Below are positions 1 to 64,000 of a stretch of DNA of 64,000 nt, piece after piece (position 1 is the stretch's first letter; the number at the start of each line of letters is the position of its first letter). The notes under the pieces were generated by a model. It did no database searches and was not told where the DNA came from. It saw only the letters and a list, made by a program, of their open reading frames with translations. This DNA is from Pseudomonas sp. 21. GTDB lineage: Bacteria > Pseudomonadota > Gammaproteobacteria > Pseudomonadales > Pseudomonadaceae. Made by a program: the position numbers and the translations under genes. The stretch is from assembly GCF_000955805.1 (NCBI RefSeq), contig NZ_JYOA01000003.1:25540-89539 (forward strand), given 5' to 3'.

Positions 1-33
1 TCGCGCCCATGGGGCGCTCCTACACGGTTAGGC

Positions 34-813
34 TCAGCGCCAGCCGAACAATTCCATCGCGTTGCGCGTGCTGGCGCTGGCCAGATCCTCCGGGCTGATG
101 CCCTTCAGTTCAGCCAGCGCCGTGCAGATCTCCGGCAGATGCTCCGGGCTGTTACGCACGCCGGGGTACATCGACGGCGCCATGTCCGGCGAGTCGGTCT
201 CCAGCACGATGGACTCCAGCGGAATCTCCGGCACCACCTTGCGCAGGCGGTTGGCCTGCGGCCAGGTCGGCGCGCCGCCCAGGCCCAGGCGGAAACCCAG
301 CTTGAGGTATTCGCGGGCTTCCTCGCGGCTGCCGGCGAAGGCGTGGATGATGCCCTGGCGGGCGGGTTTGTAGCGCTTGAGCGTGGCGATCATCGCCGCA
401 TGGGCGCGACGTACGTGCAGCAGCACCGGCAGCTCGAAATCGATGGCGATGCGCAGCTGTTCCTCGAAGATGGCCTGCTGGCCATCGCGGTCGAGTTCTT
501 CCAGGTAATAGTCCAGCCCGATCTCGCCCACCGCGCAGAGCTTCGGGTGCCCGGCGAGGCGCTGCAGCCACTCGCGCAGCGCCGTCAGATGTTCCGGCCG
601 GTGCCGCGCCAGGTAGATCGGGTGCAGGCCGAGGGCGGCGTACAGGTCCGGCTCGTTGTCCACCAGCGCCCAGACGTCCTCCCAGTTCTCGCGGAACACT
701 CCCAGCAGCACCTGTCGCTCCACACCCCGCTCGCGGCTGCGTTGCAGCACGGCGGCGCGGTCCTGCTCGAAGTCCGGGCAGTCGAGGTGGTTGTGGGTGT
801 CGATCAGGCGCAT
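34..813 (-). CDS. TatD-family metal-dependent hydrolase
   Basis: A 259-residue protein of the TatD/amidohydrolase TIM-barrel family, which are metal-dependent nucleases or phosphoesterases. The metal-binding HxH motif is at the N terminus (IDTHNHLD, residues 4-11). It is followed by GEIGLDYY near residue 97, LLHVRRA near residue 132 and the C-terminal LETDSPD, the usual metal ligands of the family. Length is normal. The start ATG lies only 4 bases after the fruR stop on the same strand, so the two are probably co-transcribed. This is one of several TatD paralogues that pseudomonads carry, and its substrate cannot be read from the sequence. Confidence 0.9.
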   Translation of the reverse strand: MRLIDTHNHLDCPDFEQDRAAVLQRSRERGVERQVLLGVFRENWEDVWALVDNEPDLYAALGLHPIYLARHRPEHLTALREWLQRLAGHPKLCAVGEIGLDYYLEELDRDGQQAIFEEQLRIAIDFELPVLLHVRRAHAAMIATLKRYKPARQGIIHAFAGSREEAREYLKLGFRLGLGGAPTWPQANRLRKVVPEIPLESIVLETDSPDMAPSMYPGVRNSPEHLPEICTALAELKGISPEDLASASTRNAMELFGWR

Positions 814-817
814 CGGC

Positions 818-1810
818 TCACTCCGTGCGCAGCTTGAGGTTGCGCGGGATCGGGTGCACGCCGGGGGTGTAGCTGTTCTGTTCGATGGCGGCCAGCGCCA
901 GGTCCAGCGCGCGCTCGGCGATCAGCGCGTGTTGCTGGGAAATCGCGTTCACCTTCAGCGGGACGAAGTCCAGCAGCTGGGTGTCGCCGAAGGTGGCGAT
1001 GCGCAGGTCCGCCGGCCAACCGTTGGGCAGCGCCTGGAGCACATCGAAGACGCCTTCGAGCAGCACGTAGGAGGTGGTGATCAGCGCGTCGGGCAACTGC
1101 CCCTGGCCGGCCAGCAACTCTTCCATCAGGCGGCGGCCACAGGGGCGGCTGAAAGTCTCGCCGTGTTCGATCAGCACCTGGCCCTGATAGTCGCGCAGGG
1201 CGCTGCGGAACCCCGCGGCGCGCTCCTGGGAAATGATCAGCTCCGGCCGCGCGCCGAGCAGGGCGATGCTGCGCGGCGCCGGCTTCAGCAGGCTGGCGGT
1301 GAGGCGCTGGCTGGCGTCGCGGTCGTCGCTGACCACCGAGCAGAAGCGTTGCGGGTCGAGCTGGCGGTCCACCGCGATGATCGGCACGCCGTCGGCTTGC
1401 AGGCGCGCGTGACTGTCGTCGCCGGCGGGCAGGCAACTGGCGACGATCAGTGCGTCGCAACGTCGCGCGCGGAACAGGTTGAGCACCTGGCGCTCGGTGT
1501 CCGGCTCGTCGTCGGAGCAGGCGATCAGCAGCTGGTAGCCACGCGCCCGCGCTCCCTGTTCGAGCAGCTTGGCGAGCTTGGCGTAGCTGGGGTTCTCCAG
1601 GTCCGGCAGGACGAAGCCCAGGGTGCGGGTCTGCCCGCGGCGCAGGCTGGCGGCCTGCTGGTCCGGGTGGTAGCCGTGCTCCTCGATCACCGCGCGCACG
1701 CGCTCCACCGTGGCGGCGCTGATGCGGCGCTGGACGGCCTTGCCATTGATCACATAGCTGGCGGTGGTGACCGAAACACCGGCCAGGCGGGCGATATCAC
1801 TGAGTTTCAA
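818..1810 (-). CDS. fruR: FruR/Cra, LacI-family fructose operon regulator
   Basis: A LacI/GalR-type repressor of 330 residues. The start is taken as TTG at 1810 (reading MKLSDIARLAGVSVTTAS) because this begins exactly at the conserved helix-turn-helix. The upstream ATG at 1849 would add 13 residues with no family counterpart. The HTH is followed by the hinge helix (QQAASLRRGQTRTLGF) and a periplasmic-binding-protein-like effector domain. It is divergent from fruI-fruK-fruA, with a Cra-type operator at 1882-1895 in the 203-base gap. In pseudomonads, from family knowledge, Cra represses this operon and fructose-1-phosphate relieves repression. The operator position would also allow autoregulation, which is an inference. 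Confidence 0.93.
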   Translation of the reverse strand: MKLSDIARLAGVSVTTASYVINGKAVQRRISAATVERVRAVIEEHGYHPDQQAASLRRGQTRTLGFVLPDLENPSYAKLAKLLEQGARARGYQLLIACSDDEPDTERQVLNLFRARRCDALIVASCLPAGDDSHARLQADGVPIIAVDRQLDPQRFCSVVSDDRDASQRLTASLLKPAPRSIALLGARPELIISQERAAGFRSALRDYQGQVLIEHGETFSRPCGRRLMEELLAGQGQLPDALITTSYVLLEGVFDVLQALPNGWPADLRIATFGDTQLLDFVPLKVNAISQQHALIAERALDLALAAIEQNSYTPGVHPIPRNLKLRTE

Positions 1811-1881
1811 CGCGGGATGCTGCCGACAATTGGGGGCTTCAAGGATCACGCATTATCGAGTAACGTGCCAGTCTCAAAAGG

Positions 1882-1895
1882 TGAAACGATTCAGC
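1882..1895 (+). promoter_or_regulatory. Cra/FruR operator
   Basis: TGAAACGATTCAGC matches the Cra consensus TGAAACGTTTCA with one central mismatch and carries the flanking GC of the enterobacterial consensus. It is the only such site in the fruR-fruI gap, 119 bases before the fruI ATG and 72 bases before the fruR TTG. Confidence 0.85.
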
Positions 1896-2013
1896 ATTGC
1901 GCACGCAGTATTGCCTGAACCCTGTTCCTGCGCCGCAACCTCTAAGCTGATCACCGTACAAGCGGATAACCGCCCCAGCGCCGGCGCGCGCGAACGCCGG
2001 TGAGGAGAACGCG

Positions 2014-4908
2014 ATGCTCGAATTCAACGCGCAGCAGGTCCGCATGGGCCAGCGCGCTGCCGACAAGCAGGCCGCCCTGGCCATGCTCGGCTCCGCCCTC
2101 GAAGACGACGGCCTGGTTGCTCCGGGCTACCTCGCCGGGATACAGGCCCGCGAGGCGCAGGGCTCCACTTACCTCGGACAGGGCATCGCCATTCCCCACG
2201 GCACACCGGAAACCCGGCACCTGGTGCAACGCACCGGCGTGCGCCTGATGCACTTCCCCGAGGGCGTGCACTGGGGCGACGGGCAGACCGTGCACCTGGC
2301 AATTGCCATTGCCGCCAAGTCCGACGAACACCTGCGCCTGCTGCAACTGCTGACCCGCGCACTGGGCGACCGTGAAGTGGGGGCGGCGTTGCGTGCAGCG
2401 GAGAAACCCGAAGACCTGCTGCAGTTGCTGCAAGGCGGAGCGCCGCAGCCGCTGCTGTTCGACGAGCACCTGGTCGGGCTCGGCGTCGCGGCCGAGGATT
2501 TCGACGAACTCGCGCTGGTCGGCGCGCGCCGTCTGAAGAAGGCCAGTTGCGTCGTTCCCGGTTTCGCCGCCGCACTGCACGACCAGGAGGCCCTGCCGTT
2601 GGGCGGTGGGCTCTGGTGGCAGGACAGCGAGCAATGCGTCACGCGTCCCGGCCTCGTCTTTGTCACCCCCGCGCGCGAGCTGAGCCACGCCGGCCAGCCG
2701 GTGCGCGGCCTGTTCTGCCTGGCCCGCCAGGGCAATGCCCATGAAACGGTGTTTGCGCGCCTGTGCGACCTGCTGGTGGAGGGGCGTGCCGGCGAGCTGG
2801 CGAGCGCCACTTCCATTCGCGTGGTACTGGAAGCCCTGGGTGGCGAATTGCCGGTGGACTGGCCGAGCCTCCGTGTTCCGCTGGCCAACCCCCACGGCCT
2901 TCACGCGCGCCCGGCGCAGGTACTGATGTTGTTGGCGCGGGACTTCAGCGGGGAAATCCGCGTGCGTATCGCCGAGGGCGACAGCGCCCCGGTGTCGATC
3001 CGCAGCCTGAGCAAGCTGCTCAGCCTCGGCGCGCGGCGCGGGCAGATGCTGGAATTCTTCGCCGAGCCGGAGATCGCCGAAGCCGCGCTGGCTGCCGTCC
3101 GCCTGGCGGTGGAGCAGGGCCTGGGCGAAGAGGTCGAACCGCTGCCGGAGGTCCCCGAGCCGATCGCCGAAAGCGCTCACCTGGATGAGCAGGAACTGCA
3201 GGCCGTGCGGGCCCCGGAAGCCGGGGCTCAGCTTCAGGCCATCCCGGCATCGCCAGGCATTGCCCACGGGCCAGCCTACGTGCAGGTCGCCCGCGCGTTC
3301 GAGTTTTCCGCGCGTGGCGAGTCGGCCGAGGCTGAACGCCTGCGCCTGGACGAGGCGCGTACGGGCATCAGCCGGGAGATCGAAACCCTGGTGGAGCGCA
3401 GCCAGGTCAAGGCGATCCGTGACATCTTCGTTACCCACCAGGCGCTGCTGGATGACCCCGAATTGCTCGACGAGGTGCAGGCGCGACTGGTCGAAGGCGC
3501 CAGCGCCGAAGCGGCCTGGAGCCAGGTGATCGAGCGCGTGGCCGGTGAGCAGGAGGCACTGCGCGATGCGCTGCTGGCCGAGCGCGCGGCGGACCTGCGC
3601 GACGTTGGCCGGCGTGTGCTGGCGCGCCTGTGCGGCGTCGAGAGTGCCGTGGAGCCCAGCGAGCCCTACATCCTGGTGATGGATGAAGTCGGCCCCTCGG
3701 ACGTGGCGCGGCTCGATCCGGAACGCGTGGCAGGTATCGTCACGGCGCGCGGTGGCGCCACCTCGCACAGCGCGATCATCGCCCGCGCGCTGGGCATTCC
3801 CGCGCTGGTGGGCGCCGGCGCAAGCGTGCTGGCGCTGGCGTCCGGCACGGCCCTGCTGCTGGATGGCGAGAAGGGCGAGCTGACGATCGCGCCGGACACG
3901 CAGACGCTGCACGCCGCCAAAGCCCAGCGCGACCTGCGCCAGCGCCGTGCCGAGCAAGCCGAAGCACGCCGTCATGAACCGGCGGTGACCCGCGACGGCC
4001 ATGCGGTGGAAGTCTGCGCCAACCTGGGCGACACCGCCGGGGCGGCGAAAGCCGTGGAGCTGGGCGCGGAAGGCGTGGGCCTGCTGCGCACCGAGTTCGT
4101 CTTCATGGACAACCCCCAGGCGCCGGACCAGGCGACCCAGGAGATTGAGTACCGCCGCGTCCTCGATGCCCTGGAGGGACGACCGCTGGTGGCCCGTACC
4201 CTCGATGTGGGCGGCGACAAGCCGCTGCCCTACTGGCCAATTCCCGAGGAAACCAACCCCTACCTGGGCATTCGCGGCGTGCGCCTGACGCTGCAACGCC
4301 CACAGATTTTCCGCACCCAGCTGCGAGCGTTGCTGAGTGCGGCTGCCGGGCGACCGCTGCGCATCATGTTCCCCATGGTCGGCCAGGTGGAGGAATGGCG
4401 GCAGGCGCGCGACCTGACCCGTGAACTCTGTGCGGAACTGGGCGGCGAGCATGACCTGCAACTCGGCATCATGGTCGAGGTGCCGTCCGCCGCGCTGCTG
4501 GCGCCGGTACTGGCGCGCGAGGTGGACTTCTTCAGCGTCGGCACCAATGACCTGACCCAATACGCACTGGCCATCGACCGTGGCCACCCGAGCCTGTCCG
4601 CCCAGGCCGACGGCCTGCACCCGGCGGTGCTGCAACTGATCGACATGACCGTGCGCGCCGCCCATGCCCACGGCAAGTGGGTGGGGGTGTGTGGCGAGCT
4701 GGCCGCCGATCCGCTGGCGGTGCCATTGCTGGTTGGATTGGGTGTGGACGAGCTGAGTGTCTCGGCGCGCAGCATTCCCCTGGTGAAGGCGCGGGTCCGC
4801 GAGCTGGACCTGCCGACCTCCCGCGAACTGGCGCAAGCCGCCCTGACCCTGTGCTCGGCGGCGGACGTTCGCCAGAGTGTCGCCCTCGCGCTGCCGGAGG
4901 TGCACTGA
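2014..4908 (+). CDS. fruI: Fructose PTS multiphosphoryl transfer protein (EIIA-HPr-EI)
   Basis: A 964-residue cytoplasmic fusion that carries phosphate from PEP to the fructose permease (also called FruB). Domains in order: EIIA-Fru (about 1-145, phospho-His in AIPHGTPE, H62), a poorly conserved middle region, HPr (about 285-370, GLHARPA, H297), and Enzyme I (about 400-964, active-site His in GGATSHSAIIARA, H585, with C-terminal PEP-binding motifs such as GTNDLTQYALAIDRG). All three phosphorylated histidines are present, so the protein looks complete. The ATG follows a GGAGAA ribosome site. It heads the operon and overlaps fruK by one base (TGATG). Regulation is presumably by FruR through the operator at 1882-1895. 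Confidence 0.96.
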   Translation: MLEFNAQQVRMGQRAADKQAALAMLGSALEDDGLVAPGYLAGIQAREAQGSTYLGQGIAIPHGTPETRHLVQRTGVRLMHFPEGVHWGDGQTVHLAIAIAAKSDEHLRLLQLLTRALGDREVGAALRAAEKPEDLLQLLQGGAPQPLLFDEHLVGLGVAAEDFDELALVGARRLKKASCVVPGFAAALHDQEALPLGGGLWWQDSEQCVTRPGLVFVTPARELSHAGQPVRGLFCLARQGNAHETVFARLCDLLVEGRAGELASATSIRVVLEALGGELPVDWPSLRVPLANPHGLHARPAQVLMLLARDFSGEIRVRIAEGDSAPVSIRSLSKLLSLGARRGQMLEFFAEPEIAEAALAAVRLAVEQGLGEEVEPLPEVPEPIAESAHLDEQELQAVRAPEAGAQLQAIPASPGIAHGPAYVQVARAFEFSARGESAEAERLRLDEARTGISREIETLVERSQVKAIRDIFVTHQALLDDPELLDEVQARLVEGASAEAAWSQVIERVAGEQEALRDALLAERAADLRDVGRRVLARLCGVESAVEPSEPYILVMDEVGPSDVARLDPERVAGIVTARGGATSHSAIIARALGIPALVGAGASVLALASGTALLLDGEKGELTIAPDTQTLHAAKAQRDLRQRRAEQAEARRHEPAVTRDGHAVEVCANLGDTAGAAKAVELGAEGVGLLRTEFVFMDNPQAPDQATQEIEYRRVLDALEGRPLVARTLDVGGDKPLPYWPIPEETNPYLGIRGVRLTLQRPQIFRTQLRALLSAAAGRPLRIMFPMVGQVEEWRQARDLTRELCAELGGEHDLQLGIMVEVPSAALLAPVLAREVDFFSVGTNDLTQYALAIDRGHPSLSAQADGLHPAVLQLIDMTVRAAHAHGKWVGVCGELAADPLAVPLLVGLGVDELSVSARSIPLVKARVRELDLPTSRELAQAALTLCSAADVRQSVALALPEVH

Positions 4909-5855
4909 TGGCCCGCATCCTGACGCTGACCCTGAACCCCGCGCTGGACCTCACCGTGCGCCTGCCGCAGCTGGAACCCGGCGAGGTGAACCGCAGCGAG
5001 TCGGTGATCAGCCAGGCGGCCGGCAAAGGCGTGAACGTCGCCCAGGTGCTGGCTGACCTTGGGCATTCCCTGACCGTTGCCGGCTTCCTCGGCGCGGACA
5101 ACGCGCAACCTTTCGAGGCGCTGTTCCGCCGTCGCGGCTTCATCGACGCCTTCGTCCGCGTGCCGGGCGAAACCCGCAGCAATATCAAGCTCGCCGAGGG
5201 CACCGGGCGTATCACCGATATCAACGGGCCCGGCCCCGAAGTAGGCGAGGCGCAGCAGGACGCGCTGCTGGATCGCCTCGACCTGCTCGTCGCCGACTTC
5301 GAGATCGCCGTGGTCGCCGGCAGCCTGCCGCGCGGCGTTGATCCCCAGTGGTTGCGCGAGCTGTTGCGGCGCTTGCAGGGGCATGGCCTGAAGGTCGCTT
5401 TCGACAGTAGTGGCGCGGCCCTGCGCGAAGGCATCGAGGCCGCGCCCTGGCTGATCAAGCCCAACGACCAGGAACTGGGCGAGGCCTGTGGACACTTCGC
5501 CGGCAGCGCCGAGGAATCGGCCGCCCAAGTCGAATCGCTGCGCGCTCGCGGGATCGAGCAGGTGGTGCTTTCCCAGGGCGCCGAGGGGGTGCGCTGGTTC
5601 AGCCCGCAGGGCATCTGGCAGGCGGTGCCGCCGAAGGTGGAGGTGGCCAGTACGGTGGGCGCCGGCGATTCCCTGCTGGCCGGCATGGTCCATGGCCTGC
5701 TCGCCGGCTGGCCGGCCGAGCGCGTGTTGCGCCGGGCCACGGCGGTGGCCGCGTTGGCGGTCACTCAGTTTCAGTTCGGCATCGGCGACGCGCAGCGGCT
5801 CAAGCGCATCGAAGACGCGGTGCAGGTTCAGGCGCTGGCCCCGAGCCAGGCCTGA
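4908..5855 (+). CDS. fruK: 1-phosphofructokinase
   Basis: A PfkB/ribokinase-family kinase of 315 residues. It phosphorylates fructose-1-phosphate, the product of FruA transport, to fructose-1,6-bisphosphate. The N terminus LTLNPALDLTV and the C-terminal signature STVGAGDSLLAG, with catalytic Asp near residue 254, are intact. The chosen ATG shares its first base with the fruI stop. The reading frame continues upstream without a stop, but that stretch is antisense-free shadow of fruI coding sequence. Because FruK removes fructose-1-phosphate, it also lowers the inducer of FruR. Confidence 0.96.
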   Translation: MARILTLTLNPALDLTVRLPQLEPGEVNRSESVISQAAGKGVNVAQVLADLGHSLTVAGFLGADNAQPFEALFRRRGFIDAFVRVPGETRSNIKLAEGTGRITDINGPGPEVGEAQQDALLDRLDLLVADFEIAVVAGSLPRGVDPQWLRELLRRLQGHGLKVAFDSSGAALREGIEAAPWLIKPNDQELGEACGHFAGSAEESAAQVESLRARGIEQVVLSQGAEGVRWFSPQGIWQAVPPKVEVASTVGAGDSLLAGMVHGLLAGWPAERVLRRATAVAALAVTQFQFGIGDAQRLKRIEDAVQVQALAPSQA

Positions 5856-5881
5856 GCGATAGAACAGCAAGAGGTATGACG

Positions 5882-7636
5882 ATGAACCTTGCCCTGATCA
5901 CGGCCTGCCCCAACGGCCAGATTTCCAGCGTGCTCAGCGCCCGCCTGCTGCGGGCGGCAGCCGAGCGCCTGGGCTGGTCGGTGTGTGTCGAGCAATGCGA
6001 CCCGCAGCATCCGGAGCGCCAGTTGAGCGAACGCCAGATCGCCGCGGCCGACTGGGTGCTGGTGGTCAGTACGCAACCGCTGGAGCTTTCGCGCTTCGCC
6101 GGCAAACGCCTGGTCCAGGCCCGGCCTGCCGAAGCGCTGGCCGAGCCCGCGAGCTTCCTGCAGCGAGCGCAGGAAGAGGCGCAGGTCTGGCAGCCCGGGG
6201 GGCCTTCGAGCACGCCGGTTGCCGTGGAACGCGCTGCGAAAGTCGTTGCGGTGACGGCCTGCCCGACCGGCGTGGCGCACACCTTCATGGCCGCCGAGGC
6301 ACTGCAACAGACGGCGCAGCAGATGGGCGTCGAGTTGCGGGTGGAAACCCAGGGCTCGGTGGGCGCGCGCAACCCGCTGACGGCGGAAGAAATCGCGGCC
6401 GCCGATGTGGTGCTGCTGGCGGCGGACATCGAGGTCAACCCCGAGCGTTTCGCCGGCAAGCGCATCTTCCGTTGCGGCACTGGCGTTGCGCTGAAGCAAC
6501 CGCAAGCGACCCTGGAGCGCGCGCTGAAGGACGCGACGGCGGAGTCCGCCTCGTCTGCCGGCCACAGTGCGGCGCCGACGAAGAACGAGGCGCGCGGCGT
6601 CTACAAGCACCTGCTCACCGGCGTGTCCTTCATGCTGCCGATGGTGGTGGCCGGCGGCCTGCTGATCGCGCTGTCCTTCGTCTTCGGCATCGAGGCCTTC
6701 AAGCAGCAGGGCACCCTGGCGGCGGCGCTGATGCAGATCGGCGGCGATGCGGCGTTCAAGCTGATGGTGCCGATGTTGGCGGGCTATATCGCCTGGTCCA
6801 TCGCCGACCGTCCGGGCCTGGCGCCGGGGATGATCGGCGGGCTGCTGGCGAGCACGCTGGGCGCGGGCTTCCTCGGCGGCATAGTCGCCGGCCTGCTCGC
6901 GGGCTATTCGGCGCGGGCGATTGCCCAGTGGATTCCACTGCCGGCCAGCGTCGCGGCGCTCAAGCCGATCCTGATCATCCCGCTGCTGGCCAGCCTGTTC
7001 ACCGGGTTGGTGATGATCTACGTGGTGGGGTCGCCGGTGGCGGCGATGATGCGCTCGCTGACCGATTTCCTCGCCGGCATGGGCACCACCAATGCCATCC
7101 TGCTCGGCCTGTTGCTGGGCGGGATGATGTGCGTGGACCTGGGCGGGCCGATCAACAAGGCGGCCTATGCGTTCTCGGTGGGACTGCTGGCGTCGCAGAG
7201 CTATGCGCCGATGGCGGCGGTAATGGCTGGCGGCATGGTCCCGCCGATTGGCATGGGCATCGCCACGCTGCTGGCGCGGCGCAAGTTCGCCCAGAGCGAG
7301 CGCGAGGCCGGCAAGGCAGCGCTGGTGCTGGGGCTGTGCTTCATCTCCGAGGGGGCGATTCCCTTTGCCGCGAAGGACCCGCTGCGGGTGATCCCGGCGA
7401 GCATTGCCGGCGGCGCGCTGACCGGTGCGCTGTCGATGCTGTTCGGCTGCAAGCTGCTGGCGCCCCATGGCGGGCTGTTCGTGCTGCTGATCCCCAACGC
7501 GATGAACCATGCGCTGCTCTACCTGCTGGCGATTGCCGCGGGCAGCGTGGTGACCGGGGTGCTCTATGCGCTGCTCAAGCGCGGCGAGGCCGCGCCGATG
7601 ATGGTGATGGGCGAGCAGGCGCCGGGGCGGGGGTGA
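5882..7636 (+). CDS. fruA: Fructose PTS permease EIIB'BC
   Basis: The fructose-specific PTS permease of about 584 residues. It has two tandem EIIB-like domains: an N-terminal one (about 1-105) that keeps the TACPNG cysteine loop, and a second one (about 120-220) with the active-site loop TACPTGVAHTF (Cys near residue 127). An Ala/Ser-rich linker leads to a membrane EIIC domain (about 240-570) with around eight to ten hydrophobic segments and the GGPINKAAYAF motif. Two ATGs lie six bases apart (5876 and 5882). The second is preferred because the AGAGGT ribosome site at 5869-5874 is then 7 bases away. Last gene of the fru operon. Confidence 0.94.
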   Translation: MNLALITACPNGQISSVLSARLLRAAAERLGWSVCVEQCDPQHPERQLSERQIAAADWVLVVSTQPLELSRFAGKRLVQARPAEALAEPASFLQRAQEEAQVWQPGGPSSTPVAVERAAKVVAVTACPTGVAHTFMAAEALQQTAQQMGVELRVETQGSVGARNPLTAEEIAAADVVLLAADIEVNPERFAGKRIFRCGTGVALKQPQATLERALKDATAESASSAGHSAAPTKNEARGVYKHLLTGVSFMLPMVVAGGLLIALSFVFGIEAFKQQGTLAAALMQIGGDAAFKLMVPMLAGYIAWSIADRPGLAPGMIGGLLASTLGAGFLGGIVAGLLAGYSARAIAQWIPLPASVAALKPILIIPLLASLFTGLVMIYVVGSPVAAMMRSLTDFLAGMGTTNAILLGLLLGGMMCVDLGGPINKAAYAFSVGLLASQSYAPMAAVMAGGMVPPIGMGIATLLARRKFAQSEREAGKAALVLGLCFISEGAIPFAAKDPLRVIPASIAGGALTGALSMLFGCKLLAPHGGLFVLLIPNAMNHALLYLLAIAAGSVVTGVLYALLKRGEAAPMMVMGEQAPGRG

Positions 7637-7662
7637 GCATCTTGGCCTGGTCGGCGTGGGTG

Positions 7663-7729
7663 GGTTCGCGAGCAAGCTCGCTCCTACGAAGAGCCGTGAC
7701 CCTCCTGTAGGAGCGAGCTTGCTCGCGAA
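7663..7729. repeat. REP pair, arms inverted relative to the others
   Basis: Two copies of the REP core GAGCGAGCTTGCTCGCGAA in opposite orientation, separated by 18 bases, between the convergent fruA and ugd genes. Here the GGTTCGCGAGCAAGC arm comes first and the TGTAGGAGCGAGC arm second, the opposite order from the other full pairs in this window. It may act as a bidirectional transcript boundary, since no T-rich terminator is visible in the gap. Confidence 0.85.
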
Positions 7730-7735
7730 TGCTCT

Positions 7736-9118
7736 TCAAGCCGTGCGCCGCGGGCGTTGCTCGGCGGCCTGCGCCGGAACTGGCAGGCGGTGCGAGTCGC
7801 CGCGGCCCATGGGGAAGTACTCGAAGCCGTAACGGGCCACGCGCTCGGGGTCGAACAGGTTGCGCCCGTCGAAGATCACCGGGGCTTTCAGGCGGCTGGC
7901 CAGCAGCTCGAAATCGGGGGCTTTGAACTGTCGCCATTCGGTGCAGATCACCAGCGCGTCCGAGCCGCCGAGGGTGGCTTCCGGGGTGCCCATCAGGGTC
8001 AGGCGCTCATCGTGTCCGTAGAGTCGCTGCGCTTCGGGCATGGCTTCGGGGTCGAAGGCGCGGACCTTGGCGCCGGCTTCCCACAGGGCTTCCATCAGGG
8101 TGCGGCTGGGAGCGTCGCGCATGTCGTCGGTGTTGGGCTTGAACGACAGGCCCCAGAGCGCGAAGGTGCGTCCCTTGAGCTTGCCGCCGTAGTAGCGGCG
8201 GATGCGCTCGAACAGCTTGCTCTTCTGCCGCTGGTTCACCGCTTCCACGGCGCGCAGCAGGTCGCTGGAGCAGTGGGCTTCCTCGGCACTCTGGATCAGG
8301 GCCTGGACGTCCTTGGGGAAGCACGAGCCGCCGTAGCCGCAGCCGGGGTAGATGAAGTGGTAGCCGATGCGCGGGTCGGCGCCCATGCCCTGGCGCACCG
8401 CCTCGATGTCGGCGCCCAGGTGTTCGGCTAGCTCGGCGATCTGGTTGATGAAGCTGATCTTGGTGGCGAGCATGCAGTTGGCGGCGTACTTGGTCAGTTC
8501 CGCGCTGCGCAGGTTCATGGTCAGGATGCGGTCGTGGTTGCGGTTGAACGGCTCGTAGATCTCGCGCATCACGTCCAGCACCTCGGCGCTTTCGCAGCCG
8601 ATGACGATGCGGTCGGGTTTGCGGCAGTCGGCCAGCGCCGAGCCTTCCTTGAGGAACTCGGGGTTGGAAACGATCTCGAAGTCCAGGCTGCGGCCTTCTT
8701 CGGCGAGCACCGCCTGAATCCTGGCCTTCACGCGATCGCCAGTGCCCACCGGCACGGTGGATTTCTCGACGATGATCACCGGCTGGGTGCGGTTGCGGGC
8801 GATGCCTTCGGCCACAGCCAGCACAGCGCGCAGGTCGGCCGAGCCATCGGGCAACGGCGGGGTGCCGACGGCGATGAACTGCACCCGGCCATGGGCGGCG
8901 GCCTCGGCGACGTCGCTGGTGAAGCGCAGGCGTCCGGCTTCCAGGTTATCCTTCACCAGCTCGGCGAGGCCCGGCTCGAAGATGCTGATCTGGCCGCGCT
9001 TGAGCTTGGCGATCTTGTCCTCGTCGATGTCCATGCACAGGACGTCATGACCCACTTCGGCCATGACCGCGGCCTGCACCAGGCCCACATAACCGATTCC
9101 GAATACGCTGATTTTCAT
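7736..9118 (-). CDS. ugd: UDP-glucose 6-dehydrogenase
   Basis: A 460-residue NAD-dependent UDP-glucose dehydrogenase making UDP-glucuronate, the first precursor of 4-amino-4-deoxy-L-arabinose. It has the N-terminal Rossmann motif GIGYVGLVQA, the substrate loop FEPGLAELV, and the catalytic-Cys motif GCGYGGSCFPKD (Cys266). The C-terminal UDP-binding domain is complete. It lies 40 bases after arnF on the same strand, so it is the last gene of the arn transcription unit and supplies the ArnA decarboxylase domain with its substrate. Confidence 0.96.
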   Translation of the reverse strand: MKISVFGIGYVGLVQAAVMAEVGHDVLCMDIDEDKIAKLKRGQISIFEPGLAELVKDNLEAGRLRFTSDVAEAAAHGRVQFIAVGTPPLPDGSADLRAVLAVAEGIARNRTQPVIIVEKSTVPVGTGDRVKARIQAVLAEEGRSLDFEIVSNPEFLKEGSALADCRKPDRIVIGCESAEVLDVMREIYEPFNRNHDRILTMNLRSAELTKYAANCMLATKISFINQIAELAEHLGADIEAVRQGMGADPRIGYHFIYPGCGYGGSCFPKDVQALIQSAEEAHCSSDLLRAVEAVNQRQKSKLFERIRRYYGGKLKGRTFALWGLSFKPNTDDMRDAPSRTLMEALWEAGAKVRAFDPEAMPEAQRLYGHDERLTLMGTPEATLGGSDALVICTEWRQFKAPDFELLASRLKAPVIFDGRNLFDPERVARYGFEYFPMGRGDSHRLPVPAQAAEQRPRRTA

Positions 9119-9158
9119 GTTGTGCTCTCCCGGATAGGAACTCGAAGCGGGATTGGGG

Positions 9159-9587
9159 TCAGTCGAACTGCGTGCGCTCGGAGCGAGCGTCGCTGGGTTT
9201 GATGACGGTTATTCTGTCATGGCGGCGTGGCGAGTTGATCGCGATCACGCCGGCGATCACCAGGGCGACGCCCAGGGTGCGTGGCAGGCTCAGGGGTTCG
9301 CCGAGGCCCGGCAGCACGGCGGCGCCGAGGTAGACGAAGGCATAGCTGAGGCTCAGCAGCGAATAGGCGCGGCTCAGCGGCAGGTGTTTGAGGGCGAGCA
9401 GCCAGCAGAGCATCGACAGCGCGTAGGCCAGTACCGCGCCGGCCAGTGCCAGCAGGGCGGCAATGTCCAGTTGCGCGAGGTCGAACGGCCAGTGCGATGG
9501 CAGGCGCGTCATACTCCAGCGCATGCCCAGCTGTGCGCCGCTCACCAGCAGTACGCTGCCCAGGGCGAAAGCGATGCCGCGCTTCAC
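9159..9587 (-). CDS. arnF: ArnF, undecaprenyl-phosphate aminoarabinose flippase subunit
   Basis: A 142-residue small-multidrug-resistance-like membrane protein with four predicted transmembrane segments. The start is GTG at 9587, whose GTGA overlaps the arnE stop, pointing to translational coupling. With ArnE it is thought to flip undecaprenyl-phosphate-L-Ara4N to the periplasmic face of the inner membrane. The last residues are charged and form a longer tail than the transmembrane core needs. Confidence 0.88.
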
Positions 9588-9928
9588 GAGTGCATCCCCA
9601 GCAGGGCGACGCCGCCGACGATCAGTGCCACGCCGAACCAGTGGCGCGCGTCGATATGCTCGCCGAACTGACGGCTCGCCAGGAGCGTCACCAATACGAA
9701 ATTCAGGCTCAGCATGGGGTAGGCGACGCCCACCTCCAGACGCTGCAGGACCAGTAACCAGAGTAGCAGGCCGAATCCCAGGCAGGCGATGGCCAGCAAT
9801 AGCCAGGGCGAGAGAAGCTTCGCCGCCACGCTCGAGGGCGTATCGCGCCAGCTTTCCACGGCGAACTTCTGCGCCAGCTGGCCCAGGCAGGTGAGCAGGC
9901 AGACACCGGCCAGCAGCAGGGCGGTCAT
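9584..9928 (-). CDS. arnE: ArnE, undecaprenyl-phosphate aminoarabinose flippase subunit
   Basis: A 114-residue EamA/SMR-like membrane protein with four hydrophobic segments, starting [17 protein letters not shown]. The ATG at 9928 overlaps the arnT stop (ATGA) and its own stop overlaps the arnF GTG. Length is within the usual 110-115. It partners ArnF in moving the Ara4N lipid carrier across the inner membrane. Confidence 0.88.
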
Positions 9929-11571
9929 GGCGTGGCCTGCGGAATCAGCAGGACCACCAGGTGGTTCTGCCGGTAGCTGATGGCATCGCTGGGCAGCATG
10001 GCCAGTTCGGCTTCGTCGCTGGCACTGTTGACCCGCATGATCACGCCGATGGGGCCTTCGGCGCGGGCGCGCGCGATCCAGGCGTGGATGCCTTCGGGGG
10101 CAATGCTGCGGCCCTGGCCCTCGGGATAGCCCAGGCCGAACTTCAGCTCGCCTTCGGTGTTGAACAGCGTGATGTCGCTGCGCCGGGTTCGCCAGGCAAG
10201 TGCGGTGGCGGCGCCCAGGTCGTTGCTCAGCAGGCTGCGGGCCTCCTTGAGCTGGTCCAGGTGCTCGGCGATGAACTGGTCGGGCATCTTGCTGTTGACC
10301 ATCTTGTTCGGCATCGCGTTGGGTACCAGCGCCACCAGCAGCCACGCCGCGAAGGCCGGTGCGGCCCAGTAGCGAGTGGGCCGCAGCAGTTGCAGCAGGC
10401 CGGACAGCAGCCAGACGATGCAGACCAGAGCGATCATCAGCACGCTGGGCAGTTCGTCGTGGTACTGCGGGTGCCGTGCCTGCATGAACAGCAGGCCGGC
10501 CAGCGCGCTGCTGCCCAGCAGCAGGTTGAGCGCGCCGTTGAGTTTCAGTGCGATCAGCTTGCGCTGCTGCAGCGCGCGGCCGATGGCGTCGGCCATCAGC
10601 AGGGCAAGCGGGGCGAAGCAGGGCATGATGTAGGTCGGCAGCTTGCCCTTGGCCAGGCTGAAGAACAGGAAGGGCATGACGAACCACAGCAGCAGGAACA
10701 GCAGCTTCGAGTCGCGCCAGCCCTGGATTGCGTTACGCAGCGCCGGGATGATCAGCACCGCCCAGGGCATTGCGCTGGCGAACAGCAGCGGTACGAAGAA
10801 CCAGATCGGCCGGCCGTGCTGGGCGTCTTCTGCGGCGAAGCGGCGGATGTGCTCGTTCCAGAAGAAGAAGTCCCAGAAGTCCGGCTCGCGGGCGTGGATC
10901 AGCAGCACCCAGGGCGCGGCGACCAGTACGGCCACCAGCACCGCCAGCGGCCCGTAGCGCAGCAGCTCGCCGAAGCGCTTCTGCAGCAGGGCATAGGGCA
11001 GGCCGACGATCACCGGCAGGAGGAAGGCGAGAAAGCCCTTGGTCATGAAACCGAAGGAGCAGGCCGCGCCCAGCAGACTCCAGGCGGCGAAGCGTCCGCG
11101 CGTGGTGCTGGCGTCGAAGGCGAACCACAGGGCGCCGAGGCTGAGGTTCACGCAGAAGGTGAACTGCGGGTCGAGGTTGGCGTAGCCGGCTTGTCCGGCG
11201 ATCAGCCCGAAGCTCAGGTAGAGCAGGCCCGCGGCCCAGGTGCGGCGCGGGTCGTTCCACAGCCGGCGGGCGACCAGGATGACCAGCAGGGTGCTCAGTG
11301 CGGTCACCAGCGCGGAACCGGCGCGCACGCCGAACAGGTTCTGGCCGAACACGGCCTGGCTGGCGGCGGTCAGCCAGTAGCCGCCGGTGGGCTTCTCGAA
11401 ATAGCGCAGGCCGAGCAGGTGCGGGGAAACCCAGTCGCCACTCTGCAGCATGGACTGGCTGATCTGCGCGTTGCGTGACTCGTCGGGAATCCACAGGCCG
11501 TGGAAGGCCATCGGCAGCAGGATGCACAGCACGAAAGCGGCTAGCAGGGTCGGGTAGGCCAGGCGCTTCAT
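9925..11571 (-). CDS. arnT: ArnT, lipid A 4-amino-4-deoxy-L-arabinose transferase
   Basis: A 548-residue inner-membrane glycosyltransferase of the PMT/GT-83 family. It moves L-Ara4N from undecaprenyl phosphate to lipid A phosphates on the periplasmic side, lowering negative charge and giving polymyxin resistance. The first periplasmic loop carries the conserved acidic motif [15 protein letters not shown] and the segment [11 protein letters not shown]. About a dozen transmembrane helices fill residues 5-430, followed by a soluble C-terminal periplasmic domain. It overlaps arnD by 4 bases at the start and arnE by 4 at the end. Confidence 0.95.
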
Positions 11572-12452
11572 GCGTGCTGCACCCCCAGCCAGCCTTCGCG
11601 GCCGGCCAGTTCGCCGCGCACGAGGCTGGCGACGGGCAGGGTGGTGGGGTCGTCCGGCAGCAGCCGGCCAAGCGGAACGAAGCGGATGCCGCCGGCCCGT
11701 GCCTGGGCCAGCAAGCGTCGGAAGTCGTGGGCCATGAGAATGCCCTCGACCTCGGCGTGGATGGTGTACACGTTCAAGGCGTCCATGTCGAAGCGGGAAA
11801 GAATGTAGTCATTGAAGGCGGACGGCGCCACCTGCGGGCCGACGACCTCGTCGAAGGTGGGCATGTCCACCGGGATCTGCGGGGTACCGGCGCGGCCGTC
11901 GGCCAGGCGTGGGCGGAACAGCGAGCGGCCGCGGCAATCGCTGTTGTAGCGAAAGCCGAAGCGCTCCTTGGCTTCCACGGTGCGTTCGTCGGCGCGCCAG
12001 CCGGCCACGGCCGAGCATTCCACCGGGTTGCCGAGGATGTCGGCGAGGGTGTCCACGCCACGGCAGATCTGCTGCTCCAGTTGCGGCGTGCTCCAGCGGC
12101 CGGCGTTGGCCTGCCAGCCATGGTGGTCCCAGGCGTGCAGGCCGACTTCGTGGCCGGCGTCCTGGGCACGCCGCATCAGGTGGCCCAGGTCGCGGCCGAT
12201 CGGCTTGCCCGGCCAGGCGGTGCCGGCCAGGAGGATGTCCCAGCCGTAGAGCCCGGCGGCGTTGGAACGCAGCATCTTCCACAGGAACTGTGGGCGGATC
12301 AGGCGCCACAGGTGCCGGCCCATGTTGTCGGGGCCGACGCTGAAGAAGAAGGTCGCCTTGACGTCGGCTTCCTCGAGCATGTCCAGCAACCGTGGCACGC
12401 CATCACGGGTGCCACGGTAGGTATCGACGTCGATGCGCAGTCCCGCTCTCAT
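11568..12452 (-). CDS. arnD: ArnD, deformylase for the undecaprenyl-linked Ara4N intermediate
   Basis: A 294-residue polysaccharide-deacetylase (NodB-type) enzyme. It removes the formyl group from undecaprenyl-phosphate-Ara4FN, the step that makes the pathway irreversible. The metal-binding stretch near the N terminus reads [11 protein letters not shown], with the downstream HAWDHHGWQ motif and [15 protein letters not shown]. Length is normal for ArnD. Four-base overlaps with arnA and arnT imply coupling. Confidence 0.94.
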
Positions 12453-14473
12453 CCGGCGATGCTTTTCTTCAGCGGGAAGGCGTGGGGTACACCGCCGACG
12501 CGTTCAGCCAGGGCTTCGCGGAGGAAGAAGTCCAGGGTCTTGCCGATGGTGGCGGAGAGCTCCACGCTCGGCTGCCAGTCCAGCAGGCGACGGGCATTCT
12601 CGATGCTCGGCTTGCGGTGCGACACGTCCTGGTAGCCGTCGCCATAGAAGCTGCGGCTTTCCACTTCGCGGAAGCCGGCGAAGGGCGGGAACTGGTCGCG
12701 CAGCGGGTGGGCCTCGAACTGGCGCAGCAGCTCTTCGCCCAACTGGCGGATGCTGGCTTCGTTGTCCGGGTTGCCGATGTTGACGATCTGCCCGTCGCAG
12801 CGGCTGCCTTCGTTGTCGATGATGCGCGCCAGCGCCTCGATGCCGTCGTCCACGTCGGTGAAGCAGCGCTTCTGCTCGCCGCCGTCCACCAGGCGGATCG
12901 GGGTGCCTTCCACGAGGTGCAGGATCAGCTGGGTAATGGCGCGGGAGCTGCCGATACGCGCCGAGTCCAGGCGGTCCAGGCGCGGGCCCATCCAGTTGAA
13001 CGGGCGGAACAGGGTGAACTTCAGGCCCTTCTGGCCGTAGGCCCAGATGACGCGGTCGAGCAGTTGCTTGGACACCGAGTAGATCCAGCGCTGCTTGTTG
13101 ATCGGGCCGACGATGAGGTTGGACTTGTCCTCGTCGAAGTTGGCGTCGGCGCACATGCCGTACACCTCGGAGGTGGACGGGAAGATCACGCGCTTGTTGT
13201 ACTTCACGCAGTAGCGGACCAGCTTGAGGTTTTCCTCGAAGTCCAGTTCGAACACGCGCAGCGGGTTGCGGGTGTATTCGATCGGCGTGGCGATGGCCAC
13301 CAGCGGCAGGACCACGTCGCACTTCTTGATGTGGTACTCGATCCACTCGGTGTGGATGCTGATGTCGCCTTCGACGAAGTGGAAGTCCGGGTTGCCCTTC
13401 AGGCGCTCGATGGCATCGGAGCCGATGTCCAGGCCGTAGACCTCGTAGTTGCCGTCGCGCAGCAGGCGCTCGGAGAGGTGGTTGCCGATGAAGCCGTTGA
13501 CGCCGAGGATCAGCACGCGAGTCTTGCGCTTGGGCTTGCCGACTGCGCCGTGCAGGCGCGAGCCGTCCACCAGGCCCATCTCGCGGGCCAGTTGCGGGCC
13601 GGCGAGGAACAGGCCGCTGTCGTTCTGCTGGCCGGAGAGGATTTCCAGCGAGTCTTCGCCGCAGGCGATGCGCAGGGGATCGACCGACAGGACCGAACCG
13701 GGTGCCATGCCGTTGTTGCCGGCAGCGACGCGCGAACTCCAGACGATCAGCTTGCGATCGCCCACCGGGGCGAAGGCGCCGGGGTAGGGCTGGGTGACGG
13801 CGCGGACCAGGTTGTGCAGTTCGCGGGCCGGGCGTTTCCAGTCGAGCTGGCCATCCGCCGGGGTGCGGCGACCGAAGTAGCTGGCGCGGGACTCGTCCTG
13901 GGCGACTTCCTGCAGCTCGCCGCGCGCCAGGCGCGGCAGGGCGGAGGCGAGCAGCTCGCGAGTGGCTTCACGGAGCTTGCCGTGCAGCACCAGGGCGGTG
14001 TCGTCGGCGCCGATGGCGACGCTCTGCTGGGCGAGGATGCCGCCGGCATCGGCGCGCTTGACCATGCGGTGCAGGGTCACGCCGGTCTCGGTCTCGCCGT
14101 TGACCAGTACCCAGTTGGCCGGGGCGCGGCCACGGTAGCGCGGCAGCAGCGAGCCATGCAGGTTGTAGGCGCCCTTGGCGGCGCAGGCCAGCAGCTCTTC
14201 GCTGAGCAGGTGGCGGTAATAGAAGGAGAAGATGTACTGCGGCTGCAGCTCGCGGATGCGCGCGACCCACAGCGGGTGGTTGACGTCTTCCGGGGCGTGC
14301 ACCGGGATGCCCAGGCGAGCGCAGAGCTGCGCTACGGAGCCATAGAAACGGTTTTCCTTGGGATCGTCGGCGTGGGTGAAGACGGCGTCGATCTGGTAAC
14401 CGGCGGCGAGCAGTGCCTCGATGCCGGCGCAGCCGAAGTCGTGGTAGGCGAAGACGATGGTCTGCTGGGTCAT
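12449..14473 (-). CDS. arnA: ArnA, bifunctional UDP-GlcA decarboxylase / UDP-Ara4N formyltransferase
   Basis: A 674-residue cytosolic two-domain enzyme. Residues about 1-300 are a methionyl-tRNA-formyltransferase-like domain with [23 protein letters not shown] and [12 protein letters not shown]. Residues about 320-674 are an SDR-type oxidative decarboxylase with the Rossmann motif [10 protein letters not shown] near residue 322, TSEVYGMC and the YSVSK catalytic pair. The decarboxylase makes the 4-keto-pentose used by ArnB, and the formyltransferase acts on the ArnB product. Slightly longer than the usual 660. Overlaps arnC and arnD by 4 bases. Confidence 0.96.
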
Positions 14474-15474
14474 GGCTGGATGGACTCGAAAGTAGGGGAA
14501 GAAGTGGTGATCTCGGCGCGCGGTGTCTCGGCGCGGACGATGCGCTCGATGAAGAAGCGGGGGCGGGCGCGCACATCGTTGTACATGCGCCCCAGGTACT
14601 CGCCGAGCAGGCCCATGCCGACCAGCTGCACGCCGGTGAACATGAACAGCACGGCGAACAGCACGAACACGCCGTGGCCGGCCCAGGCGGCGCCGAACAG
14701 CAGGCGCAGTACCAGCAGCATCAGGGCGAAGGCGAAACCGGCCACCGCCATGCCGCCGCCGACGAAGGACAGCAGGCGCAGCGGCGAAGTGGTCATGCAG
14801 GTGACCAGGTCGAACATCAGGTTGATCAGGCGCAGGAAGTCGTACTTCGACTCGCCGTGCTCGCGCTCGGCGTGGGCGACGAGGATCTCGCTGGTGTGGC
14901 GGGCGAAGCTGTTGGCCAGAATCGGAATGAAGGTGCTGCGCTCGCGGCAGGCCAGCATCGCCTTGACGATGCTCGAGCGGTACGCGCGCAGCATGCAGCC
15001 GTAGTCGTTCATCGCCACGCCGGTGGAGCGCTGCACGGCGAGGTTGATCAGCTTCGACGGCCAGCGGCGCAGGGCGGAGTCCTGGCGTTGCTGGCGCACG
15101 CTGCCGACCACGTCATAGCCCTTGGCGGCTTCGGCCACCAGGCGCGGGATTTCTTCCGGCGGGTTCTGCAGGTCGGCGTCGAGGGTGATCACCAGGTCGC
15201 CCTGGCACTGCTCGAAGCCGGCCATGATCGCGGCGTGCTGGCCGTAGTTGCGGTTGAGGATCACCGCCACCACGTGGCTGCCCGGCGCCTGCGCGGCTTC
15301 CTGCAGCAGGTCGGCGGAGCTGTCGCGGCTGCCGTCGTCGATCAGCACGATCTCGTAGTCGCGGCCCAGCTGTTCGCAGGCGGTGGTGGTGCGGCGCAGC
15401 AGCTCGGGCAGGCTGGCCTCTTCGTTGTACACCGGGATGACGATGGACACACGATGGATCGGATAGGGTTTCAC
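14470..15474 (-). CDS. arnC: ArnC, undecaprenyl-phosphate Ara4FN transferase
   Basis: A 334-residue GT2 glycosyltransferase that links Ara4FN to undecaprenyl phosphate at the inner membrane. It has the catalytic fold motifs [26 protein letters not shown] and [13 protein letters not shown], and two hydrophobic segments near residues 235 and 270. The start is taken as GTG at 15474 ([10 protein letters not shown]), which matches the family N terminus and lies 8 bases after the arnB stop. An ATG at 15516 would overlap arnB and add 14 unconserved residues. Confidence 0.93.
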
Positions 15475-15481
15475 GGTGGCG

Positions 15482-16633
15482 TTACCGAAGCAGGGTTTCG
15501 ATGGCGTCGACCACACGGTCCTGGTCGGCCTGGGTCATGTCGGGGAACAGCGGGATGGAGACGATCCGCGAGGAGTTCCACTCGGTGTTGGGCAGTTGCA
15601 CGCGCGGGTAGCGCTGGCGGTAGTAGCTGTGCAGGTGGCTGCCGATGAAGTGGATGCCGCTGCCGATGCCGCGTTGCTGCAGGCCCTGCATGAAGGCGTC
15701 GCGGTCGAGGCCGCAGCGCTCCTGGTCGATGCGCAGGACGTAAAGGTGCCAGGCGTGATGTTGCGGGTAGTCCGGCACCGCCAGCGGTTGCACGGACAGG
15801 TGCGCCAGGCGCTCGGCGTAGCCGGCGGCCAGCTCGGCGCGGCGGGCGTTGATCGCTTCGAGCTTGGGCAGTTGGACCAGCGCGATGGCGGCGTTGATGT
15901 CGGTGAGGTTGTACTTGAAGCCCGGCTCCACCACCTGCGCCTGCGGCTTGCGGCCGTGGGTCAGGCGGTCGTAGGCGTCGACGCCCAGGCCGTGGAACTT
16001 CAGGGTGCGCACGCGGTTGGCCAGGACTTCGTCATCGCTGACGAACATGGCGCCCTCGGCGCAGGTGAGGTTCTTGATCGCATGGAAGGAGAAGATCGCG
16101 GTGCCGCGCTGGCCTACCGGGCGGCCACGGTAGAAGGTACCGGCAGCGTGGGCGGCGTCCTCGATCACCGGGATGCCGTGGCGCAGGGCGAGCTCGTCGA
16201 TCGGGTCCATGTCGCAGGCGGCGCCAGCGTAGTGCACCGGGATGATGGCGCGGGTACGCGGGGTGATCGCGGCCTCGATGCGGGCGGCGTCGGTCATCAG
16301 GGTGTCACGGTCGACATCGACGAACACCGGGGTGGCGCCCAGCAGGCTGATCATGTTGACGGTGGAGACCCAGGTCTGCGACGGGGTGATCACCTCGTCG
16401 CCCGGGCCGATGCCCAGGGCCAGCAGCGCCAGGTGCATGCCACCGGTGGCGGAAGACAGTGCCACGGCGTGGCGGCAGCCGATCGACTGGGCAAAGCGCT
16501 GTTCCAGTTCGGCGTTCTTCGGCCCGGTGGTGATCCAGCCCGAACGCAGGACTTCATTGACTGCGTGGATCTCCTCCTCGCCGATACTGGGGCGGGAGAA
16601 GGGGAGGAAGGGCATTTCCATGTGGTGTTCCAA
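15482..16633 (-). CDS. arnB: ArnB, UDP-4-amino-4-deoxy-L-arabinose aminotransferase
   Basis: A 383-residue PLP-dependent DegT/DnrJ-type aminotransferase that aminates the 4-keto-pentose from ArnA using glutamate. The PLP lysine is in [14 protein letters not shown] (K187), with [11 protein letters not shown] earlier and EDAAHAAG for cofactor binding. First gene of the arn operon. An internal in-frame ATG four codons in (16621) is an alternative start. A PmrA-type direct repeat lies about 50 bases upstream. Confidence 0.95.
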
Positions 16634-16682
16634 AGGCCGTCACGGCTCTGTCAGGGGGTGAGAGAACGCTACGGGGGAGATC

Positions 16683-16699
16683 GTTAAGAAGCCGTTAAG
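16683..16699 (-). promoter_or_regulatory. Candidate PmrA-type box upstream of arnB
   Basis: Read on the minus strand, the sequence CTTAAC-GGCTT-CTTAAC is a perfect 6-base direct repeat with a 5-base spacer, 50 bases upstream of the arnB ATG. This matches the architecture of PmrA boxes (YTTAAK, 5-base spacer, YTTAAK) except for the final C of each half. PmrAB-type control of arn is established in pseudomonads. Assigning this exact site to PmrA rather than a related OmpR-family regulator is inference. Confidence 0.65.
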
Positions 16700-16811
16700 T
16701 GGATGTCGTGATTCCGTTCGTCGGTCGAACATGCGACAGGCAACACCCGAAGAGTGGAAGGATGTGAGTGGAACGGTCTGAAAACGACATGTCTGATGTC
16801 GGAAAACGCTG

Positions 16812-16840
16812 TTGAACACTCGTTCATCCTTGGCTATGGT
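16812..16840 (+). promoter_or_regulatory. Sigma-70-type promoter with overlapping dyads
   Basis: TTGAAC at 16812-16817 and TATGGT at 16835-16840 are separated by 17 bases, a good sigma-70 arrangement, 60 bases before the ATG of the aminotransferase-ABC gene. The -35 lies inside a perfect dyad TGAAC-ACTC-GTTCA (16813-16826). Just upstream is a second dyad CGACAT-GTCTG-ATGTCG (16785-16801). Either could be an operator for the TetR-family regulator encoded at 21381-22037, but no copy of either dyad is seen near that gene. Confidence 0.55.
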
Positions 16841-16900
16841 GGCCCAACGCTCCTGCGGACCCTTCCGCAGGTCATTCCGTCATTCGGATGAGGCCCTTGC

Positions 16901-18970
16901 ATGCGTTATTCGTCGCTTGTGGACAGGATGGTCGGACCCGGCGTTGCCGCCTGGGATATTCACTACGCCGCCATCGCCGCCCAACGCGCCGGCCGCGACG
17001 TGATAGTGCTCAGCGTCGGCGACCCCGATTTCGCAACCCCGGACTTCATCACCGATGCCGCCGTTTCCGCGTTGCGCGACGGCGACACCCATTACAGTGA
17101 TGTAGCCGGCAAACCCGCGCTGCGCCAGGCGATCGCGGCATTGCATGAGCGACGTTTCGGCCAAAAGACAGGGGCCGAAAACGTCATCGTCGTCGCCGGC
17201 GCTCAAAACGGCCTGTTTGCCGCCGCGATGTGCCTGCTGGAGAAGGGCGACGAGGTCATCACCTTCGACCCGGTCTACGTCACCTACGAAGCCACGCTGA
17301 AAGCCACCGGCGCCGTGCTGGTCGGCGTACCGACCCGCCCGGAAAACGGCTTCCGCCCACTGGCCGCCGATATCGCCGCAGCGATCACCCCGCGCACCAA
17401 GGCGATCTTCCTCGCCAACCCGAGCAACCCCACCGGCGTCGTGCTGGACCGCGACGAGCTGTTGGCCATTGCCGCGCTGGCCGAGGCTCGCGACCTCTGG
17501 GTGGTGGTCGACGAGGTCTACGAAGGCCTGACCTTCGAGCGCGAACACCAGAGCTTCGCTGCCCTGCCGGGCATGGCCGAGCGCACCCTGAGCATCGGCA
17601 GCCTGTCGAAATCCCATGCCATGACCGGCTGGCGTGCCGGCTGGATAGTCGCCAACCCGACCCTGGTCGGGCACCTGGAAAACCTCGCGCTGAACATGTT
17701 CTACGGCCTGCCGGGCTTCGTGCAGGAAGCCGCCCTGGCGGCGGTGGAACGTCACGACGAGGTCGTCACGGCGATGCGCGAGATCTACCGCCGCCGCCGC
17801 GACCTGGTGGTGGCCGCGCTGAGCGATTGCCCGCGGGTGAAGGTCCTGTCCCCCGAAGCCGGCATGTTCGTCATGGTCGACGTGCGCGACAGCGGTCTCA
17901 GCTCGCTGGATTTCTCCTGGCAACTGTTCCACGCCACCGGCGTTTCGGTGCTCGACGCGGCGGCCTTCGGCCCGCAGGCGGAGGGCTTCGTGCGGTTGTC
18001 CTTCGGGTTGAGCGACGAGAGCATGGCGGAAGCCTGTGCGCGGATCATCCGCTTCGTCGAATCGCTTCCCGCACGTGCCGAATCAACTGTAGGAGCGAGG
18101 GGGGCGCCTCAGCCATTGCTCGCGAACGCTCCTGATGCTTCTGCGGCGGTGGCTGGTTCGCGAGCAAGCTCGCTCCTACAGAAAGCAGAGCAGCCCGCGA
18201 CCAAACCAGTGATCGAAGTGCGCGATATCCACAAGCGCTTCGGCGACTTCGAGGTGCTCAAGGGCGTATCGCTGTCGGCGCGCGAGGGCGAGGTGATCTC
18301 GCTGATCGGCGCCAGTGGCTCGGGCAAGAGCACCCTGCTGCGCTGCATCAACATGCTGGAGATTCCCAACCAGGGCTCGGTCACCGTCAACGGCGAGACC
18401 ATCCGTCTGAGCCAGAACCGCCACGGTGAGCCGATGGTCGCCGACCAGAAGCAGCTCACGCGCATCCGCTCGCAACTGGGCATGGTGTTCCAGAGCTTCA
18501 ACCTGTGGCCGCACCGCACTGTGCTGGAGAACCTGATCGAGGCGCCGACCTTTGTCCTCCACGAGAGCAAGGCCGAGGCCCGCGAGCGCGCCGAGGCGCT
18601 GCTGGAGCGTGTCGGCCTGGCGGAGAAGCGCCACGAGTACCCGGCCTTCCTTTCCGGTGGCCAGCAGCAGCGCGTGGCCATCGCCCGTGCGCTGGCCGTG
18701 CGGCCGAAAGTGATGCTGTTCGACGAGCCGACCTCGGCGCTGGACCCGGAGCTGGTGGGCGAAGTGCTGAAGGTGATCCGCTCGCTGGCGGAGGAGGGGC
18801 GGACCATGATCCTGGTTACCCACGAGATGGCATTCGCCCGCGACGTTTCCAGCCATGTGGCGTTCCTCCACAAAGGTTTGATCGAGGAGGAGGGCACCGC
18901 CGAGGAGGTGTTCTTGCGGCCGCGCAGCGAGCGCTGCCGGCAGTTCGTCAACGCGCACCAGAATCGCTGA
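16901..18970 (+). CDS. AruH-like aminotransferase fused to amino-acid ABC transporter ATPase
   Basis: One open frame of 689 codons. Residues 1 to about 395 are a fold-type I PLP aminotransferase closely resembling arginine-pyruvate transaminase AruH (N terminus MRYSSLVDRM, AAWDIHY, PLP lysine K237 in SLSKSHAMTGWRAGW). Residues about 437-689 are a complete ABC ATPase of the AotP/HisP type with Walker A GASGSGKST, signature LSGGQQQR and Walker [13 protein letters not shown]. The about 40-residue linker is encoded by a degenerate REP pair (18088-18180) lying in frame. A GTG at 18209 could start a separate 253-residue ATPase, a normal length, but has no clear ribosome site. The genes that follow supply the rest of the transporter, so the likely role is basic amino-acid import coupled to transamination. 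Substrate is inferred. Confidence 0.85.
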   Translation: MRYSSLVDRMVGPGVAAWDIHYAAIAAQRAGRDVIVLSVGDPDFATPDFITDAAVSALRDGDTHYSDVAGKPALRQAIAALHERRFGQKTGAENVIVVAGAQNGLFAAAMCLLEKGDEVITFDPVYVTYEATLKATGAVLVGVPTRPENGFRPLAADIAAAITPRTKAIFLANPSNPTGVVLDRDELLAIAALAEARDLWVVVDEVYEGLTFEREHQSFAALPGMAERTLSIGSLSKSHAMTGWRAGWIVANPTLVGHLENLALNMFYGLPGFVQEAALAAVERHDEVVTAMREIYRRRRDLVVAALSDCPRVKVLSPEAGMFVMVDVRDSGLSSLDFSWQLFHATGVSVLDAAAFGPQAEGFVRLSFGLSDESMAEACARIIRFVESLPARAESTVGARGAPQPLLANAPDASAAVAGSRASSLLQKAEQPATKPVIEVRDIHKRFGDFEVLKGVSLSAREGEVISLIGASGSGKSTLLRCINMLEIPNQGSVTVNGETIRLSQNRHGEPMVADQKQLTRIRSQLGMVFQSFNLWPHRTVLENLIEAPTFVLHESKAEARERAEALLERVGLAEKRHEYPAFLSGGQQQRVAIARALAVRPKVMLFDEPTSALDPELVGEVLKVIRSLAEEGRTMILVTHEMAFARDVSSHVAFLHKGLIEEEGTAEEVFLRPRSERCRQFVNAHQNR
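18088..18180. repeat. REP pair inside a coding frame, first arm interrupted
   Basis: The right arm (GGTTCGCGAGCAAGCTCGC, ending in CTCCTACA at 18180) is canonical. The left arm starts TGTAGGAGCGAG at 18088 and resumes GCTCGCGAAC at 18117, with about 17 extra bases in place of the central CTT. The element is translated as the linker of the aminotransferase-ABC gene, for example GSRASSLLQ from the right arm, without creating a stop codon. Confidence 0.85.
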
Positions 18971-19039
18971 CCGATGCCGCGCTGTCGGCGCATCGATGAG
19001 CGTGACCCAACACTAAGTAAAACAATGCAGGGGATCACG

Positions 19040-19825
19040 ATGAATAAGAAAGGTCTGTGCAATCTGATGGTGGGTGCGGCGATGCTGGTGGCCGGCGTGG
19101 CGAGCGCCCAGGCCGAGACGATCCGCTTCGCCCTGGCCGCCGAGCCCTATCCACCGTTCTCGCAGAAGCAGCCCGACGGCAGCTGGGTCGGCTTCGAGCC
19201 GGATCTGATCCACAAGGTCTGCGCCGAGATGAAGGCTACCTGCGAGATCGACGAGGTGGCCTGGGACGGCATCATCCCGGCACTGCTGGCGAAGAAGATC
19301 GACGTGATCTTCAACTCCCTGTCGATCACCGATGAGCGCGAGAAGCAGATTGCTTTCAGCCGCCCCTACTACGACACCCCGGTGGCCGTCGCCGCGCCCC
19401 AGGCGGTGGACGTGCAGATCAGCCCCGAGGGCCTGAAGGGCAAGACCATCGGCGTGCAGATCTCCACCGTCAGCTCCAACTACCTCAAGCAGTACTACGA
19501 GAAGATCGCCGACGTGCGCTACTACGACACCCAGGACTCGGTGAACGCCGACCTGGTGGCCGGGCGCATCGACCTGATGATGGCCGACGGTATTGCCGTG
19601 GCGTCCTTCGTCAAGTCGCCGGACGCCCAGGCCGCCGGCATCGTCAACAAGGGCGAGGTGAAGTACGACCCGCTGTTCGGCCGTGGCGTCGGCGCCGGCC
19701 TGCGCAAGGGCGACACCGAACTGAAGGCGAAGATGGACGAGGCCATCGGCAAGCTGCTCGCCAGCGACGACTACAAGGCGCTGTCGGAGAAGTACTTCGG
19801 CATGAGCGTCGCGCCCAAGCAGTAA
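19040..19825 (+). CDS. Amino-acid ABC transporter periplasmic binding protein (SBP_bac_3)
   Basis: A 261-residue periplasmic binding protein. The start at 19040 (MNKKGLCNLMVG) gives a standard signal peptide ending at ASAQA before ETIRFALAAEPYPPF. An upstream frame exists but lacks a ribosome site. The mature part has the family 3 signature region GFEPDLIHKVCAEMKATCEIDEVAWDG split over residues about 51-77 and the ligand-domain motif DVIFNSLSITDEREKQ. It resembles HisJ/ArgT/AotJ, binders of basic amino acids. A strong stem-loop follows, before the permease gene. Confidence 0.9.
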   Translation: MNKKGLCNLMVGAAMLVAGVASAQAETIRFALAAEPYPPFSQKQPDGSWVGFEPDLIHKVCAEMKATCEIDEVAWDGIIPALLAKKIDVIFNSLSITDEREKQIAFSRPYYDTPVAVAAPQAVDVQISPEGLKGKTIGVQISTVSSNYLKQYYEKIADVRYYDTQDSVNADLVAGRIDLMMADGIAVASFVKSPDAQAAGIVNKGEVKYDPLFGRGVGAGLRKGDTELKAKMDEAIGKLLASDDYKALSEKYFGMSVAPKQ

Positions 19826-19842
19826 TCCCGGCGTGAGCTGGA

Positions 19843-19865
19843 CCCGTGCCCGCGGCGGGCACGGG
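19843..19865 (+). other. Stem-loop between binding protein and permease genes
   Basis: A perfect 10-base inverted repeat (CCCGTGCCCG and CGGGCACGGG) with a 3-base loop, 18 bases after the binding-protein stop and without a T tract. Such hairpins typically protect the upstream message from 3' decay, so that the binding protein is made in excess over the membrane subunits. That role is inferred. Confidence 0.75.
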
Positions 19866-19898
19866 GATGACCCTGAGCCTCCCATCCTGGAGACGGCC

Positions 19899-20609
19899 AT
19901 GCAAAGCATCTTCGACCTGATCGGCTTCGGCCCCACCGGCTGGGGCCCGGCCCTGCTCAAGGGGCTGCTGGTCACCCTGCAGATTTCCGTCGGCGCCTTC
20001 CTCGTCGGCCTGCTGATCGGCCTGGCCGCGGCCAGCGCCAAGATCGGCGGGCCGCGACCGCTGGCGATGCTCGCGCGCGGCTACACCACGCTGTGCCGGG
20101 CGGTGCCGGAGTTGCTGCTGATCCTGCTGCTGTTCTACGTTGGTTCCATGGGCCTGAACCAGTTCTTCGAGTGGCTCGGCTACGGCCAGGTGAAGCTCAA
20201 CGGCATGATGGTGGCCATCGCCGTGCTCGGCCTGGTGCAGGGCGCCTACGCCTCGGAAATCTTTCGGGGCGCCATCCAGTCGATTCCCTACGGCCAGATC
20301 GAGGCGGCGCGCGCCTACGGCATGCACGGCTTCGGCCTGTTCCGCCGGGTGACCCTGCCGATGATGGCGCCCAACGCGCTGGCCGGCATGGCCAACCTGT
20401 GGGTCAACCTGATCAAGGACAGCGCGCTGATCAGCGTGGTCGGCACCAACGAGCTGCTCTACACGGCCAAGCAGGCCGCCGGTTCGACCCGTCACTACCT
20501 GACCTTCTACCTCACCGCGGCGGCGCTGTACTACGTGCTCACCGTGCTTTCCAACCTGTTCGCGGGCTACCTGGAGCGACGTTTCCGTCGCTGGATTCCG
20601 GCGGTCTGA
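19899..20609 (+). CDS. Amino-acid ABC transporter permease (HisQ/AotQ type)
   Basis: A 236-residue inner-membrane permease with five or so transmembrane helices. The start at 19899 (MQSIFDLIGFG) is preceded by a CTGGAGAC ribosome site. The EAA loop that contacts the ATPase reads GQIEAARAYGMHGFGLFRRV around residues 130-149. HisM/HisQ-type family features (RAVPELLLILLLFY) are evident. It pairs with the next permease to form the heterodimeric channel. Confidence 0.92.
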   Translation: MQSIFDLIGFGPTGWGPALLKGLLVTLQISVGAFLVGLLIGLAAASAKIGGPRPLAMLARGYTTLCRAVPELLLILLLFYVGSMGLNQFFEWLGYGQVKLNGMMVAIAVLGLVQGAYASEIFRGAIQSIPYGQIEAARAYGMHGFGLFRRVTLPMMAPNALAGMANLWVNLIKDSALISVVGTNELLYTAKQAAGSTRHYLTFYLTAAALYYVLTVLSNLFAGYLERRFRRWIPAV

Positions 20610-20622
20610 ACGAGGCGCGGCG

Positions 20623-21372
20623 ATGAACGAACACTGGCTATTCGTCTACGGTGCCCTGCTGCTCAAGGGCCTGGGCACCACCCTGGTGATCCTGCTGATT
20701 TCCGCCATTCTCGGCTTCGCCCTGGCGCTGGTTGTGGCGCTGGCGCGGATGTCGCGCAACTTCCTCATCTCGCGCCTGGCGCTGGCGTACACCAGTCTGA
20801 TTCGCGGCACCCCGCTGCTGGTGCAGATCTACATCTTCTACTACGGCCTGGGCAGCCTCTTCGCGCAGTTCCCGCTAATCCGCGGCAGCTTCCTCTGGCC
20901 CTACCTGCGCGATGGCTTCTGGTACATCGTGATCGCGCTGATCCTCTCGGTCGGCGCCTACGTCGGCGAGGTAGTGCGCGGCGGCCTGAAGGCGGTGCCG
21001 CGCGGCGAGCTGGAGGCGGCTTCAGCGTTCGGCATGAACCGCACGCTGGTGCTCTACCGCGTGTGGCTGCCGCGGGCGATCCGCCTGCTGTTGCCGACCC
21101 TGGCGGGGGAAAGCGTGATGCTGCTCAAGTCCACCGCGCTGGCTTCCACCATCGCCGTGGTCGACCTGCTGGGCGCCGCCAACGTGGTGCGCGCGCAGAC
21201 CTTCCAGGTTTACCAGCCGCTGCTGCTGGTGGCGGCGATCTACATCTGCCTGACCTTCATCATCGAGGCGCTGTTCGCCATGCTGGAGCGCGCCACGCCG
21301 GTTCGCCGCGAGGCGCAGAAGACAACGCAGCGGAGCTGGCTGGGCAAGCGCAGGCCACGCACCGCCGTGTGA
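20623..21372 (+). CDS. Amino-acid ABC transporter permease (HisM/AotM type)
   Basis: A 249-residue inner-membrane permease. The motif SLIRGTPLLVQIYIFYYGLG and the EAA loop RGELEAASAFGMNRTLVLYR are typical of the HisM family. The C-terminal tail is basic. It starts 13 bases after the preceding permease stop, and its end nearly abuts the convergent TetR gene (8 bases). Confidence 0.92.
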   Translation: MNEHWLFVYGALLLKGLGTTLVILLISAILGFALALVVALARMSRNFLISRLALAYTSLIRGTPLLVQIYIFYYGLGSLFAQFPLIRGSFLWPYLRDGFWYIVIALILSVGAYVGEVVRGGLKAVPRGELEAASAFGMNRTLVLYRVWLPRAIRLLLPTLAGESVMLLKSTALASTIAVVDLLGAANVVRAQTFQVYQPLLLVAAIYICLTFIIEALFAMLERATPVRREAQKTTQRSWLGKRRPRTAV

Positions 21373-21380
21373 ACGATTGA

Positions 21381-22037
21381 TCAGGCATAGGCGCCGCGGC
21401 GCAGCCCTTCCACCCAGCAGCGGCTGAGCTCGAGGCCGTCGGCGGCGCTGAAGGTCGAGGGATTCAGGCACCACTCCAGCCACAGTCCGTCGAGCATGGC
21501 GGAGAGGCCGATGGCGGCGAGACGCGGGCGCGCCACGCTGAAACCCTCGGCGCCGGCGAGTTCGCTGATGAGCTTTTCCAGGATGGCGAGGTAGCTGTGG
21601 TAGCCGCGCTCGTGCGCCTCGTTCACCGGCGGCGAGTGACGGATCAGGCTCCAGAACACGACCCAGGGGCTGAGCAGGTCGGGGTCCAGCACCTGGGGCG
21701 AGAAGGAGCCGGTGAGGAAGGCCTCCATGCGCACGGCCGGGTCGTTGCCGACCGCGTCGACCTGCCGGTAGAGCGCCTGGGTCACCTCGCTGGCGAGGGT
21801 TTCGTAGGCCTGCGCGACCAGGGCGTCGATGCTGCCGAAATGGTGATTCACCAGGCCCACGGCCACTCCGGCTTCCTTGGCGATGCGACGCACCGAGATG
21901 CCCGCGTGGCCGTCGGCGACCAGGCACTTGAGGCAGGCGCGCACGAGGTGGTCGCGGCGCTCCTCGGGTGTGGCGCGCTGGGCTTTCTGGCGGGGGATAT
22001 CCAAGGGCGGGCGTCCTGTGTTGCGTGGTGCCGGCAA
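21381..22037 (-). CDS. TetR/AcrR-family regulator (BetI-like)
   Basis: A 218-residue regulator. The N-terminal helix-turn-helix (about residues 25-75) reads ISVRRIAKEAGVAVGLVNHHF, very like BetI. The C-terminal ligand domain is less conserved. It is divergent from the AstE/AotO-like gene (98-base gap) and convergent with the transporter genes, so it probably controls the amino-acid uptake and deacylase genes around it. Effector unknown. Confidence 0.88.
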   Translation of the reverse strand: MPAPRNTGRPPLDIPRQKAQRATPEERRDHLVRACLKCLVADGHAGISVRRIAKEAGVAVGLVNHHFGSIDALVAQAYETLASEVTQALYRQVDAVGNDPAVRMEAFLTGSFSPQVLDPDLLSPWVVFWSLIRHSPPVNEAHERGYHSYLAILEKLISELAGAEGFSVARPRLAAIGLSAMLDGLWLEWCLNPSTFSAADGLELSRCWVEGLRRGAYA

Positions 22038-22134
22038 GCGGCGAACGGTTTCGATACTAGGAGGCGACGAGAAAGATTTCCACGGGCCTTTTGGATCGAG
22101 AGCAGACAGAGACCAGACGGAGGAGAGAGGACAG

Positions 22135-23148
22135 ATGATCGAGGACGTATCCTTTGCCGTACCCGGTGATTCCGGCGCTGAGCTGCGCGTGCGCGCCTGG
22201 CGTATCGACGGCGGCAGACCGGGGCCGAAAGTGCACCTGCAGGCTGGCGTGCACGCCGATGAAATCGCCGGGATGCTGGTGCTTCACGAGCTGCTGCCGC
22301 GTCTGCGCGATGCCGCCGAACGGGGTGTGCTCAATGGCAGTGTGACCGTCGTGCCGCAGGCCAATCCCTTCGGTGTCGGGCAGTTCCGCCAGGGACGGAT
22401 TCTCGGTCGAAACCACGAGGCGACCTCGCGCAATTTCAACCGTGGCTTCATCGCCTCGGCCGCCGCCAGCGGCACCCTGGACAACCTCGCGCAGTGGCAG
22501 AAGCGCCTGGCCGAACTGGCCGCGCCGGCGGACATCGTGCTCGACCTGCACACCGACGACGAGGCGCTGCAGTACGTCTACATCCACGAGTGCTTCTGGC
22601 CGGCCGCGCAGGACCTGGCCGCCGCGCTGCGCGCGGAGCTGGCGATCCTCTGGGAAGGCGATGGCGATGGGGCGTTCGAGGAGGTGGTGATCGCCCCGTG
22701 GCTGGCCGAACAGCGCTTCGAGGGGCGGCTGGTGGCAACCGTCGAACTGCGTGGCCAGGGCGACGTCAGCGACGCGCTGGCGCAGCAGGATGCCGATGGC
22801 CTCTACCGCTTCCTCGGTGCCCGTGGCGTGGTCACTGACGCCGGGCCGTTGCCGGAGTGGAAGGGCGTCGCCACACCGATGGGCTTCATGGAAACCGTGT
22901 TCGCCCCGGCGGCTGGTGTGCTGGTTTTCGAGCGTGAGTTGGGCGATTTCGTCGAGGCTGGGGAGCGATTCGGTCGCATCGTTTCGCGGCCTGGAGATGC
23001 CAGCAGCGAACACATCCTGCGCGCCCCGCAGAGCGGCCTGTTCGCCACCCGCTACCGCGACCGGCTGATTCCCCAGGGCGCCATCGCGGGCAAGTTCACC
23101 GGTAGTGCACCCTCCAGCACCTGGACGTCCGGCGCGCTTGATCCGTAA
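22135..23148 (+). CDS. Succinylglutamate desuccinylase/aspartoacylase-family protein (AotO-like)
   Basis: A 337-residue zinc-carboxypeptidase-fold protein of the AstE/AspA superfamily. The start ATG at 22135 follows a strong AGGAGAGAGG site; upstream frame sequence is dismissed. Zinc-site motifs are visible: QAGVHADEIAG near residue 39-49, with His and Glu ligands, then DLHTDDEAL near residue 137-145. The C-terminal part looks like a lipoyl-type beta barrel (AAGVLVFERELGDFVEAGE). A homologue, AotO, is encoded inside the aotJQMOP arginine-ornithine operon of P. aeruginosa, so a role in N-acylated or basic amino-acid use is plausible but unproven. Confidence 0.85.
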   Translation: MIEDVSFAVPGDSGAELRVRAWRIDGGRPGPKVHLQAGVHADEIAGMLVLHELLPRLRDAAERGVLNGSVTVVPQANPFGVGQFRQGRILGRNHEATSRNFNRGFIASAAASGTLDNLAQWQKRLAELAAPADIVLDLHTDDEALQYVYIHECFWPAAQDLAAALRAELAILWEGDGDGAFEEVVIAPWLAEQRFEGRLVATVELRGQGDVSDALAQQDADGLYRFLGARGVVTDAGPLPEWKGVATPMGFMETVFAPAAGVLVFERELGDFVEAGERFGRIVSRPGDASSEHILRAPQSGLFATRYRDRLIPQGAIAGKFTGSAPSSTWTSGALDP

Positions 23149-23160
23149 CGTGCTGCTTTT

Positions 23161-23232
23161 CGTAGGAGCGAGCTTGCTCGCGAACCCAGACTCCGCAGCG
23201 GAGTTTGTTCGCGAGCAAGCTCGCTCCTACAG
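23161..23232. repeat. REP pair flanking the RAYT gene (right side of the deacylase)
   Basis: Canonical inverted pair: CGTAGGAGCGAGCTTGCTC arm, 26-base loop containing a small CTCCGCAGCGGAG palindrome, then the complementary arm ending CTCCTACAG. It sits 13 bases after the deacylase stop and 10 bases before the end of the RAYT gene. Confidence 0.9.
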
Positions 23233-23241
23233 GGCCATGCG

Positions 23242-23685
23242 TCACAGCCAGACGGCGTTCCAGAATGGGTAGTCCCGAAGCGATCTGACCAAGCCGGCGC
23301 GCAGAGGATTGGCGACCAGGTAGCGGGCTGCTGCCCTCAGGTCTTCGTCACGGCGTAGGGCGTGGTCATGGAAACCGGACTGCCAGACTTTGCCCGTGCG
23401 CTTGAGTGCCTTGTTGAGCGAGATCCCTGTGAGTGATTTCAGCTGTTGCATGAAGCCGCTCAGTGAGTTGCTGTTGAGTTGGACCAGGCAATGCAGATGA
23501 TCCGGCATCAGCACCCAAGCCAGAACGTCTGTCGATGCGAGTTGGTGAAGCTCCCAGGCGACAGCGCTGGCGCCTGTCCATTGCTGGAAGAAAGGCTGGC
23601 GCTGGTGAGTGATAGTTGTGACGAAATAGATTTGCCCTTGAATCGAGCAACGTCCATTTCGCAAATCCTTGCCATGAAATCCCAT
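23242..23685 (-). CDS. REP-associated tyrosine transposase (RAYT)
   Basis: A 147-residue Y1-transposase-like endonuclease (IS200/IS605-related, also called TnpA-REP). It carries the HUH metal motif MPDHLHCLVQL near residue 58-68 and the C-terminal catalytic-Tyr region RAAARYLVANPLRAGLVR. The start MGFHGKDLRN at 23685 is chosen because the upstream in-frame extension to 23811 is translated REP DNA ([16 protein letters not shown]). Length fits the family. RAYTs are domesticated enzymes thought to spread REP/REPIN sequences by cutting at the REP hairpin. REP pairs on both sides make this a self-contained unit. Confidence 0.93.
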   Translation of the reverse strand: MGFHGKDLRNGRCSIQGQIYFVTTITHQRQPFFQQWTGASAVAWELHQLASTDVLAWVLMPDHLHCLVQLNSNSLSGFMQQLKSLTGISLNKALKRTGKVWQSGFHDHALRRDEDLRAAARYLVANPLRAGLVRSLRDYPFWNAVWL

Positions 23686-23740
23686 CGCCAGTTTCCCCTG
23701 GAAGCCAGCGCTAAAGGTTGCAGAGGAGGTCAGGCCTGAC

Positions 23741-23802
23741 TGTAGGAGCGAGCTTGCTCGCGAACCTGCGGGGTCCGGTTCGCGAGCAAGCTCGCTCCTA
23801 CA
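23741..23802. repeat. REP pair flanking the RAYT gene (upstream side)
   Basis: Canonical inverted pair TGTAGGAGCGAGCTTGCTC ... CGAGCAAGCTCGCTCCTACA with a short 13-base loop, 56 bases upstream of the RAYT start. Confidence 0.9.
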
Positions 23803-23820
23803 AATGGCCAAACGGCAAAA

Positions 23821-23845
23821 ACAAAAAAGCCCGCGCGAGGCGGGC
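23821..23845 (-). terminator. Intrinsic terminator of prfC
   Basis: On the minus strand GCCCGC-CTCGC-GCGGGC followed by TTTTTTGT, 21 bases after the prfC stop. Confidence 0.9.
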
Positions 23846-23865
23846 GTTTTCGAACAGCGACGAAC

Positions 23866-25449
<1,584 letters not shown>

Positions 25450-25577
25450 GGATGGATGCCTGGTCGATTCGGTGAAGACGGGCAGCGAGCGGCCCGAAAA
25501 ACGCGGGATTATAGCCTGAATCGAGGCGCCGCCGGCAGACCCGGCGACGCAAGGCTCAAGGACCCTGGAGGGCGCTG

Positions 25578-26849
25578 TCAGTGGTCGCTGTCGGCGACCG
25601 GCTCGGCGCCCTTGTAGATGCGCCGCACCAGCGGGCCGATGGACAGGCCCTGGAGCAGGATCGACACCAGCACCACCACGTAGGTCAGGCTGAGGATCAG
25701 GTCGCGCTGCTCGCCCAGCGGCAGGGACAGCGCCAGGGCCACCGAGACGCCGCCACGCAGGCCGCCCCAGACGAGGATGCGGATGGTCCCGGCCGGCACC
25801 TGGCGGCGGCCGTTCTCGGTCTGGCGCAGCACGACGATGGCCGGGGCGACGGTGAGCAGGCGCGAGATCAGCACCGCGCCGCCCAGGGTGAACGCCGCCA
25901 CCACGTGCAGCCAGTTGAATGGCAGCAGGAGCAGCTCCAGGCCGATCAGGGCGAACAGCAGGGCGTTGAGGATCTCGTCGATCAGCTCCCAGAACTTGTC
26001 GATGTAGCGCCGCGTCTCGTCGGACATGGCGTAGTGGCGCGCCTGGTTGCCGATGATCAGGCCGGCCACCACCATGGCGATGGGCGCCGACACGTGCAGC
26101 CGCGCCGCCAGCGCCGCGCCGCCGATCACCAGGGCCAGGGTGAGCATGACCTCCACCTGGTACTGGTCGATGCCGCGCATCATCAGGAACACTCCGTAGC
26201 CCAGCGCCGCGCCGAACAGGATGCCGCCGATGGCTTCCTGCACGAACAGCCAGGCAATCGTCGAGGCAGTGGGCGTTTCGCCGGCCAGCAGGATGCCCAG
26301 CAGGATGGTGAAGACCACCACGGCGGTGCCGTCGTTGAACAGCGACTCGCCGACGATGGTGGTGGCCAGCGGCTTGGGCGCGCCAGCGGACTTGAGGATG
26401 CCCAGCACCGCGATGGGGTCGGTGGGCGAGATCAGCGCGCCGAACAGCAGGCAGTAGATGAAGTCCACGTGCCAGCCGAAGAGGGCGAAGGTGTAGTAGG
26501 CCAGGTAGCCGATCACCGTGGTGGCGATCAGCACGCCGAAGGTCGCCAGCAGGCCGATGGGCCACTTGTAGTTGCGCAGGTCGGCGAGGTTCACGTGCAG
26601 GGCGCCGGCGAACAGCAGGGCGGGCAGGAACCAGGTCATCAGCACGTCGGAGAAGTCGATGCGGCTGATGATCTGCTGCATCTCGACTTCCAGCACCGGG
26701 TAGCCCAGCAGCGACATGCCCTGGGCGATGAAGGAAAAGATCAGCGCGGTGGCCATGACGCCGATGGTCGGCGGCAGGCGGATGAAGCGGTAGTTGACGT
26801 AGGTGAGCAGGGTGGTCAGCGCGATGAACGCCGCGGCCAGATCAAGCAT
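25578..26849 (-). CDS. nhaP: Na+(K+)/H+ antiporter of the CPA1/NhaP family
   Basis: A 423-residue inner-membrane antiporter with about 12 transmembrane segments. Conserved CPA1 motifs are present: [17 protein letters not shown] and [13 protein letters not shown] (the essential ND pair). It exchanges cytoplasmic Na+ or K+ for protons. In P. aeruginosa, nhaP is also neighbour to an opuC-type osmoprotectant operon, as here where they are divergent, so the two probably respond together to salt and osmotic stress. Confidence 0.9.
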
Positions 26850-27298
26850 GGCGATGAATCTCCGTGGTAGGCAAGAACGCCGGCCCCGAGTGACCTATCC
26901 ATGGGTCGGGGGCACGCGAAAGGATCCCGATGATAACCGCTGAGCGAATCTGCGTGCGTTTTCGCCGGGCGCATCCGCCGTTGGGCAAGCGGCGCAGGGT
27001 GATGGTTCAGCTCGATCGCGATTTTTTTCGAAAAAAAGTTTGTCCGCCACAGCCCCCGGGCCATGGGGGCTGAAGCCGAATGCGCGGCCGTGCGATGGCA
27101 CAAGGATGGCAATTTTATTGAACGTAACGGCACGCACGGGGGTCCACCCCTTCGCGACGACAATCCCTGGGCGCTTGCGCAAGTATCTGATTCTCGTCGC
27201 GTTTAACCTCCGGTCTCCGATAGATTTTTGGACGGGATCGAGCGTCACTTGAGCGCGGCGATGCCAGTCGCCGCGCACCCGAAGGGAGTCCCCCAACC
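26850..27298. promoter_or_regulatory. 449-base divergent regulatory region between nhaP and the osmoprotectant operon
   Basis: No gene is visible. The region holds a perfect 16-base AT palindrome TTTTTTTCGAAAAAAA (27022-27037), then a perfect stem-loop CAGCCCCC-(7)-GGGGGCTG (27050-27072), and an AT-rich segment at 27113-27128. These stand out against the GC-rich background and probably include promoter and protein-binding elements for the osmoprotectant operon. Exact promoters cannot be assigned by eye. Confidence 0.5.
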
Positions 27299-28015
27299 AT
27301 GGTGAAGTCCACCACGGGCAAGGCCCTGTTCGGCGTCTGCTTCGCAGTCGTTGTGCTGGCTTTGCTGATCCACTGGATCACCCCCGCCACTCTGTGGCAG
27401 TACCGCGAAGACCTGCTGTTCTACCTGCAGGCGCACCTGATCCTGGTGTTCGCGTCCATGTTCGCCGCCATCGTGGTCGGCATCCCCGCCGGCATGCTGC
27501 TCAGCCGGCCCGCCCTGCAAGGACAGGCCGAGCGCCTGATGCAGATCTTCAACGTCGGCAACACCATCCCGCCGCTGGCCGTGCTGGCCATCGCCCTGGC
27601 GATAGTCGGGATCGGCAACGGCCCGGCGATCCTCGCGCTGTTCCTCGCCTCGTTGCTGCCCATCGTGCGCAACACCTATGAAGGCCTGCGCGCCGTGCCG
27701 GCGTCGCTCAAGGAGGCGGCCACCGGCATCGGCATGACGCCGCGCCAGGTTTTGCTGCGCGTCGAACTGCCCAATGCGGTGCCGCTGATCATGGGCGGTG
27801 TGCGCATCGCGCTGGCGCTCAACGTCGGTTCCGCGCCGCTGGCCTTCCTGATCGGCGCCAACAGCCTGGGCAGCCTGATCTTCCCCGGCATCGCTCTGGA
27901 CGACCAGTCCAAGCTGCTGCTCGGCGCCGTGTGCACTGCGCTGCTGGCGCTGGTGCTCGACGGCCTGGTGGTGCTGTTCAGCCGCGGCTTCCTGGAACGG
28001 GGGCTGGCGCAATGA
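27299..28015 (+). CDS. Osmoprotectant (glycine betaine/choline-type) ABC transporter permease
   Basis: A 238-residue OpuCB/OpuCD-type permease with about six transmembrane helices and the permease loop RAVPASLKEAATGIGMTPRQ. It shows the QIFNVGNTIPPLAVLAIALA segment of this family. First gene of a four-gene operon (permease, binding protein, permease, ATPase), with the same order that I recall for the P. aeruginosa opuC locus. Its stop overlaps the possible upstream ATG of the binding-protein gene. Confidence 0.92.
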   Translation: MVKSTTGKALFGVCFAVVVLALLIHWITPATLWQYREDLLFYLQAHLILVFASMFAAIVVGIPAGMLLSRPALQGQAERLMQIFNVGNTIPPLAVLAIALAIVGIGNGPAILALFLASLLPIVRNTYEGLRAVPASLKEAATGIGMTPRQVLLRVELPNAVPLIMGGVRIALALNVGSAPLAFLIGANSLGSLIFPGIALDDQSKLLLGAVCTALLALVLDGLVVLFSRGFLERGLAQ

Positions 28016-28026
28016 AAGGACTGCGT

Positions 28027-28962
28027 ATGAAACCTTTGCTCGGCGCGCTGGGCCTGCTGCTTGCCGCCGCCACCGGCTCCGCCCACGCGGCGGATGTGAT
28101 CCGCATCGGCGGCAAGCCGTTCACCGAACAGCGCCTGCTCACCGCCATCACCGCGCAGTACCTGCAGAGCAAGGGCTACGAAGTGAAGGTCACCAACGGC
28201 CTGGGCAGCACGCTGGCGCGCAGCGCGCAGCAGAGCGGCCAGCTGGACCTGGTCTGGGAGTACACCGGCTCGTCGCTGATCGTCTACAACAAGGTCAAGG
28301 ACAAGCTCAACGCCGAGCAATCGCTGGCCAAGGTCCGCGAGCTGGACGGCAAGAAGGGGCTGGTCTGGCCCACGCCCGCGCCGTTCAACAACACCTATGC
28401 GCTGGCGATGCCCGAGGAGCAGGCCGAACAGCTCGGGGTGCGTACCCTCAGCGACCTGGCCCGGGTGATGAAGGAGCAGGGCGACAAGAAGACCCACCTG
28501 TTCGCCATGGACCCGGAGTTCGCCGGCCGCCCGGATGGCCTCGCGCCGATGAGCGAGCTTTACGGCTTGCACTTCACCCGCGACGACGTGCGGCAGATGG
28601 ATGCCGGGCTCGTCTACACCGCGCTGAAGAATCGCCAGGTGTTCGTCGGCCTCGTCTACACCACCGACGGCCGCCTGAAGGACTTCAAGCTGCGCGTGCT
28701 GCAGGACGACAAGCAGTTCTTCCCCTTCTACAACGCCGCCCCGGTGATGCGCGCCGACCTGCTGCAGAAGCATCCGGAGCTGAAGACGCTGTTCGACCCC
28801 ATCGCCAGGCTGCTCGACGACAAGACCATGCAGGCGCTCAACGCCCAGGTCGATATCCAGCAGGAGCCGGTACAACGTGTGGCGCAGCAGTTCCTGCGCG
28901 AGCACCAGCTGATCGGCGACAACGCGCAGACGACTCAGCAGCCTGCCGGGGAGGAGAACTGA
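28027..28962 (+). CDS. Osmoprotectant ABC transporter substrate-binding protein
   Basis: A 311-residue OpuAC-type binding protein with signal peptide MKPLLGALGLLLAAATGSAHA. The mature part begins ADVIRIGGKPFTEQRLL and includes DLVWEYTGSSLIVYNK, both typical of quaternary-ammonium binders (OsmF/OpuCC). The ATG at 28027 is preferred because AAAGGA lies 6 bases upstream. An ATG at 28012 overlaps the permease stop and would add 5 residues. Confidence 0.92.
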   Translation: MKPLLGALGLLLAAATGSAHAADVIRIGGKPFTEQRLLTAITAQYLQSKGYEVKVTNGLGSTLARSAQQSGQLDLVWEYTGSSLIVYNKVKDKLNAEQSLAKVRELDGKKGLVWPTPAPFNNTYALAMPEEQAEQLGVRTLSDLARVMKEQGDKKTHLFAMDPEFAGRPDGLAPMSELYGLHFTRDDVRQMDAGLVYTALKNRQVFVGLVYTTDGRLKDFKLRVLQDDKQFFPFYNAAPVMRADLLQKHPELKTLFDPIARLLDDKTMQALNAQVDIQQEPVQRVAQQFLREHQLIGDNAQTTQQPAGEEN

Positions 28963-28963
28963 C

Positions 28964-29629
28964 ATGGACTTCATGACCGTGATTTCCCGCCTGGACTGGA
29001 CCCAGGTCGGCCAACTGACGCTGCAGCACCTGATGCTGGTGTCCGTCGCCGTGGGCCTGGCCATCGTCGTCGGCGTGCCGCTGGGTGTGCTGATGACGCG
29101 CTTCAAGTGGCTGGCCGGCCCGCTGCAGGGCGCCGCCACCGTGGTGCTGACCATCCCCTCCATCGCGCTGTTCGGGTTGATGCTGCCGCTGTACTCGAAG
29201 ATCGGCCAGGGCCTTGGGCCGCTGCCGGCGATCACTGCAGTGTTCCTCTATTCGCTGTTGCCGATCCTGCGCAACACCTACCTGGCGCTGACCAACGTCG
29301 AGCCCGGCATCCGCGAAGCCGGCAAGGGCATCGGCATGACCTTCTGGCAACGCCTGCGGATGGTCGACATCCCCATCGCCGTGCCGGTGATCCTCGCCGG
29401 CGTGCGCACCGCCGTGGTGATGAACATCGGCGTGATGACCATCGCCGCGGTGATCGGCGCCGGCGGCCTGGGTGTGCTCATCCTCAATTCCATCAGCCAA
29501 TCCAACATGCCCATGCTGGTGGTCGGCGCGGTGCTGGTGAGCCTCTTGGCCATCGCCGCCGACCTGCTGCTGCAGTGGCTGCAGCGTGCGCTCACCCCGA
29601 AGGGCCTGCGCCCGCAGACAGGAGACTGA
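28964..29629 (+). CDS. Osmoprotectant ABC transporter permease
   Basis: A 221-residue permease, the second membrane subunit. Features: GVPLGVLMTRFKWLAGPLQG, the coupling loop TNVEPGIREAGKGIGMTFWQ and five to six hydrophobic segments. It begins one base after the binding-protein stop; its ribosome site GGGGAGGAG lies within the end of that gene. Confidence 0.92.
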   Translation: MDFMTVISRLDWTQVGQLTLQHLMLVSVAVGLAIVVGVPLGVLMTRFKWLAGPLQGAATVVLTIPSIALFGLMLPLYSKIGQGLGPLPAITAVFLYSLLPILRNTYLALTNVEPGIREAGKGIGMTFWQRLRMVDIPIAVPVILAGVRTAVVMNIGVMTIAAVIGAGGLGVLILNSISQSNMPMLVVGAVLVSLLAIAADLLLQWLQRALTPKGLRPQTGD

Positions 29630-29631
29630 AC

Positions 29632-30798
29632 ATGATCGAACTCGACCAACTGACCAAGACCTTCACCCTCAAGGACGGCAAGGAATTCCGCGCCGTGGAC
29701 AAGGTCAGCCTGACCGTGGAGAAGGGCGAGATCTGCGTGTTCCTCGGCCCCTCCGGCTGCGGCAAGACCACCACGCTGAAGATGATCAACCGCATCATCC
29801 AGCCCACTTCCGGGCGCGTGCTGATCGACGGCCAGGACACCCGCGAGCTGGACGAAGTGACGCTGCGCCGCCACATCGGCTATGTGATCCAGCAGATCGG
29901 CCTGTTCCCCAACATGACCATCGAGGAAAACATCATGGTCGTGCCGCGCCTGCTCGGCTGGGACAAGCAGAAGTGCAAGGACAAGGCGCGCGAGCTGATG
30001 GCCATGGTCAAGCTCGAACCCAAGCAGTACCTGTCGCGCTATCCGCGCGAGCTGTCCGGTGGGCAGCAACAGCGTATCGGCGTGATCCGCGCGCTGGCGG
30101 CCGACGCGCCGCTGCTGCTGATGGACGAACCGTTCGGCGCGGTGGACCCGATCAACCGCGAGTCGATCCAGAACGAGTTCTTCGAGCTCCAGCGCAAGCT
30201 GGGCATGACGGTGATCATGGTCAGCCATGACATCGACGAGGCGATCAAGCTGGGCGACAAGGTGGCGGTGTTCAAGAGCGGCCGCCTGCTTCAGTTCGAC
30301 CATCCGGACACGCTGCTGGCGCACCCGGCGGACGAGTTCGTCAGTGCCTTCACCGGCCAGGACAGCACGCTCAAGCGCCTGTTGCTGGTGCGCGCCGAGG
30401 ATGCCGCCGACAGCAGCATCGTCACCGCCAATCCGCAGACCACGGTGGCCGAGGCGCTGGAGAAGATGGAGGAGGACGACCGCCGCTACCTCGTGGTGGT
30501 CGATGCCAACGGCAAGGGCCTGGGCTACGTGCGCCGCAAGGACATGCGCCGCAAGGATGGCGTGTGCAGCGACTTCCTCAACGAGTTCCGCGTGACGGCC
30601 AGCCACGATGAGCACCTGCGCATCCTCTTGTCGCGCATGTACGAGTTCAACAGCTCGTGGCTACCGGTGCTCGATGCGGACGGGCAGTTCCTCGGCGAGG
30701 TGACGCAGGAGTCCATCGCGGACTACCTGAGCTCCGGGCGCTCGCGTGGGCGCAAGACCAATATCGTCTCGCCAGCTGAAGTCGCTCAGGCATCGTAA
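29632..30798 (+). CDS. Osmoprotectant ABC transporter ATPase with CBS domains
   Basis: A 388-residue ProV/OpuCA-type ATPase. Residues about 1-240 are the ABC domain with Walker A GPSGCGKTT, signature LSGGQQQRIG and Walker B LLLMDEPFGAVD. Residues about 255-375 form a tandem CBS pair (ANPQTTVAEALEKMEEDD and LPVLDADGQFLGEV). In OpuA-type systems CBS domains sense ionic strength or c-di-AMP and gate transport. Pseudomonads are not known for c-di-AMP, so ionic sensing is more likely here. The start is 2 bases after the permease stop. Confidence 0.93.
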   Translation: MIELDQLTKTFTLKDGKEFRAVDKVSLTVEKGEICVFLGPSGCGKTTTLKMINRIIQPTSGRVLIDGQDTRELDEVTLRRHIGYVIQQIGLFPNMTIEENIMVVPRLLGWDKQKCKDKARELMAMVKLEPKQYLSRYPRELSGGQQQRIGVIRALAADAPLLLMDEPFGAVDPINRESIQNEFFELQRKLGMTVIMVSHDIDEAIKLGDKVAVFKSGRLLQFDHPDTLLAHPADEFVSAFTGQDSTLKRLLLVRAEDAADSSIVTANPQTTVAEALEKMEEDDRRYLVVVDANGKGLGYVRRKDMRRKDGVCSDFLNEFRVTASHDEHLRILLSRMYEFNSSWLPVLDADGQFLGEVTQESIADYLSSGRSRGRKTNIVSPAEVAQAS

Positions 30799-30807
30799 GG
30801 GATTAGC

Positions 30808-30880
30808 TGTAGGAGCGAGCTTGCTCGCGAACCCGATTCCCTGCTGCGGGGCCAGGTTCGCGAGCAAGCTCGCTCCTACA
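30808..30880. repeat. REP pair
   Basis: Canonical inverted REP pair TGTAGGAGCGAGCTTGCTC ... GAGCAAGCTCGCTCCTACA, 10 bases after the ATPase stop, and probably the 3' boundary of the osmoprotectant transcript. Confidence 0.92.
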
Positions 30881-31319
30881 AAAGCTTCTTTATCCCACTC
30901 GTAAACTTTCTCCCGCACCACCCATCCCGAACAGCTGAACTCCCTCCTCTGTCACCGGTCGTTAACTCAGTAGGCCGATGATGCTGAAACCCGTCGAAAG
31001 CCCCGTTCTGTGCGGTATTCCGTGCATTTTGTTGAGTATCCAAAACAGTCAACCGGTAGTGCGACAAAGGGATGTAAAAAAGCGGCAATTCAGGGTTGAA
31101 CTCATGAACTTCAGGTCCTAAAGTTCGCGCCCGAACGTCCATGCTGGAAACGATCCATCCGGCTCAAGTACTGACGACGAGAGGCACCGGCGCCATTGAC
31201 CGGTACCGGTGATACTCGGCGACATGCCTTGGGAAGTAGGCGAACCAAAGTGGGGAAACGGATTCGACGTTCAGCTTCACCCCTACGAATAACCTGTTCT
31301 GCCATTTGGAGTCCCAACC
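30881..31319 (+). promoter_or_regulatory. 439-base region upstream of speC
   Basis: No convincing gene. The region is AT-richer than its surroundings between 30960 and 31110 and contains the perfect 12-base palindrome ACCGGTACCGGT (31199-31210), about 110 bases before the speC start. The length would allow a long 5' untranslated region. No riboswitch class is recognised. Confidence 0.45.
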
Positions 31320-32483
31320 ATGTCCATCAAGGTCGAGGATTACTTCGCCCCCGAAACCTTCCAGCGCATGAAGGCGTTTGCCGACAAGCAGGAAACCCCC
31401 TTCGTCGTCATCGACAAGCAGACCATCGCCGATGCCTACGACCAGCTGACCGGCTGCTTCCCGTTCGCCAAGATCTACTACGCGGTGAAGGCCAACCCCG
31501 CCACCGAGATCACCGAGTTGCTGCGCGACAAGGGCTCGAACTTCGACATCGCCTCCATCTATGAGCTGGACAAGGTGATGAAGACCGGTGTGCGCGCCGA
31601 GCAGATCAGCTACGGCAACACCATCAAGAAAGCCCGCGACATTCGCTACTTCTACGAGAAGGGCGTGCGCCTGTTCGCCACCGACTCCGAAGCCGACCTG
31701 CGCAACATCGCCAAGGCCGCGCCGGGCTCCAAGGTCTACGTGCGCATCCTCACCGAGGGTTCCACCTCCGCCGACTGGCCGCTGTCGCGCAAGTTCGGCT
31801 GCCAGTCCGACATGGCCATGGACCTGCTGGTGCTGGCCCGCGACCTGGGCCTGGTGCCCTACGGCGTGTCCTTCCACGTGGGTTCGCAGCAGCGCGACAT
31901 CGGCGTGTGGGACGCGGCCATCGCCAAGGTGAAGGTCATCTTCGAGCGCCTGAAGGAAGAAGACGGCATCGAGCTGAAGCTGATCAACATGGGCGGCGGC
32001 TTCCCGGCCAACTACATCGCCAAGACCAACAGCCTGGAAACCTACGCGGAAGAGATCATCCGTTTCCTCAAGGAAGACTTCGGCGACGAGCTGCCGGAAA
32101 TCATCCTGGAGCCGGGCCGCTCGCTGATCGCCAACGCCGGCATCCTGGTCAGTGAAGTCGTGCTGGTGGCGCGCAAGTCGCGTACCGCGGTGGAGCGCTG
32201 GGTGTTCACCGACGTGGGCAAGTTCTCCGGCCTGATCGAAACCATGGACGAGTCCATCAAGTTCCCGATCCACGTGGAGAAGGCGGGCGAGCTGGAAGAA
32301 GTAGTGATCGCCGGCCCGACCTGCGACAGCGCGGACATCATGTACGAGCACTACAAGTACGGCCTGCCGCTGAACCTGGCCGCTGGCGACCGCCTGTACT
32401 GGCTGTCCACCGGCGCCTACACCACCAGCTACAGCGCGGTGGAATTCAACGGCTTCCCGCCGCTGAAGGCGTTCTACCTGTAA
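31320..32483 (+). CDS. speC: Ornithine decarboxylase
   Basis: A 387-residue eukaryotic-type (fold III, alanine-racemase-like) ornithine decarboxylase, making putrescine. The PLP lysine is in YYAVKANPA (K57). The glycine loop MGGGFPANY, the EPGRSL phosphate-binding motif, and the catalytic Cys in GPTCDSAD (C335) are all present. Length and sequence match the constitutive SpeC of P. aeruginosa. A lysine/ornithine dual specificity cannot be excluded. It is monocistronic, with a strong terminator 14 bases downstream. Confidence 0.94.
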   Translation: MSIKVEDYFAPETFQRMKAFADKQETPFVVIDKQTIADAYDQLTGCFPFAKIYYAVKANPATEITELLRDKGSNFDIASIYELDKVMKTGVRAEQISYGNTIKKARDIRYFYEKGVRLFATDSEADLRNIAKAAPGSKVYVRILTEGSTSADWPLSRKFGCQSDMAMDLLVLARDLGLVPYGVSFHVGSQQRDIGVWDAAIAKVKVIFERLKEEDGIELKLINMGGGFPANYIAKTNSLETYAEEIIRFLKEDFGDELPEIILEPGRSLIANAGILVSEVVLVARKSRTAVERWVFTDVGKFSGLIETMDESIKFPIHVEKAGELEEVVIAGPTCDSADIMYEHYKYGLPLNLAAGDRLYWLSTGAYTTSYSAVEFNGFPPLKAFYL

Positions 32484-32497
32484 GGCTTGCTTCAATG

Positions 32498-32529
32498 AAA
32501 AAGCCCCGCTGATGCGGGGCTTTTTTTTT
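32498..32529 (+). terminator. Intrinsic terminator of speC
   Basis: AAGCCCCGC-TGAT-GCGGGGCTT followed by a run of T (nine in all from 32521), directly after speC. Confidence 0.95.
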
Positions 32530-32921
32530 GACGTGTGTGCAGTGCGGTAACCCCGTCGTAGGAGCGGACTTTGTCCGCGATGTGCCAGCCTCGCACCTTT
32601 GTGTCCCGCGTCGTTTCAGCGTGCGCCAGGACCTCGTGTTACGCCCTCTCGGGCGAGACTTCCTGAAAGGGGCACTCCGGAGCGCGCGGATGTTTCTCTG
32701 GACGTGTTCAAGATCCAGAGCGCTGCTGAAGCATTCTTCTAGGAGCGAACCTTGTCCGCGAAAACCCTCGCAGCGGAATTCAGAGTCACAGGAGAAAATC
32801 GAAGCGCTTTGCCGTCTGTAGGAGCGAGCTTGCTCGCGAACGTCCTGGCCTCGCTGCAGTGGGCGGTTCGCGAGCAAGCTCGCTCCTGCAAAGAGCCTGT
32901 GCACTCTCGTCGGACGGAATG
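32530..32921. repeat. Repeat-rich intergenic segment with several REP types
   Basis: No credible gene in this stretch. It contains single REP-like arms of a second type (TAGGAGCGGACTTTGTCCGCG near 32559-32579, in part; AGGAGCGAACCTTGTCCGCG near 32742-32761) and a full canonical pair at 32817-32890 (TGTAGGAGCGAGCTTGCTC ... GCTCGCTCCTGCA). The DNA between has the look of a longer dispersed repeat. Short open frames here are translations of repeats. Confidence 0.7.
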
Positions 32922-32950
32922 AAAAACGCCCCGCAATGCGGGGCGTTTTT
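32922..32950 (-). terminator. Terminator of cptA (bidirectional)
   Basis: A perfect 13-base inverted repeat AAAAACGCCCCGC-(3)-GCGGGGCGTTTTT, 18 bases beyond the cptA stop, with U-tracts on both strands. Confidence 0.95.
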
Positions 32951-32968
32951 CATGGCATCACTGAAGAC

Positions 32969-34771
32969 TCAACCCTCCTTGGGCTGCTTCTCCACCGGTG
33001 TCTGCGCCGTGGCCGGCGCCTTGGCGTCGGTGGCGATTTCCTGCTGCGGTGCGGCCTTGTCCTGCGGCAGCTTGTCGAACTCGTGCAGGCCGTCCTTGCG
33101 GTACGGGTCGCCGATCCAGCGCGGGGCGGCGGCGAACTGCTCGTTCACCAGGCTCTTGGCCGGTTCGTAACGGTCGTAGCTCAGGCCGGCGAGGTCCGAC
33201 AGGGTGTGGATCAGGTGCGAGCTGCTGTAGGAGCGATCAGCCACTGCCTGCAGGTCGCGGGGGTGCTCGGCCTGCCAGCTCGGCGAGGTCCAGACCATGA
33301 ACGGAATGGTGTACATCGGCCGGGTCGGGTCCATCTCGTTGCGGCCCAGGCGGTCGTGGTTGCCCGAGCTGTAGACCTCTTCGCCGTGGTCGGAGAGGTA
33401 GAGCATGAAGCCGTTGGCGTTGGCGGCCGAGTAGCGCTTGATCAGGCTCGACACCACGAAGTCGTTGTAGCGCACCGCGTTGTCGTAGAAGTTGTAGGTC
33501 TCCACCTGGTCATCCGACAGCGCCGAGGGAGCGCCCTGGCGGTCCTTGAAGTAGGCGAATTCTTCCGGGTAGCGGTAGCGGTAGTCCATGTGCGTGCCCA
33601 GCAGGTGGACCACGATGAACTTCTTCTGCGCCGGGTCCTTCAGGGCCTTCTCGAACGGGTCCAGCACCACGCCGTCGTACTGGCTGGCGTTCTGGTTGCG
33701 CTGGTTGTTCAGGTACGCCTGCTCGTCCGTCTGCTGGGAGAAGGTGGTGAGCATGGTGTTGCGCTTGGTCATCGTCTGCTGGTTGGTGATCCAGAAGGTC
33801 TTGTAGCCCGCCTGTTTCATCAGGTTGATCAGCGACGGATCGGTGAGGAACCTGTCCGGGTTCTGCTCATCGCCGAAGGTGAGGATCTGCTGCATCACCT
33901 CGATGGTGTACGGGCGCGGCGCGACCACGTTCTGGAACACGGTCAGGCCCTGGCCGCTGGCGGCGAGGGCGTCGAGGTTCGGCGTGGTGTCGCGGCCGTA
34001 GCCGTACAGGTGCATGTGCTGGCGGGTGGTGGATTCGCCCAGCACCAGGACCAGGGTGCGGGGCTCGTTACCGCTGCTGTCCTTGAGGTTCTGCAGGGGC
34101 GGCAGCGAGGCGTTCTGCTGCAGCAGCTTCTGCATGTTGTCCAGTTGCTGGCGGTACTGGACGTAGCCGACCACCAACTGCCACGGCACCGCCGGCTCCA
34201 TGCGCGACTGCACCTTTTCCACCGCCTGGGCGAAGGTGCGTTCCTGGGTGACCATCTGCTTGTAGAAGGGGTAGAACAGGTTCAGCACGACCAGCAGCAC
34301 GGCCAGCGGCACGCGGGCGTAGGCCGGCATGCTGATCGGGCGGATGCGTTTCCACAGCACCACGGCGACCACGCTGTAGGCCAGCAAGGCCAGGCACAGC
34401 CAGAGGCTGAAGTACTGGCTGAAGTACTCGCCGGCTTCGGCGGTGTTCGACTCGAACATCACGAAGATGACGCTCTGCGAGAACTCCTGCTTGTAGATGC
34501 CGAAGTAGCTCAGGCCCACCAGCGAGGCGCCCCAGAGCACCAGGCCGATGACGGCGGCGATGCCCTTGGTGAAGCGCGGCAGCAGCAGCGGCGGTGCGAG
34601 CCACAGGCTGCTGAGGAAGAACGCGTCACGGAAACCGGCAAAGCCGGTGGTGCCGCTGAACAGGATCAGCGCCTGGGTAACGCCGGAGAAGTACCAGAAG
34701 AACAGCAGGAGCCAGCCCAGGGCGGCCCAGTCCACGCGTTTGCGCGCTACGGGGGATGTGGTGTTCGACAC
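32969..34771 (-). CDS. cptA: CptA-type phosphoethanolamine transferase
   Basis: A 600-residue inner-membrane enzyme of the EptA/CptA alkaline-phosphatase-like family. It transfers phosphoethanolamine from phosphatidylethanolamine to LPS core or lipid A. The N terminus has five hydrophobic segments (about 15-180). The periplasmic catalytic domain begins near residue 245 with LVLGESTTRQHMHLYGYGRDTTP (nucleophile Thr in the GEST motif, described over residues 244-266), followed by HLLGTHMDYR and LSDHGEEVYS metal-binding motifs. A Lys/Pro/Ala-rich tail of about 30 residues ends the protein. It is often grouped with envelope stress genes. Substrate (core heptose versus lipid A) is not settled from sequence. 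Confidence 0.9.
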   Translation of the reverse strand: MSNTTSPVARKRVDWAALGWLLLFFWYFSGVTQALILFSGTTGFAGFRDAFFLSSLWLAPPLLLPRFTKGIAAVIGLVLWGASLVGLSYFGIYKQEFSQSVIFVMFESNTAEAGEYFSQYFSLWLCLALLAYSVVAVVLWKRIRPISMPAYARVPLAVLLVVLNLFYPFYKQMVTQERTFAQAVEKVQSRMEPAVPWQLVVGYVQYRQQLDNMQKLLQQNASLPPLQNLKDSSGNEPRTLVLVLGESTTRQHMHLYGYGRDTTPNLDALAASGQGLTVFQNVVAPRPYTIEVMQQILTFGDEQNPDRFLTDPSLINLMKQAGYKTFWITNQQTMTKRNTMLTTFSQQTDEQAYLNNQRNQNASQYDGVVLDPFEKALKDPAQKKFIVVHLLGTHMDYRYRYPEEFAYFKDRQGAPSALSDDQVETYNFYDNAVRYNDFVVSSLIKRYSAANANGFMLYLSDHGEEVYSSGNHDRLGRNEMDPTRPMYTIPFMVWTSPSWQAEHPRDLQAVADRSYSSSHLIHTLSDLAGLSYDRYEPAKSLVNEQFAAAPRWIGDPYRKDGLHEFDKLPQDKAAPQQEIATDAKAPATAQTPVEKQPKEG

Positions 34772-34868
34772 TTGCGCCTCGTCGTTACGTGGCGGCTGCC
34801 GAACGTTCCGGCAGCCAGGTTAGCCGGCAAAGCTAGCAGGGTTGGCGTGAAAATTACGTCAAGGGGCG

Positions 34869-35663
34869 TCAGGCGACGCCCATCTGCTCGGCGAGGTGAC
34901 GCAGGTCCGACTCGTCGCCCAGTTCGGCGGCGCGCTGAAAATAGGCCAGGGTCAGTTCGCCCAGGCTCGGCGGCATGGAGGCGGCGAGCTGCTGGCGGGC
35001 CACGCGCAGGAAGTTGAGGTTGCCGCCTTCCAGCGCGCGTTCCAGCCAGATGCGCGCGGCTGGCAGGTCACCGCGCTCGGCGAGCACCGAGGCGTGGCTG
35101 AACTGGCCGCGGAAGTCACCGGCCTCGGCCGACCGGCGGTACCACTGGTGCGCCATCTGCAGGTCGCGTGGCACCACCAGGCCCTCCTCGAAAAAGCGCC
35201 CGACCAGGTTCATCGACTTGGCGTGGCCCAGCGCCGCCGCGCTCTGGTACAGCGCCAGTGCGTGGGCATCGTCGCGTTCCACGCCACGACCGGTGGAGAG
35301 CAGGTTGGCGAGGTTGTACATCGCCCAGTCGAGCTTCTGCTGCGCAGCGATCGTGTAATGACGGGCGGCGCCGGCCTCGTCCTTCGGGCAGCCCCAGCCG
35401 TGCTCCAGGCAGCGCCCGAGCATGTTGCGCGCCATGGCGTGGCCGCGCTCGGCGGCGATGCCGAACCAGATCAGGGCGAGGCCGATGTCCTGTTCGATGC
35501 CGTGGCCGTCCAGGAGTATCTGCCCGAGCAGTGCCTGGGCCTCCAGGTTCCCTTCGCGGGCGCCGGCCAGGATGAGCCGGGCGGTCTGCCGCGGGTCATC
35601 GGCGAGCTGGCCGGTGAGGTCTTCGACGTTGATTTCTTCAGTGCGACGCAGGACGAAGCTCAT
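34869..35663 (-). CDS. Sel1-repeat (TPR-like) protein
   Basis: A 264-residue soluble protein with about four Sel1-like repeats, each of some 36 residues: ALLGQILLDGHGIEQDIGLA, NMLGRCLEHGWGCPKDEAGA, YNLANLLSTGRGVERDDAHA, NLVGRFFEEGLVVPRDLQMA. No signal peptide. It follows piuC on the same strand by 6 bases and is co-transcribed with it. The same pairing is seen in P. aeruginosa. It presumably acts as a protein-interaction scaffold; its partner is unknown. Confidence 0.88.
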   Translation of the reverse strand: MSFVLRRTEEINVEDLTGQLADDPRQTARLILAGAREGNLEAQALLGQILLDGHGIEQDIGLALIWFGIAAERGHAMARNMLGRCLEHGWGCPKDEAGAARHYTIAAQQKLDWAMYNLANLLSTGRGVERDDAHALALYQSAAALGHAKSMNLVGRFFEEGLVVPRDLQMAHQWYRRSAEAGDFRGQFSHASVLAERGDLPAARIWLERALEGGNLNFLRVARQQLAASMPPSLGELTLAYFQRAAELGDESDLRHLAEQMGVA

Positions 35664-35669
35664 GGCAGA

Positions 35670-36350
35670 TCAGACATCCACCCAGCGGCGCAGCAGGTTG
35701 TGGTAGGTGCCGGTCAGCTCGATCAGCGCCGGATGATCCGGCACGTCGTGGGTCAGCGCCTGGATCGACTGGTCCATCTGGAACAGCAGGGCGCGCTGGC
35801 TGTCCTCGCGCACCAGGCTCTGGGTCCAGAAGAACGAGGCGATGCGCGCGCCACGGGTCACCGGGTTGACCTTGTGCAGGCTGGTGGCGGGGTAGAGCAC
35901 CAGGTCGCCGGCCGGCAGCTTCACCTGCTGGGTGCCGTAGGTGTCCTGGATCACCAGTTCGCCGCCGTCGTAGTCGTCGGGGTCGCTGAAGAACAGCGTC
36001 GAGGACACGTCGGTGCGCACGCGCTCGCGGCCACCCTGGGTGTCGCGCACGGCGTTGTCGATGTGGAAGTCGAAGGAACCGCCGCCGGTGTAGCAGTTGA
36101 ACAGCGGCGGGAAGACCTTGCTCGGCAGCGCGGCGGACTGGAACAGCGGGTTGCTCCACAGGCGCTGCAGCATGGCCTCGCCGATCTCGCGGGCCAGCGG
36201 GTGGTCCTGCGGCAGTTGCAGGTTGTGCTTGGCGCGGGACGACTGGTAGCCGGCGGTGACCTTGCCGTCGGCCCACTCGGCCTGTTCCAGGGCGGCGCGG
36301 ATGCGCGTCACCTCATCGCGGGTGAAGACGCCAGGAATGTGCAGCAGCAT
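35670..36350 (-). CDS. piuC: PiuC, PKHD-type 2-oxoglutarate/Fe(II) dioxygenase
   Basis: A 226-residue Fe(II)/2-oxoglutarate hydroxylase of the YbiX/PiuC family. It has the iron triad [11 protein letters not shown] (His and Asp, near residue 97) and the distal His plus 2-oxoglutarate Arg in [18 protein letters not shown]. It is divergent from the siderophore receptor gene piuA with Fur-type boxes between. PiuC is always found with catecholate-type TonB receptors and is thought to modify a siderophore or related ligand, but its substrate is not established. Confidence 0.93.
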
Positions 36351-36378
36351 GGGCCGGTTCCATCAGGTTCGATAATTT

Positions 36379-36397
36379 GCCAATGATAATGATTTGC
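36379..36397 (-). promoter_or_regulatory. Fur-type box upstream of piuC
   Basis: GCCAATGATAATGATTTGC matches the Fur consensus GATAATGATAATCATTATC at 14 of 19 positions, 29 bases from the piuC start, in an AT-rich segment of an otherwise GC-rich genome. Confidence 0.8.
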
Positions 36398-36465
36398 AAC
36401 ATATCGGTACAACCGGCATACCCCTACTTACGACAGGGAGAAAGTGTAAAAGTTGTAAATCATGT

Positions 36466-36484
36466 GCGTATGATAATGAATGTG
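36466..36484 (+). promoter_or_regulatory. Second Fur-type box, upstream of piuA
   Basis: The core ATGATAATGAAT at 36470-36481 matches the central part of the Fur consensus (about 12 of 19 across the whole box), 68 bases before the piuA ATG. Confidence 0.7.
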
Positions 36485-36551
36485 AATTGATACAAATTCT
36501 CAGTTGCAATAAATTGCGCGGCCTTCATGAACCCCTGGGGAGGGAGTTTCG

Positions 36552-38858
36552 ATGTCGCGTCAATCCACCGAGTTCGCCGGCAGCAAGCCGCGCCTTCTAG
36601 TCAGCGCTGTCGGCGTGGCGATCACCGCCATGTCCGGTACTCATCTGGCCCACGCCGCCGAAGCTTCGTCGAAGAAGTCCAGCCAGGACGTGCTGTCCCT
36701 GGACGCCGACACCGTCGTCGGCACCCAGCAGCAGGACCCGACCACCTACAACGTCGAGAAGTCCGCTTCGAAGAAGTACACCGCGCCGCTGCTGGACACG
36801 CCGCGTTCGGTGACCGTGGTGCCGCAGCAGGTGATCAAGGACACCGGCGCGCTGACCCTGCAGGACGCGCTGCGTACCGTGCCGGGCATTACCTTCGGCG
36901 CCGGCGAGGGTGGCAACCCGACGGGTGACCGCCCGTTCATCCGTGGCTTCGACGCGCAGAGCGACACCTACGTCGACGGCGTCCGCGACACCGGCGCGCA
37001 ATCCCGCGAGGTCTTCAACCTCGAGCAGATCGAAGTCAGCAAGGGCCCGAACTCGGCCTTCGGTGGCCGCGGCTCGGCCGGTGGCAGCCTGAACCTGATC
37101 AGCAAGCAGGCCAAGGCCGGCAACTTCACCGACGGCAGCTTCACCTACGGCTCCGACCAGACCCGTCGCTACACCCTCGACACCAACCAGGAGTTCCTCG
37201 ACGGCAACGCCGCCTTCCGCCTGAACCTGATGACCCACGACCAGAACGTCGCCGGTCGCCAGGCGGTGGACGCCAGCCGCTGGGGTATCGCGCCGTCCCT
37301 GAGCTTCGGCCTCAACGGCCCGACCCGCGTCACCGTCAGCCATTACCACCTGGAAAGCGACGACACCCCGGACTCGGGCATCCCGTACGCCAAGAGCGCC
37401 GACCGCAGCAAGCACAACCCCGACAAGCCGGTGAACGTCGACCGCGACAACTACTACGGCCTCGAGGATCGCGACTTCCAGAAGAGCCGCATCGACACCA
37501 GCACCATCACCTTCGAACACGATTTCAACGATGCCCTGAGCCTGCGCAACACCACGCGCTACGGCACCGCGCACCAGGACTACATCTGGACCCAGCCCGA
37601 CGACAGCCAGGGCAACATCAACAACGGGACCGTCTGGCGCCGCAACAACAACCGCATCAGCACCACCACCACCGCGACCAACCAGACCGACCTGTTCGGC
37701 GAGTTCTACCTGGCCGGCTTCAAGAACAGCTTCACCACCGGCCTGGAATTCACCCGCGAGGACAGCAAGCGCGACGGCTACACGGTGAACACCAACACCG
37801 GCTCCAGCGCGGGCGCCAACAAGTGCCGCCCGGCCATCGTCGGCGCGCCCAGCGGCTACAACTGCACCAGCCTGGAAAACCCGAACCCGCACGACCCGTG
37901 GAACGGCAGCATCGTCCGCAACTACAAGCCGCTGAACACCGTGGCCACCACCAAGGCGATCTACGGCTTCGACACCATCGACCTCAACGAGCAATGGCAG
38001 GTCAACGTCGGCGCGCGCTTCGACAGCTTCGAGACCACCGCGAAGAACCATGGCGTGAGCCCGACCACCAAGTTCGAAGACAGCTCCAGCTTCTGGAACT
38101 GGCAGGCCGGCGTGGTCTACAAGCCGGCGCCCAACGGCAGCATCTATGCGTCCTACGCCACCTCGGCGACCCCGCCGGGTTCGATGCTGGACAACGGTGA
38201 CACCGGCAACGCCGTGGACACCTTCGCGGTGAAGAACAACCTGGAGCCGGAAGAAACCACCAACTACGAAATCGGCACCAAGTGGAACTTCCTCGACGAG
38301 CGCCTGGAGCTGACCGCGGCGATCTTCCGCACCGACAAGGACAACGCGCGCGTACTGGTCTCCAACCAGACCTACGACAACGCCGGCCAGTCCCGCGTCG
38401 ACGGCATCGAGCTGTCCGCCAGCGGCAAGATCACCGACAAGTGGAAGGTCTTCGCCGGTTACAGCTACCTCGACAGCGAGCTGGTCAAGGCGGGCAAGTC
38501 CGGTCGTAGCGGCGCGGTGAACGCCACCGCTCCGTCCAACGACGGCAACCAGATGCCCAACACCCCGGAAAACAGCTTCAGCCTGTGGACCACCTACGAC
38601 GTACTGCCCAACGCCACCATCGGCGGCGGCACCTTCTACGTCGACAAGGTCTACGGCGACGTGGCCAACACCATGTACGTGCCGGACTACTGGCGCTACG
38701 ACGCGATGGCCGCCTACAAGCTGAGCAAGAACGTCGACTTCCAGCTCAACGTGCAGAACGTCTTCGACAAGCAGTACTTCGACAAGGCCTACGCCTCGCA
38801 CTACGCGTCGCAGGCGGCCGGCCGCACCGTGCTGCTGTCCACCAACTTCCACTTCTAA
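36552..38858 (+). CDS. piuA: PiuA, TonB-dependent catecholate siderophore receptor
   Basis: A 768-residue outer-membrane receptor. It starts with a long twin-hydrophobic signal (MSRQSTEFAGSKPRLLVSAV, cleavage after HAA near residue 36). The TonB plug domain (about 75-190) has PRSVTVVPQQVIKDTGA and LRTVPGITFGAGEGG. The 22-strand barrel ends in the typical terminal Phe after LLSTNFHF. It resembles Fiu/PiuA receptors, which import monocatechol iron chelates and also admit siderophore-cephalosporin conjugates. Fur-type control and the divergent piuC support iron regulation. A terminator follows. Confidence 0.95.
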   Translation: MSRQSTEFAGSKPRLLVSAVGVAITAMSGTHLAHAAEASSKKSSQDVLSLDADTVVGTQQQDPTTYNVEKSASKKYTAPLLDTPRSVTVVPQQVIKDTGALTLQDALRTVPGITFGAGEGGNPTGDRPFIRGFDAQSDTYVDGVRDTGAQSREVFNLEQIEVSKGPNSAFGGRGSAGGSLNLISKQAKAGNFTDGSFTYGSDQTRRYTLDTNQEFLDGNAAFRLNLMTHDQNVAGRQAVDASRWGIAPSLSFGLNGPTRVTVSHYHLESDDTPDSGIPYAKSADRSKHNPDKPVNVDRDNYYGLEDRDFQKSRIDTSTITFEHDFNDALSLRNTTRYGTAHQDYIWTQPDDSQGNINNGTVWRRNNNRISTTTTATNQTDLFGEFYLAGFKNSFTTGLEFTREDSKRDGYTVNTNTGSSAGANKCRPAIVGAPSGYNCTSLENPNPHDPWNGSIVRNYKPLNTVATTKAIYGFDTIDLNEQWQVNVGARFDSFETTAKNHGVSPTTKFEDSSSFWNWQAGVVYKPAPNGSIYASYATSATPPGSMLDNGDTGNAVDTFAVKNNLEPEETTNYEIGTKWNFLDERLELTAAIFRTDKDNARVLVSNQTYDNAGQSRVDGIELSASGKITDKWKVFAGYSYLDSELVKAGKSGRSGAVNATAPSNDGNQMPNTPENSFSLWTTYDVLPNATIGGGTFYVDKVYGDVANTMYVPDYWRYDAMAAYKLSKNVDFQLNVQNVFDKQYFDKAYASHYASQAAGRTVLLSTNFHF

Positions 38859-38880
38859 GGGCGCGCACCTCTGGCGACCC

Positions 38881-38916
38881 GCCCCGGCCGATGCTCCTCG
38901 GCCGGGGCTTTTCTTT
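38881..38916 (+). terminator. Intrinsic terminator of piuA
   Basis: GCCCCGGCCGA-(6)-TCGGCCGGGGC followed by TTTTCTTT, 22 bases after the piuA stop. Confidence 0.92.
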
Positions 38917-38977
38917 GTCCGGGCCGCCAGTGCCGAAGGTAAGGCCAGGGTAAAGATTGTTAAAACGGCTGCGTTTG

Positions 38978-38996
38978 CGAGCCATTCTCATTAAAA
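38978..38996 (+). promoter_or_regulatory. Possible Fur-type site upstream of piuB
   Basis: GCGAGCCATTCTCATTAAA contains the ATTCTCATT half typical of Pseudomonas Fur boxes, 41 bases before the chosen piuB start. The match is partial. Confidence 0.5.
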
Positions 38997-39036
38997 TGCC
39001 CGCCCTGCGTGATGGGTGTCCGAAGGTGAAGCCGCG

Positions 39037-41589
39037 GTGTTGAAGAAAGTCCTTTTCCAGTTGCATTGGCTGTTCGGTATCAGCGCAGGACTTGTGCTGG
39101 CGCTGATGGGGATCACCGGGGCGATGCTGTCGTTCCAGGATGAAATCCTGCGGGCCATCAACCCCGAGAGCCTGGTGGTGGAAAAGCGCGCCGAAGCGGT
39201 GCTGCCGATGGACGAACTGATCCGCCGGGTGGAAAGCGCCGAACCAGGCAAGAAGGTCGCCTTCTTCTGGCTCAAGACCGAGGGCGTGGAGTCCGCGCGC
39301 ATCTTCTTCACCCCGCCACCGGGCCAGCGCCGTGGCGAATCCCTGTACGTCGATCCCTACACCGCGCAAGCCCTGCCCGCTCCAGTGGGCGAGGGCGCCT
39401 TCATGTTCATCATGCAGCTGCACCGCTTCCTCGCCGCCGGCGAAGTCGGCCAGCGGATCACTGCCGCCTGCACCCTGATCCTGATTTTCTTCTGCCTCTC
39501 CGGCCTGTACCTGCGCTGGCCGCGCAAGGCGCTGAACTGGCGCACCTGGCTGACCTTCGACTGGCGCAAGAAAGGCCGCGCCTTCAACTGGGACCTGCAC
39601 GCCGTGGCCGGCACCTGGTGCCTGGTGTTCTATCTCCTGGCCTCGCTGACCGGCCTGTACTGGTCCTACGAGTGGTACCGCAACGGCCTGTTCAAGCTGC
39701 TCGACGACGCCCCCGCCGGCCAGGCCAAGGGCGGCCAGCGCGGTGGCGGCAAGCGCGGTCCGGCGCCCGAGGGCCCGCCGCCGGTAGTCGATGCCACCGC
39801 GATCTGGAACACCATCCAGCAGACCGGCGGCTCCGCCATGACTGCCTACAACCTGCGCCTGCCGCCGGTGAAGGGCCAGCCGGCCACCGTCTTCTACCTT
39901 CTCGATGACGCCGCCCACGAGCGCGCCTTCAACGAGATGACCATCGACCCGGCCAGCGGCAAGCTGCTCAAGGACCGCCGCTACAACGACAGCAGCACCG
40001 GCAAGCAACTGCTCACCAGCGTCTACGCCCTGCATGTGGGCAGCTACTTTGGCCTCACCGGGCGCATCCTGATGATGCTCGCCAGCCTGGCCATGCCGCT
40101 GTTCTTCATCACCGGCTGGCTGCTCTACCTCGACCGCCGCCGCAAGAAGCGCGCGGCCCTGGCCGCCCGCGGCGAGCTGGGCACTACGGCAGGTGGCGCC
40201 GACTCCTGGTTGATCGGCTACGCCAGCCAGAGCGGCTTCGCCGAGCAATTGGCCTGGCAGAGCGCCGGCCAGCTGCAGGCTGCCGGCCTGCCGGTTCGCG
40301 TCGAACCGCTGGGCAAGCTGGACCGCGCGCAGCTGGAGCAGACTCGCAACGCGCTGTTCGTGGTCAGCACCTTTGGTGAGGGCGAGGCGCCCGATGGCGC
40401 CCGTGGCTTCGAGCGCCAGATGCTCGGCCAGACCCTCGGCCTCAACGACCTGCGCTTTGCCGTGCTCGCCCTGGGCGACCGTCAGTACGAGCAATTCTGT
40501 GGTTTCGCCCGGCGCCTGCAGGGCTGGTTGCAAGGCCAGGGCGCGCGCCCGTTGTTCGACGGCGTGGAAGTCGACAACGGCGACGCCGCCGCACTGCATG
40601 ATTGGCAGGTGCGCTTGGCCGAACTCTCCGGCGCCGCGCCGCAAGTGGCCTTCACCGCGCCGGCCTTCGAGGTCTGGACGCTGAGTGGCCGTGAACACCT
40701 GAACCCCGGCAGCCAGGGCGAATCCACCTGGCTGCTGCGCCTTGCTGCGCCGAACGATTCGCAGATCGACTGGGCCGCCGGCGACCTGGTGGAAATCGTC
40801 CCGCGCCAACCGGAGTTCCTCGTCGCCCGCTGGCTCGAACGCCTCGGCCTCGACGGCGCGGCCAAGGTACAGGTGGATGGCCTGGCCATGCCGCTGAAGG
40901 ACGCCCTGGCCGGCTGCCTGCTGCCGGGTAACCTGGAACACCTGGTCGGCCAGCATGGCCAGGCGGTCCATGACGCGCTGATCAAGCTCTCCGTGCGCCA
41001 GTACTCCATCGCCTCGCTGCGCAGCGCAGGCGCCCTGGAACTGATTGTGCGCCAGGAGCAGCACGCCGACGGCTCGCTGGGCATTTGTTCCGGCTGGCTG
41101 ACCGAGTACCTGCCCGAAGGCGGCAGCCTGCTGCTGCGCCTGCGCCGCAACCGCAGCTTCCACCTGACCGAGGAAGATCGCCCGCTGATCCTGATCGGCA
41201 ACGGCACCGGGATCGCCGGCCTGCGCGCATTACTACAGGCGAGCGTGGCCGAGGGCCGCTCACGCAACTGGTTGCTGTTCGGCGAACGCAACATCGCCCA
41301 CGACTTCTACTGCCGCGAGGAGCTCGAAGGCCTGCTGGCGCGCGGCGAGCTGCAGCGCCTGGACGTCGCCTTCTCCCGCGATCAGGCGGAAAAGGTCTAC
41401 GTGCAGGACCGCCTGCGCGCCAGTGGCGAAGTCCTTGCCCAGTGGCTCGACGAGGGGGCGGCGATCTACGTTTGCGGCAGCCTGCAAGGCATGGCCGAGG
41501 GCGTCGACCGCGCCCTGCGCGAGATGCTTGGCGATGCCGAGGTCGAGGCGCTGCTGGAGAGTGGGCGGTATCGGCGCGACGTGTATTGA
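39037..41589 (+). CDS. piuB: PiuB, PepSY-domain ferric/sulfite-reductase-type flavoprotein
   Basis: A membrane oxidoreductase of about 850 residues. The N-terminal half (about 1-375) has four transmembrane segments with PepSY-type repeats (HWLFGISAGLVLALMGITGA, HRFLAAGEVGQRI). The C-terminal half has a flavodoxin-like FMN domain (about 395-530, YASQSGFAEQLA, STFGEGEAPDG) and an FAD/NADPH reductase domain (RQYSIAS, LIGNGTGIAGLRALL). It probably reduces imported ferric complexes. The start is uncertain: GTG at 39037 (VLKKVLFQLHW) has AAGG 10 bases upstream and fits relatives; GTG at 39016 would add 7 residues. Confidence 0.9.
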   Translation: MLKKVLFQLHWLFGISAGLVLALMGITGAMLSFQDEILRAINPESLVVEKRAEAVLPMDELIRRVESAEPGKKVAFFWLKTEGVESARIFFTPPPGQRRGESLYVDPYTAQALPAPVGEGAFMFIMQLHRFLAAGEVGQRITAACTLILIFFCLSGLYLRWPRKALNWRTWLTFDWRKKGRAFNWDLHAVAGTWCLVFYLLASLTGLYWSYEWYRNGLFKLLDDAPAGQAKGGQRGGGKRGPAPEGPPPVVDATAIWNTIQQTGGSAMTAYNLRLPPVKGQPATVFYLLDDAAHERAFNEMTIDPASGKLLKDRRYNDSSTGKQLLTSVYALHVGSYFGLTGRILMMLASLAMPLFFITGWLLYLDRRRKKRAALAARGELGTTAGGADSWLIGYASQSGFAEQLAWQSAGQLQAAGLPVRVEPLGKLDRAQLEQTRNALFVVSTFGEGEAPDGARGFERQMLGQTLGLNDLRFAVLALGDRQYEQFCGFARRLQGWLQGQGARPLFDGVEVDNGDAAALHDWQVRLAELSGAAPQVAFTAPAFEVWTLSGREHLNPGSQGESTWLLRLAAPNDSQIDWAAGDLVEIVPRQPEFLVARWLERLGLDGAAKVQVDGLAMPLKDALAGCLLPGNLEHLVGQHGQAVHDALIKLSVRQYSIASLRSAGALELIVRQEQHADGSLGICSGWLTEYLPEGGSLLLRLRRNRSFHLTEEDRPLILIGNGTGIAGLRALLQASVAEGRSRNWLLFGERNIAHDFYCREELEGLLARGELQRLDVAFSRDQAEKVYVQDRLRASGEVLAQWLDEGAAIYVCGSLQGMAEGVDRALREMLGDAEVEALLESGRYRRDVY

Positions 41590-41611
41590 GCAGGTGTTGG
41601 GCGTAGCCCAT

Positions 41612-41733
41612 CGCGGACGGAGTCCGCTCCCACGCTCAGCGTGACTGGCTTTTCGTAGGAGCGAGCTTGCTCGCGAACGGATTTTCCGGCGGCTCCGGCG
41701 CGGGGGGGGTTCGCGAGCAAGCTCGCTCCTACA
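41612..41733. repeat. REP cluster between piuB and lpxO
   Basis: A second-type arm CGCGGACGGAGTCCGCTCC (41612-41630), then a canonical inverted pair 41654-41733 (CGTAGGAGCGAGCTTGCTC ... GCTCGCTCCTACA) whose loop has a run of eight G. Confidence 0.85.
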
Positions 41734-41768
41734 GGGGAGCAACGCACTGCGTTGTCGGCGGCGCAAGC

Positions 41769-41800
41769 AAAAAGGCCCCCGCGAATGCGGAGGCCTTTTT
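41769..41800 (-). terminator. Terminator of lpxO (bidirectional)
   Basis: AAAAAGGCC-CCCGC-GAAT-GCGG-A-GGCCTTTTT, a long imperfect hairpin with A and T tracts on both sides, between piuB and the end of lpxO. Confidence 0.88.
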
Positions 41801-41827
41801 GATATCGGGGCGCTTGAATCCAGTCGC

Positions 41828-42730
41828 TCAGATCCACAAGAACAGCGCCAGCACCGCCGCGAAGAACCCCCACTTCTGCAGGTAGTACAGCTTGCGGTTG
41901 CGCTTCTTCAGCGCCTTGCCGTGCAGGCGGATCTTGTACAGCGAAGCGAAGGCGCGGTTGATCCCACCGGTCTTGTCGCCCGCGTCGTTGGGCGAGGCCG
42001 CCGCGGCCATCACGTTGCGGCTGAACCAGCGGTTGAACGCCGTCACCCAGCCGTATTTCAGCGGCCGCTCGATGTCGCAGAAGAGGATCACCCGGTCGTG
42101 GTCCGTGGTGTTCTCGGCGTAGTGGATGTAGGTCTCGTCGAACACCACCGCTTCGCCGTCGCGCCAGTGATAGCGCTCGCCGTCGACCTCGATGAAGCAG
42201 CCTGGATCGTTCGGCGTCAGCAGGCCCAAGTGGTAACGCAGCGAACCGGCGTAGGGGTCGCGGTGGCGCACCAGGCGTGAGCCCGGCGGCAGTTCGGCGA
42301 ACATCGCCGCCTTCACCGACGGAATCTGCCGCAGCAGCTCGGTGGTCTTCGGGCACAGGGCGTCGGCGGAGGGGTGGCTATCGTCGTACCATTTCAGGTA
42401 GAAGCGCTTCCAGCCGGTCTTGAAGAAAGAGTTGAAACCCACGTCGTTGAGCTGGTCGGAACGCTTGATGCTGCCGGCATCGCGCAGGTGCAGCGCTTCG
42501 CTGCGGATGGCTTCCCAGTTCTCGGTCAACAGGCGCATTTCCGGGAACTGCTCGGTCGCCAGGTACGGGCGGCTGGGTACCTTGGAGAACAGGTACATCA
42601 GGCAGTTGATCGGCGCCAGGAAGCTGGAGTGGTCGCTCAGCTGGCGCGTGAACTTGTGGCGCACCCGTCCACGCAGGTGGACATAGACGATGCTCAGGCC
42701 GAAGGCGGCCAGGATGGCGGCTTTGATCAT
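41828..42730 (-). CDS. lpxO: LpxO-type lipid A 2-hydroxylase (aspartyl/asparaginyl beta-hydroxylase family)
   Basis: A 300-residue Fe(II)/2-oxoglutarate dioxygenase anchored at both ends by hydrophobic segments (about 4-20 and 285-300). It resembles LpxO, which 2-hydroxylates secondary acyl chains of lipid A. Family motifs: SRLVRHRDPYAGSLRYHLGL (iron His and Asp) and the distal histidine in DETYIHYAENTT, with ERPL basic loop. Its place next to the piu genes matches lpxO1 of P. aeruginosa. Iron dependence of the enzyme may explain its iron-gene neighbourhood. Confidence 0.9.
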   Translation of the reverse strand: MIKAAILAAFGLSIVYVHLRGRVRHKFTRQLSDHSSFLAPINCLMYLFSKVPSRPYLATEQFPEMRLLTENWEAIRSEALHLRDAGSIKRSDQLNDVGFNSFFKTGWKRFYLKWYDDSHPSADALCPKTTELLRQIPSVKAAMFAELPPGSRLVRHRDPYAGSLRYHLGLLTPNDPGCFIEVDGERYHWRDGEAVVFDETYIHYAENTTDHDRVILFCDIERPLKYGWVTAFNRWFSRNVMAAAASPNDAGDKTGGINRAFASLYKIRLHGKALKKRNRKLYYLQKWGFFAAVLALFLWI

Positions 42731-42844
42731 TCGGGGAGGTATCCGCTACTACAGACCGGGGATAGTACTCCTCCTGAACGTGACTGAGTATTCTCCGAAG
42801 GCCAAAGGCCATGGTCTGCTTTACCCTGTAGGAAACCTGGAAGG

Positions 42845-43612
42845 ATGGCGACACCGATGACCGAGAGCACGACGCGAATCCTGCTCAACTGCGACATGGG
42901 CGAAAGCTTCGGCGCCTGGCGCATGGGCGACGATACCCATGCCATGCCGCTGATCGACCAGGCCAACCTCGCCTGTGGCTACCATGCCGGCGACCCGCTG
43001 ACCATGCAGCGCACCGTGCGCCTGGCGGTGGAGCAGGGCGTCAGCATCGGTGCCCACCCGGCCTACCCGGACCTCGCCGGCTTCGGCCGCCGGCACATGA
43101 ACTGCTCGCCCGAGGAGGTCCACGCCCTGGTGCTGTACCAGATCGGCGCGCTGGATGCCTTCTGCCGCGCCGCCGGCACCCAGGTGGCCTACGTGAAGCC
43201 TCATGGCGCGCTGTACAACGACCTGGTGCGCGACGATGCGCTGCTCTCCGCCGTGCTCGACGCCTGCGCCGCCTACCGCAAGCGCCTGCCGCTGATGGTG
43301 CTGGCGCTGGCCGACAACCAGCGCGAGCTGCAGCTGGCTGACGCCGCCGACGTGCCGCTGATGTTCGAAGCCTTTGCCGATCGTGCCTACCTTTCCGATG
43401 GCCAGCTTGCCCCGCGCCGGCTGCCCAACGCGGTGCACCACGAGCCTCAGCGCATCCTCGACCAGGCCCTGGCCATCGCCCGCGGCGAGCCCTTCCCGGA
43501 TATCGACGGCAACCCGCTGCGCCTGCGTGCCGACAGCCTCTGCGTGCATGGCGACAACCCCGAATCCCTGGCGGTGCTGCGGCGCCTGCGTGGCCTGCTG
43601 GACCAGGCATGA
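42845..43612 (+). CDS. pxpA: 5-oxoprolinase subunit A (LamB/YcsF)
   Basis: A 255-residue LamB/YcsF protein, part of the PxpABC ATP-dependent 5-oxoprolinase, which returns pyroglutamate to glutamate. Signature [16 protein letters not shown] near residue 14, [18 protein letters not shown] and [11 protein letters not shown]. Two starts are possible, 42845 (chosen, AGGAAA about 9 bases upstream) and 42857. The end overlaps pxpB by 4 bases. Confidence 0.93.
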
Positions 43613-44286
43613 TCCGCGTCGAAGCCTTCGGCGCCACGGCGCTGCTGATCACCCTCGCGGAGCAGCCCGACGATACGCTGCCGCTGCGCATCGCCCGACT
43701 GGCCGAACGCCTGCGCACCGAGCTGGGCGTGGCGCTGACGGATTGCGTGCCAGGCTGGACCACGCTGTTGCTGCACTACGACCTGCTGCGCATCGACCTC
43801 CCGCAATTGCAAAGCCGCGTGCAGGCCGCGCTGGCGGACTGGCCCGGTGACTCCCAGGTGAATGTCGCCGGGCGCCGGCATGAAATCGCCGTGTGGTATG
43901 CCGGCGAAGACCTCAGCGAAGTCGCCCGGCTGTGCGGGCTCACTTGCGTCCAGGTGATCGACCTGCACGCCGGCCGTGACTATCGCGTCGGTGCCATCGG
44001 CTTCTCTCCCGGCTTCGCCTACCTCGGCGAGCTGGACGAACGCCTCGCCCTGCCGCGGCGTGCCACGCCGCGCACGCACGTGCCGGCCGGCAGCCTGGCG
44101 ATTGCCGAGCGGCAGACGGCGGTTTATCCACAGGCCTCGCCCGGCGGCTGGCATCTGCTGGGGCGCACTGCGCAACGCCTGTTCGATCCGCAACGGCAGC
44201 CGCCTTGTCCGCTGGCCGTGGGTGATCTTGTACGTTTCCTGCCCATCGATGAGGCGACCTATCGCGCGGCCGGAGGCGAGCCATGA
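43609..44286 (+). CDS. pxpB: 5-oxoprolinase subunit B
   Basis: A 225-residue allophanate-hydrolase-subunit-1-type protein (KipI/PxpB). Typical motifs: [22 protein letters not shown] and [17 protein letters not shown]. The ATG overlaps the pxpA stop and the end overlaps pxpC, implying stoichiometric translation. Confidence 0.93.
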
Positions 44287-45200
44287 GCCTGAAAGTCATC
44301 GCCTGCGGCCCGCTGTGTCTGCTGCAGGATGGCGGCCGGCAAGGCTGGCAGCACCTGGGCGTTTCTCCTGGCGGCCCTGTGGATAAACAGGCGGCGGCCT
44401 GGGCCAATCGCCTGCTCGGCAACACGCCGGGCGTGCCGTTGCTGGAAATCGCGCTGGGCGGTGTGGAGCTGGAAGTGCAGGCGGACACCTGGCTGGCGCT
44501 GACGGGGGCGGACGTGCCGGCCACCCTGGATGGCGAGCCGCTGCCGGGCTGGTCGCGCTTTCGCGCAGGGGTAGGGCAACGCCTGAAACTGGGCTTCGCC
44601 CGTGCCGGTCAGCGCGCCTATCTCGCCACTGCCGGGGGCTTCCATGCGCCGTCGATTCTGGGCAGCGTTGCGACCCAGACGCGGGAAAAGCTCGGGGGGC
44701 TTGCCGGCAATGGCCAGCCGCTCGCCGCTGACGATCTGCTGGAATGCGCAGCCTGCGGCGAACGCTTCACCCGCGGAGCCAGCGTGCCCTGGCCTTATCG
44801 ACCGGACTACCGCGAGACCCCGACACTGCGTGTGTTGCCGGGCCCGGATGCTTTCAGCGAGGAACAACGGCAGGCCTTCTTCGAACAGCGCTGGCAGGTC
44901 AGCCCGCAATCCGATCGCATGGGCGTGCGACTGCGCGGCGAAGCGCTGAGCGCGCCTCGCCGGCAATGGTCGCTGGGGATAGTCGAGGGCGCCATCCAGG
45001 TACCGCCGGACGGCCAGCCGATTGTCCTGCTGGCCGACCGCCAGAGCATGGGCGGCTACCCGCTGTTGGGCGTGCTGCACCCGCTGGACATCGGCCGCCT
45101 GGCGCAATGCCCGGCGCACAGCGAAGTGCGTTTTGCCCAGGCCCACGTGGAACAGGCGCAGGCGGACCTGCGCGCGTTCCGGCGCTTCTTCTCCGGCTGA
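44283..45200 (+). CDS. pxpC: 5-oxoprolinase subunit C
   Basis: A 305-residue biotin-dependent-carboxyltransferase-like/allophanate hydrolase subunit 2 protein (KipA/PxpC). It opens with LQDGGRQGWQHLGVSPGGPVD near residue 15 and has a cyclophilin-like fold. Conserved SDRMGVRLRGE and SMGGYPLLGV occur near the C terminus. Its end is 2 bases from the end of the convergent prfH, so the two transcripts must overlap. Confidence 0.93.
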   Translation: MSLKVIACGPLCLLQDGGRQGWQHLGVSPGGPVDKQAAAWANRLLGNTPGVPLLEIALGGVELEVQADTWLALTGADVPATLDGEPLPGWSRFRAGVGQRLKLGFARAGQRAYLATAGGFHAPSILGSVATQTREKLGGLAGNGQPLAADDLLECAACGERFTRGASVPWPYRPDYRETPTLRVLPGPDAFSEEQRQAFFEQRWQVSPQSDRMGVRLRGEALSAPRRQWSLGIVEGAIQVPPDGQPIVLLADRQSMGGYPLLGVLHPLDIGRLAQCPAHSEVRFAQAHVEQAQADLRAFRRFFSG

Positions 45201-45202
45201 CC

Positions 45203-45814
45203 TCAGCCCTCGAAGCGCTCGCCGCGAAACACCCGGCGTGGATTGCCGCGTTCCAGATGGTGATGCACCAGGCGACGTTCGGCACGCAGCTCGCTGCTCG
45301 CCTGCTCCGCGCGTTCCTCCAGCTTGCGGGCGATCAGCAGCAGCGCCAGGCGCTTGTTGGCGTGCTGGCTGCGCTCGCTCTGGACCTTCACGCTCAGGCC
45401 GCTGGCAAGGTGGGTGGCGCGCACCGCTGAATCGGTGGTGTTGACGTGCTGGCCGCCGGGGCCGGAGGAGCGCAGGGTTTCGAAGCGTACTTCGCCTTCG
45501 AGACTGGCCGGCGGCGCGTTGAATCGCGCGCCGCCGAAGTACCAGTTCTTGCGCCCGTGGTTGGGCCGGTAAGGGCTGGCGCAGACCCATTGCAGGGTGC
45601 CGCTCCAGTCCTCGGCCAGGGTTGCCGCAAAGTCGCCGTCCAGCGCCAGCAGCACCGAGAGCAGGGTGCCCCGGCGCGGGCCGGCTTCTTCCTCGATCAC
45701 GCGCACCTCGGCGCCGAAAGTCTCGGCTTCGCGCAGCAGTCGCTGCAGGGCCTTGGCCACGGCCAGCGCGCACTCGTCCGGCCCCTGGGCCGCGGACAAT
45801 TGCAGGAGGATCAT
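45203..45814 (-). CDS. prfH: PrfH, RF-H ribosome rescue factor
   Basis: A 203-residue class-I release-factor homologue with the peptidyl-hydrolysis GGQ motif ([19 protein letters not shown] at about 120-122) but without the stop-codon recognition domain, hence about half the length of RF1/RF2. From the family literature, PrfH acts on ribosomes whose 16S rRNA has been cut in the decoding centre and works with RtcB2. The ATG at 45814 shares a base with the rtcB2 stop. An ATG three codons upstream (45823) lies inside rtcB2. Confidence 0.92.
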
Positions 45815-46950
45815 CAGCAGCACTCCCCGCGGGTCTTGTAGGTCAGCACCGGCCTGAGTCGCGCCAGTACCCGCAGCAGCCCCGCTTCGCGCAGCGCGCC
45901 GACCACCGAGTCGATGGCCTTGTAGGCTTCCGGCGCTTCCTCGTAGATCAGCCCGCGATCACCGCAGATCACCCGGCTGCCCAGCGCGGTGCGGGCCAGT
46001 TGCTCGACGCGGTAGCGCGCCGAGAGACGGTCCTTGCACTCGCTGCGCATCCACTTGCGCCCCGCGCCATGGGCGAGGGAGAACAGGCTGCGCGGATCGG
46101 CGACCGGTTCCACCAGGTAGCTGTAATCACCGCGCGAGCCGGGGATGACCATCACCCCGCAATCCGCCGGCGTCGCTCCCTTGCGGTGCAGCCAGCCGTC
46201 GACGCCTTCGACCTGCGCCGGGCTGACGAGGTTGTGGTTCACGTCCAGCACCTGCGCACCGCCCGCACGCAGGCGATCGAGCATGCGCAGGGCGATCAGT
46301 TGGCGGTTGGCTTCGGCGAAACGCAGGGCGCCGTCGTGGCGAGCCAGGTAGTGCGCGCAGTCGTCGGTGCCTTGTTCCAGGCCCTGGTGGCTGAAGCGAT
46401 CCACCTGCTCGCGCAGGATGGCTTCACCCAGGCCGCGCGAACCGCTGTGTACCAGCAGGAGCAGGTGACGGCGGTCGATTCCCAGCGCTGCCACGGCTTG
46501 CTCATCGTAAAGCTGATCGAGCTGCTGCAACTCGGCGAAGTGATTACCGCCGCCGATGGTGCCCAGCGAGTGCTCGTGGCCGCACGGCGACAGAGCGAAG
46601 CTGGCGATGCGCTCGCTCCAGTCTTCGTCCAGCGGGCCGTCGAGATTGCCCAGGCGCTTTTCCAGCTTGTCCAGGTTCAGCTTGGCGGTGGCGATGTCGG
46701 TGCGCCACAGCGCCATGCCGCAGCCAATGTCGTTGCCCACCAGCGCCGGATACAGGCGGCCGGTGGAGAAGAACGCCGCGCCGATCGGATAGCCGCGACC
46801 AGGGTGCAGGTCCGGCATGCCGGCGACCTGCTGCATGCCCGGCAGACGGGCGGTGGTTTCCAGTTGCTGGATCGCTTTGCCTTCGATCCAGGTGTCGTCC
46901 GCGGCGATCAGGGTGATGCCGTCGGACAGATTTTTGATGCAATTGCCCAT
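45814..46950 (-). CDS. rtcB2: RtcB2, 3'-5' RNA ligase of the ribosome repair pair
   Basis: A 378-residue RtcB-family GTP-dependent RNA ligase, shorter than the usual 400-480. Metal and GMP residues are conserved: [12 protein letters not shown] (Cys77), [19 protein letters not shown] and the guanylated His in [14 protein letters not shown] (His294). The start at 46950 ([11 protein letters not shown]) is chosen; upstream frame sequence is unconserved. Paired with prfH it matches the RtcB2-PrfH system that repairs 16S rRNA cut by toxins such as colicin E3-type nucleases. No RtcA or RtcR gene accompanies it. Confidence 0.92.
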
Positions 46951-47016
46951 TGTCCAATCCCATGAGGAATGAAACGAAAAAGAGGATGGGGGCAGGCCGG
47001 AGCCGGGCAATGCGAT

Positions 47017-47033
47017 GCCGCCAAAGGGGCGGC
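47017..47033 (-). other. Stem-loop in the rtcB2 leader
   Basis: A 6-base GC stem (GCCGCC and GGCGGC, 5-base loop) lying 11 bases after the stop of the short leader reading frame and 67 bases before the rtcB2 ATG. No T tract follows, so it does not look like a finished terminator. Confidence 0.6.
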
Positions 47034-47043
47034 GGGGAAGCGA

Positions 47044-47085
47044 TTACGCCAGACGCGACCTGCAAAGGGTGATCAGTGCTTGCAT
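47044..47085 (-). CDS. Possible 13-residue leader peptide upstream of rtcB2
   Basis: A short frame encoding MQALITLCRSRLA and a TAA stop, with an excellent ribosome-binding site (AAAGGAG, 7 bases before the ATG). It lies 93 bases upstream of the rtcB2 start on the same strand and is followed by a stem-loop. The strong ribosome site contrasts with the weak one of rtcB2. This resembles leader peptides that couple ribosome behaviour to expression of downstream genes. No peptide family is recognised, and coding status is unproven. Confidence 0.5.
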   Translation of the reverse strand: MQALITLCRSRLA

Positions 47086-47159
47086 GATGTCTCTCCTTTG
47101 CTGTCGGTGGATGGAAGGTGGCGAATGATAGGCGCGCGGCCGCCGGCGCGCAATCCTCG

Positions 47160-47642
47160 CTATTTCGGCAAGTGCCGCAGCGGCAGGGGCGCTGATTCCT
47201 TCACGGTCTGGATGGCGAAGTTGCTGCGGATGTCGCTGACGCCCGGCAGCTTGAGCAGGGTGCCGGTGAGGAATTGTTCGTAGGCGCGCAGGTCGGGTAG
47301 CACCACTTGCAGGAGGAAGTCCGATTCGCCGCTGACCAGGTGGACCGAGATGACCTCCGGCAGGTCGATCACGGCCTGGCGAAAGGCGGCGGCGCTGGTA
47401 TCGCTGTGGCGTTCGACCTTCACGCCGACAAACACCGTCAGCCCCAGGCCGACTTCGTCGCGACCCAGTTCGGCGTGGTAGCCACGGATCATGCCGGCCT
47501 CTTCGAGGAGGCGGACGCGGCGCAGGCAAGGAGAGGGCGACAGGCCGATCTCCTCGGCGAGCTGCACGTTGGTCAGGCGGCCGTCGCGCTGCAGGGCGGC
47601 GAGGATGCGGTGGTCGTAGGCGTCCAGTTTGGGATTTGGCAT
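47160..47642 (-). CDS. Lrp/AsnC-family regulator
   Basis: A 160-residue leucine-responsive-type regulator. The N-terminal HTH (DAYDHRILAALQRDGRLTNV, LAEEIGLSPSPCLRRVRLLE) and the C-terminal RAM/AsnC effector domain (VHLVSGESDFLLQVV) are complete. It is divergent from the LysE-type exporter gene with a 135-base gap, a common regulator-exporter arrangement, so it probably controls that gene in response to an amino acid. Confidence 0.93.
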   Translation of the reverse strand: MPNPKLDAYDHRILAALQRDGRLTNVQLAEEIGLSPSPCLRRVRLLEEAGMIRGYHAELGRDEVGLGLTVFVGVKVERHSDTSAAAFRQAVIDLPEVISVHLVSGESDFLLQVVLPDLRAYEQFLTGTLLKLPGVSDIRSNFAIQTVKESAPLPLRHLPK

Positions 47643-47777
47643 ATATGGATGCTCATCTGGCCTGGGGTTGGCAGGGTATGCCAGATACTGTCGTCAGGCT
47701 GGCTGAATACGCAAGCACCTGCCTCGGCCTTCAGGCATAGAATCCCTATCCGCAATGACTGCTTCGGAGTGGCTCCT

Positions 47778-48404
47778 GTGGATATCGGCGTCTTCCTGCT
47801 GGCCCTGGCGATGGTCTACCTGCTGCCGGGGCCGGACATGATTCTCCTGCTGCACACCGGCGCCCGCGACGGCTGCCGCGCGGCTCTGGCAACGGCGCTG
47901 GGGCTGGGCGTGGCCCGTGGCTGCCACGTCGCCCTGGCGGCAACCGGGCTGGCGCTGCTGTTTCGCACCGCGCCCTGGACCTTCGATGTCGTGCGCATCG
48001 GCGGCGGCCTCTACCTGGCGTGGATCGGCCTGCAACTGCTGCGCGCGCCGGCGGGTTTGCCGGTGGCAACGGGAGTGGCCGGGTTATCCACAGTCAGCTA
48101 CCGGCGTGCATTCCGCCGGGGCCTGCTGACCAATCTGCTCAACCCCAAGGCTCTGTTGTTCTGCTCGGTGCTGTTGCCGCAGTTCATTCATCCGCAGAAC
48201 GGCCCGCTGGCACTGCAATTCGCGCTGCTGGGCGGCGTGCTGGTGGTGGTCGGGCTGGGTTTCGACAGCTTCTACGCGGTCAGCGGCGAGCGCATGGGCC
48301 GCTGGCTGGCGCGGCACAGGACGATGCAGCGGGTGCAGCAGTGGGGCTTCGGCGGAATCCTGCTGGGGTTCGGCGTGCGCCTGGCAGTGATCCGCGATCT
48401 TTGA
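47778..48404 (+). CDS. LysE/RhtB-family amino-acid exporter
   Basis: A 208-residue inner-membrane exporter with five to six transmembrane helices. The motif VYLLPGPDMILLLHTGARDG near the N terminus and the NPKALLFCSVLLPQF segment are typical of the family. The start is GTG at 47778 with GGAG 8 bases upstream. The long upstream in-frame extension runs antisense to the Lrp gene and is rejected. Substrate unknown; Lrp pairing suggests an amino acid. Confidence 0.9.
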   Translation: MDIGVFLLALAMVYLLPGPDMILLLHTGARDGCRAALATALGLGVARGCHVALAATGLALLFRTAPWTFDVVRIGGGLYLAWIGLQLLRAPAGLPVATGVAGLSTVSYRRAFRRGLLTNLLNPKALLFCSVLLPQFIHPQNGPLALQFALLGGVLVVVGLGFDSFYAVSGERMGRWLARHRTMQRVQQWGFGGILLGFGVRLAVIRDL

Positions 48405-48448
48405 GCGGGCCTTTTCGTAGAAGCGCAGCCGGACGTGCCGGCGCAGGA

Positions 48449-48534
48449 TTGCAGGAGCGGACTCCGTCCGCGAAAGATATCCGGCAGCTGAGCTGGCCTG
48501 TTGCACATCGCGGGCAAAGCCCGCTCCTGCGAGA
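48449..48534. repeat. REP pair of the second sequence type
   Basis: GCAGGAGCGGACTCCGTCCG (48452-48471) and, about 35 bases on, CGGGCAAAGCCCGCTCCTGC in the opposite orientation. The outer GCAGGAGCG head is shared with the canonical REP, but the inner palindromes differ from it and from each other. Confidence 0.7.
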
Positions 48535-48568
48535 GCCGGACATGACCGTGCAAGGTTGCAGGCAGAGA

Positions 48569-49225
48569 TCACAGGTCGCCCGGCTGGATTTTCCACAGCC
48601 GCGCCACGGACGGCTTCTGCGGATTGCGCGCGACCACCAGCAGGCCCAGTTCCTTGCCGCGCAACTCACTCAGCAACTGCGCGCCCTTGCGCTGTTGCAG
48701 GCTCTCGGCGAGATGCCCGAGGGCGATGGCCGCCGCGGCCGGGTGGGTGGCGACCGGCACGTAGCTGCCGCCGTCCATGTCCAGCACCACATGCTTTTCG
48801 CCGGGTTCCGGAGCGGGGATGTGCAGGCTGGTCTTGAGCAGTTGCGCCATGGCTTCGTCGCGCTGGGCGGCCGTCAGTTGTCCCGGTGGCAGTGCCCGTT
48901 CCAGGGCGAGGAATTCGTCCTTGGGCGCGACTTTCGGTTTGGCCTCGGCCGGCGGCTGGGTGGGAGCCTTGGCGCGAATCGGCGCCGGCGGCGGCTTTGG
49001 CGCTGGCGCTGGCGGCGCGCTGAAGTTCGGCTCTTCCTGGTCGACGCCGTCCCAGTCGATCTCGTCGAAGTCGAACTCCTCGACTGCTTTCTTCCTCGGC
49101 GCCGGCTTCCTCTGTGACTTCGCGGCCGCGCGCACGTCCATCCGCCGCTGACGCTTCCACTGGTGCAGCTGGACGTTGGCGACGATGGCGGTGACGAGGA
49201 TCAGCAGGAGGAAGAACAGCAGCAT
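48569..49225 (-). CDS. Hypothetical single-pass membrane protein with acidic, proline-rich stalk
   Basis: A protein of about 218 residues that I cannot assign to a family. It begins with a transmembrane helix (MLLFFLLLILVTAIVANV), then a basic stretch (KSQRKPAPRKK), an acidic patch (EEFDFDEIDWDGVDQEE), a Pro/Ala-rich linker and a C-terminal folded segment ending in LWKIQPGDL. The start ATG at 49225 directly precedes the helix; GTG at 49255 would add 10 residues. It lies next to the dpp locus on the same strand, 162 bases upstream of dppF's stop; whether linked in function is unknown. Confidence 0.75.
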   Translation of the reverse strand: MLLFFLLLILVTAIVANVQLHQWKRQRRMDVRAAAKSQRKPAPRKKAVEEFDFDEIDWDGVDQEEPNFSAPPAPAPKPPPAPIRAKAPTQPPAEAKPKVAPKDEFLALERALPPGQLTAAQRDEAMAQLLKTSLHIPAPEPGEKHVVLDMDGGSYVPVATHPAAAAIALGHLAESLQQRKGAQLLSELRGKELGLLVVARNPQKPSVARLWKIQPGDL

Positions 49226-49358
49226 GCGGAATGTGGCCCTGTGGATAACGGCCACTGCGGTGCAGGTCAGTGGCGGGACGCCACCCTAGCGGGACGCTCT
49301 GGATCAGGCCGTAGGCCAATTCCGGCTGCGCTGTAGGACGCAGCTGTTTCCGAAAGAG

Positions 49359-49379
49359 GGGCCGGCCTATGACCGGCCC
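49359..49379 (-). terminator. Likely terminator of the dpp operon
   Basis: On the minus strand GGGCCGG-(7)-CCGGCCC followed by CTCTTTC, 9 bases after the dppF stop. The tail is only partly T-rich. Confidence 0.6.
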
Positions 49380-49387
49380 GTTTCGGT

Positions 49388-50359
49388 TCAGTTCAGGAAC
49401 TGCTCCGCATGGTGGCAGGCCACCTGGCGCTCATCGAGCAGGCGCAACTCCGGCACCTCGGACTTGCAGCGCTCGGTCGCGTAGGGGCAGCGCTTGTGGA
49501 AGGCGCAGCCGGTGGGCGGGTTGAGCGGGTTGGGGAGTTCGCCCTGGATCTTGATCTTGGGCTTGTCCGGATCAGGGTGGATGGCCGGGGTCGCCGACAG
49601 CAGCGCCTGGGTGTAGGGGTGCAGCGGGCGTTCGTAGAGCTTGTCTGCCGGGCCCATTTCCGCCGGGCGACCGAGGTACATCACCAGCACGTCGTCGGCC
49701 ACGTGGCGGACCACGGCGAGGTTGTGGGAGATGAACACGTAGGCGGTGCCGAACTCCTGCTGCAGGTCCATGAACAGGTTGAGCACCTGGGCCTGGATCG
49801 ACACGTCCAGCGCCGAGGTCGGTTCGTCCGCCACCAGCACCTTGGGCCGCAGCATCATGGCGCGGGCCAGGGCGATGCGCTGGCGCTGGCCGCCGGAGAA
49901 CATGTGCGGGTAGCGCTGGTAGTGCTCGGGGCGCAGGCCGACCTGCTTCATCATCGCCTGCACGCGCTCGCGGCGTTCGACACGGGACAGGCTGGTGTTG
50001 ATCAGCAGCGGCTCGGCCAGCTGGTCACCGATCTTCTGCCGCGGGTTCAGCGAGGCGTAGGGGTTCTGGAAGACCATCTGCACGTCGCGGCGCAACTGCT
50101 TGCGCTGCTCGTGGTTGGCGCCTTTTACCTCCTGGCCGGCGATCTGCAGCGAGCCGGAGGTGGGCTCCTCGATCAGGGTCAGCGCGCGCGCGAGGGTGGA
50201 CTTGCCGCAGCCGGATTCGCCGACCACGGCCAGGGTCTTGCCGGCCTGCAGGTCGAAGGACACGCCGTTCAGGGCGCGAACCAGGGCGTGGGGCTTGAAC
50301 AGGCCCTGGGAGATTTCGTAGTGACGGGTCAGGTCGCGGGCGGTCAGGACGGCGCTCAT
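49388..50359 (-). CDS. dppF: Dipeptide ABC transporter ATPase DppF
   Basis: A 323-residue oligopeptide-type ATPase with Walker [10 protein letters not shown], signature [13 protein letters not shown] and Walker [13 protein letters not shown]. The C-terminal cysteine-rich peptide-transporter extension ([17 protein letters not shown]) can bind an iron-sulfur cluster in this family. It overlaps dppD by 4 bases and energises import of di- and tripeptides together with DppD. Confidence 0.95.
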
Positions 50360-51333
50360 CGGGCCACCTCGGTGTTCAGGTTGAGCGGGTAGAAGCAGCG
50401 CACGGCGCCGCGCTCATGGGCTTCCAGGGCCGGGCGTACGCTGCGGCAGTTGTCCTGGACGTAGGGGCAGCGCGGTGACAGCAGGCAACCCTGTGGACGG
50501 TCGTACTTGCCGGGGACGATGCCGGGCAGGGTGGCCAGGCGTTCCTCGCCGGCGCTGTGCTCGGGGATCGCCTTGAGCAGCGCTTCGGTGTACGGGTGGG
50601 TCGGCAGGTCGAACAGCGCCGGCACCTCGCCGATCTCCACCGCCTGACCCGCGTACATCACGCAGACGCGCTGGGCGGTCTCGGCGACCACGGCGAGGTC
50701 GTGGGTGATCAGGATCAGCGCCATGCCCTGGTCGCGCTGCAGGTTCAGCAGCAGCTCCATGATTTGCGCCTGGATGGTCACGTCCAGCGCGGTGGTGGGC
50801 TCGTCGGCGATCAGCAGCTTGGGCTCGCCGGCGATCGCCATGGCGATCGCGACGCGCTGGCTCATGCCGCCGGACAACTGGTGCGGGTAAGCCTCCAGGC
50901 GCTGCGCGGCACCGGGGATTTCCACCCGCTCGAGCAGTTCCAGGGCGCGCTGGCGCAGCGCCTTGCCGCGCAGGCCGAGGTGCAGCTTGAGCACTTCCTC
51001 GATCTGGTAGCCGACGGTGAAGCTGGGGTTGAGGGCGGTCATCGGGTCCTGGAAGACCATGGCGATGTCCTTGCCGACGATGCGCCGCCGCTCGCGGCCC
51101 TTCAGGCGCAGCATGTCGGTGCCGTCGAACTGCATGGTGTCGGCGGTGATGATGCCGGGGGCGTCGATCAGGCCCATCAGGGCCATCATGGTCACCGACT
51201 TGCCGGAGCCGGATTCGCCGACGATGGCCAGGACTTCGCCCTTGTCCACCGAGAGGTCGAGGCCGTCCACCACCGGGATGGCGTTGCGGTCGCCGAAGCG
51301 GACCGAAAGATTGCGCAGGTCGAGGAGGCTCAT
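50356..51333 (-). CDS. dppD: Dipeptide ABC transporter ATPase DppD
   Basis: A 325-residue ATPase, with Walker [10 protein letters not shown], signature [15 protein letters not shown] and Walker [13 protein letters not shown]. The C-terminal extension carries the conserved cysteines ([17 protein letters not shown]). It is separated from dppC by a 133-base gap filled with a REP pair, so message levels of dppC and dppDF may differ. Confidence 0.95.
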
Positions 51334-51364
51334 ACGGCGGTCTCCATCAGGCTTTTGTTCTTCT

Positions 51365-51435
51365 TGTGAGAGCGAGCTTGCTCGCGAACGGGGGACGCGG
51401 AGGAGTGCAGGTTCGCGAGCAAGCTCGCTCCTACA
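51365..51435. repeat. REP pair inside the dpp operon
   Basis: Inverted pair with a slightly altered left arm (TGTGAGAGCGAGCTTGCTC) and canonical right arm (GCAAGCTCGCTCCTACA), between dppC and dppD. Confidence 0.9.
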
Positions 51436-51466
51436 GCGGCGGTCAGGTTCTGCATGGCTGATGTCC

Positions 51467-52378
51467 TCACGCCGCGTTCTTCAGCTTCGGGTCCAGCGCA
51501 TCGCGCAGGCCGTCGCCCATCAGGTTGATCGCCAGTACGCTGAGCAGGATGGTCAGGCCGGGCAGCGAGACGACCCACCAGGCGCGCTCGATATAGTCGC
51601 GCGCGGAGGCCAGCATGGTGCCCCACTCGGGCGTCGGCGGTTGCACGCCGAGGCCGAGGAAGCCCAGCGCGGCGGCGTCGAGGATGGCCGAGGAGAAGCT
51701 CAGGGTGGCCTGCACGATCAGCGGCGCCATGCAGTTGGGCAGCACGGTGACGAACATCAGGCGCAGGGTGCCGGCGCCGGCCAGGCGCGAGGCGGTGACG
51801 TAGTCGCGGTTCAGCTCGCCCATCACGGCGGCGCGGGTCAGGCGCACGTAGGCCGGCAGCGAGACGATGGCGATGGCGATCACGGTGTTGATCAGGCCTG
51901 GGCCGAGGATGGCGACGATGGCCACCGCCAGCAGCAGCGAGGGCAAGGCCAGCATGATGTCCATCAGGCGCATGATCACCGGGCCCAGGCGGGTCGGCGA
52001 GAAGCCGGCGAGCAGGCCGAGGAAGATGCCGGGGATCATCGAGATCAGCACGGAAGTCAGGCCGATCATCAGCGACAGGCGCGCGCCGTGCATCAGGCGC
52101 GAGAGCAGGTCGCGGCCCAGTTCGTCGGTGCCCAGCAGGAACTGCGCGTTGCCGCCTTCGAGCCAGAGCGGCGGGGTGAGCAGGAAATCGCGGAACTGCT
52201 CGCTCGGGTCATGGGGCGCAACCCAGGGGGCGAACAGCGCGCAGAACACGATGACCAGCATGAACAGCAGGCCGCCGACCGCGCCCTTGTTGCGCGAGAA
52301 GGCATGCCAGAATTCTTTCAGCGGGGAGGGGTAGACCAGGCTCGGGTCGCTGGCGGGAGCTTTGCTTGCGATGCTCAT
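51467..52378 (-). CDS. dppC: Dipeptide ABC transporter permease DppC
   Basis: A 303-residue inner-membrane permease with the N-terminal OppC-type extension ([19 protein letters not shown]) and the coupling loop [21 protein letters not shown] near residue 180. It begins 12 bases after dppB. Confidence 0.95.
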
Positions 52379-52390
52379 GTCGTCGACTCC

Positions 52391-53401
<1,011 letters not shown>

Positions 53402-53431
53402 GGTGGTCGGGGACTCCTCATCGAGCGGCTA

Positions 53432-53452
53432 CCCGTCGGGGGTAACGACGGG
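53432..53452 (-). other. Stem-loop between dppA and dppB
   Basis: A 7-base GC-rich stem (CCCGTCG and CGACGGG) with a 7-base loop in the 64-base gap after the binding-protein gene. It is placed like hairpins that stabilise binding-protein messages over those of the membrane subunits. Confidence 0.65.
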
Positions 53453-53465
53453 CGCCGGTTTCTTA

Positions 53466-55049
53466 TTACTTCACGTCGATATCGGCGAAGTTGTTGTTCG
53501 TCATCGGGTTGATGGTGTAACCCGAGATATTGCTGCGGCGCACATTGAACAGCTTAGGATGCGCCAGGGGAATCCATGGGGATTGCTCGTGGAATATGGA
53601 TGTCGCCTTTCTATAAAGTTCCGCCCGTTTTGTAGGGTCATTCGTCTGACGACCTTCCTGAATCAGTGCTTCGAAGTCCTGATTGCACCAGAAAGCCTGG
53701 TTTTCGCCGCTCTTTGCCGCCGCACAGCTCAGGTTCGGGCTGACGAAGTTGTCCGGGTCGCCGTTGTCGCCGGCCCAGCCCAGCAGCGACAGGTCGTGTT
53801 CCCCGGCCTTCGAGCGCTTGAGCAGCTCGCCCCACTCCAGGGAGCGGATCTGCAGGTCGATGCCAGCCTTGGCCAGATCGGCCTGCATCATCTGTGCCGC
53901 CAGTGCCGGATTGGGAATGGTCGGCGAGCTGCCATTGCGGATGAAGATCGTCAGCTTGAGGTTTTCCGCCCCGGCCTCCTTGAGCAGCGCCCTGGCTCGT
54001 TCGGGGTCGTGCGGCCAGTCCTGGAGGTCCTTGTTGTAGCCGAGCAGCGTCGACGGGTAAGGATTGATCGCAGGGCTGGCGGCGTTAGCGCCGAACACGG
54101 CGTCGATCAGCGCATTCTTGTCGATGGCGAGGTTGATCGCCTGGCGCACGCGCACGTCGTCCAGCGGCTTGTGCCGGGTGTTGATGGCGACGTAGGTGGT
54201 CATCAGCGCGTCGATGCTGTCCACCGCCAGGTTCTTGTCCTGCTGCAGCGCTGGTACGTCCGAGGGCTTGGGATAGAGGGTGACCTGGCACTCGTTGCGC
54301 CGGACTTTCTGCATCCGTACGTTCGGGTCGAGGGTGATGGCGAACACCAGGTTGTCGATCTTCGGCTTGCCGCCGAAGTAGTCCGGGTTGGCGCGGTAGC
54401 GCACCTGGGCATCCTTGGCGTAGCGGTTGAACACGAAGGGGCCGGTGCCGATGGGCAGGTTGTTGATCTGGCCCTGCTTGCCGGCGGCGAGCAACTGGTC
54501 GCCGTATTCGGCGGAATAGATCGAGGCGAAGCCCATGGCCATGTCGGCGAGGAACGGGGCTTCGGGATGGTTCAGGGTGAAGCGCACCGTGAGGTCGTCG
54601 ACCTTGTCCACGGACTTGATCAGCTCGCGCATGCCCATGGCGTCGAAGTAGGCGTAGCCGCGGTTGGCCGTCTCGTGCCACGGGTGCTTGGGGTCCAGCG
54701 CGCGCTGGAAGGTCCAGAGCACGTCGTCGGCGTTGAAGGTGCGGCTCGGCTTGAAGTAGTCGGTGGAATGGAATTTCACCTCCGGACGCAGGTGGAAGGT
54801 GTAGGTCAGCCCGTCTGGGCTGACCTCCCAGCTCTGCGCCAGGGACGGCACCAGCTCGGTGGTACCGGGACGGAAGCCCACCAGCCGGTTGAAGAGGGTC
54901 TCCGAGGTGGCGTCGTTGGTGACCGCGCCGGTGTACTGGACTACATCGAAGCCTTCCGGGCTTGCTTCGGTGCAGACCACCAGGTTTTGCGCCAGGGCAG
55001 TGCCGCTGCCCAGCGCCAGCACGAGTGGAATCAGACGCGAGATGTGCAT
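53466..55049 (-). CDS. dppA: Dipeptide-binding protein DppA (PA4502-like)
   Basis: A 527-residue family 5 periplasmic binding protein with signal peptide MHISRLIPLVLALGSGTALAQ, then NLVVCTEASPEGFD. It is directly upstream of dppB and so is the principal binding protein of the operon. The start at 55049 is chosen; the long upstream frame runs through opdP and is a shadow. It is most like the protein at 60419-62011 (shared EASPEGFD, FNRYAKDAQVRF-type segments). Confidence 0.94.
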   Translation of the reverse strand: MHISRLIPLVLALGSGTALAQNLVVCTEASPEGFDVVQYTGAVTNDATSETLFNRLVGFRPGTTELVPSLAQSWEVSPDGLTYTFHLRPEVKFHSTDYFKPSRTFNADDVLWTFQRALDPKHPWHETANRGYAYFDAMGMRELIKSVDKVDDLTVRFTLNHPEAPFLADMAMGFASIYSAEYGDQLLAAGKQGQINNLPIGTGPFVFNRYAKDAQVRYRANPDYFGGKPKIDNLVFAITLDPNVRMQKVRRNECQVTLYPKPSDVPALQQDKNLAVDSIDALMTTYVAINTRHKPLDDVRVRQAINLAIDKNALIDAVFGANAASPAINPYPSTLLGYNKDLQDWPHDPERARALLKEAGAENLKLTIFIRNGSSPTIPNPALAAQMMQADLAKAGIDLQIRSLEWGELLKRSKAGEHDLSLLGWAGDNGDPDNFVSPNLSCAAAKSGENQAFWCNQDFEALIQEGRQTNDPTKRAELYRKATSIFHEQSPWIPLAHPKLFNVRRSNISGYTINPMTNNNFADIDVK

Positions 55050-55060
55050 GCCGGTTCTCC

Positions 55061-56434
55061 TTACAGCAGGTTGAAGGGGAAATTGCTGACCAGGCGGATT
55101 TCGTTGACGCTGCCGTCGACCTGGTTCTGGCTGGCCAGGTGCTTCATGTAGCTCAGGCGGAAGTTGCTGCTCTTGAGCGGGCCGTCCTGCAGGGTGTAGC
55201 CGGCGGAAAGGCCCAGCTCGTGATGTCTCTCGTCGTCCTGGTTGCGCACTTCGGCGTAGTTGCCGTAGGCACCGTTGCGGTCGCCGTCGTAGTGAGTGCC
55301 GTCGATGCCCCAGCCCTTGGCGTACCACACCATGCTGGTCAGGCCCGGCACGCCGAAGCCCGCCCAGTCGGTGGAGTAGCGCAGCTGCAGGGACTTCTCG
55401 TTGGGGCCGTTGTAGTCGGAGAGTAGCGAGTTGGCCAGGTAAATGGCCGAGGTCTCGTGGACGTAGTCGAAGTACTCGTCGCCGCGGATTTGCTGCCAAC
55501 CCAGCAGCACGGCGTGGGCGCCGCGGGTCAGGGTGAAGGCCAGGCTGTAGGCGTCGTTGTCGATATAGCCGGCCTTGCGCGAGCCGGTGTCGCCCGTGTG
55601 GTAGTAGTTCAGGCTGGTATTGAGCGCGAGGCTGGCCGGGTCGCCCAGGTCGTGGGAGGCGCCGAAGTAGTACTGGTTCCAGACGTCCTCGAACTGGCCG
55701 CCATAGGCCGTGACCTTGAGCTTGTCGCTGATTGCGTAGCTGCCGCCCAGGTAGCTGTAGCGATCGGCACGCACTTCGCGTGTGCCGTATTCGGTGGTGA
55801 AGTGCTCGCGGTCGGAACCGGTGCGCGGGCTGGCGCGGGTGAAGGTACCGCCCTGCAGGTCGAGACCGCTGACCTCGTTGCTGGCCAGGCTCAGGCCGTC
55901 GAAGCTGGAAGGCAGCGCGCGGTTGTCGATGGGGTTGAACACCGGTGTTTCCGGTTGCTGGCGCCCGGCGCGCAGGACGGTATTGGAAGTACGCAGCTTC
56001 AGGCTGGCGAGGCCGATCTTCGACCACTCGGCGACGGCGTCGCCGTCGCTGTCGGCCAGGGTGCGGTTGCCGCCACCGGCTATCCGGCCATGCCCGCGCT
56101 CCAGGTTGATCGCCTGGAAGCCCGCCACGTCCAGGCCCACGCCAATGGTGCCCTGGGTGTAGCCCGATGCGTATTTGAGCTGGCTGCCCTGGACCCAGGT
56201 ATAGCGGCTGTGGGTCGGCTCGGTGTAGCCGTCCTTCTTGATGTTGAAGTGGAAGCTGTCCTTCATCTGCTCGCGGGAGGCGAAGTTGCGAGTGGTGAAG
56301 GTGAGGCTCTGGTCCTCGATGAATCCCTTGGCGCCGGCCTGGCCGGCTGGTTCGTCGGCGGCCAGGACATGACCCGTGGTCGCCGCGCAGATGGCCAGTG
56401 CGAGAAGGGATCGGGTGATGGCTTGATACTGCAT
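55061..56434 (-). CDS. opdP: OprD-family porin, peptide-uptake type (OpdP)
   Basis: A 457-residue outer-membrane porin. Signal peptide MQYQAITRSLLALAICAATT ends near HVLA, residue 25. The mature part begins with the OprD-family region GFIEDQSLTFTTRNFASRE and ends with a terminal beta strand (NEIRLVSNFPFNLL). Placed 11 bases upstream of dppA on the same strand, it matches OpdP, the glycine-glutamate/dipeptide porin next to dpp in P. aeruginosa. It lets peptides through the outer membrane for the DppA proteins. Confidence 0.92.
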   Translation of the reverse strand: MQYQAITRSLLALAICAATTGHVLAADEPAGQAGAKGFIEDQSLTFTTRNFASREQMKDSFHFNIKKDGYTEPTHSRYTWVQGSQLKYASGYTQGTIGVGLDVAGFQAINLERGHGRIAGGGNRTLADSDGDAVAEWSKIGLASLKLRTSNTVLRAGRQQPETPVFNPIDNRALPSSFDGLSLASNEVSGLDLQGGTFTRASPRTGSDREHFTTEYGTREVRADRYSYLGGSYAISDKLKVTAYGGQFEDVWNQYYFGASHDLGDPASLALNTSLNYYHTGDTGSRKAGYIDNDAYSLAFTLTRGAHAVLLGWQQIRGDEYFDYVHETSAIYLANSLLSDYNGPNEKSLQLRYSTDWAGFGVPGLTSMVWYAKGWGIDGTHYDGDRNGAYGNYAEVRNQDDERHHELGLSAGYTLQDGPLKSSNFRLSYMKHLASQNQVDGSVNEIRLVSNFPFNLL

Positions 56435-56480
56435 GGTTGCTCCTTCTTGTTGTCGGTTTTCCTAGCAACGAATGCATCCC

Positions 56481-56580
56481 CTCCACCCATCGGAGAGATG
56501 GGGGAGCCGGCAGGCGGAGGGGAAGGCGGGATGTGCCGCCCGGTCTGTGCCGGGCTGGCGTTCAGGCGGCCTTGGCCGCC
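56481..56580 (-). other. Three tandem stem-loops between dppA3-like gene and opdP
   Basis: The 162-base gap contains GGCGGCC-GGCCGCC (56565-56580), GCCCGG-(6)-CCGGGC (56538-56555) and a bulged stem around CCCATC-(5)-GATGGG (56481-56506). None is followed by a T tract on the minus strand. They may separate or stabilise the messages of the binding protein and porin. Confidence 0.55.
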
Positions 56581-56596
56581 GGTGTCGGGGCGGCGA

Positions 56597-58204
56597 TCAG
56601 GGCTGGTTGGCCACGCCGTAGAAAGAGTTGCGCCCGAAGGGACTGATCAGGAAACCCTGCACCGATTTGCGCATGGGCTGGTAGACGGTGGAGTGAGCGA
56701 TCGGGCTGATGGGCAGCTGCTGGGCGAGGAGCTGCTGGGCCTTCTGATAGAGGGCGACGCGCTGGTCGTGGTCGGTGGTGGTCTTGGCCTGGCGAACCAG
56801 CTTGTCGTAGTCGGCGTCGCACCACTTGGAGACGTTGTTGCCGTTAACCGAGTCGCAACCATAGAGCGTGCCCAGCCAGTTGTCCGGATCACCGTTGTCA
56901 CCGGTCCAACCGAACAGCATGGCGTCGTGCTCGCCGGCGTGGGCACGCTTGATGTACTCGCCCCACTCGTAGGTGACGATCTTCGCCTGGATGCCGACCT
57001 TGGCCCAGTCGGCCTGGATCATCTCGGCCATCAACTTGGCGTTGGGGTTGTACGGGCGTTGCACGGGCATCGCCCACAGGGTGATCTGGGTGCCTTCGGC
57101 GACGCCGGCTTTCTTCAGCAGCGCCCTGGCCTGCTCCGGGTCGTAGGCCTGGCCCTTGATCGATTCGTCATAGGACCACTGCGTCGGCGGCATGGCGTTC
57201 ACCGCCAGCTGGCCGGCGCCCTGGTAGATCGCGTCGATGATCGCCTGCTTGTTCAGCGCCATGTCCAGCGCGCGGCGTACATCGGTCTTGTCCAGCGGGG
57301 CGTGGGTGACGTTGTAGGCGAGGTAGCCGAGGTTGAAGCCCGGCTGCGACGGCATGTTCAGGTTCGGGGCCTGCCTCAGCGCCTCGAGGTCCGCCGGGCG
57401 CGGGTTCAGGGTGATCTGGCATTCGCCGGCCTTGAGCTTCTGCATGCGCACCGAGGCATCGGTGTTGATCGCGAAGACCAGGTTGTCGACCTTCACGTCA
57501 TCGGGCTTCCAGTAATCCTTGTTGCCCTTGAAGCGGATCATCGCGTCCTTCTGGTAGCGGCTGAACACGAAGGGACCGGTGCCGATGGGCTTCTGGTTGA
57601 TCTCGCCGGGCTTGCCCTGCTGGAGCAACTGGTCGGCGTACTCGGCGGACTGGATCACTGCGAAGTTCATCGCCAGGTTCTGCACGAAGGCCGCGTCGAC
57701 CTCGTTCAGGGTGAAGGTCACGGTGTGCTCGTCGACCTTGCTGACCCCGGCGATGTTGCGATCCAGGCCCATGTCGGTGAAGTACGGGAATTCGGTGGGG
57801 TACGCCTGGCGGAACGGCTGCTGCTTGTCGAGCATGCGGTTGAAGGTGAACAGCACGTCGTCGGCGTTGAATTCGCGGGTCGGCTTGAAGTAGTCGGTGG
57901 TGTGGAACTTCACGCCTGGGCGCAGGTGGAAGGTCCAGGTCTTGCCATCGGCGGAGGTTTCCCAGCTCTGCGCCAGGGCCGGTTGGGCTTCGGTGCCGCC
58001 GCGCTGGAACTGCACGAGGCGGTTGAACAGGGTTTCCGAGGTGGCGTCGTAATCGGTGCCGGTGGTGTATTGGCCGGGGTCGAAACCCGCCGGGCTGCCT
58101 TCGGAGCAGTACACCAGGCTGGTGGCGGCCTGGGCCGCGGAGCCAGCGAGCAGCAGCCCGCCGAAGGCGAGTGCGTGCAGGGGATTACGTCGCATCTTGC
58201 GCAT
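56597..58204 (-). CDS. Peptide-binding protein (DppA3/PA4500-like)
   Basis: A 535-residue family 5 binding protein. Signal peptide MRKMRRNPLHALAFGGLLLA ends near AQAA, then TSLVYCSEGSPAGFDPGQYTTGT. It is most similar to the protein at 62061-63662 (shared CSEGSPAGFDPGQYTTGT and NPNAKLMAEM). It uses DppBCDF, since it has no transporter of its own. A candidate PsdR operator lies about 162 bases upstream. Confidence 0.93.
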   Translation of the reverse strand: MRKMRRNPLHALAFGGLLLAGSAAQAATSLVYCSEGSPAGFDPGQYTTGTDYDATSETLFNRLVQFQRGGTEAQPALAQSWETSADGKTWTFHLRPGVKFHTTDYFKPTREFNADDVLFTFNRMLDKQQPFRQAYPTEFPYFTDMGLDRNIAGVSKVDEHTVTFTLNEVDAAFVQNLAMNFAVIQSAEYADQLLQQGKPGEINQKPIGTGPFVFSRYQKDAMIRFKGNKDYWKPDDVKVDNLVFAINTDASVRMQKLKAGECQITLNPRPADLEALRQAPNLNMPSQPGFNLGYLAYNVTHAPLDKTDVRRALDMALNKQAIIDAIYQGAGQLAVNAMPPTQWSYDESIKGQAYDPEQARALLKKAGVAEGTQITLWAMPVQRPYNPNAKLMAEMIQADWAKVGIQAKIVTYEWGEYIKRAHAGEHDAMLFGWTGDNGDPDNWLGTLYGCDSVNGNNVSKWCDADYDKLVRQAKTTTDHDQRVALYQKAQQLLAQQLPISPIAHSTVYQPMRKSVQGFLISPFGRNSFYGVANQP

Positions 58205-58365
58205 TGCCTGACCTCATTCTTGTTTTTCTGAGGGGGCCGGCGAACCGATGGGGTTTGCAGCCGGCCTGGTCGGACTGGTCCGGATAAGGCCTATCCATTC
58301 ATGGTCGGGCTGTGCCCGGCCACGCCGCGCCGAAGTTAAGTCAGGCTGAAATCAAGTTCAACTTA

Positions 58366-58389
58366 AAATTCAGTGGCACTGAAAATTTT
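58366..58389 (-). promoter_or_regulatory. Candidate PsdR operator upstream of the dppA3-like gene
   Basis: On the minus strand AAAATTTTCAGTGCCACTGA and three to four further A/T form a dyad (CAGTG and CACTG arms around one base). The 12-mer AATTTTCAGTGC is repeated exactly between psdR and mdpA. The site is AT-rich against the local background. Confidence 0.6.
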
Positions 58390-58402
58390 GCTGGTCTGTG
58401 AA

Positions 58403-58966
58403 TCAGGTGGCGGGATGTTCGCCGAACAGCGGAAGGGTGGTGACGGTGAGCATTTCCGCCACGCTGTCACCGATATTGCGCAGGCAGTGACGCTTGCCGG
58501 AGTCGAAGTGGACGGAGTCGCCGGGGCCCAGCGGATAGGTGTGGCCATCGATGTCGTAGGCGATGCGCCCGGTGAGGACGTAGGCGAATTCCGAGCCGTC
58601 GTGGGTGATCAGTTCGGATTCGTAACCCACCGGGACCGTCACCTTCACCGCGTTCAACTGGTTGCCGGGGAAGCTGCTGGACAGCCGCTCGTAGCTCAGT
58701 GGCTGGCCTTCGATGGTGTAGCGCACGCGCTCGCCCTGGTGCGAGTCCGGCGGAATCTGCTGCGGAGAGTCGAAGAGGGCGTTGAGCGGCACGTCCAGCG
58801 CCTTGGCGATGCTGGCCAGGGAGGACAGTGATACGCCAGTGAGGTTGCGCTCGGCCTGGGACAGGAAGCTGGCGGTCAGGCCCGATTCGGCGGCCACCTG
58901 GTTCAGGGTCTTCTTCGCTGCGCGCCGATAACGGCGCAGGCGTTCTCCGATACGATCTGCGGACAT
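58403..58966 (-). CDS. psdR: PsdR, XRE-cupin regulator of dipeptide use
   Basis: A 187-residue regulator. An N-terminal helix-turn-helix (RIGERLRRYRRAAKKTLNQV, AAESGLTASFLSQAERN) is joined to a C-terminal cupin domain (GSEFAYVLTGRIAYDIDGHT, LGPGDSVHFDSGKRHCLRNI). The start at 58966 (MSADRIGERL) is the conserved one. Its placement between dppA3-like and mdpA genes matches psdR of P. aeruginosa, a repressor of peptide uptake and MdpA. The cupin probably senses a peptide or amino acid. Confidence 0.93.
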   Translation of the reverse strand: MSADRIGERLRRYRRAAKKTLNQVAAESGLTASFLSQAERNLTGVSLSSLASIAKALDVPLNALFDSPQQIPPDSHQGERVRYTIEGQPLSYERLSSSFPGNQLNAVKVTVPVGYESELITHDGSEFAYVLTGRIAYDIDGHTYPLGPGDSVHFDSGKRHCLRNIGDSVAEMLTVTTLPLFGEHPAT

Positions 58967-59087
58967 TGGCAAGGCTCTTGTGGGACGCCGGCAGCATACC
59001 AGTGTCGTCGACGGGTGAGAGCATCGAGCCATCAGCGGATGAAAAATCACCCACCAGGATACCGAACACCGAAAAGCCTTTGACCGG

Positions 59088-59110
59088 AATTTTCAGTGCT
59101 GCTTAAATTT
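59088..59110 (+). promoter_or_regulatory. Candidate PsdR operator between psdR and mdpA
   Basis: AATTTTCAGTGC followed by an AT-rich partial dyad (TGCTTAAATTT). Compared with the site at 58366-58389, 19 of 23 positions agree. It lies 35 bases before the mdpA ATG and 122 bases from the psdR ATG. Confidence 0.6.
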
Positions 59111-59144
59111 CGTGTCGTTTCATTCCATTCCTCGGGAGAGCCAC

Positions 59145-60362
59145 ATGACATTGGGAGTTGGGGGCATGAGCCCCGAGCAGGCGCTGGCGAAATTGCAGGT
59201 CATGACGGCCGGCGCTCGGCCCATTGCGCTCGAGGAGTACCAGGCTCGGATCGGTCGGCTGCAGCAACTGATGCAGGCTCGGGAGATCTCGGCCGTGTTC
59301 ATCGACGCCGGCAGCTCGCTGGTCTATTTCACCGGCCTGAAGTGGAGCCCCAGCGAACGGCTGGTGGGGGCGTTGGTTCCGGCGCGGGGTGAGGTGCGTT
59401 TCATCGCGCCGGCCTTCGAGGAAGGCACGGTGCGCGATCTGCAGGTGCTGCCCGGCAGCATCAGTGTGTGGGCCGAGCATGAAAGCCCGTTCACCCTGCT
59501 GGCTGGGATGCTGGCTGAGATCGAGGTGCGCGAGGGCGCGCGGGTCGGTCTTTCCCACAGCCTGCCGTTCGGCATGTACGAGCGTTTGCGCCAGGCGACG
59601 GGCACGCTGCAACTGGTGGACGCCGGCTCATTGATCGAGCAGTGCCGTCGCTGCAAATCGCTGGCGGAGCTGGCGCTGATGCAGCGGGCGAAGGACATGA
59701 CCCTGGAAGTGCACAAGGCCGCTGCGAGCATCCTCCGCGAGGGCATCAGCACCACCGAGGTAACGCGCTTCATCGAGGCGGCGCACCGGCGGGTCGGCGC
59801 ACCGGGTTCGACCTTCTGCATCGTGCTGTTCGGCGAAGACAGCGCCTTCCCCCATGGCGTGCGCCAACCGCGCCCGCTGCGTGACGGTGACATGGTGCTG
59901 ATCGACACGGGTTGCCAGCTGTTCGGCTACCACTCGGATATCACCCGCAGCTATGTGTTCGGCTCGCCCAGCGCACGCCAGCGCGAGCTGTGGAACCTGG
60001 AGAAGGCCGCGCAGCTGGCCGCTTTCGGCGCCGCCGTACTGGGTGAACCCTGCGAGCAGGTGGACGCCGCCGCCCGCCGTTGCCTGGAGGCGGGTGGCCT
60101 CGGGCCGGATTACGCATTGCCGGGCCTGCCGCATCGCACTGGCCACGGTATCGGCCTGGATATCCACGAAGGTCCGTACCTGGTGCGTGGCGACAGAACG
60201 CCGCTGGACGTCGGCATGTGCTTCAGCAACGAGCCGATGATCTGTGTGCCGGGGGAGTTCGGTATCCGTCTGGAGGACCACTTCTACATGACGGCCCAAG
60301 GCCCGCGCTGGTTCACCCAGCCGAGTCATTCGGTGGACGATCCCTTCGCCCTGGATGCCTGA
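59145..60362 (+). CDS. mdpA: MdpA, M24-family metallopeptidase
   Basis: A 405-residue creatinase/Xaa-Pro-dipeptidase-type metallopeptidase that hydrolyses imported dipeptides. The C-terminal pita-bread domain has the five metal ligands: DTGCQLFGYHSDITRSYVF (two Asp), GHGIGLDIHEGPYL (His), NEPMICVPGEFGIRLED (two Glu). The start ATG at 59145 follows GGGAGAG; an upstream ATG at 59112 adds 11 residues without a ribosome site. It is divergent from psdR with a candidate operator in between. Confidence 0.93.
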   Translation: MTLGVGGMSPEQALAKLQVMTAGARPIALEEYQARIGRLQQLMQAREISAVFIDAGSSLVYFTGLKWSPSERLVGALVPARGEVRFIAPAFEEGTVRDLQVLPGSISVWAEHESPFTLLAGMLAEIEVREGARVGLSHSLPFGMYERLRQATGTLQLVDAGSLIEQCRRCKSLAELALMQRAKDMTLEVHKAAASILREGISTTEVTRFIEAAHRRVGAPGSTFCIVLFGEDSAFPHGVRQPRPLRDGDMVLIDTGCQLFGYHSDITRSYVFGSPSARQRELWNLEKAAQLAAFGAAVLGEPCEQVDAAARRCLEAGGLGPDYALPGLPHRTGHGIGLDIHEGPYLVRGDRTPLDVGMCFSNEPMICVPGEFGIRLEDHFYMTAQGPRWFTQPSHSVDDPFALDA

Positions 60363-60369
60363 ATGCTCT

Positions 60370-60417
60370 CGTAGGAGCGGGCCATGCCCGCGATCGCGCG
60401 CATGGCCCGCTCCTACA
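60370..60417. repeat. REP-like inverted repeat between convergent mdpA and dppA2-like genes
   Basis: GTAGGAGCGGGCCATGCCCG and its inverse GCATGGCCCGCTCCTAC with an 8-10 base centre. A third inner-palindrome type, keeping the common GTAGGAGCG head. It occupies almost the whole gap between two convergent genes. Confidence 0.85.
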
Positions 60418-60418
60418 G

Positions 60419-62011
60419 TCAGGGTGCCAGTTCAACCCGCGAGAAGTTGTTCGACCCCAGCGGGCTCAGGGTGAAGCCGCTCACGCCTGGCCGCACCACG
60501 GCGAACTGCTTCGGGTACGCCAGGGCGATCCACGGCGCTTCGCGCTGGTAAATCGCCAGCGCCTGGCGGTAGAGGCCGGCACGGGCTTCCTGATCGGTAA
60601 TGGCGCGGGCCTGGCGCAGCAGTTCGTCGAACTCTGCGTTGCACCAGCCCGCCTGGTTCTCGCCACTCCTGGCGGCGGCGCAGGACAGGTTCGGTGTCAG
60701 GAAGTTGTCCGGGTCACCGTTGTCGCCGGCCCAGCCCATGAAGATCAGGTCGTGCTCGCCCTGCTTGGCGCGCTTGATCAGCTCACCCCATTCGAACACG
60801 CGGATATCGGCCTGGATGCCGATCTTGCCCAGGTCATCCTGCAGCATCTGTGCGCCGATGCCGGGGTTGGGGTTGGTCGGACCGCCGCCGGGGCGGGTCC
60901 AGATCGACAGTTTCAGGCCGGGCCTGATGCCGGCTTCTTCGAGCAATTGCTTGGCGCGCGCCGGGTCATGGGGCCAGACCTTGAGCTGCGGATCGGAGCC
61001 CCACAGTGTCGGCGGATAGGGCGCCACAGCCAGCGTCGCGGCGCCTTCGCCGAACTGTGCGCGCAGGTAGGCGTCGCGGTCGAAGGCGAGGTTGATCGCC
61101 TGGCGCACGCGCACGTCGTCCAGCGGCTTGTGCCGGGTATTGATCCCGACATAGGCGACCAGCAGCGAGTCCAGTTCCTCGATGGTCAGTTTCGGATCCT
61201 GGCGCAATGCGGGGATGTCGGTGGGCTTGGGGTAGACGGCTATCTGGCAGTCGCCGGCCTTGACCTTCTGGATACGCACGTTCGGATCGGGGGTGATCGC
61301 CAGCAGCAGGCGCTCGATCTTCGGCTTGCCGCCCCAGTAGTCCGGATTGGCGGTGAAGCGCACCTGGGCGTCCTTCTGGTAGCGCTGGAAGATGAAGGGC
61401 CCGGTGCCGATGGGCAGGTTGTTCAACTGGTCGGCCTTTTCGGCAGACAGCAGCAGGTCGCCGTACTCGGCGGAATAGATAGAGGCGAAGCCCATCGCCA
61501 GGTCGGCGAGGAAGGGCGCCTCGGGGTGCCTGAGAGTGAAGCGCACGCGGTGGTCGTCGAGCTTTTCCACCGCGCTGATCAGGCCGGGCAGGCCCATCGC
61601 CTCGGCGTAGGGGAAACCGCGCGGGGCGAGCTTGTTCCACGGGTGCTTCGGGTCGAGCTGGCGCTGGAAGCTCCAGAGCACGTCGTCGGCGTCGAACTCG
61701 CGGGTCGGGGTGAAGTAGTCGGTGCTGTGGAATTTCACGCCCTGACGCAGGGCGAAGGTGTACTGCAGGCCGTCGTCGCTGATCGCCCAGCTTTCTGCCA
61801 GCGCGGGCACCACGCGGATGCTGCCGGGGGCGAACTGCACCAGGCGCTCGAAGACCGTCTCGGCGGAGGCATCGGCGGTGGTGGCGGCGGTGTACTGGGT
61901 GATGTCGAACCCTTCCGGGCTGGCCTCGGTACACACCACCAGGGATTGGCCGAATGCCGGTGCGCAGCCGAGCAGGCTGGCCAGGGTCAGGCGGATGAGC
62001 GCTTTGCGCAC
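60419..62011 (-). CDS. Peptide-binding protein (DppA2/PA4497-like)
   Basis: A family 5 binding protein of about 530 residues. The start is taken as GTG at 62011 (MRKALIRLTLASLLG), giving a normal signal peptide ending at AFGQ before SLVVCTEASPEGFD. A GTG at 62044 would lie inside the loop of the preceding terminator hairpin. Closest in this window to DppA at 53466-55049. Confidence 0.92.
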   Translation of the reverse strand: MRKALIRLTLASLLGCAPAFGQSLVVCTEASPEGFDITQYTAATTADASAETVFERLVQFAPGSIRVVPALAESWAISDDGLQYTFALRQGVKFHSTDYFTPTREFDADDVLWSFQRQLDPKHPWNKLAPRGFPYAEAMGLPGLISAVEKLDDHRVRFTLRHPEAPFLADLAMGFASIYSAEYGDLLLSAEKADQLNNLPIGTGPFIFQRYQKDAQVRFTANPDYWGGKPKIERLLLAITPDPNVRIQKVKAGDCQIAVYPKPTDIPALRQDPKLTIEELDSLLVAYVGINTRHKPLDDVRVRQAINLAFDRDAYLRAQFGEGAATLAVAPYPPTLWGSDPQLKVWPHDPARAKQLLEEAGIRPGLKLSIWTRPGGGPTNPNPGIGAQMLQDDLGKIGIQADIRVFEWGELIKRAKQGEHDLIFMGWAGDNGDPDNFLTPNLSCAAARSGENQAGWCNAEFDELLRQARAITDQEARAGLYRQALAIYQREAPWIALAYPKQFAVVRPGVSGFTLSPLGSNNFSRVELAP

Positions 62012-62022
62012 GGCGGTTGCCG

Positions 62023-62053
62023 AAAGAAAGGGCCGCCGGGACACCCGGCGGCC
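62023..62053 (-). terminator. Terminator-like hairpin after the dppA1-like gene
   Basis: A perfect 10-base inverted repeat (GGCCGCCGGG and CCCGGCGGCC) with a 3-base loop, followed on the minus strand by CTTTCTTTC, 8 bases after the stop of the gene at 62061-63662. Confidence 0.85.
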
Positions 62054-62060
62054 GCTGGCC

Positions 62061-63662
62061 TTACTTGCCTACGCTGACGCCGTAGAACGAGTTCAGCGCG
62101 AACGGGCTGATCTTGAAGTCCTGCACCGTCTTGCGCATCGGCTGGTACACGGTGGAGTGGGCGATCGGGGTGATCGGCACCTGCTCCTTGAGGATGTGCT
62201 GGGCCTGCTTGTACAGCTCGGTGCGCTTGGCCTGGTCCGGGGTGCGCTTGGCATCCTTGATCAGCTTGTCGTAGGCCGGGTCGCACCATTTGGAGAAGTT
62301 GTTGCCGTCCACGGCGTCGCAGCCGTAGAGGGTGCCCAGCCAGTTGTCCGGGTCACCGTTGTCGCCGCTCCAGCCGATCAGCATGGCGTCGTGCTCGCCG
62401 CCCTTGGCGCGCTTGATGTACTCGCCCCATTCGTAGGTGACGATCTTCGCCTTGATGCCGACCTTGGCCCAGTCGGACTGCAGCATCTCGGCCATCAGCT
62501 TGGCATTGGGGTTGTACGGGCGCTGCACCGGCATGGCCCACAGGGTGATCTCGGTGCCTTCGGCGACGCCGGCCTTCTTCAGCAGTTCCTTGGCCTTCTC
62601 CGGGTTGTAGCCGGCATCCTTGATGCTGTCGTCGTAGGACCATTGGGTCGGCGGCATGCCGTTCACGGCGAGCTGGCCGGCGCCCTGGTAAACGGCGTCG
62701 ATGATCGCCTTCTTGTTCACCGCCATGTCCAGCGCCTCGCGCACTTCGAGCTTGTCGAACGGCTTGTGGGTGACGTTGTAGGCGATGTAGCCAAGGTTGA
62801 AGCCCGGCTGCGACGGCATGTTCAGGTTCGCGTCCTTCTTCAGCGACTCCAGGTCGGCGGGGCGCGGGAAGAGGGTGACCTGGCACTCGTTGGCCTTGAG
62901 CTTCTGCATGCGCACCGAGGCGTCGGTGTTGATGGCGAAGATCAGGTTGTCGATCTTCACCTCGCCCTTGTTCCAGTAGTCCGGGTTGGCCTTGAAGCGG
63001 ATCATCGCGTCCTTCTGGTAGCGACTGAACACGAACGGGCCGGTGCCGATGGGCTTCTGGTTGATGTCGGCGGCCTTGCCCTGCTTGAGCAACTGGTCGG
63101 CGTATTCGGCGGACTGGATCGAGGCGAAGCTCATGGCCAGGTTCTGGATGAACGCGGCGTCGACTTCGTTGAGGCTGAACTTGACGGTGTGGTCATCGAC
63201 CTTCTCCACCTTGGCAATGTTCGCGTCCATGCCCATGTCGGTGAAGTAGGGGAATTCGGTCTGGTACGCCTTACGGAACGGATGGTTCTTGTCGAGCATG
63301 CGGTTGAAGGTGAACAGCACGTCGTCGGCGTTGAACTCGCGGGTCGGCTTGAAGTAGTCGGTGGTGTGGAACTTCACGCCTGGGCGCAGGTGGAAGGTGT
63401 AGGTCTTGCCGTCATCGGATACGTCCCACTTTTCCGCCAGACCGGGGATGACCTGGGTGCCGCCGCGCTCGAACTGGGTGAGGCGGTTGAAGACCGTCTC
63501 GGCCGAGGCGTCGAAGTCGGTGCCGGTGGTGTACTGGCCGGGATCGAAGCCCGCGGGGCTGCCTTCGGAGCAGTAGACCAGGTTGTTGGCGGCGTGGGCG
63601 AGCGGGGCGCTGGCGATCAGCCCAGCGGCAATCATGGAGCGGATGACGGCGTTCTTACGCAT
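62061..63662 (-). CDS. Peptide-binding protein (DppA1/PA4496-like)
   Basis: A 533-residue family 5 binding protein. Signal peptide MRKNAVIRSMIAAGLIASAP ends near HAA (residue 25), then NNLVYCSEGSPAGFDPGQYTTGT. It is closely similar over the whole length to the protein at 56597-58204, implying duplication. It is presumed to feed peptides to DppBCDF. Followed by a terminator-like hairpin before the next gene. Confidence 0.93.
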   Translation of the reverse strand: MRKNAVIRSMIAAGLIASAPLAHAANNLVYCSEGSPAGFDPGQYTTGTDFDASAETVFNRLTQFERGGTQVIPGLAEKWDVSDDGKTYTFHLRPGVKFHTTDYFKPTREFNADDVLFTFNRMLDKNHPFRKAYQTEFPYFTDMGMDANIAKVEKVDDHTVKFSLNEVDAAFIQNLAMSFASIQSAEYADQLLKQGKAADINQKPIGTGPFVFSRYQKDAMIRFKANPDYWNKGEVKIDNLIFAINTDASVRMQKLKANECQVTLFPRPADLESLKKDANLNMPSQPGFNLGYIAYNVTHKPFDKLEVREALDMAVNKKAIIDAVYQGAGQLAVNGMPPTQWSYDDSIKDAGYNPEKAKELLKKAGVAEGTEITLWAMPVQRPYNPNAKLMAEMLQSDWAKVGIKAKIVTYEWGEYIKRAKGGEHDAMLIGWSGDNGDPDNWLGTLYGCDAVDGNNFSKWCDPAYDKLIKDAKRTPDQAKRTELYKQAQHILKEQVPITPIAHSTVYQPMRKTVQDFKISPFALNSFYGVSVGK

Positions 63663-63884
63663 ACGGACCTCTGTTTATTCTGGTTGTCATCGAGGGGCAG
63701 CCTCGTGAGCTGCGTTGCGTGAAACTATGCACGGCACATGCCGGGCGCAAGCTGCTGGCGGGGATGAGTGTAGAAGTTGTGACGCGGGTGCAAGGGAATG
63801 TCGCAATTTCGACAATGGGAACCGTGCAGTCGGGTGGCGGCGCCCCGGTCCCCGGAAGCGCCGCGCTGGTAGATGCCGCAGGTG

Positions 63885-64000
63885 TTACGGCATCTGCACC
63901 TCGATCGTGCCGTCGGCGCTGACGGTGACCTGGCTGGTGCCGGCTTCGATTTCCTGCGCCGGTGCCGAATCCATGGAGGCGAACTTGGCGGCGGCCATGC
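63885..64000 (-). CDS. C-terminal end of a SIMPL-domain (DUF541) protein, partial
   Basis: The window ends inside this gene. The last 37 codons read MAAAKFASMDSAPAQEIEAG and then TSQVTVSADGTIEVQMP with a TAA stop. The PAQEIEAGTSQVTVS ending resembles the C terminus of YggE-like SIMPL proteins, periplasmic proteins linked to oxidative stress defence. The ATG at 63998 is probably internal. An 8-base inverted repeat (AGATGCCG and CGGCATCT, 63871-63895) spans its stop codon. Confidence 0.65.
   Translation of the reverse strand, partial: MAAAKFASMDSAPAQEIEAGTSQVTVSADGTIEVQMP

Follow-up and report, generated by a model that had tools for sequence, protein, structure and literature searches.

Polar amino acid importers of the HisQMP and AotJQMP type consist of an ATPase, two permeases and a binding protein of the lysine/arginine/ornithine (LAO) type, and AruH is an arginine:pyruvate transaminase. 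The locus analysed here, in a window of 64,000 nucleotides of Pseudomonas sp. 21 (NCBI RefSeq assembly GCF_000955805.1, contig NZ_JYOA01000003.1, positions 25,540 to 89,539 of the forward strand), contains the same set of importer parts, but its ATPase is the C-terminal half of a fusion with a transaminase; the latter differs from AruH in being joined to an ATPase and in standing in a gene row in which no 5-guanidino-2-oxopentanoate decarboxylase was seen. Importer genes and a PLP aminotransferase likewise share one row on Serratia and Paracoccus plasmids, although there the ATPase comes first, the genes are separate and identity is about 40%.

At the joint of this fusion, two GTAG-type REP elements in inverted orientation are translated as part of the frame. 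Translated REPs have already been described: the portions of Di Nocera et al. 2013 (PMC3733652) drawn on here report GTAG-tagged in-frame palindromes or dimers inside genes, more than half of the intragenic inserts encoding 20–30 residues, and note that recB carries different REPs at about the same position in two species of Xanthomonas. Unlike the cases in those portions, the pair considered here occupies the linker between two fused domains and can be traced across a genus, with repeated changes of type. Rickettsia palindromic elements, cited in the same paper, are likewise in-frame palindromes inside protein genes, but they differ from the linker REP in sequence family and host. The pair also resembles the REPINs of Bertels and Rainey 2011 (PMC3116915), inverted REP doublets with a spacer that occur in hundreds of copies alongside a RAYT gene; in the part of that paper considered here the doublets are mainly extragenic (in SBW25, only 14 of 1,067 copies of the commonest REP 16-mers overlap genes), whereas the linker pair is intragenic.

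From comparisons of sequence, we propose with reasonable confidence that the locus is an old enzyme–importer fusion that would make one bifunctional protein, and that the REP pair entered its linker later and has since had its arms exchanged. A search of titles and abstract beginnings, with subscription papers outside its scope, returned no published description of the fusion, of an AruH link or of a strain with the gene.

Two complete domains in one reading frame

The fused gene runs from ATG to TGA without an internal stop, and frame reading together with Pfam bore out the original prediction of two complete domains in one uninterrupted frame (Table 1). With a PF00155 score of 239 bits against a gathering score of 19.7, the N-terminal half belongs to the class I/II aminotransferases; its residues N173, D204, Y207, K237 and R365 are identical throughout 31 sequences, and K237 is, by its motif, presumably the PLP lysine. 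In the ATPase half, no variation was found in the same number of sequences at G470–T478, Q531, L584–Q588, V604–E609 and H641, which we take to be the Walker A motif (470–478), the Q-loop, the LSGGQ signature (584–588), the Walker B motif (604–609) and the H-loop, respectively. Across 21 genus rows, dN/dS was 0.16 for the transaminase, 0.11 for the ATPase and 0.59 for the linker; judged from the sequences, purifying selection keeps both halves and their motifs. A structure prediction for the fused protein reached middling quality (mean pLDDT 72.9, pTM 0.55). It shows two folded parts, with the lowest pLDDT of the model (<50) at residues 393–433 and other stretches below 50 that include 1–25 and 237–243. 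No solved chain spanning both halves was found among the best 60 of the 732 matched.

Table 1 Features of the fused gene and its neighbourhood, in window coordinates.
Feature	Position	Strand	Evidence
Fused gene, 689 codons: AruH-like PLP aminotransferase, linker and ABC ATPase	16901..18970	+	Open frame; full-length frames of relatives
Aminotransferase class I/II domain, residues 33–382	16997..18046	+	PF00155 Aminotran_1_2, E 1e-70; invariant N173, D204, Y207, K237, R365
Inter-domain linker, residues 390–436, probably disordered	18068..18208	+	Low pLDDT at 393–433; raised dN/dS
Left REP arm, long form; 17 bases (18100–18116) instead of CT, net +15	18089..18127	+	Pattern matches 16 genome places, its own included
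Right REP arm, exact type A GTAGGAGCGAGCTTGCTCGCGA, 22 bases	18158..18179	-	Exact match
ABC ATPase half, residues 437–689	18209..18967	+	PF00005 (ABC_tran, residues 453–612), E 8e-37; HisP chain 1b0u, E 9e-96
Periplasmic binding protein, lysine/arginine/ornithine type	19040..19825	+	PF00497; TIGR01096 222 bits, under cut-off 256; PDB LAO-binding chains, E about 4e-42; queries started one codon early, at 19037
HisQ-type permease	19833..20609	+	PF00528; top NCBIfam HisQ, under cut-off
HisM-type permease	20623..21372	+	PF00528; top NCBIfam HisM, under cut-off
TetR/BetI-type regulator adjoining the row	21381..22037	-	PF13977, PF00440; synteny
AstE/AspA-type deacylase adjoining the row	22135..23148	+	PF24827, E 2e-22; match at 77 of 79 fused named loci; query started 9 codons early, at 22108, the start at 22135 being our reading
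RAYT transposase	23242..23811	-	NF047646, 143 bits against cut-off 80

Occurrence of the fusion in Pseudomonas and beyond

A full-length, stop-free fusion is present in 20 of the 24 other genomes of the genus, at 80–96% identity, while in the remaining four the threshold used picks up only a transaminase that is more distant. At family level, 42 of 298 genomes (our own included), from three of 19 genera, carry the full-length fusion, and five more have a transaminase of the same kind without it. We call this distribution narrow, one Agrobacterium rubi plasmid apart, because only four of 398 genomes in a phylum-wide sample matched at the same threshold and all four belong to this genus. Named genomes were scanned as well, and of the 80 best-matching loci among 178, 79 were fused (664–689 residues), the sole exception being L118, a transaminase alone; this list was ranked by match to the fusion and is consequently biased towards full-length genes, and 11 of the 79 (L039–L049) come from genomes already counted among the 24. 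The A. rubi plasmid, the only carrier among the best 15 plasmid records listed, encodes the fusion in one piece (63% identity, annotated as a single CDS); after it come genes for a binding protein, two permeases and a DMT transporter, and then a TetR gene. Because the same fused frame recurs in the genus, the family and the A. rubi plasmid, an assembly error in one strain is excluded. On these sequences the fusion is old and is shared among many species of Pseudomonas and with one plasmid of Agrobacterium; the anticipated coupling of a transaminase to a transporter ATPase is conserved.

Strains with the same two genes unfused, which the original prediction had suggested looking for, did not appear among the best 80 of 178 loci, and the six nearest stand-alone transaminases (L118–L123) have no ATPase match in the 7–13 kb of sequence covered around each. 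These transaminases, from some related Pseudomonas, are 65–67% identical to the fused half, and a gene of their type is a possible unfused source of it.

Gene neighbourhood and candidate substrate

The fused gene stands first, ahead of the genes for a binding protein and two permeases, and by gene order this combination of an SBP_bac_3 protein with two BPD_transp_1 permeases is that of an importer. The binding protein was matched at all 79 fused named loci and both permeases at 77, the other two loci ending there; a TetR match accompanies the row in most of them. In P. jessenii (L056, 10402–11406) and A. rubi (L038, 13317–14219), an EamA/DMT transporter lies between the last permease and the TetR gene; it is absent from the window.

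Among the best 60 of the 732 solved chains matched, the ATPase half is nearest to those of HisP and ArtP type, although its score against the HisP equivalog NF007908 (359 bits against a cut-off of 466) places it outside HisP proper, and the nearest relatives of the binding protein are LAO-binding proteins. The transaminase half is labelled AruH-like because it is 53% identical to a paralogue in the same genome (G000:C40) that adjoins a 5-guanidino-2-oxopentanoate decarboxylase; an arginine:pyruvate transaminase activity is only putative, and none of the best 25 of the 288 NCBIfam families matched reached its cut-off. The AstE/AspA-type deacylase beside the row hints at an N-acylated substrate. 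We infer from this gene content that the substrate taken up and deaminated would be a basic or N-acylated amino acid.

A translated REP pair in the linker

As predicted for positions 18088–18180, the REP pair at the joint reads through without a stop. It has the GTAG-tagged palindromes, the inverted doublet and the many genomic copies of GTAG REPs and REPINs: the type A arm occurs in 563 exact copies in the genome (282 forward and 281 reverse), and a hairpin is predicted at the joint from 18087 to 18181 (−58.5 kcal/mol, z −5.5). It departs from REPs in position, since it sits within a conserved coding frame and not between genes. The window contains 15 matches to the type A arm with at most three mismatches, against none in 100 shuffles, and these together with the long left arm form eight pairs, six of them between frames that are gene-like as judged from codon-position GC, one over the 5′ end of the RAYT frame and one in the linker, which is the only pair deep within a gene-like frame. 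The RAYT gene lies about 5 kb from the linker REP and is flanked on both sides by type A REP pairs; its predicted 5′ end runs through one of these, and the start is probably misassigned. A RAYT-like match was present downstream at nine of the 79 fused named loci.

Four REP types (A–D), plus decayed ones, were assigned by eye in the linkers. Left and right arms agree perfectly in five of the 14 linkers scored (two of type A, three of type C) and differ at 1–9 of 23 positions in the other nine, most in type B; this comparison left out the four long-form linkers, as well as L027, whose right arm is missing. A careful DNA tree built from the gene minus its linker requires six changes between types A, B and C over 15 rows, and a single clade was rejected both for the four long-form carriers (p-AU 8e-48) and for all six A carriers (p-AU 2e-54). 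As far as the gene sequences go, the REP type in nitroreducens/citronellolis linkers changes repeatedly and not along the gene tree. Nor is the linker type simply the commonest REP of its genome: in counts that covered types A, B and C, with D left out, A exceeds B and C in nine of the 10 genomes with B or C linkers. Elsewhere in the genomes, type C arms form runs in which successive arms, all in the same orientation, are about 170 bases apart (G001:C35:271786–272324 and similar rows), as if tandemly amplified.

The long-form left arm is no local accident, because its pattern recurs at 16 places in its own genome (the linker included) and in 21 of 25 genus genomes. G001 and G002, whose own linkers are of type D, also contain the linker's exact 37-mer at other sites, and donors within genomes are therefore possible. 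Long forms among the matches listed are mostly 36 bases, and all four long-form linkers have the frame-keeping 37-base form. The idea that the 17-base interruption of the left arm is what keeps the frame open fails on L018 and L019, which are open with an uninterrupted arm; with the long form a genome-wide REP type, the interruption can be ruled out as a requirement for the open frame.

Discussion

That the REP pair sits exactly at the joint and is translated through invites the original prediction that a mobile palindrome replaced the transaminase stop codon and so created the fusion, and GTAG REPs often provide a stop codon or stand at the ends of genes according to the portions of PMC3733652 drawn on above. 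Both GTAG tags were found within two mismatches in 18 of 21 distinct genus linkers (L047 has the left tag only, and L023 and the P. panipatensis linker L049 lack the pair), but in the 69 fused genes outside the genus (68 Pseudomonas loci and A. rubi) no linker has a REP tag within one mismatch or both tags within two. Linkers with a REP are 30–47 residues long and those without, including these 69, are 22–29. Fusions do not, in other words, occur only with a REP, and because REP-free ones are found in P. panipatensis, in the resinovorans and fluorescens groups and in A. rubi, the fusion is the older of the two. On a quick 40-row protein tree without the linker, presence and absence of the REP require two changes, which may reflect two separate gains or a single gain followed by loss in P. 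panipatensis, and under either history the sequences place the arrival of the REP after the fusion. The P. panipatensis genome (G011, L028/L049) has no exact copy of REP types A–C, and neither have G012 and G017, relatives having hundreds. We consider it extremely improbable that the REP made the fusion, a role that is ruled out unless every outgroup fusion came from a REP-bearing ancestor and then lost its REP. A separate ATPase, made beside the fusion by internal initiation, is also improbable, if less so. Across 91 rows (one genome twice), the ATPase core is preceded by ATG in 68 rows and by GTG in 11, possibly a former start codon, but the codon is GTC in 10, GTA in one and AAG in A. rubi. 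Within the genus, 10 of 21 distinct rows have GTC or GTA there and hence lack a start codon. Shine–Dalgarno energies before the ATPase average −2.2 kcal/mol over 90 distinct rows, against −2.6 at 9,000 random coding sites and −5.9 at gene starts, and −5 kcal/mol is reached in 12 of the 90 rows (13.3%) against 14.5% of random coding sites. Initiation at GTG 18209, suggested earlier, appears unlikely, the Shine–Dalgarno energy there being 0 kcal/mol, with no match. A few rows outside the genus have a good Shine–Dalgarno-like stretch before the ATG (for example L050, −7.1 kcal/mol), so a second product is possible there.

The turnover of REP types admits a stronger competitor. Homologous recombination of short stretches between species, and not copying from genomic REPs, might have scattered the types, since L009 and L016, though far apart on the gene tree, share an identical spacer between the arms. 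Against it, G001 and G002 have linkers of another type but contain, at other sites, long-form arms identical to the one here, and we judge its chances to fall somewhat short of even. Genomic REP exchange and between-species recombination are both possible. Gene conversion as an idea for REPs appears in the title of a work cited by PMC3116915. Selection of the message hairpin as a translational pause, during which the transaminase folds before the ATPase is made, could explain why the hairpin is so stable and why the arms of types A, C and D are largely complementary. However, palindromic structure is expected of any REP, the arms of L023 and L027 are decayed, some type B arms are mismatched, and neither P. 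panipatensis nor the genes outside the genus, that of A. rubi among them, have the pair, which makes a selected pause very unlikely.

We return to the old fusion with a later REP as the preferred reading. The gene would encode a single bifunctional polypeptide in which an AruH-like aminotransferase is connected by a flexible linker to the nucleotide-binding subunit of an ABC importer for polar amino acids. Since each transporter would hold two such proteins, a transaminase dimer would sit at the cytoplasmic mouth of the importer, where a basic, perhaps N-acylated, amino acid may be deaminated on entry. The REP pair would have entered the linker in the nitroreducens/citronellolis group, where the sequence may matter little if the frame stays open, and its arms may since have been exchanged with other REPs. 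The single protein, the benefit of tethering, the substrate and the manner of REP exchange are what we infer. A more specific version, which we regard as possible but rather doubtful, is that same-genome REPs overwrite both arms of the linker at frame-keeping lengths only, and that the transaminase is a metabolic trap that pulls uptake at the importer exit; if so, the linker would record REP conversion and the fused enzyme would pull uptake by destroying the substrate.

The locus corrects a tempting story, in that a mobile element at a joint need not be the maker of that joint. In the linker, REP turnover can be traced from species to species at one site within a reading frame, which bears on the old question of REP conversion. 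With an enzyme of amino-acid catabolism covalently joined to an importer ATPase, and this link conserved, the coupling of uptake to metabolism becomes directly testable.
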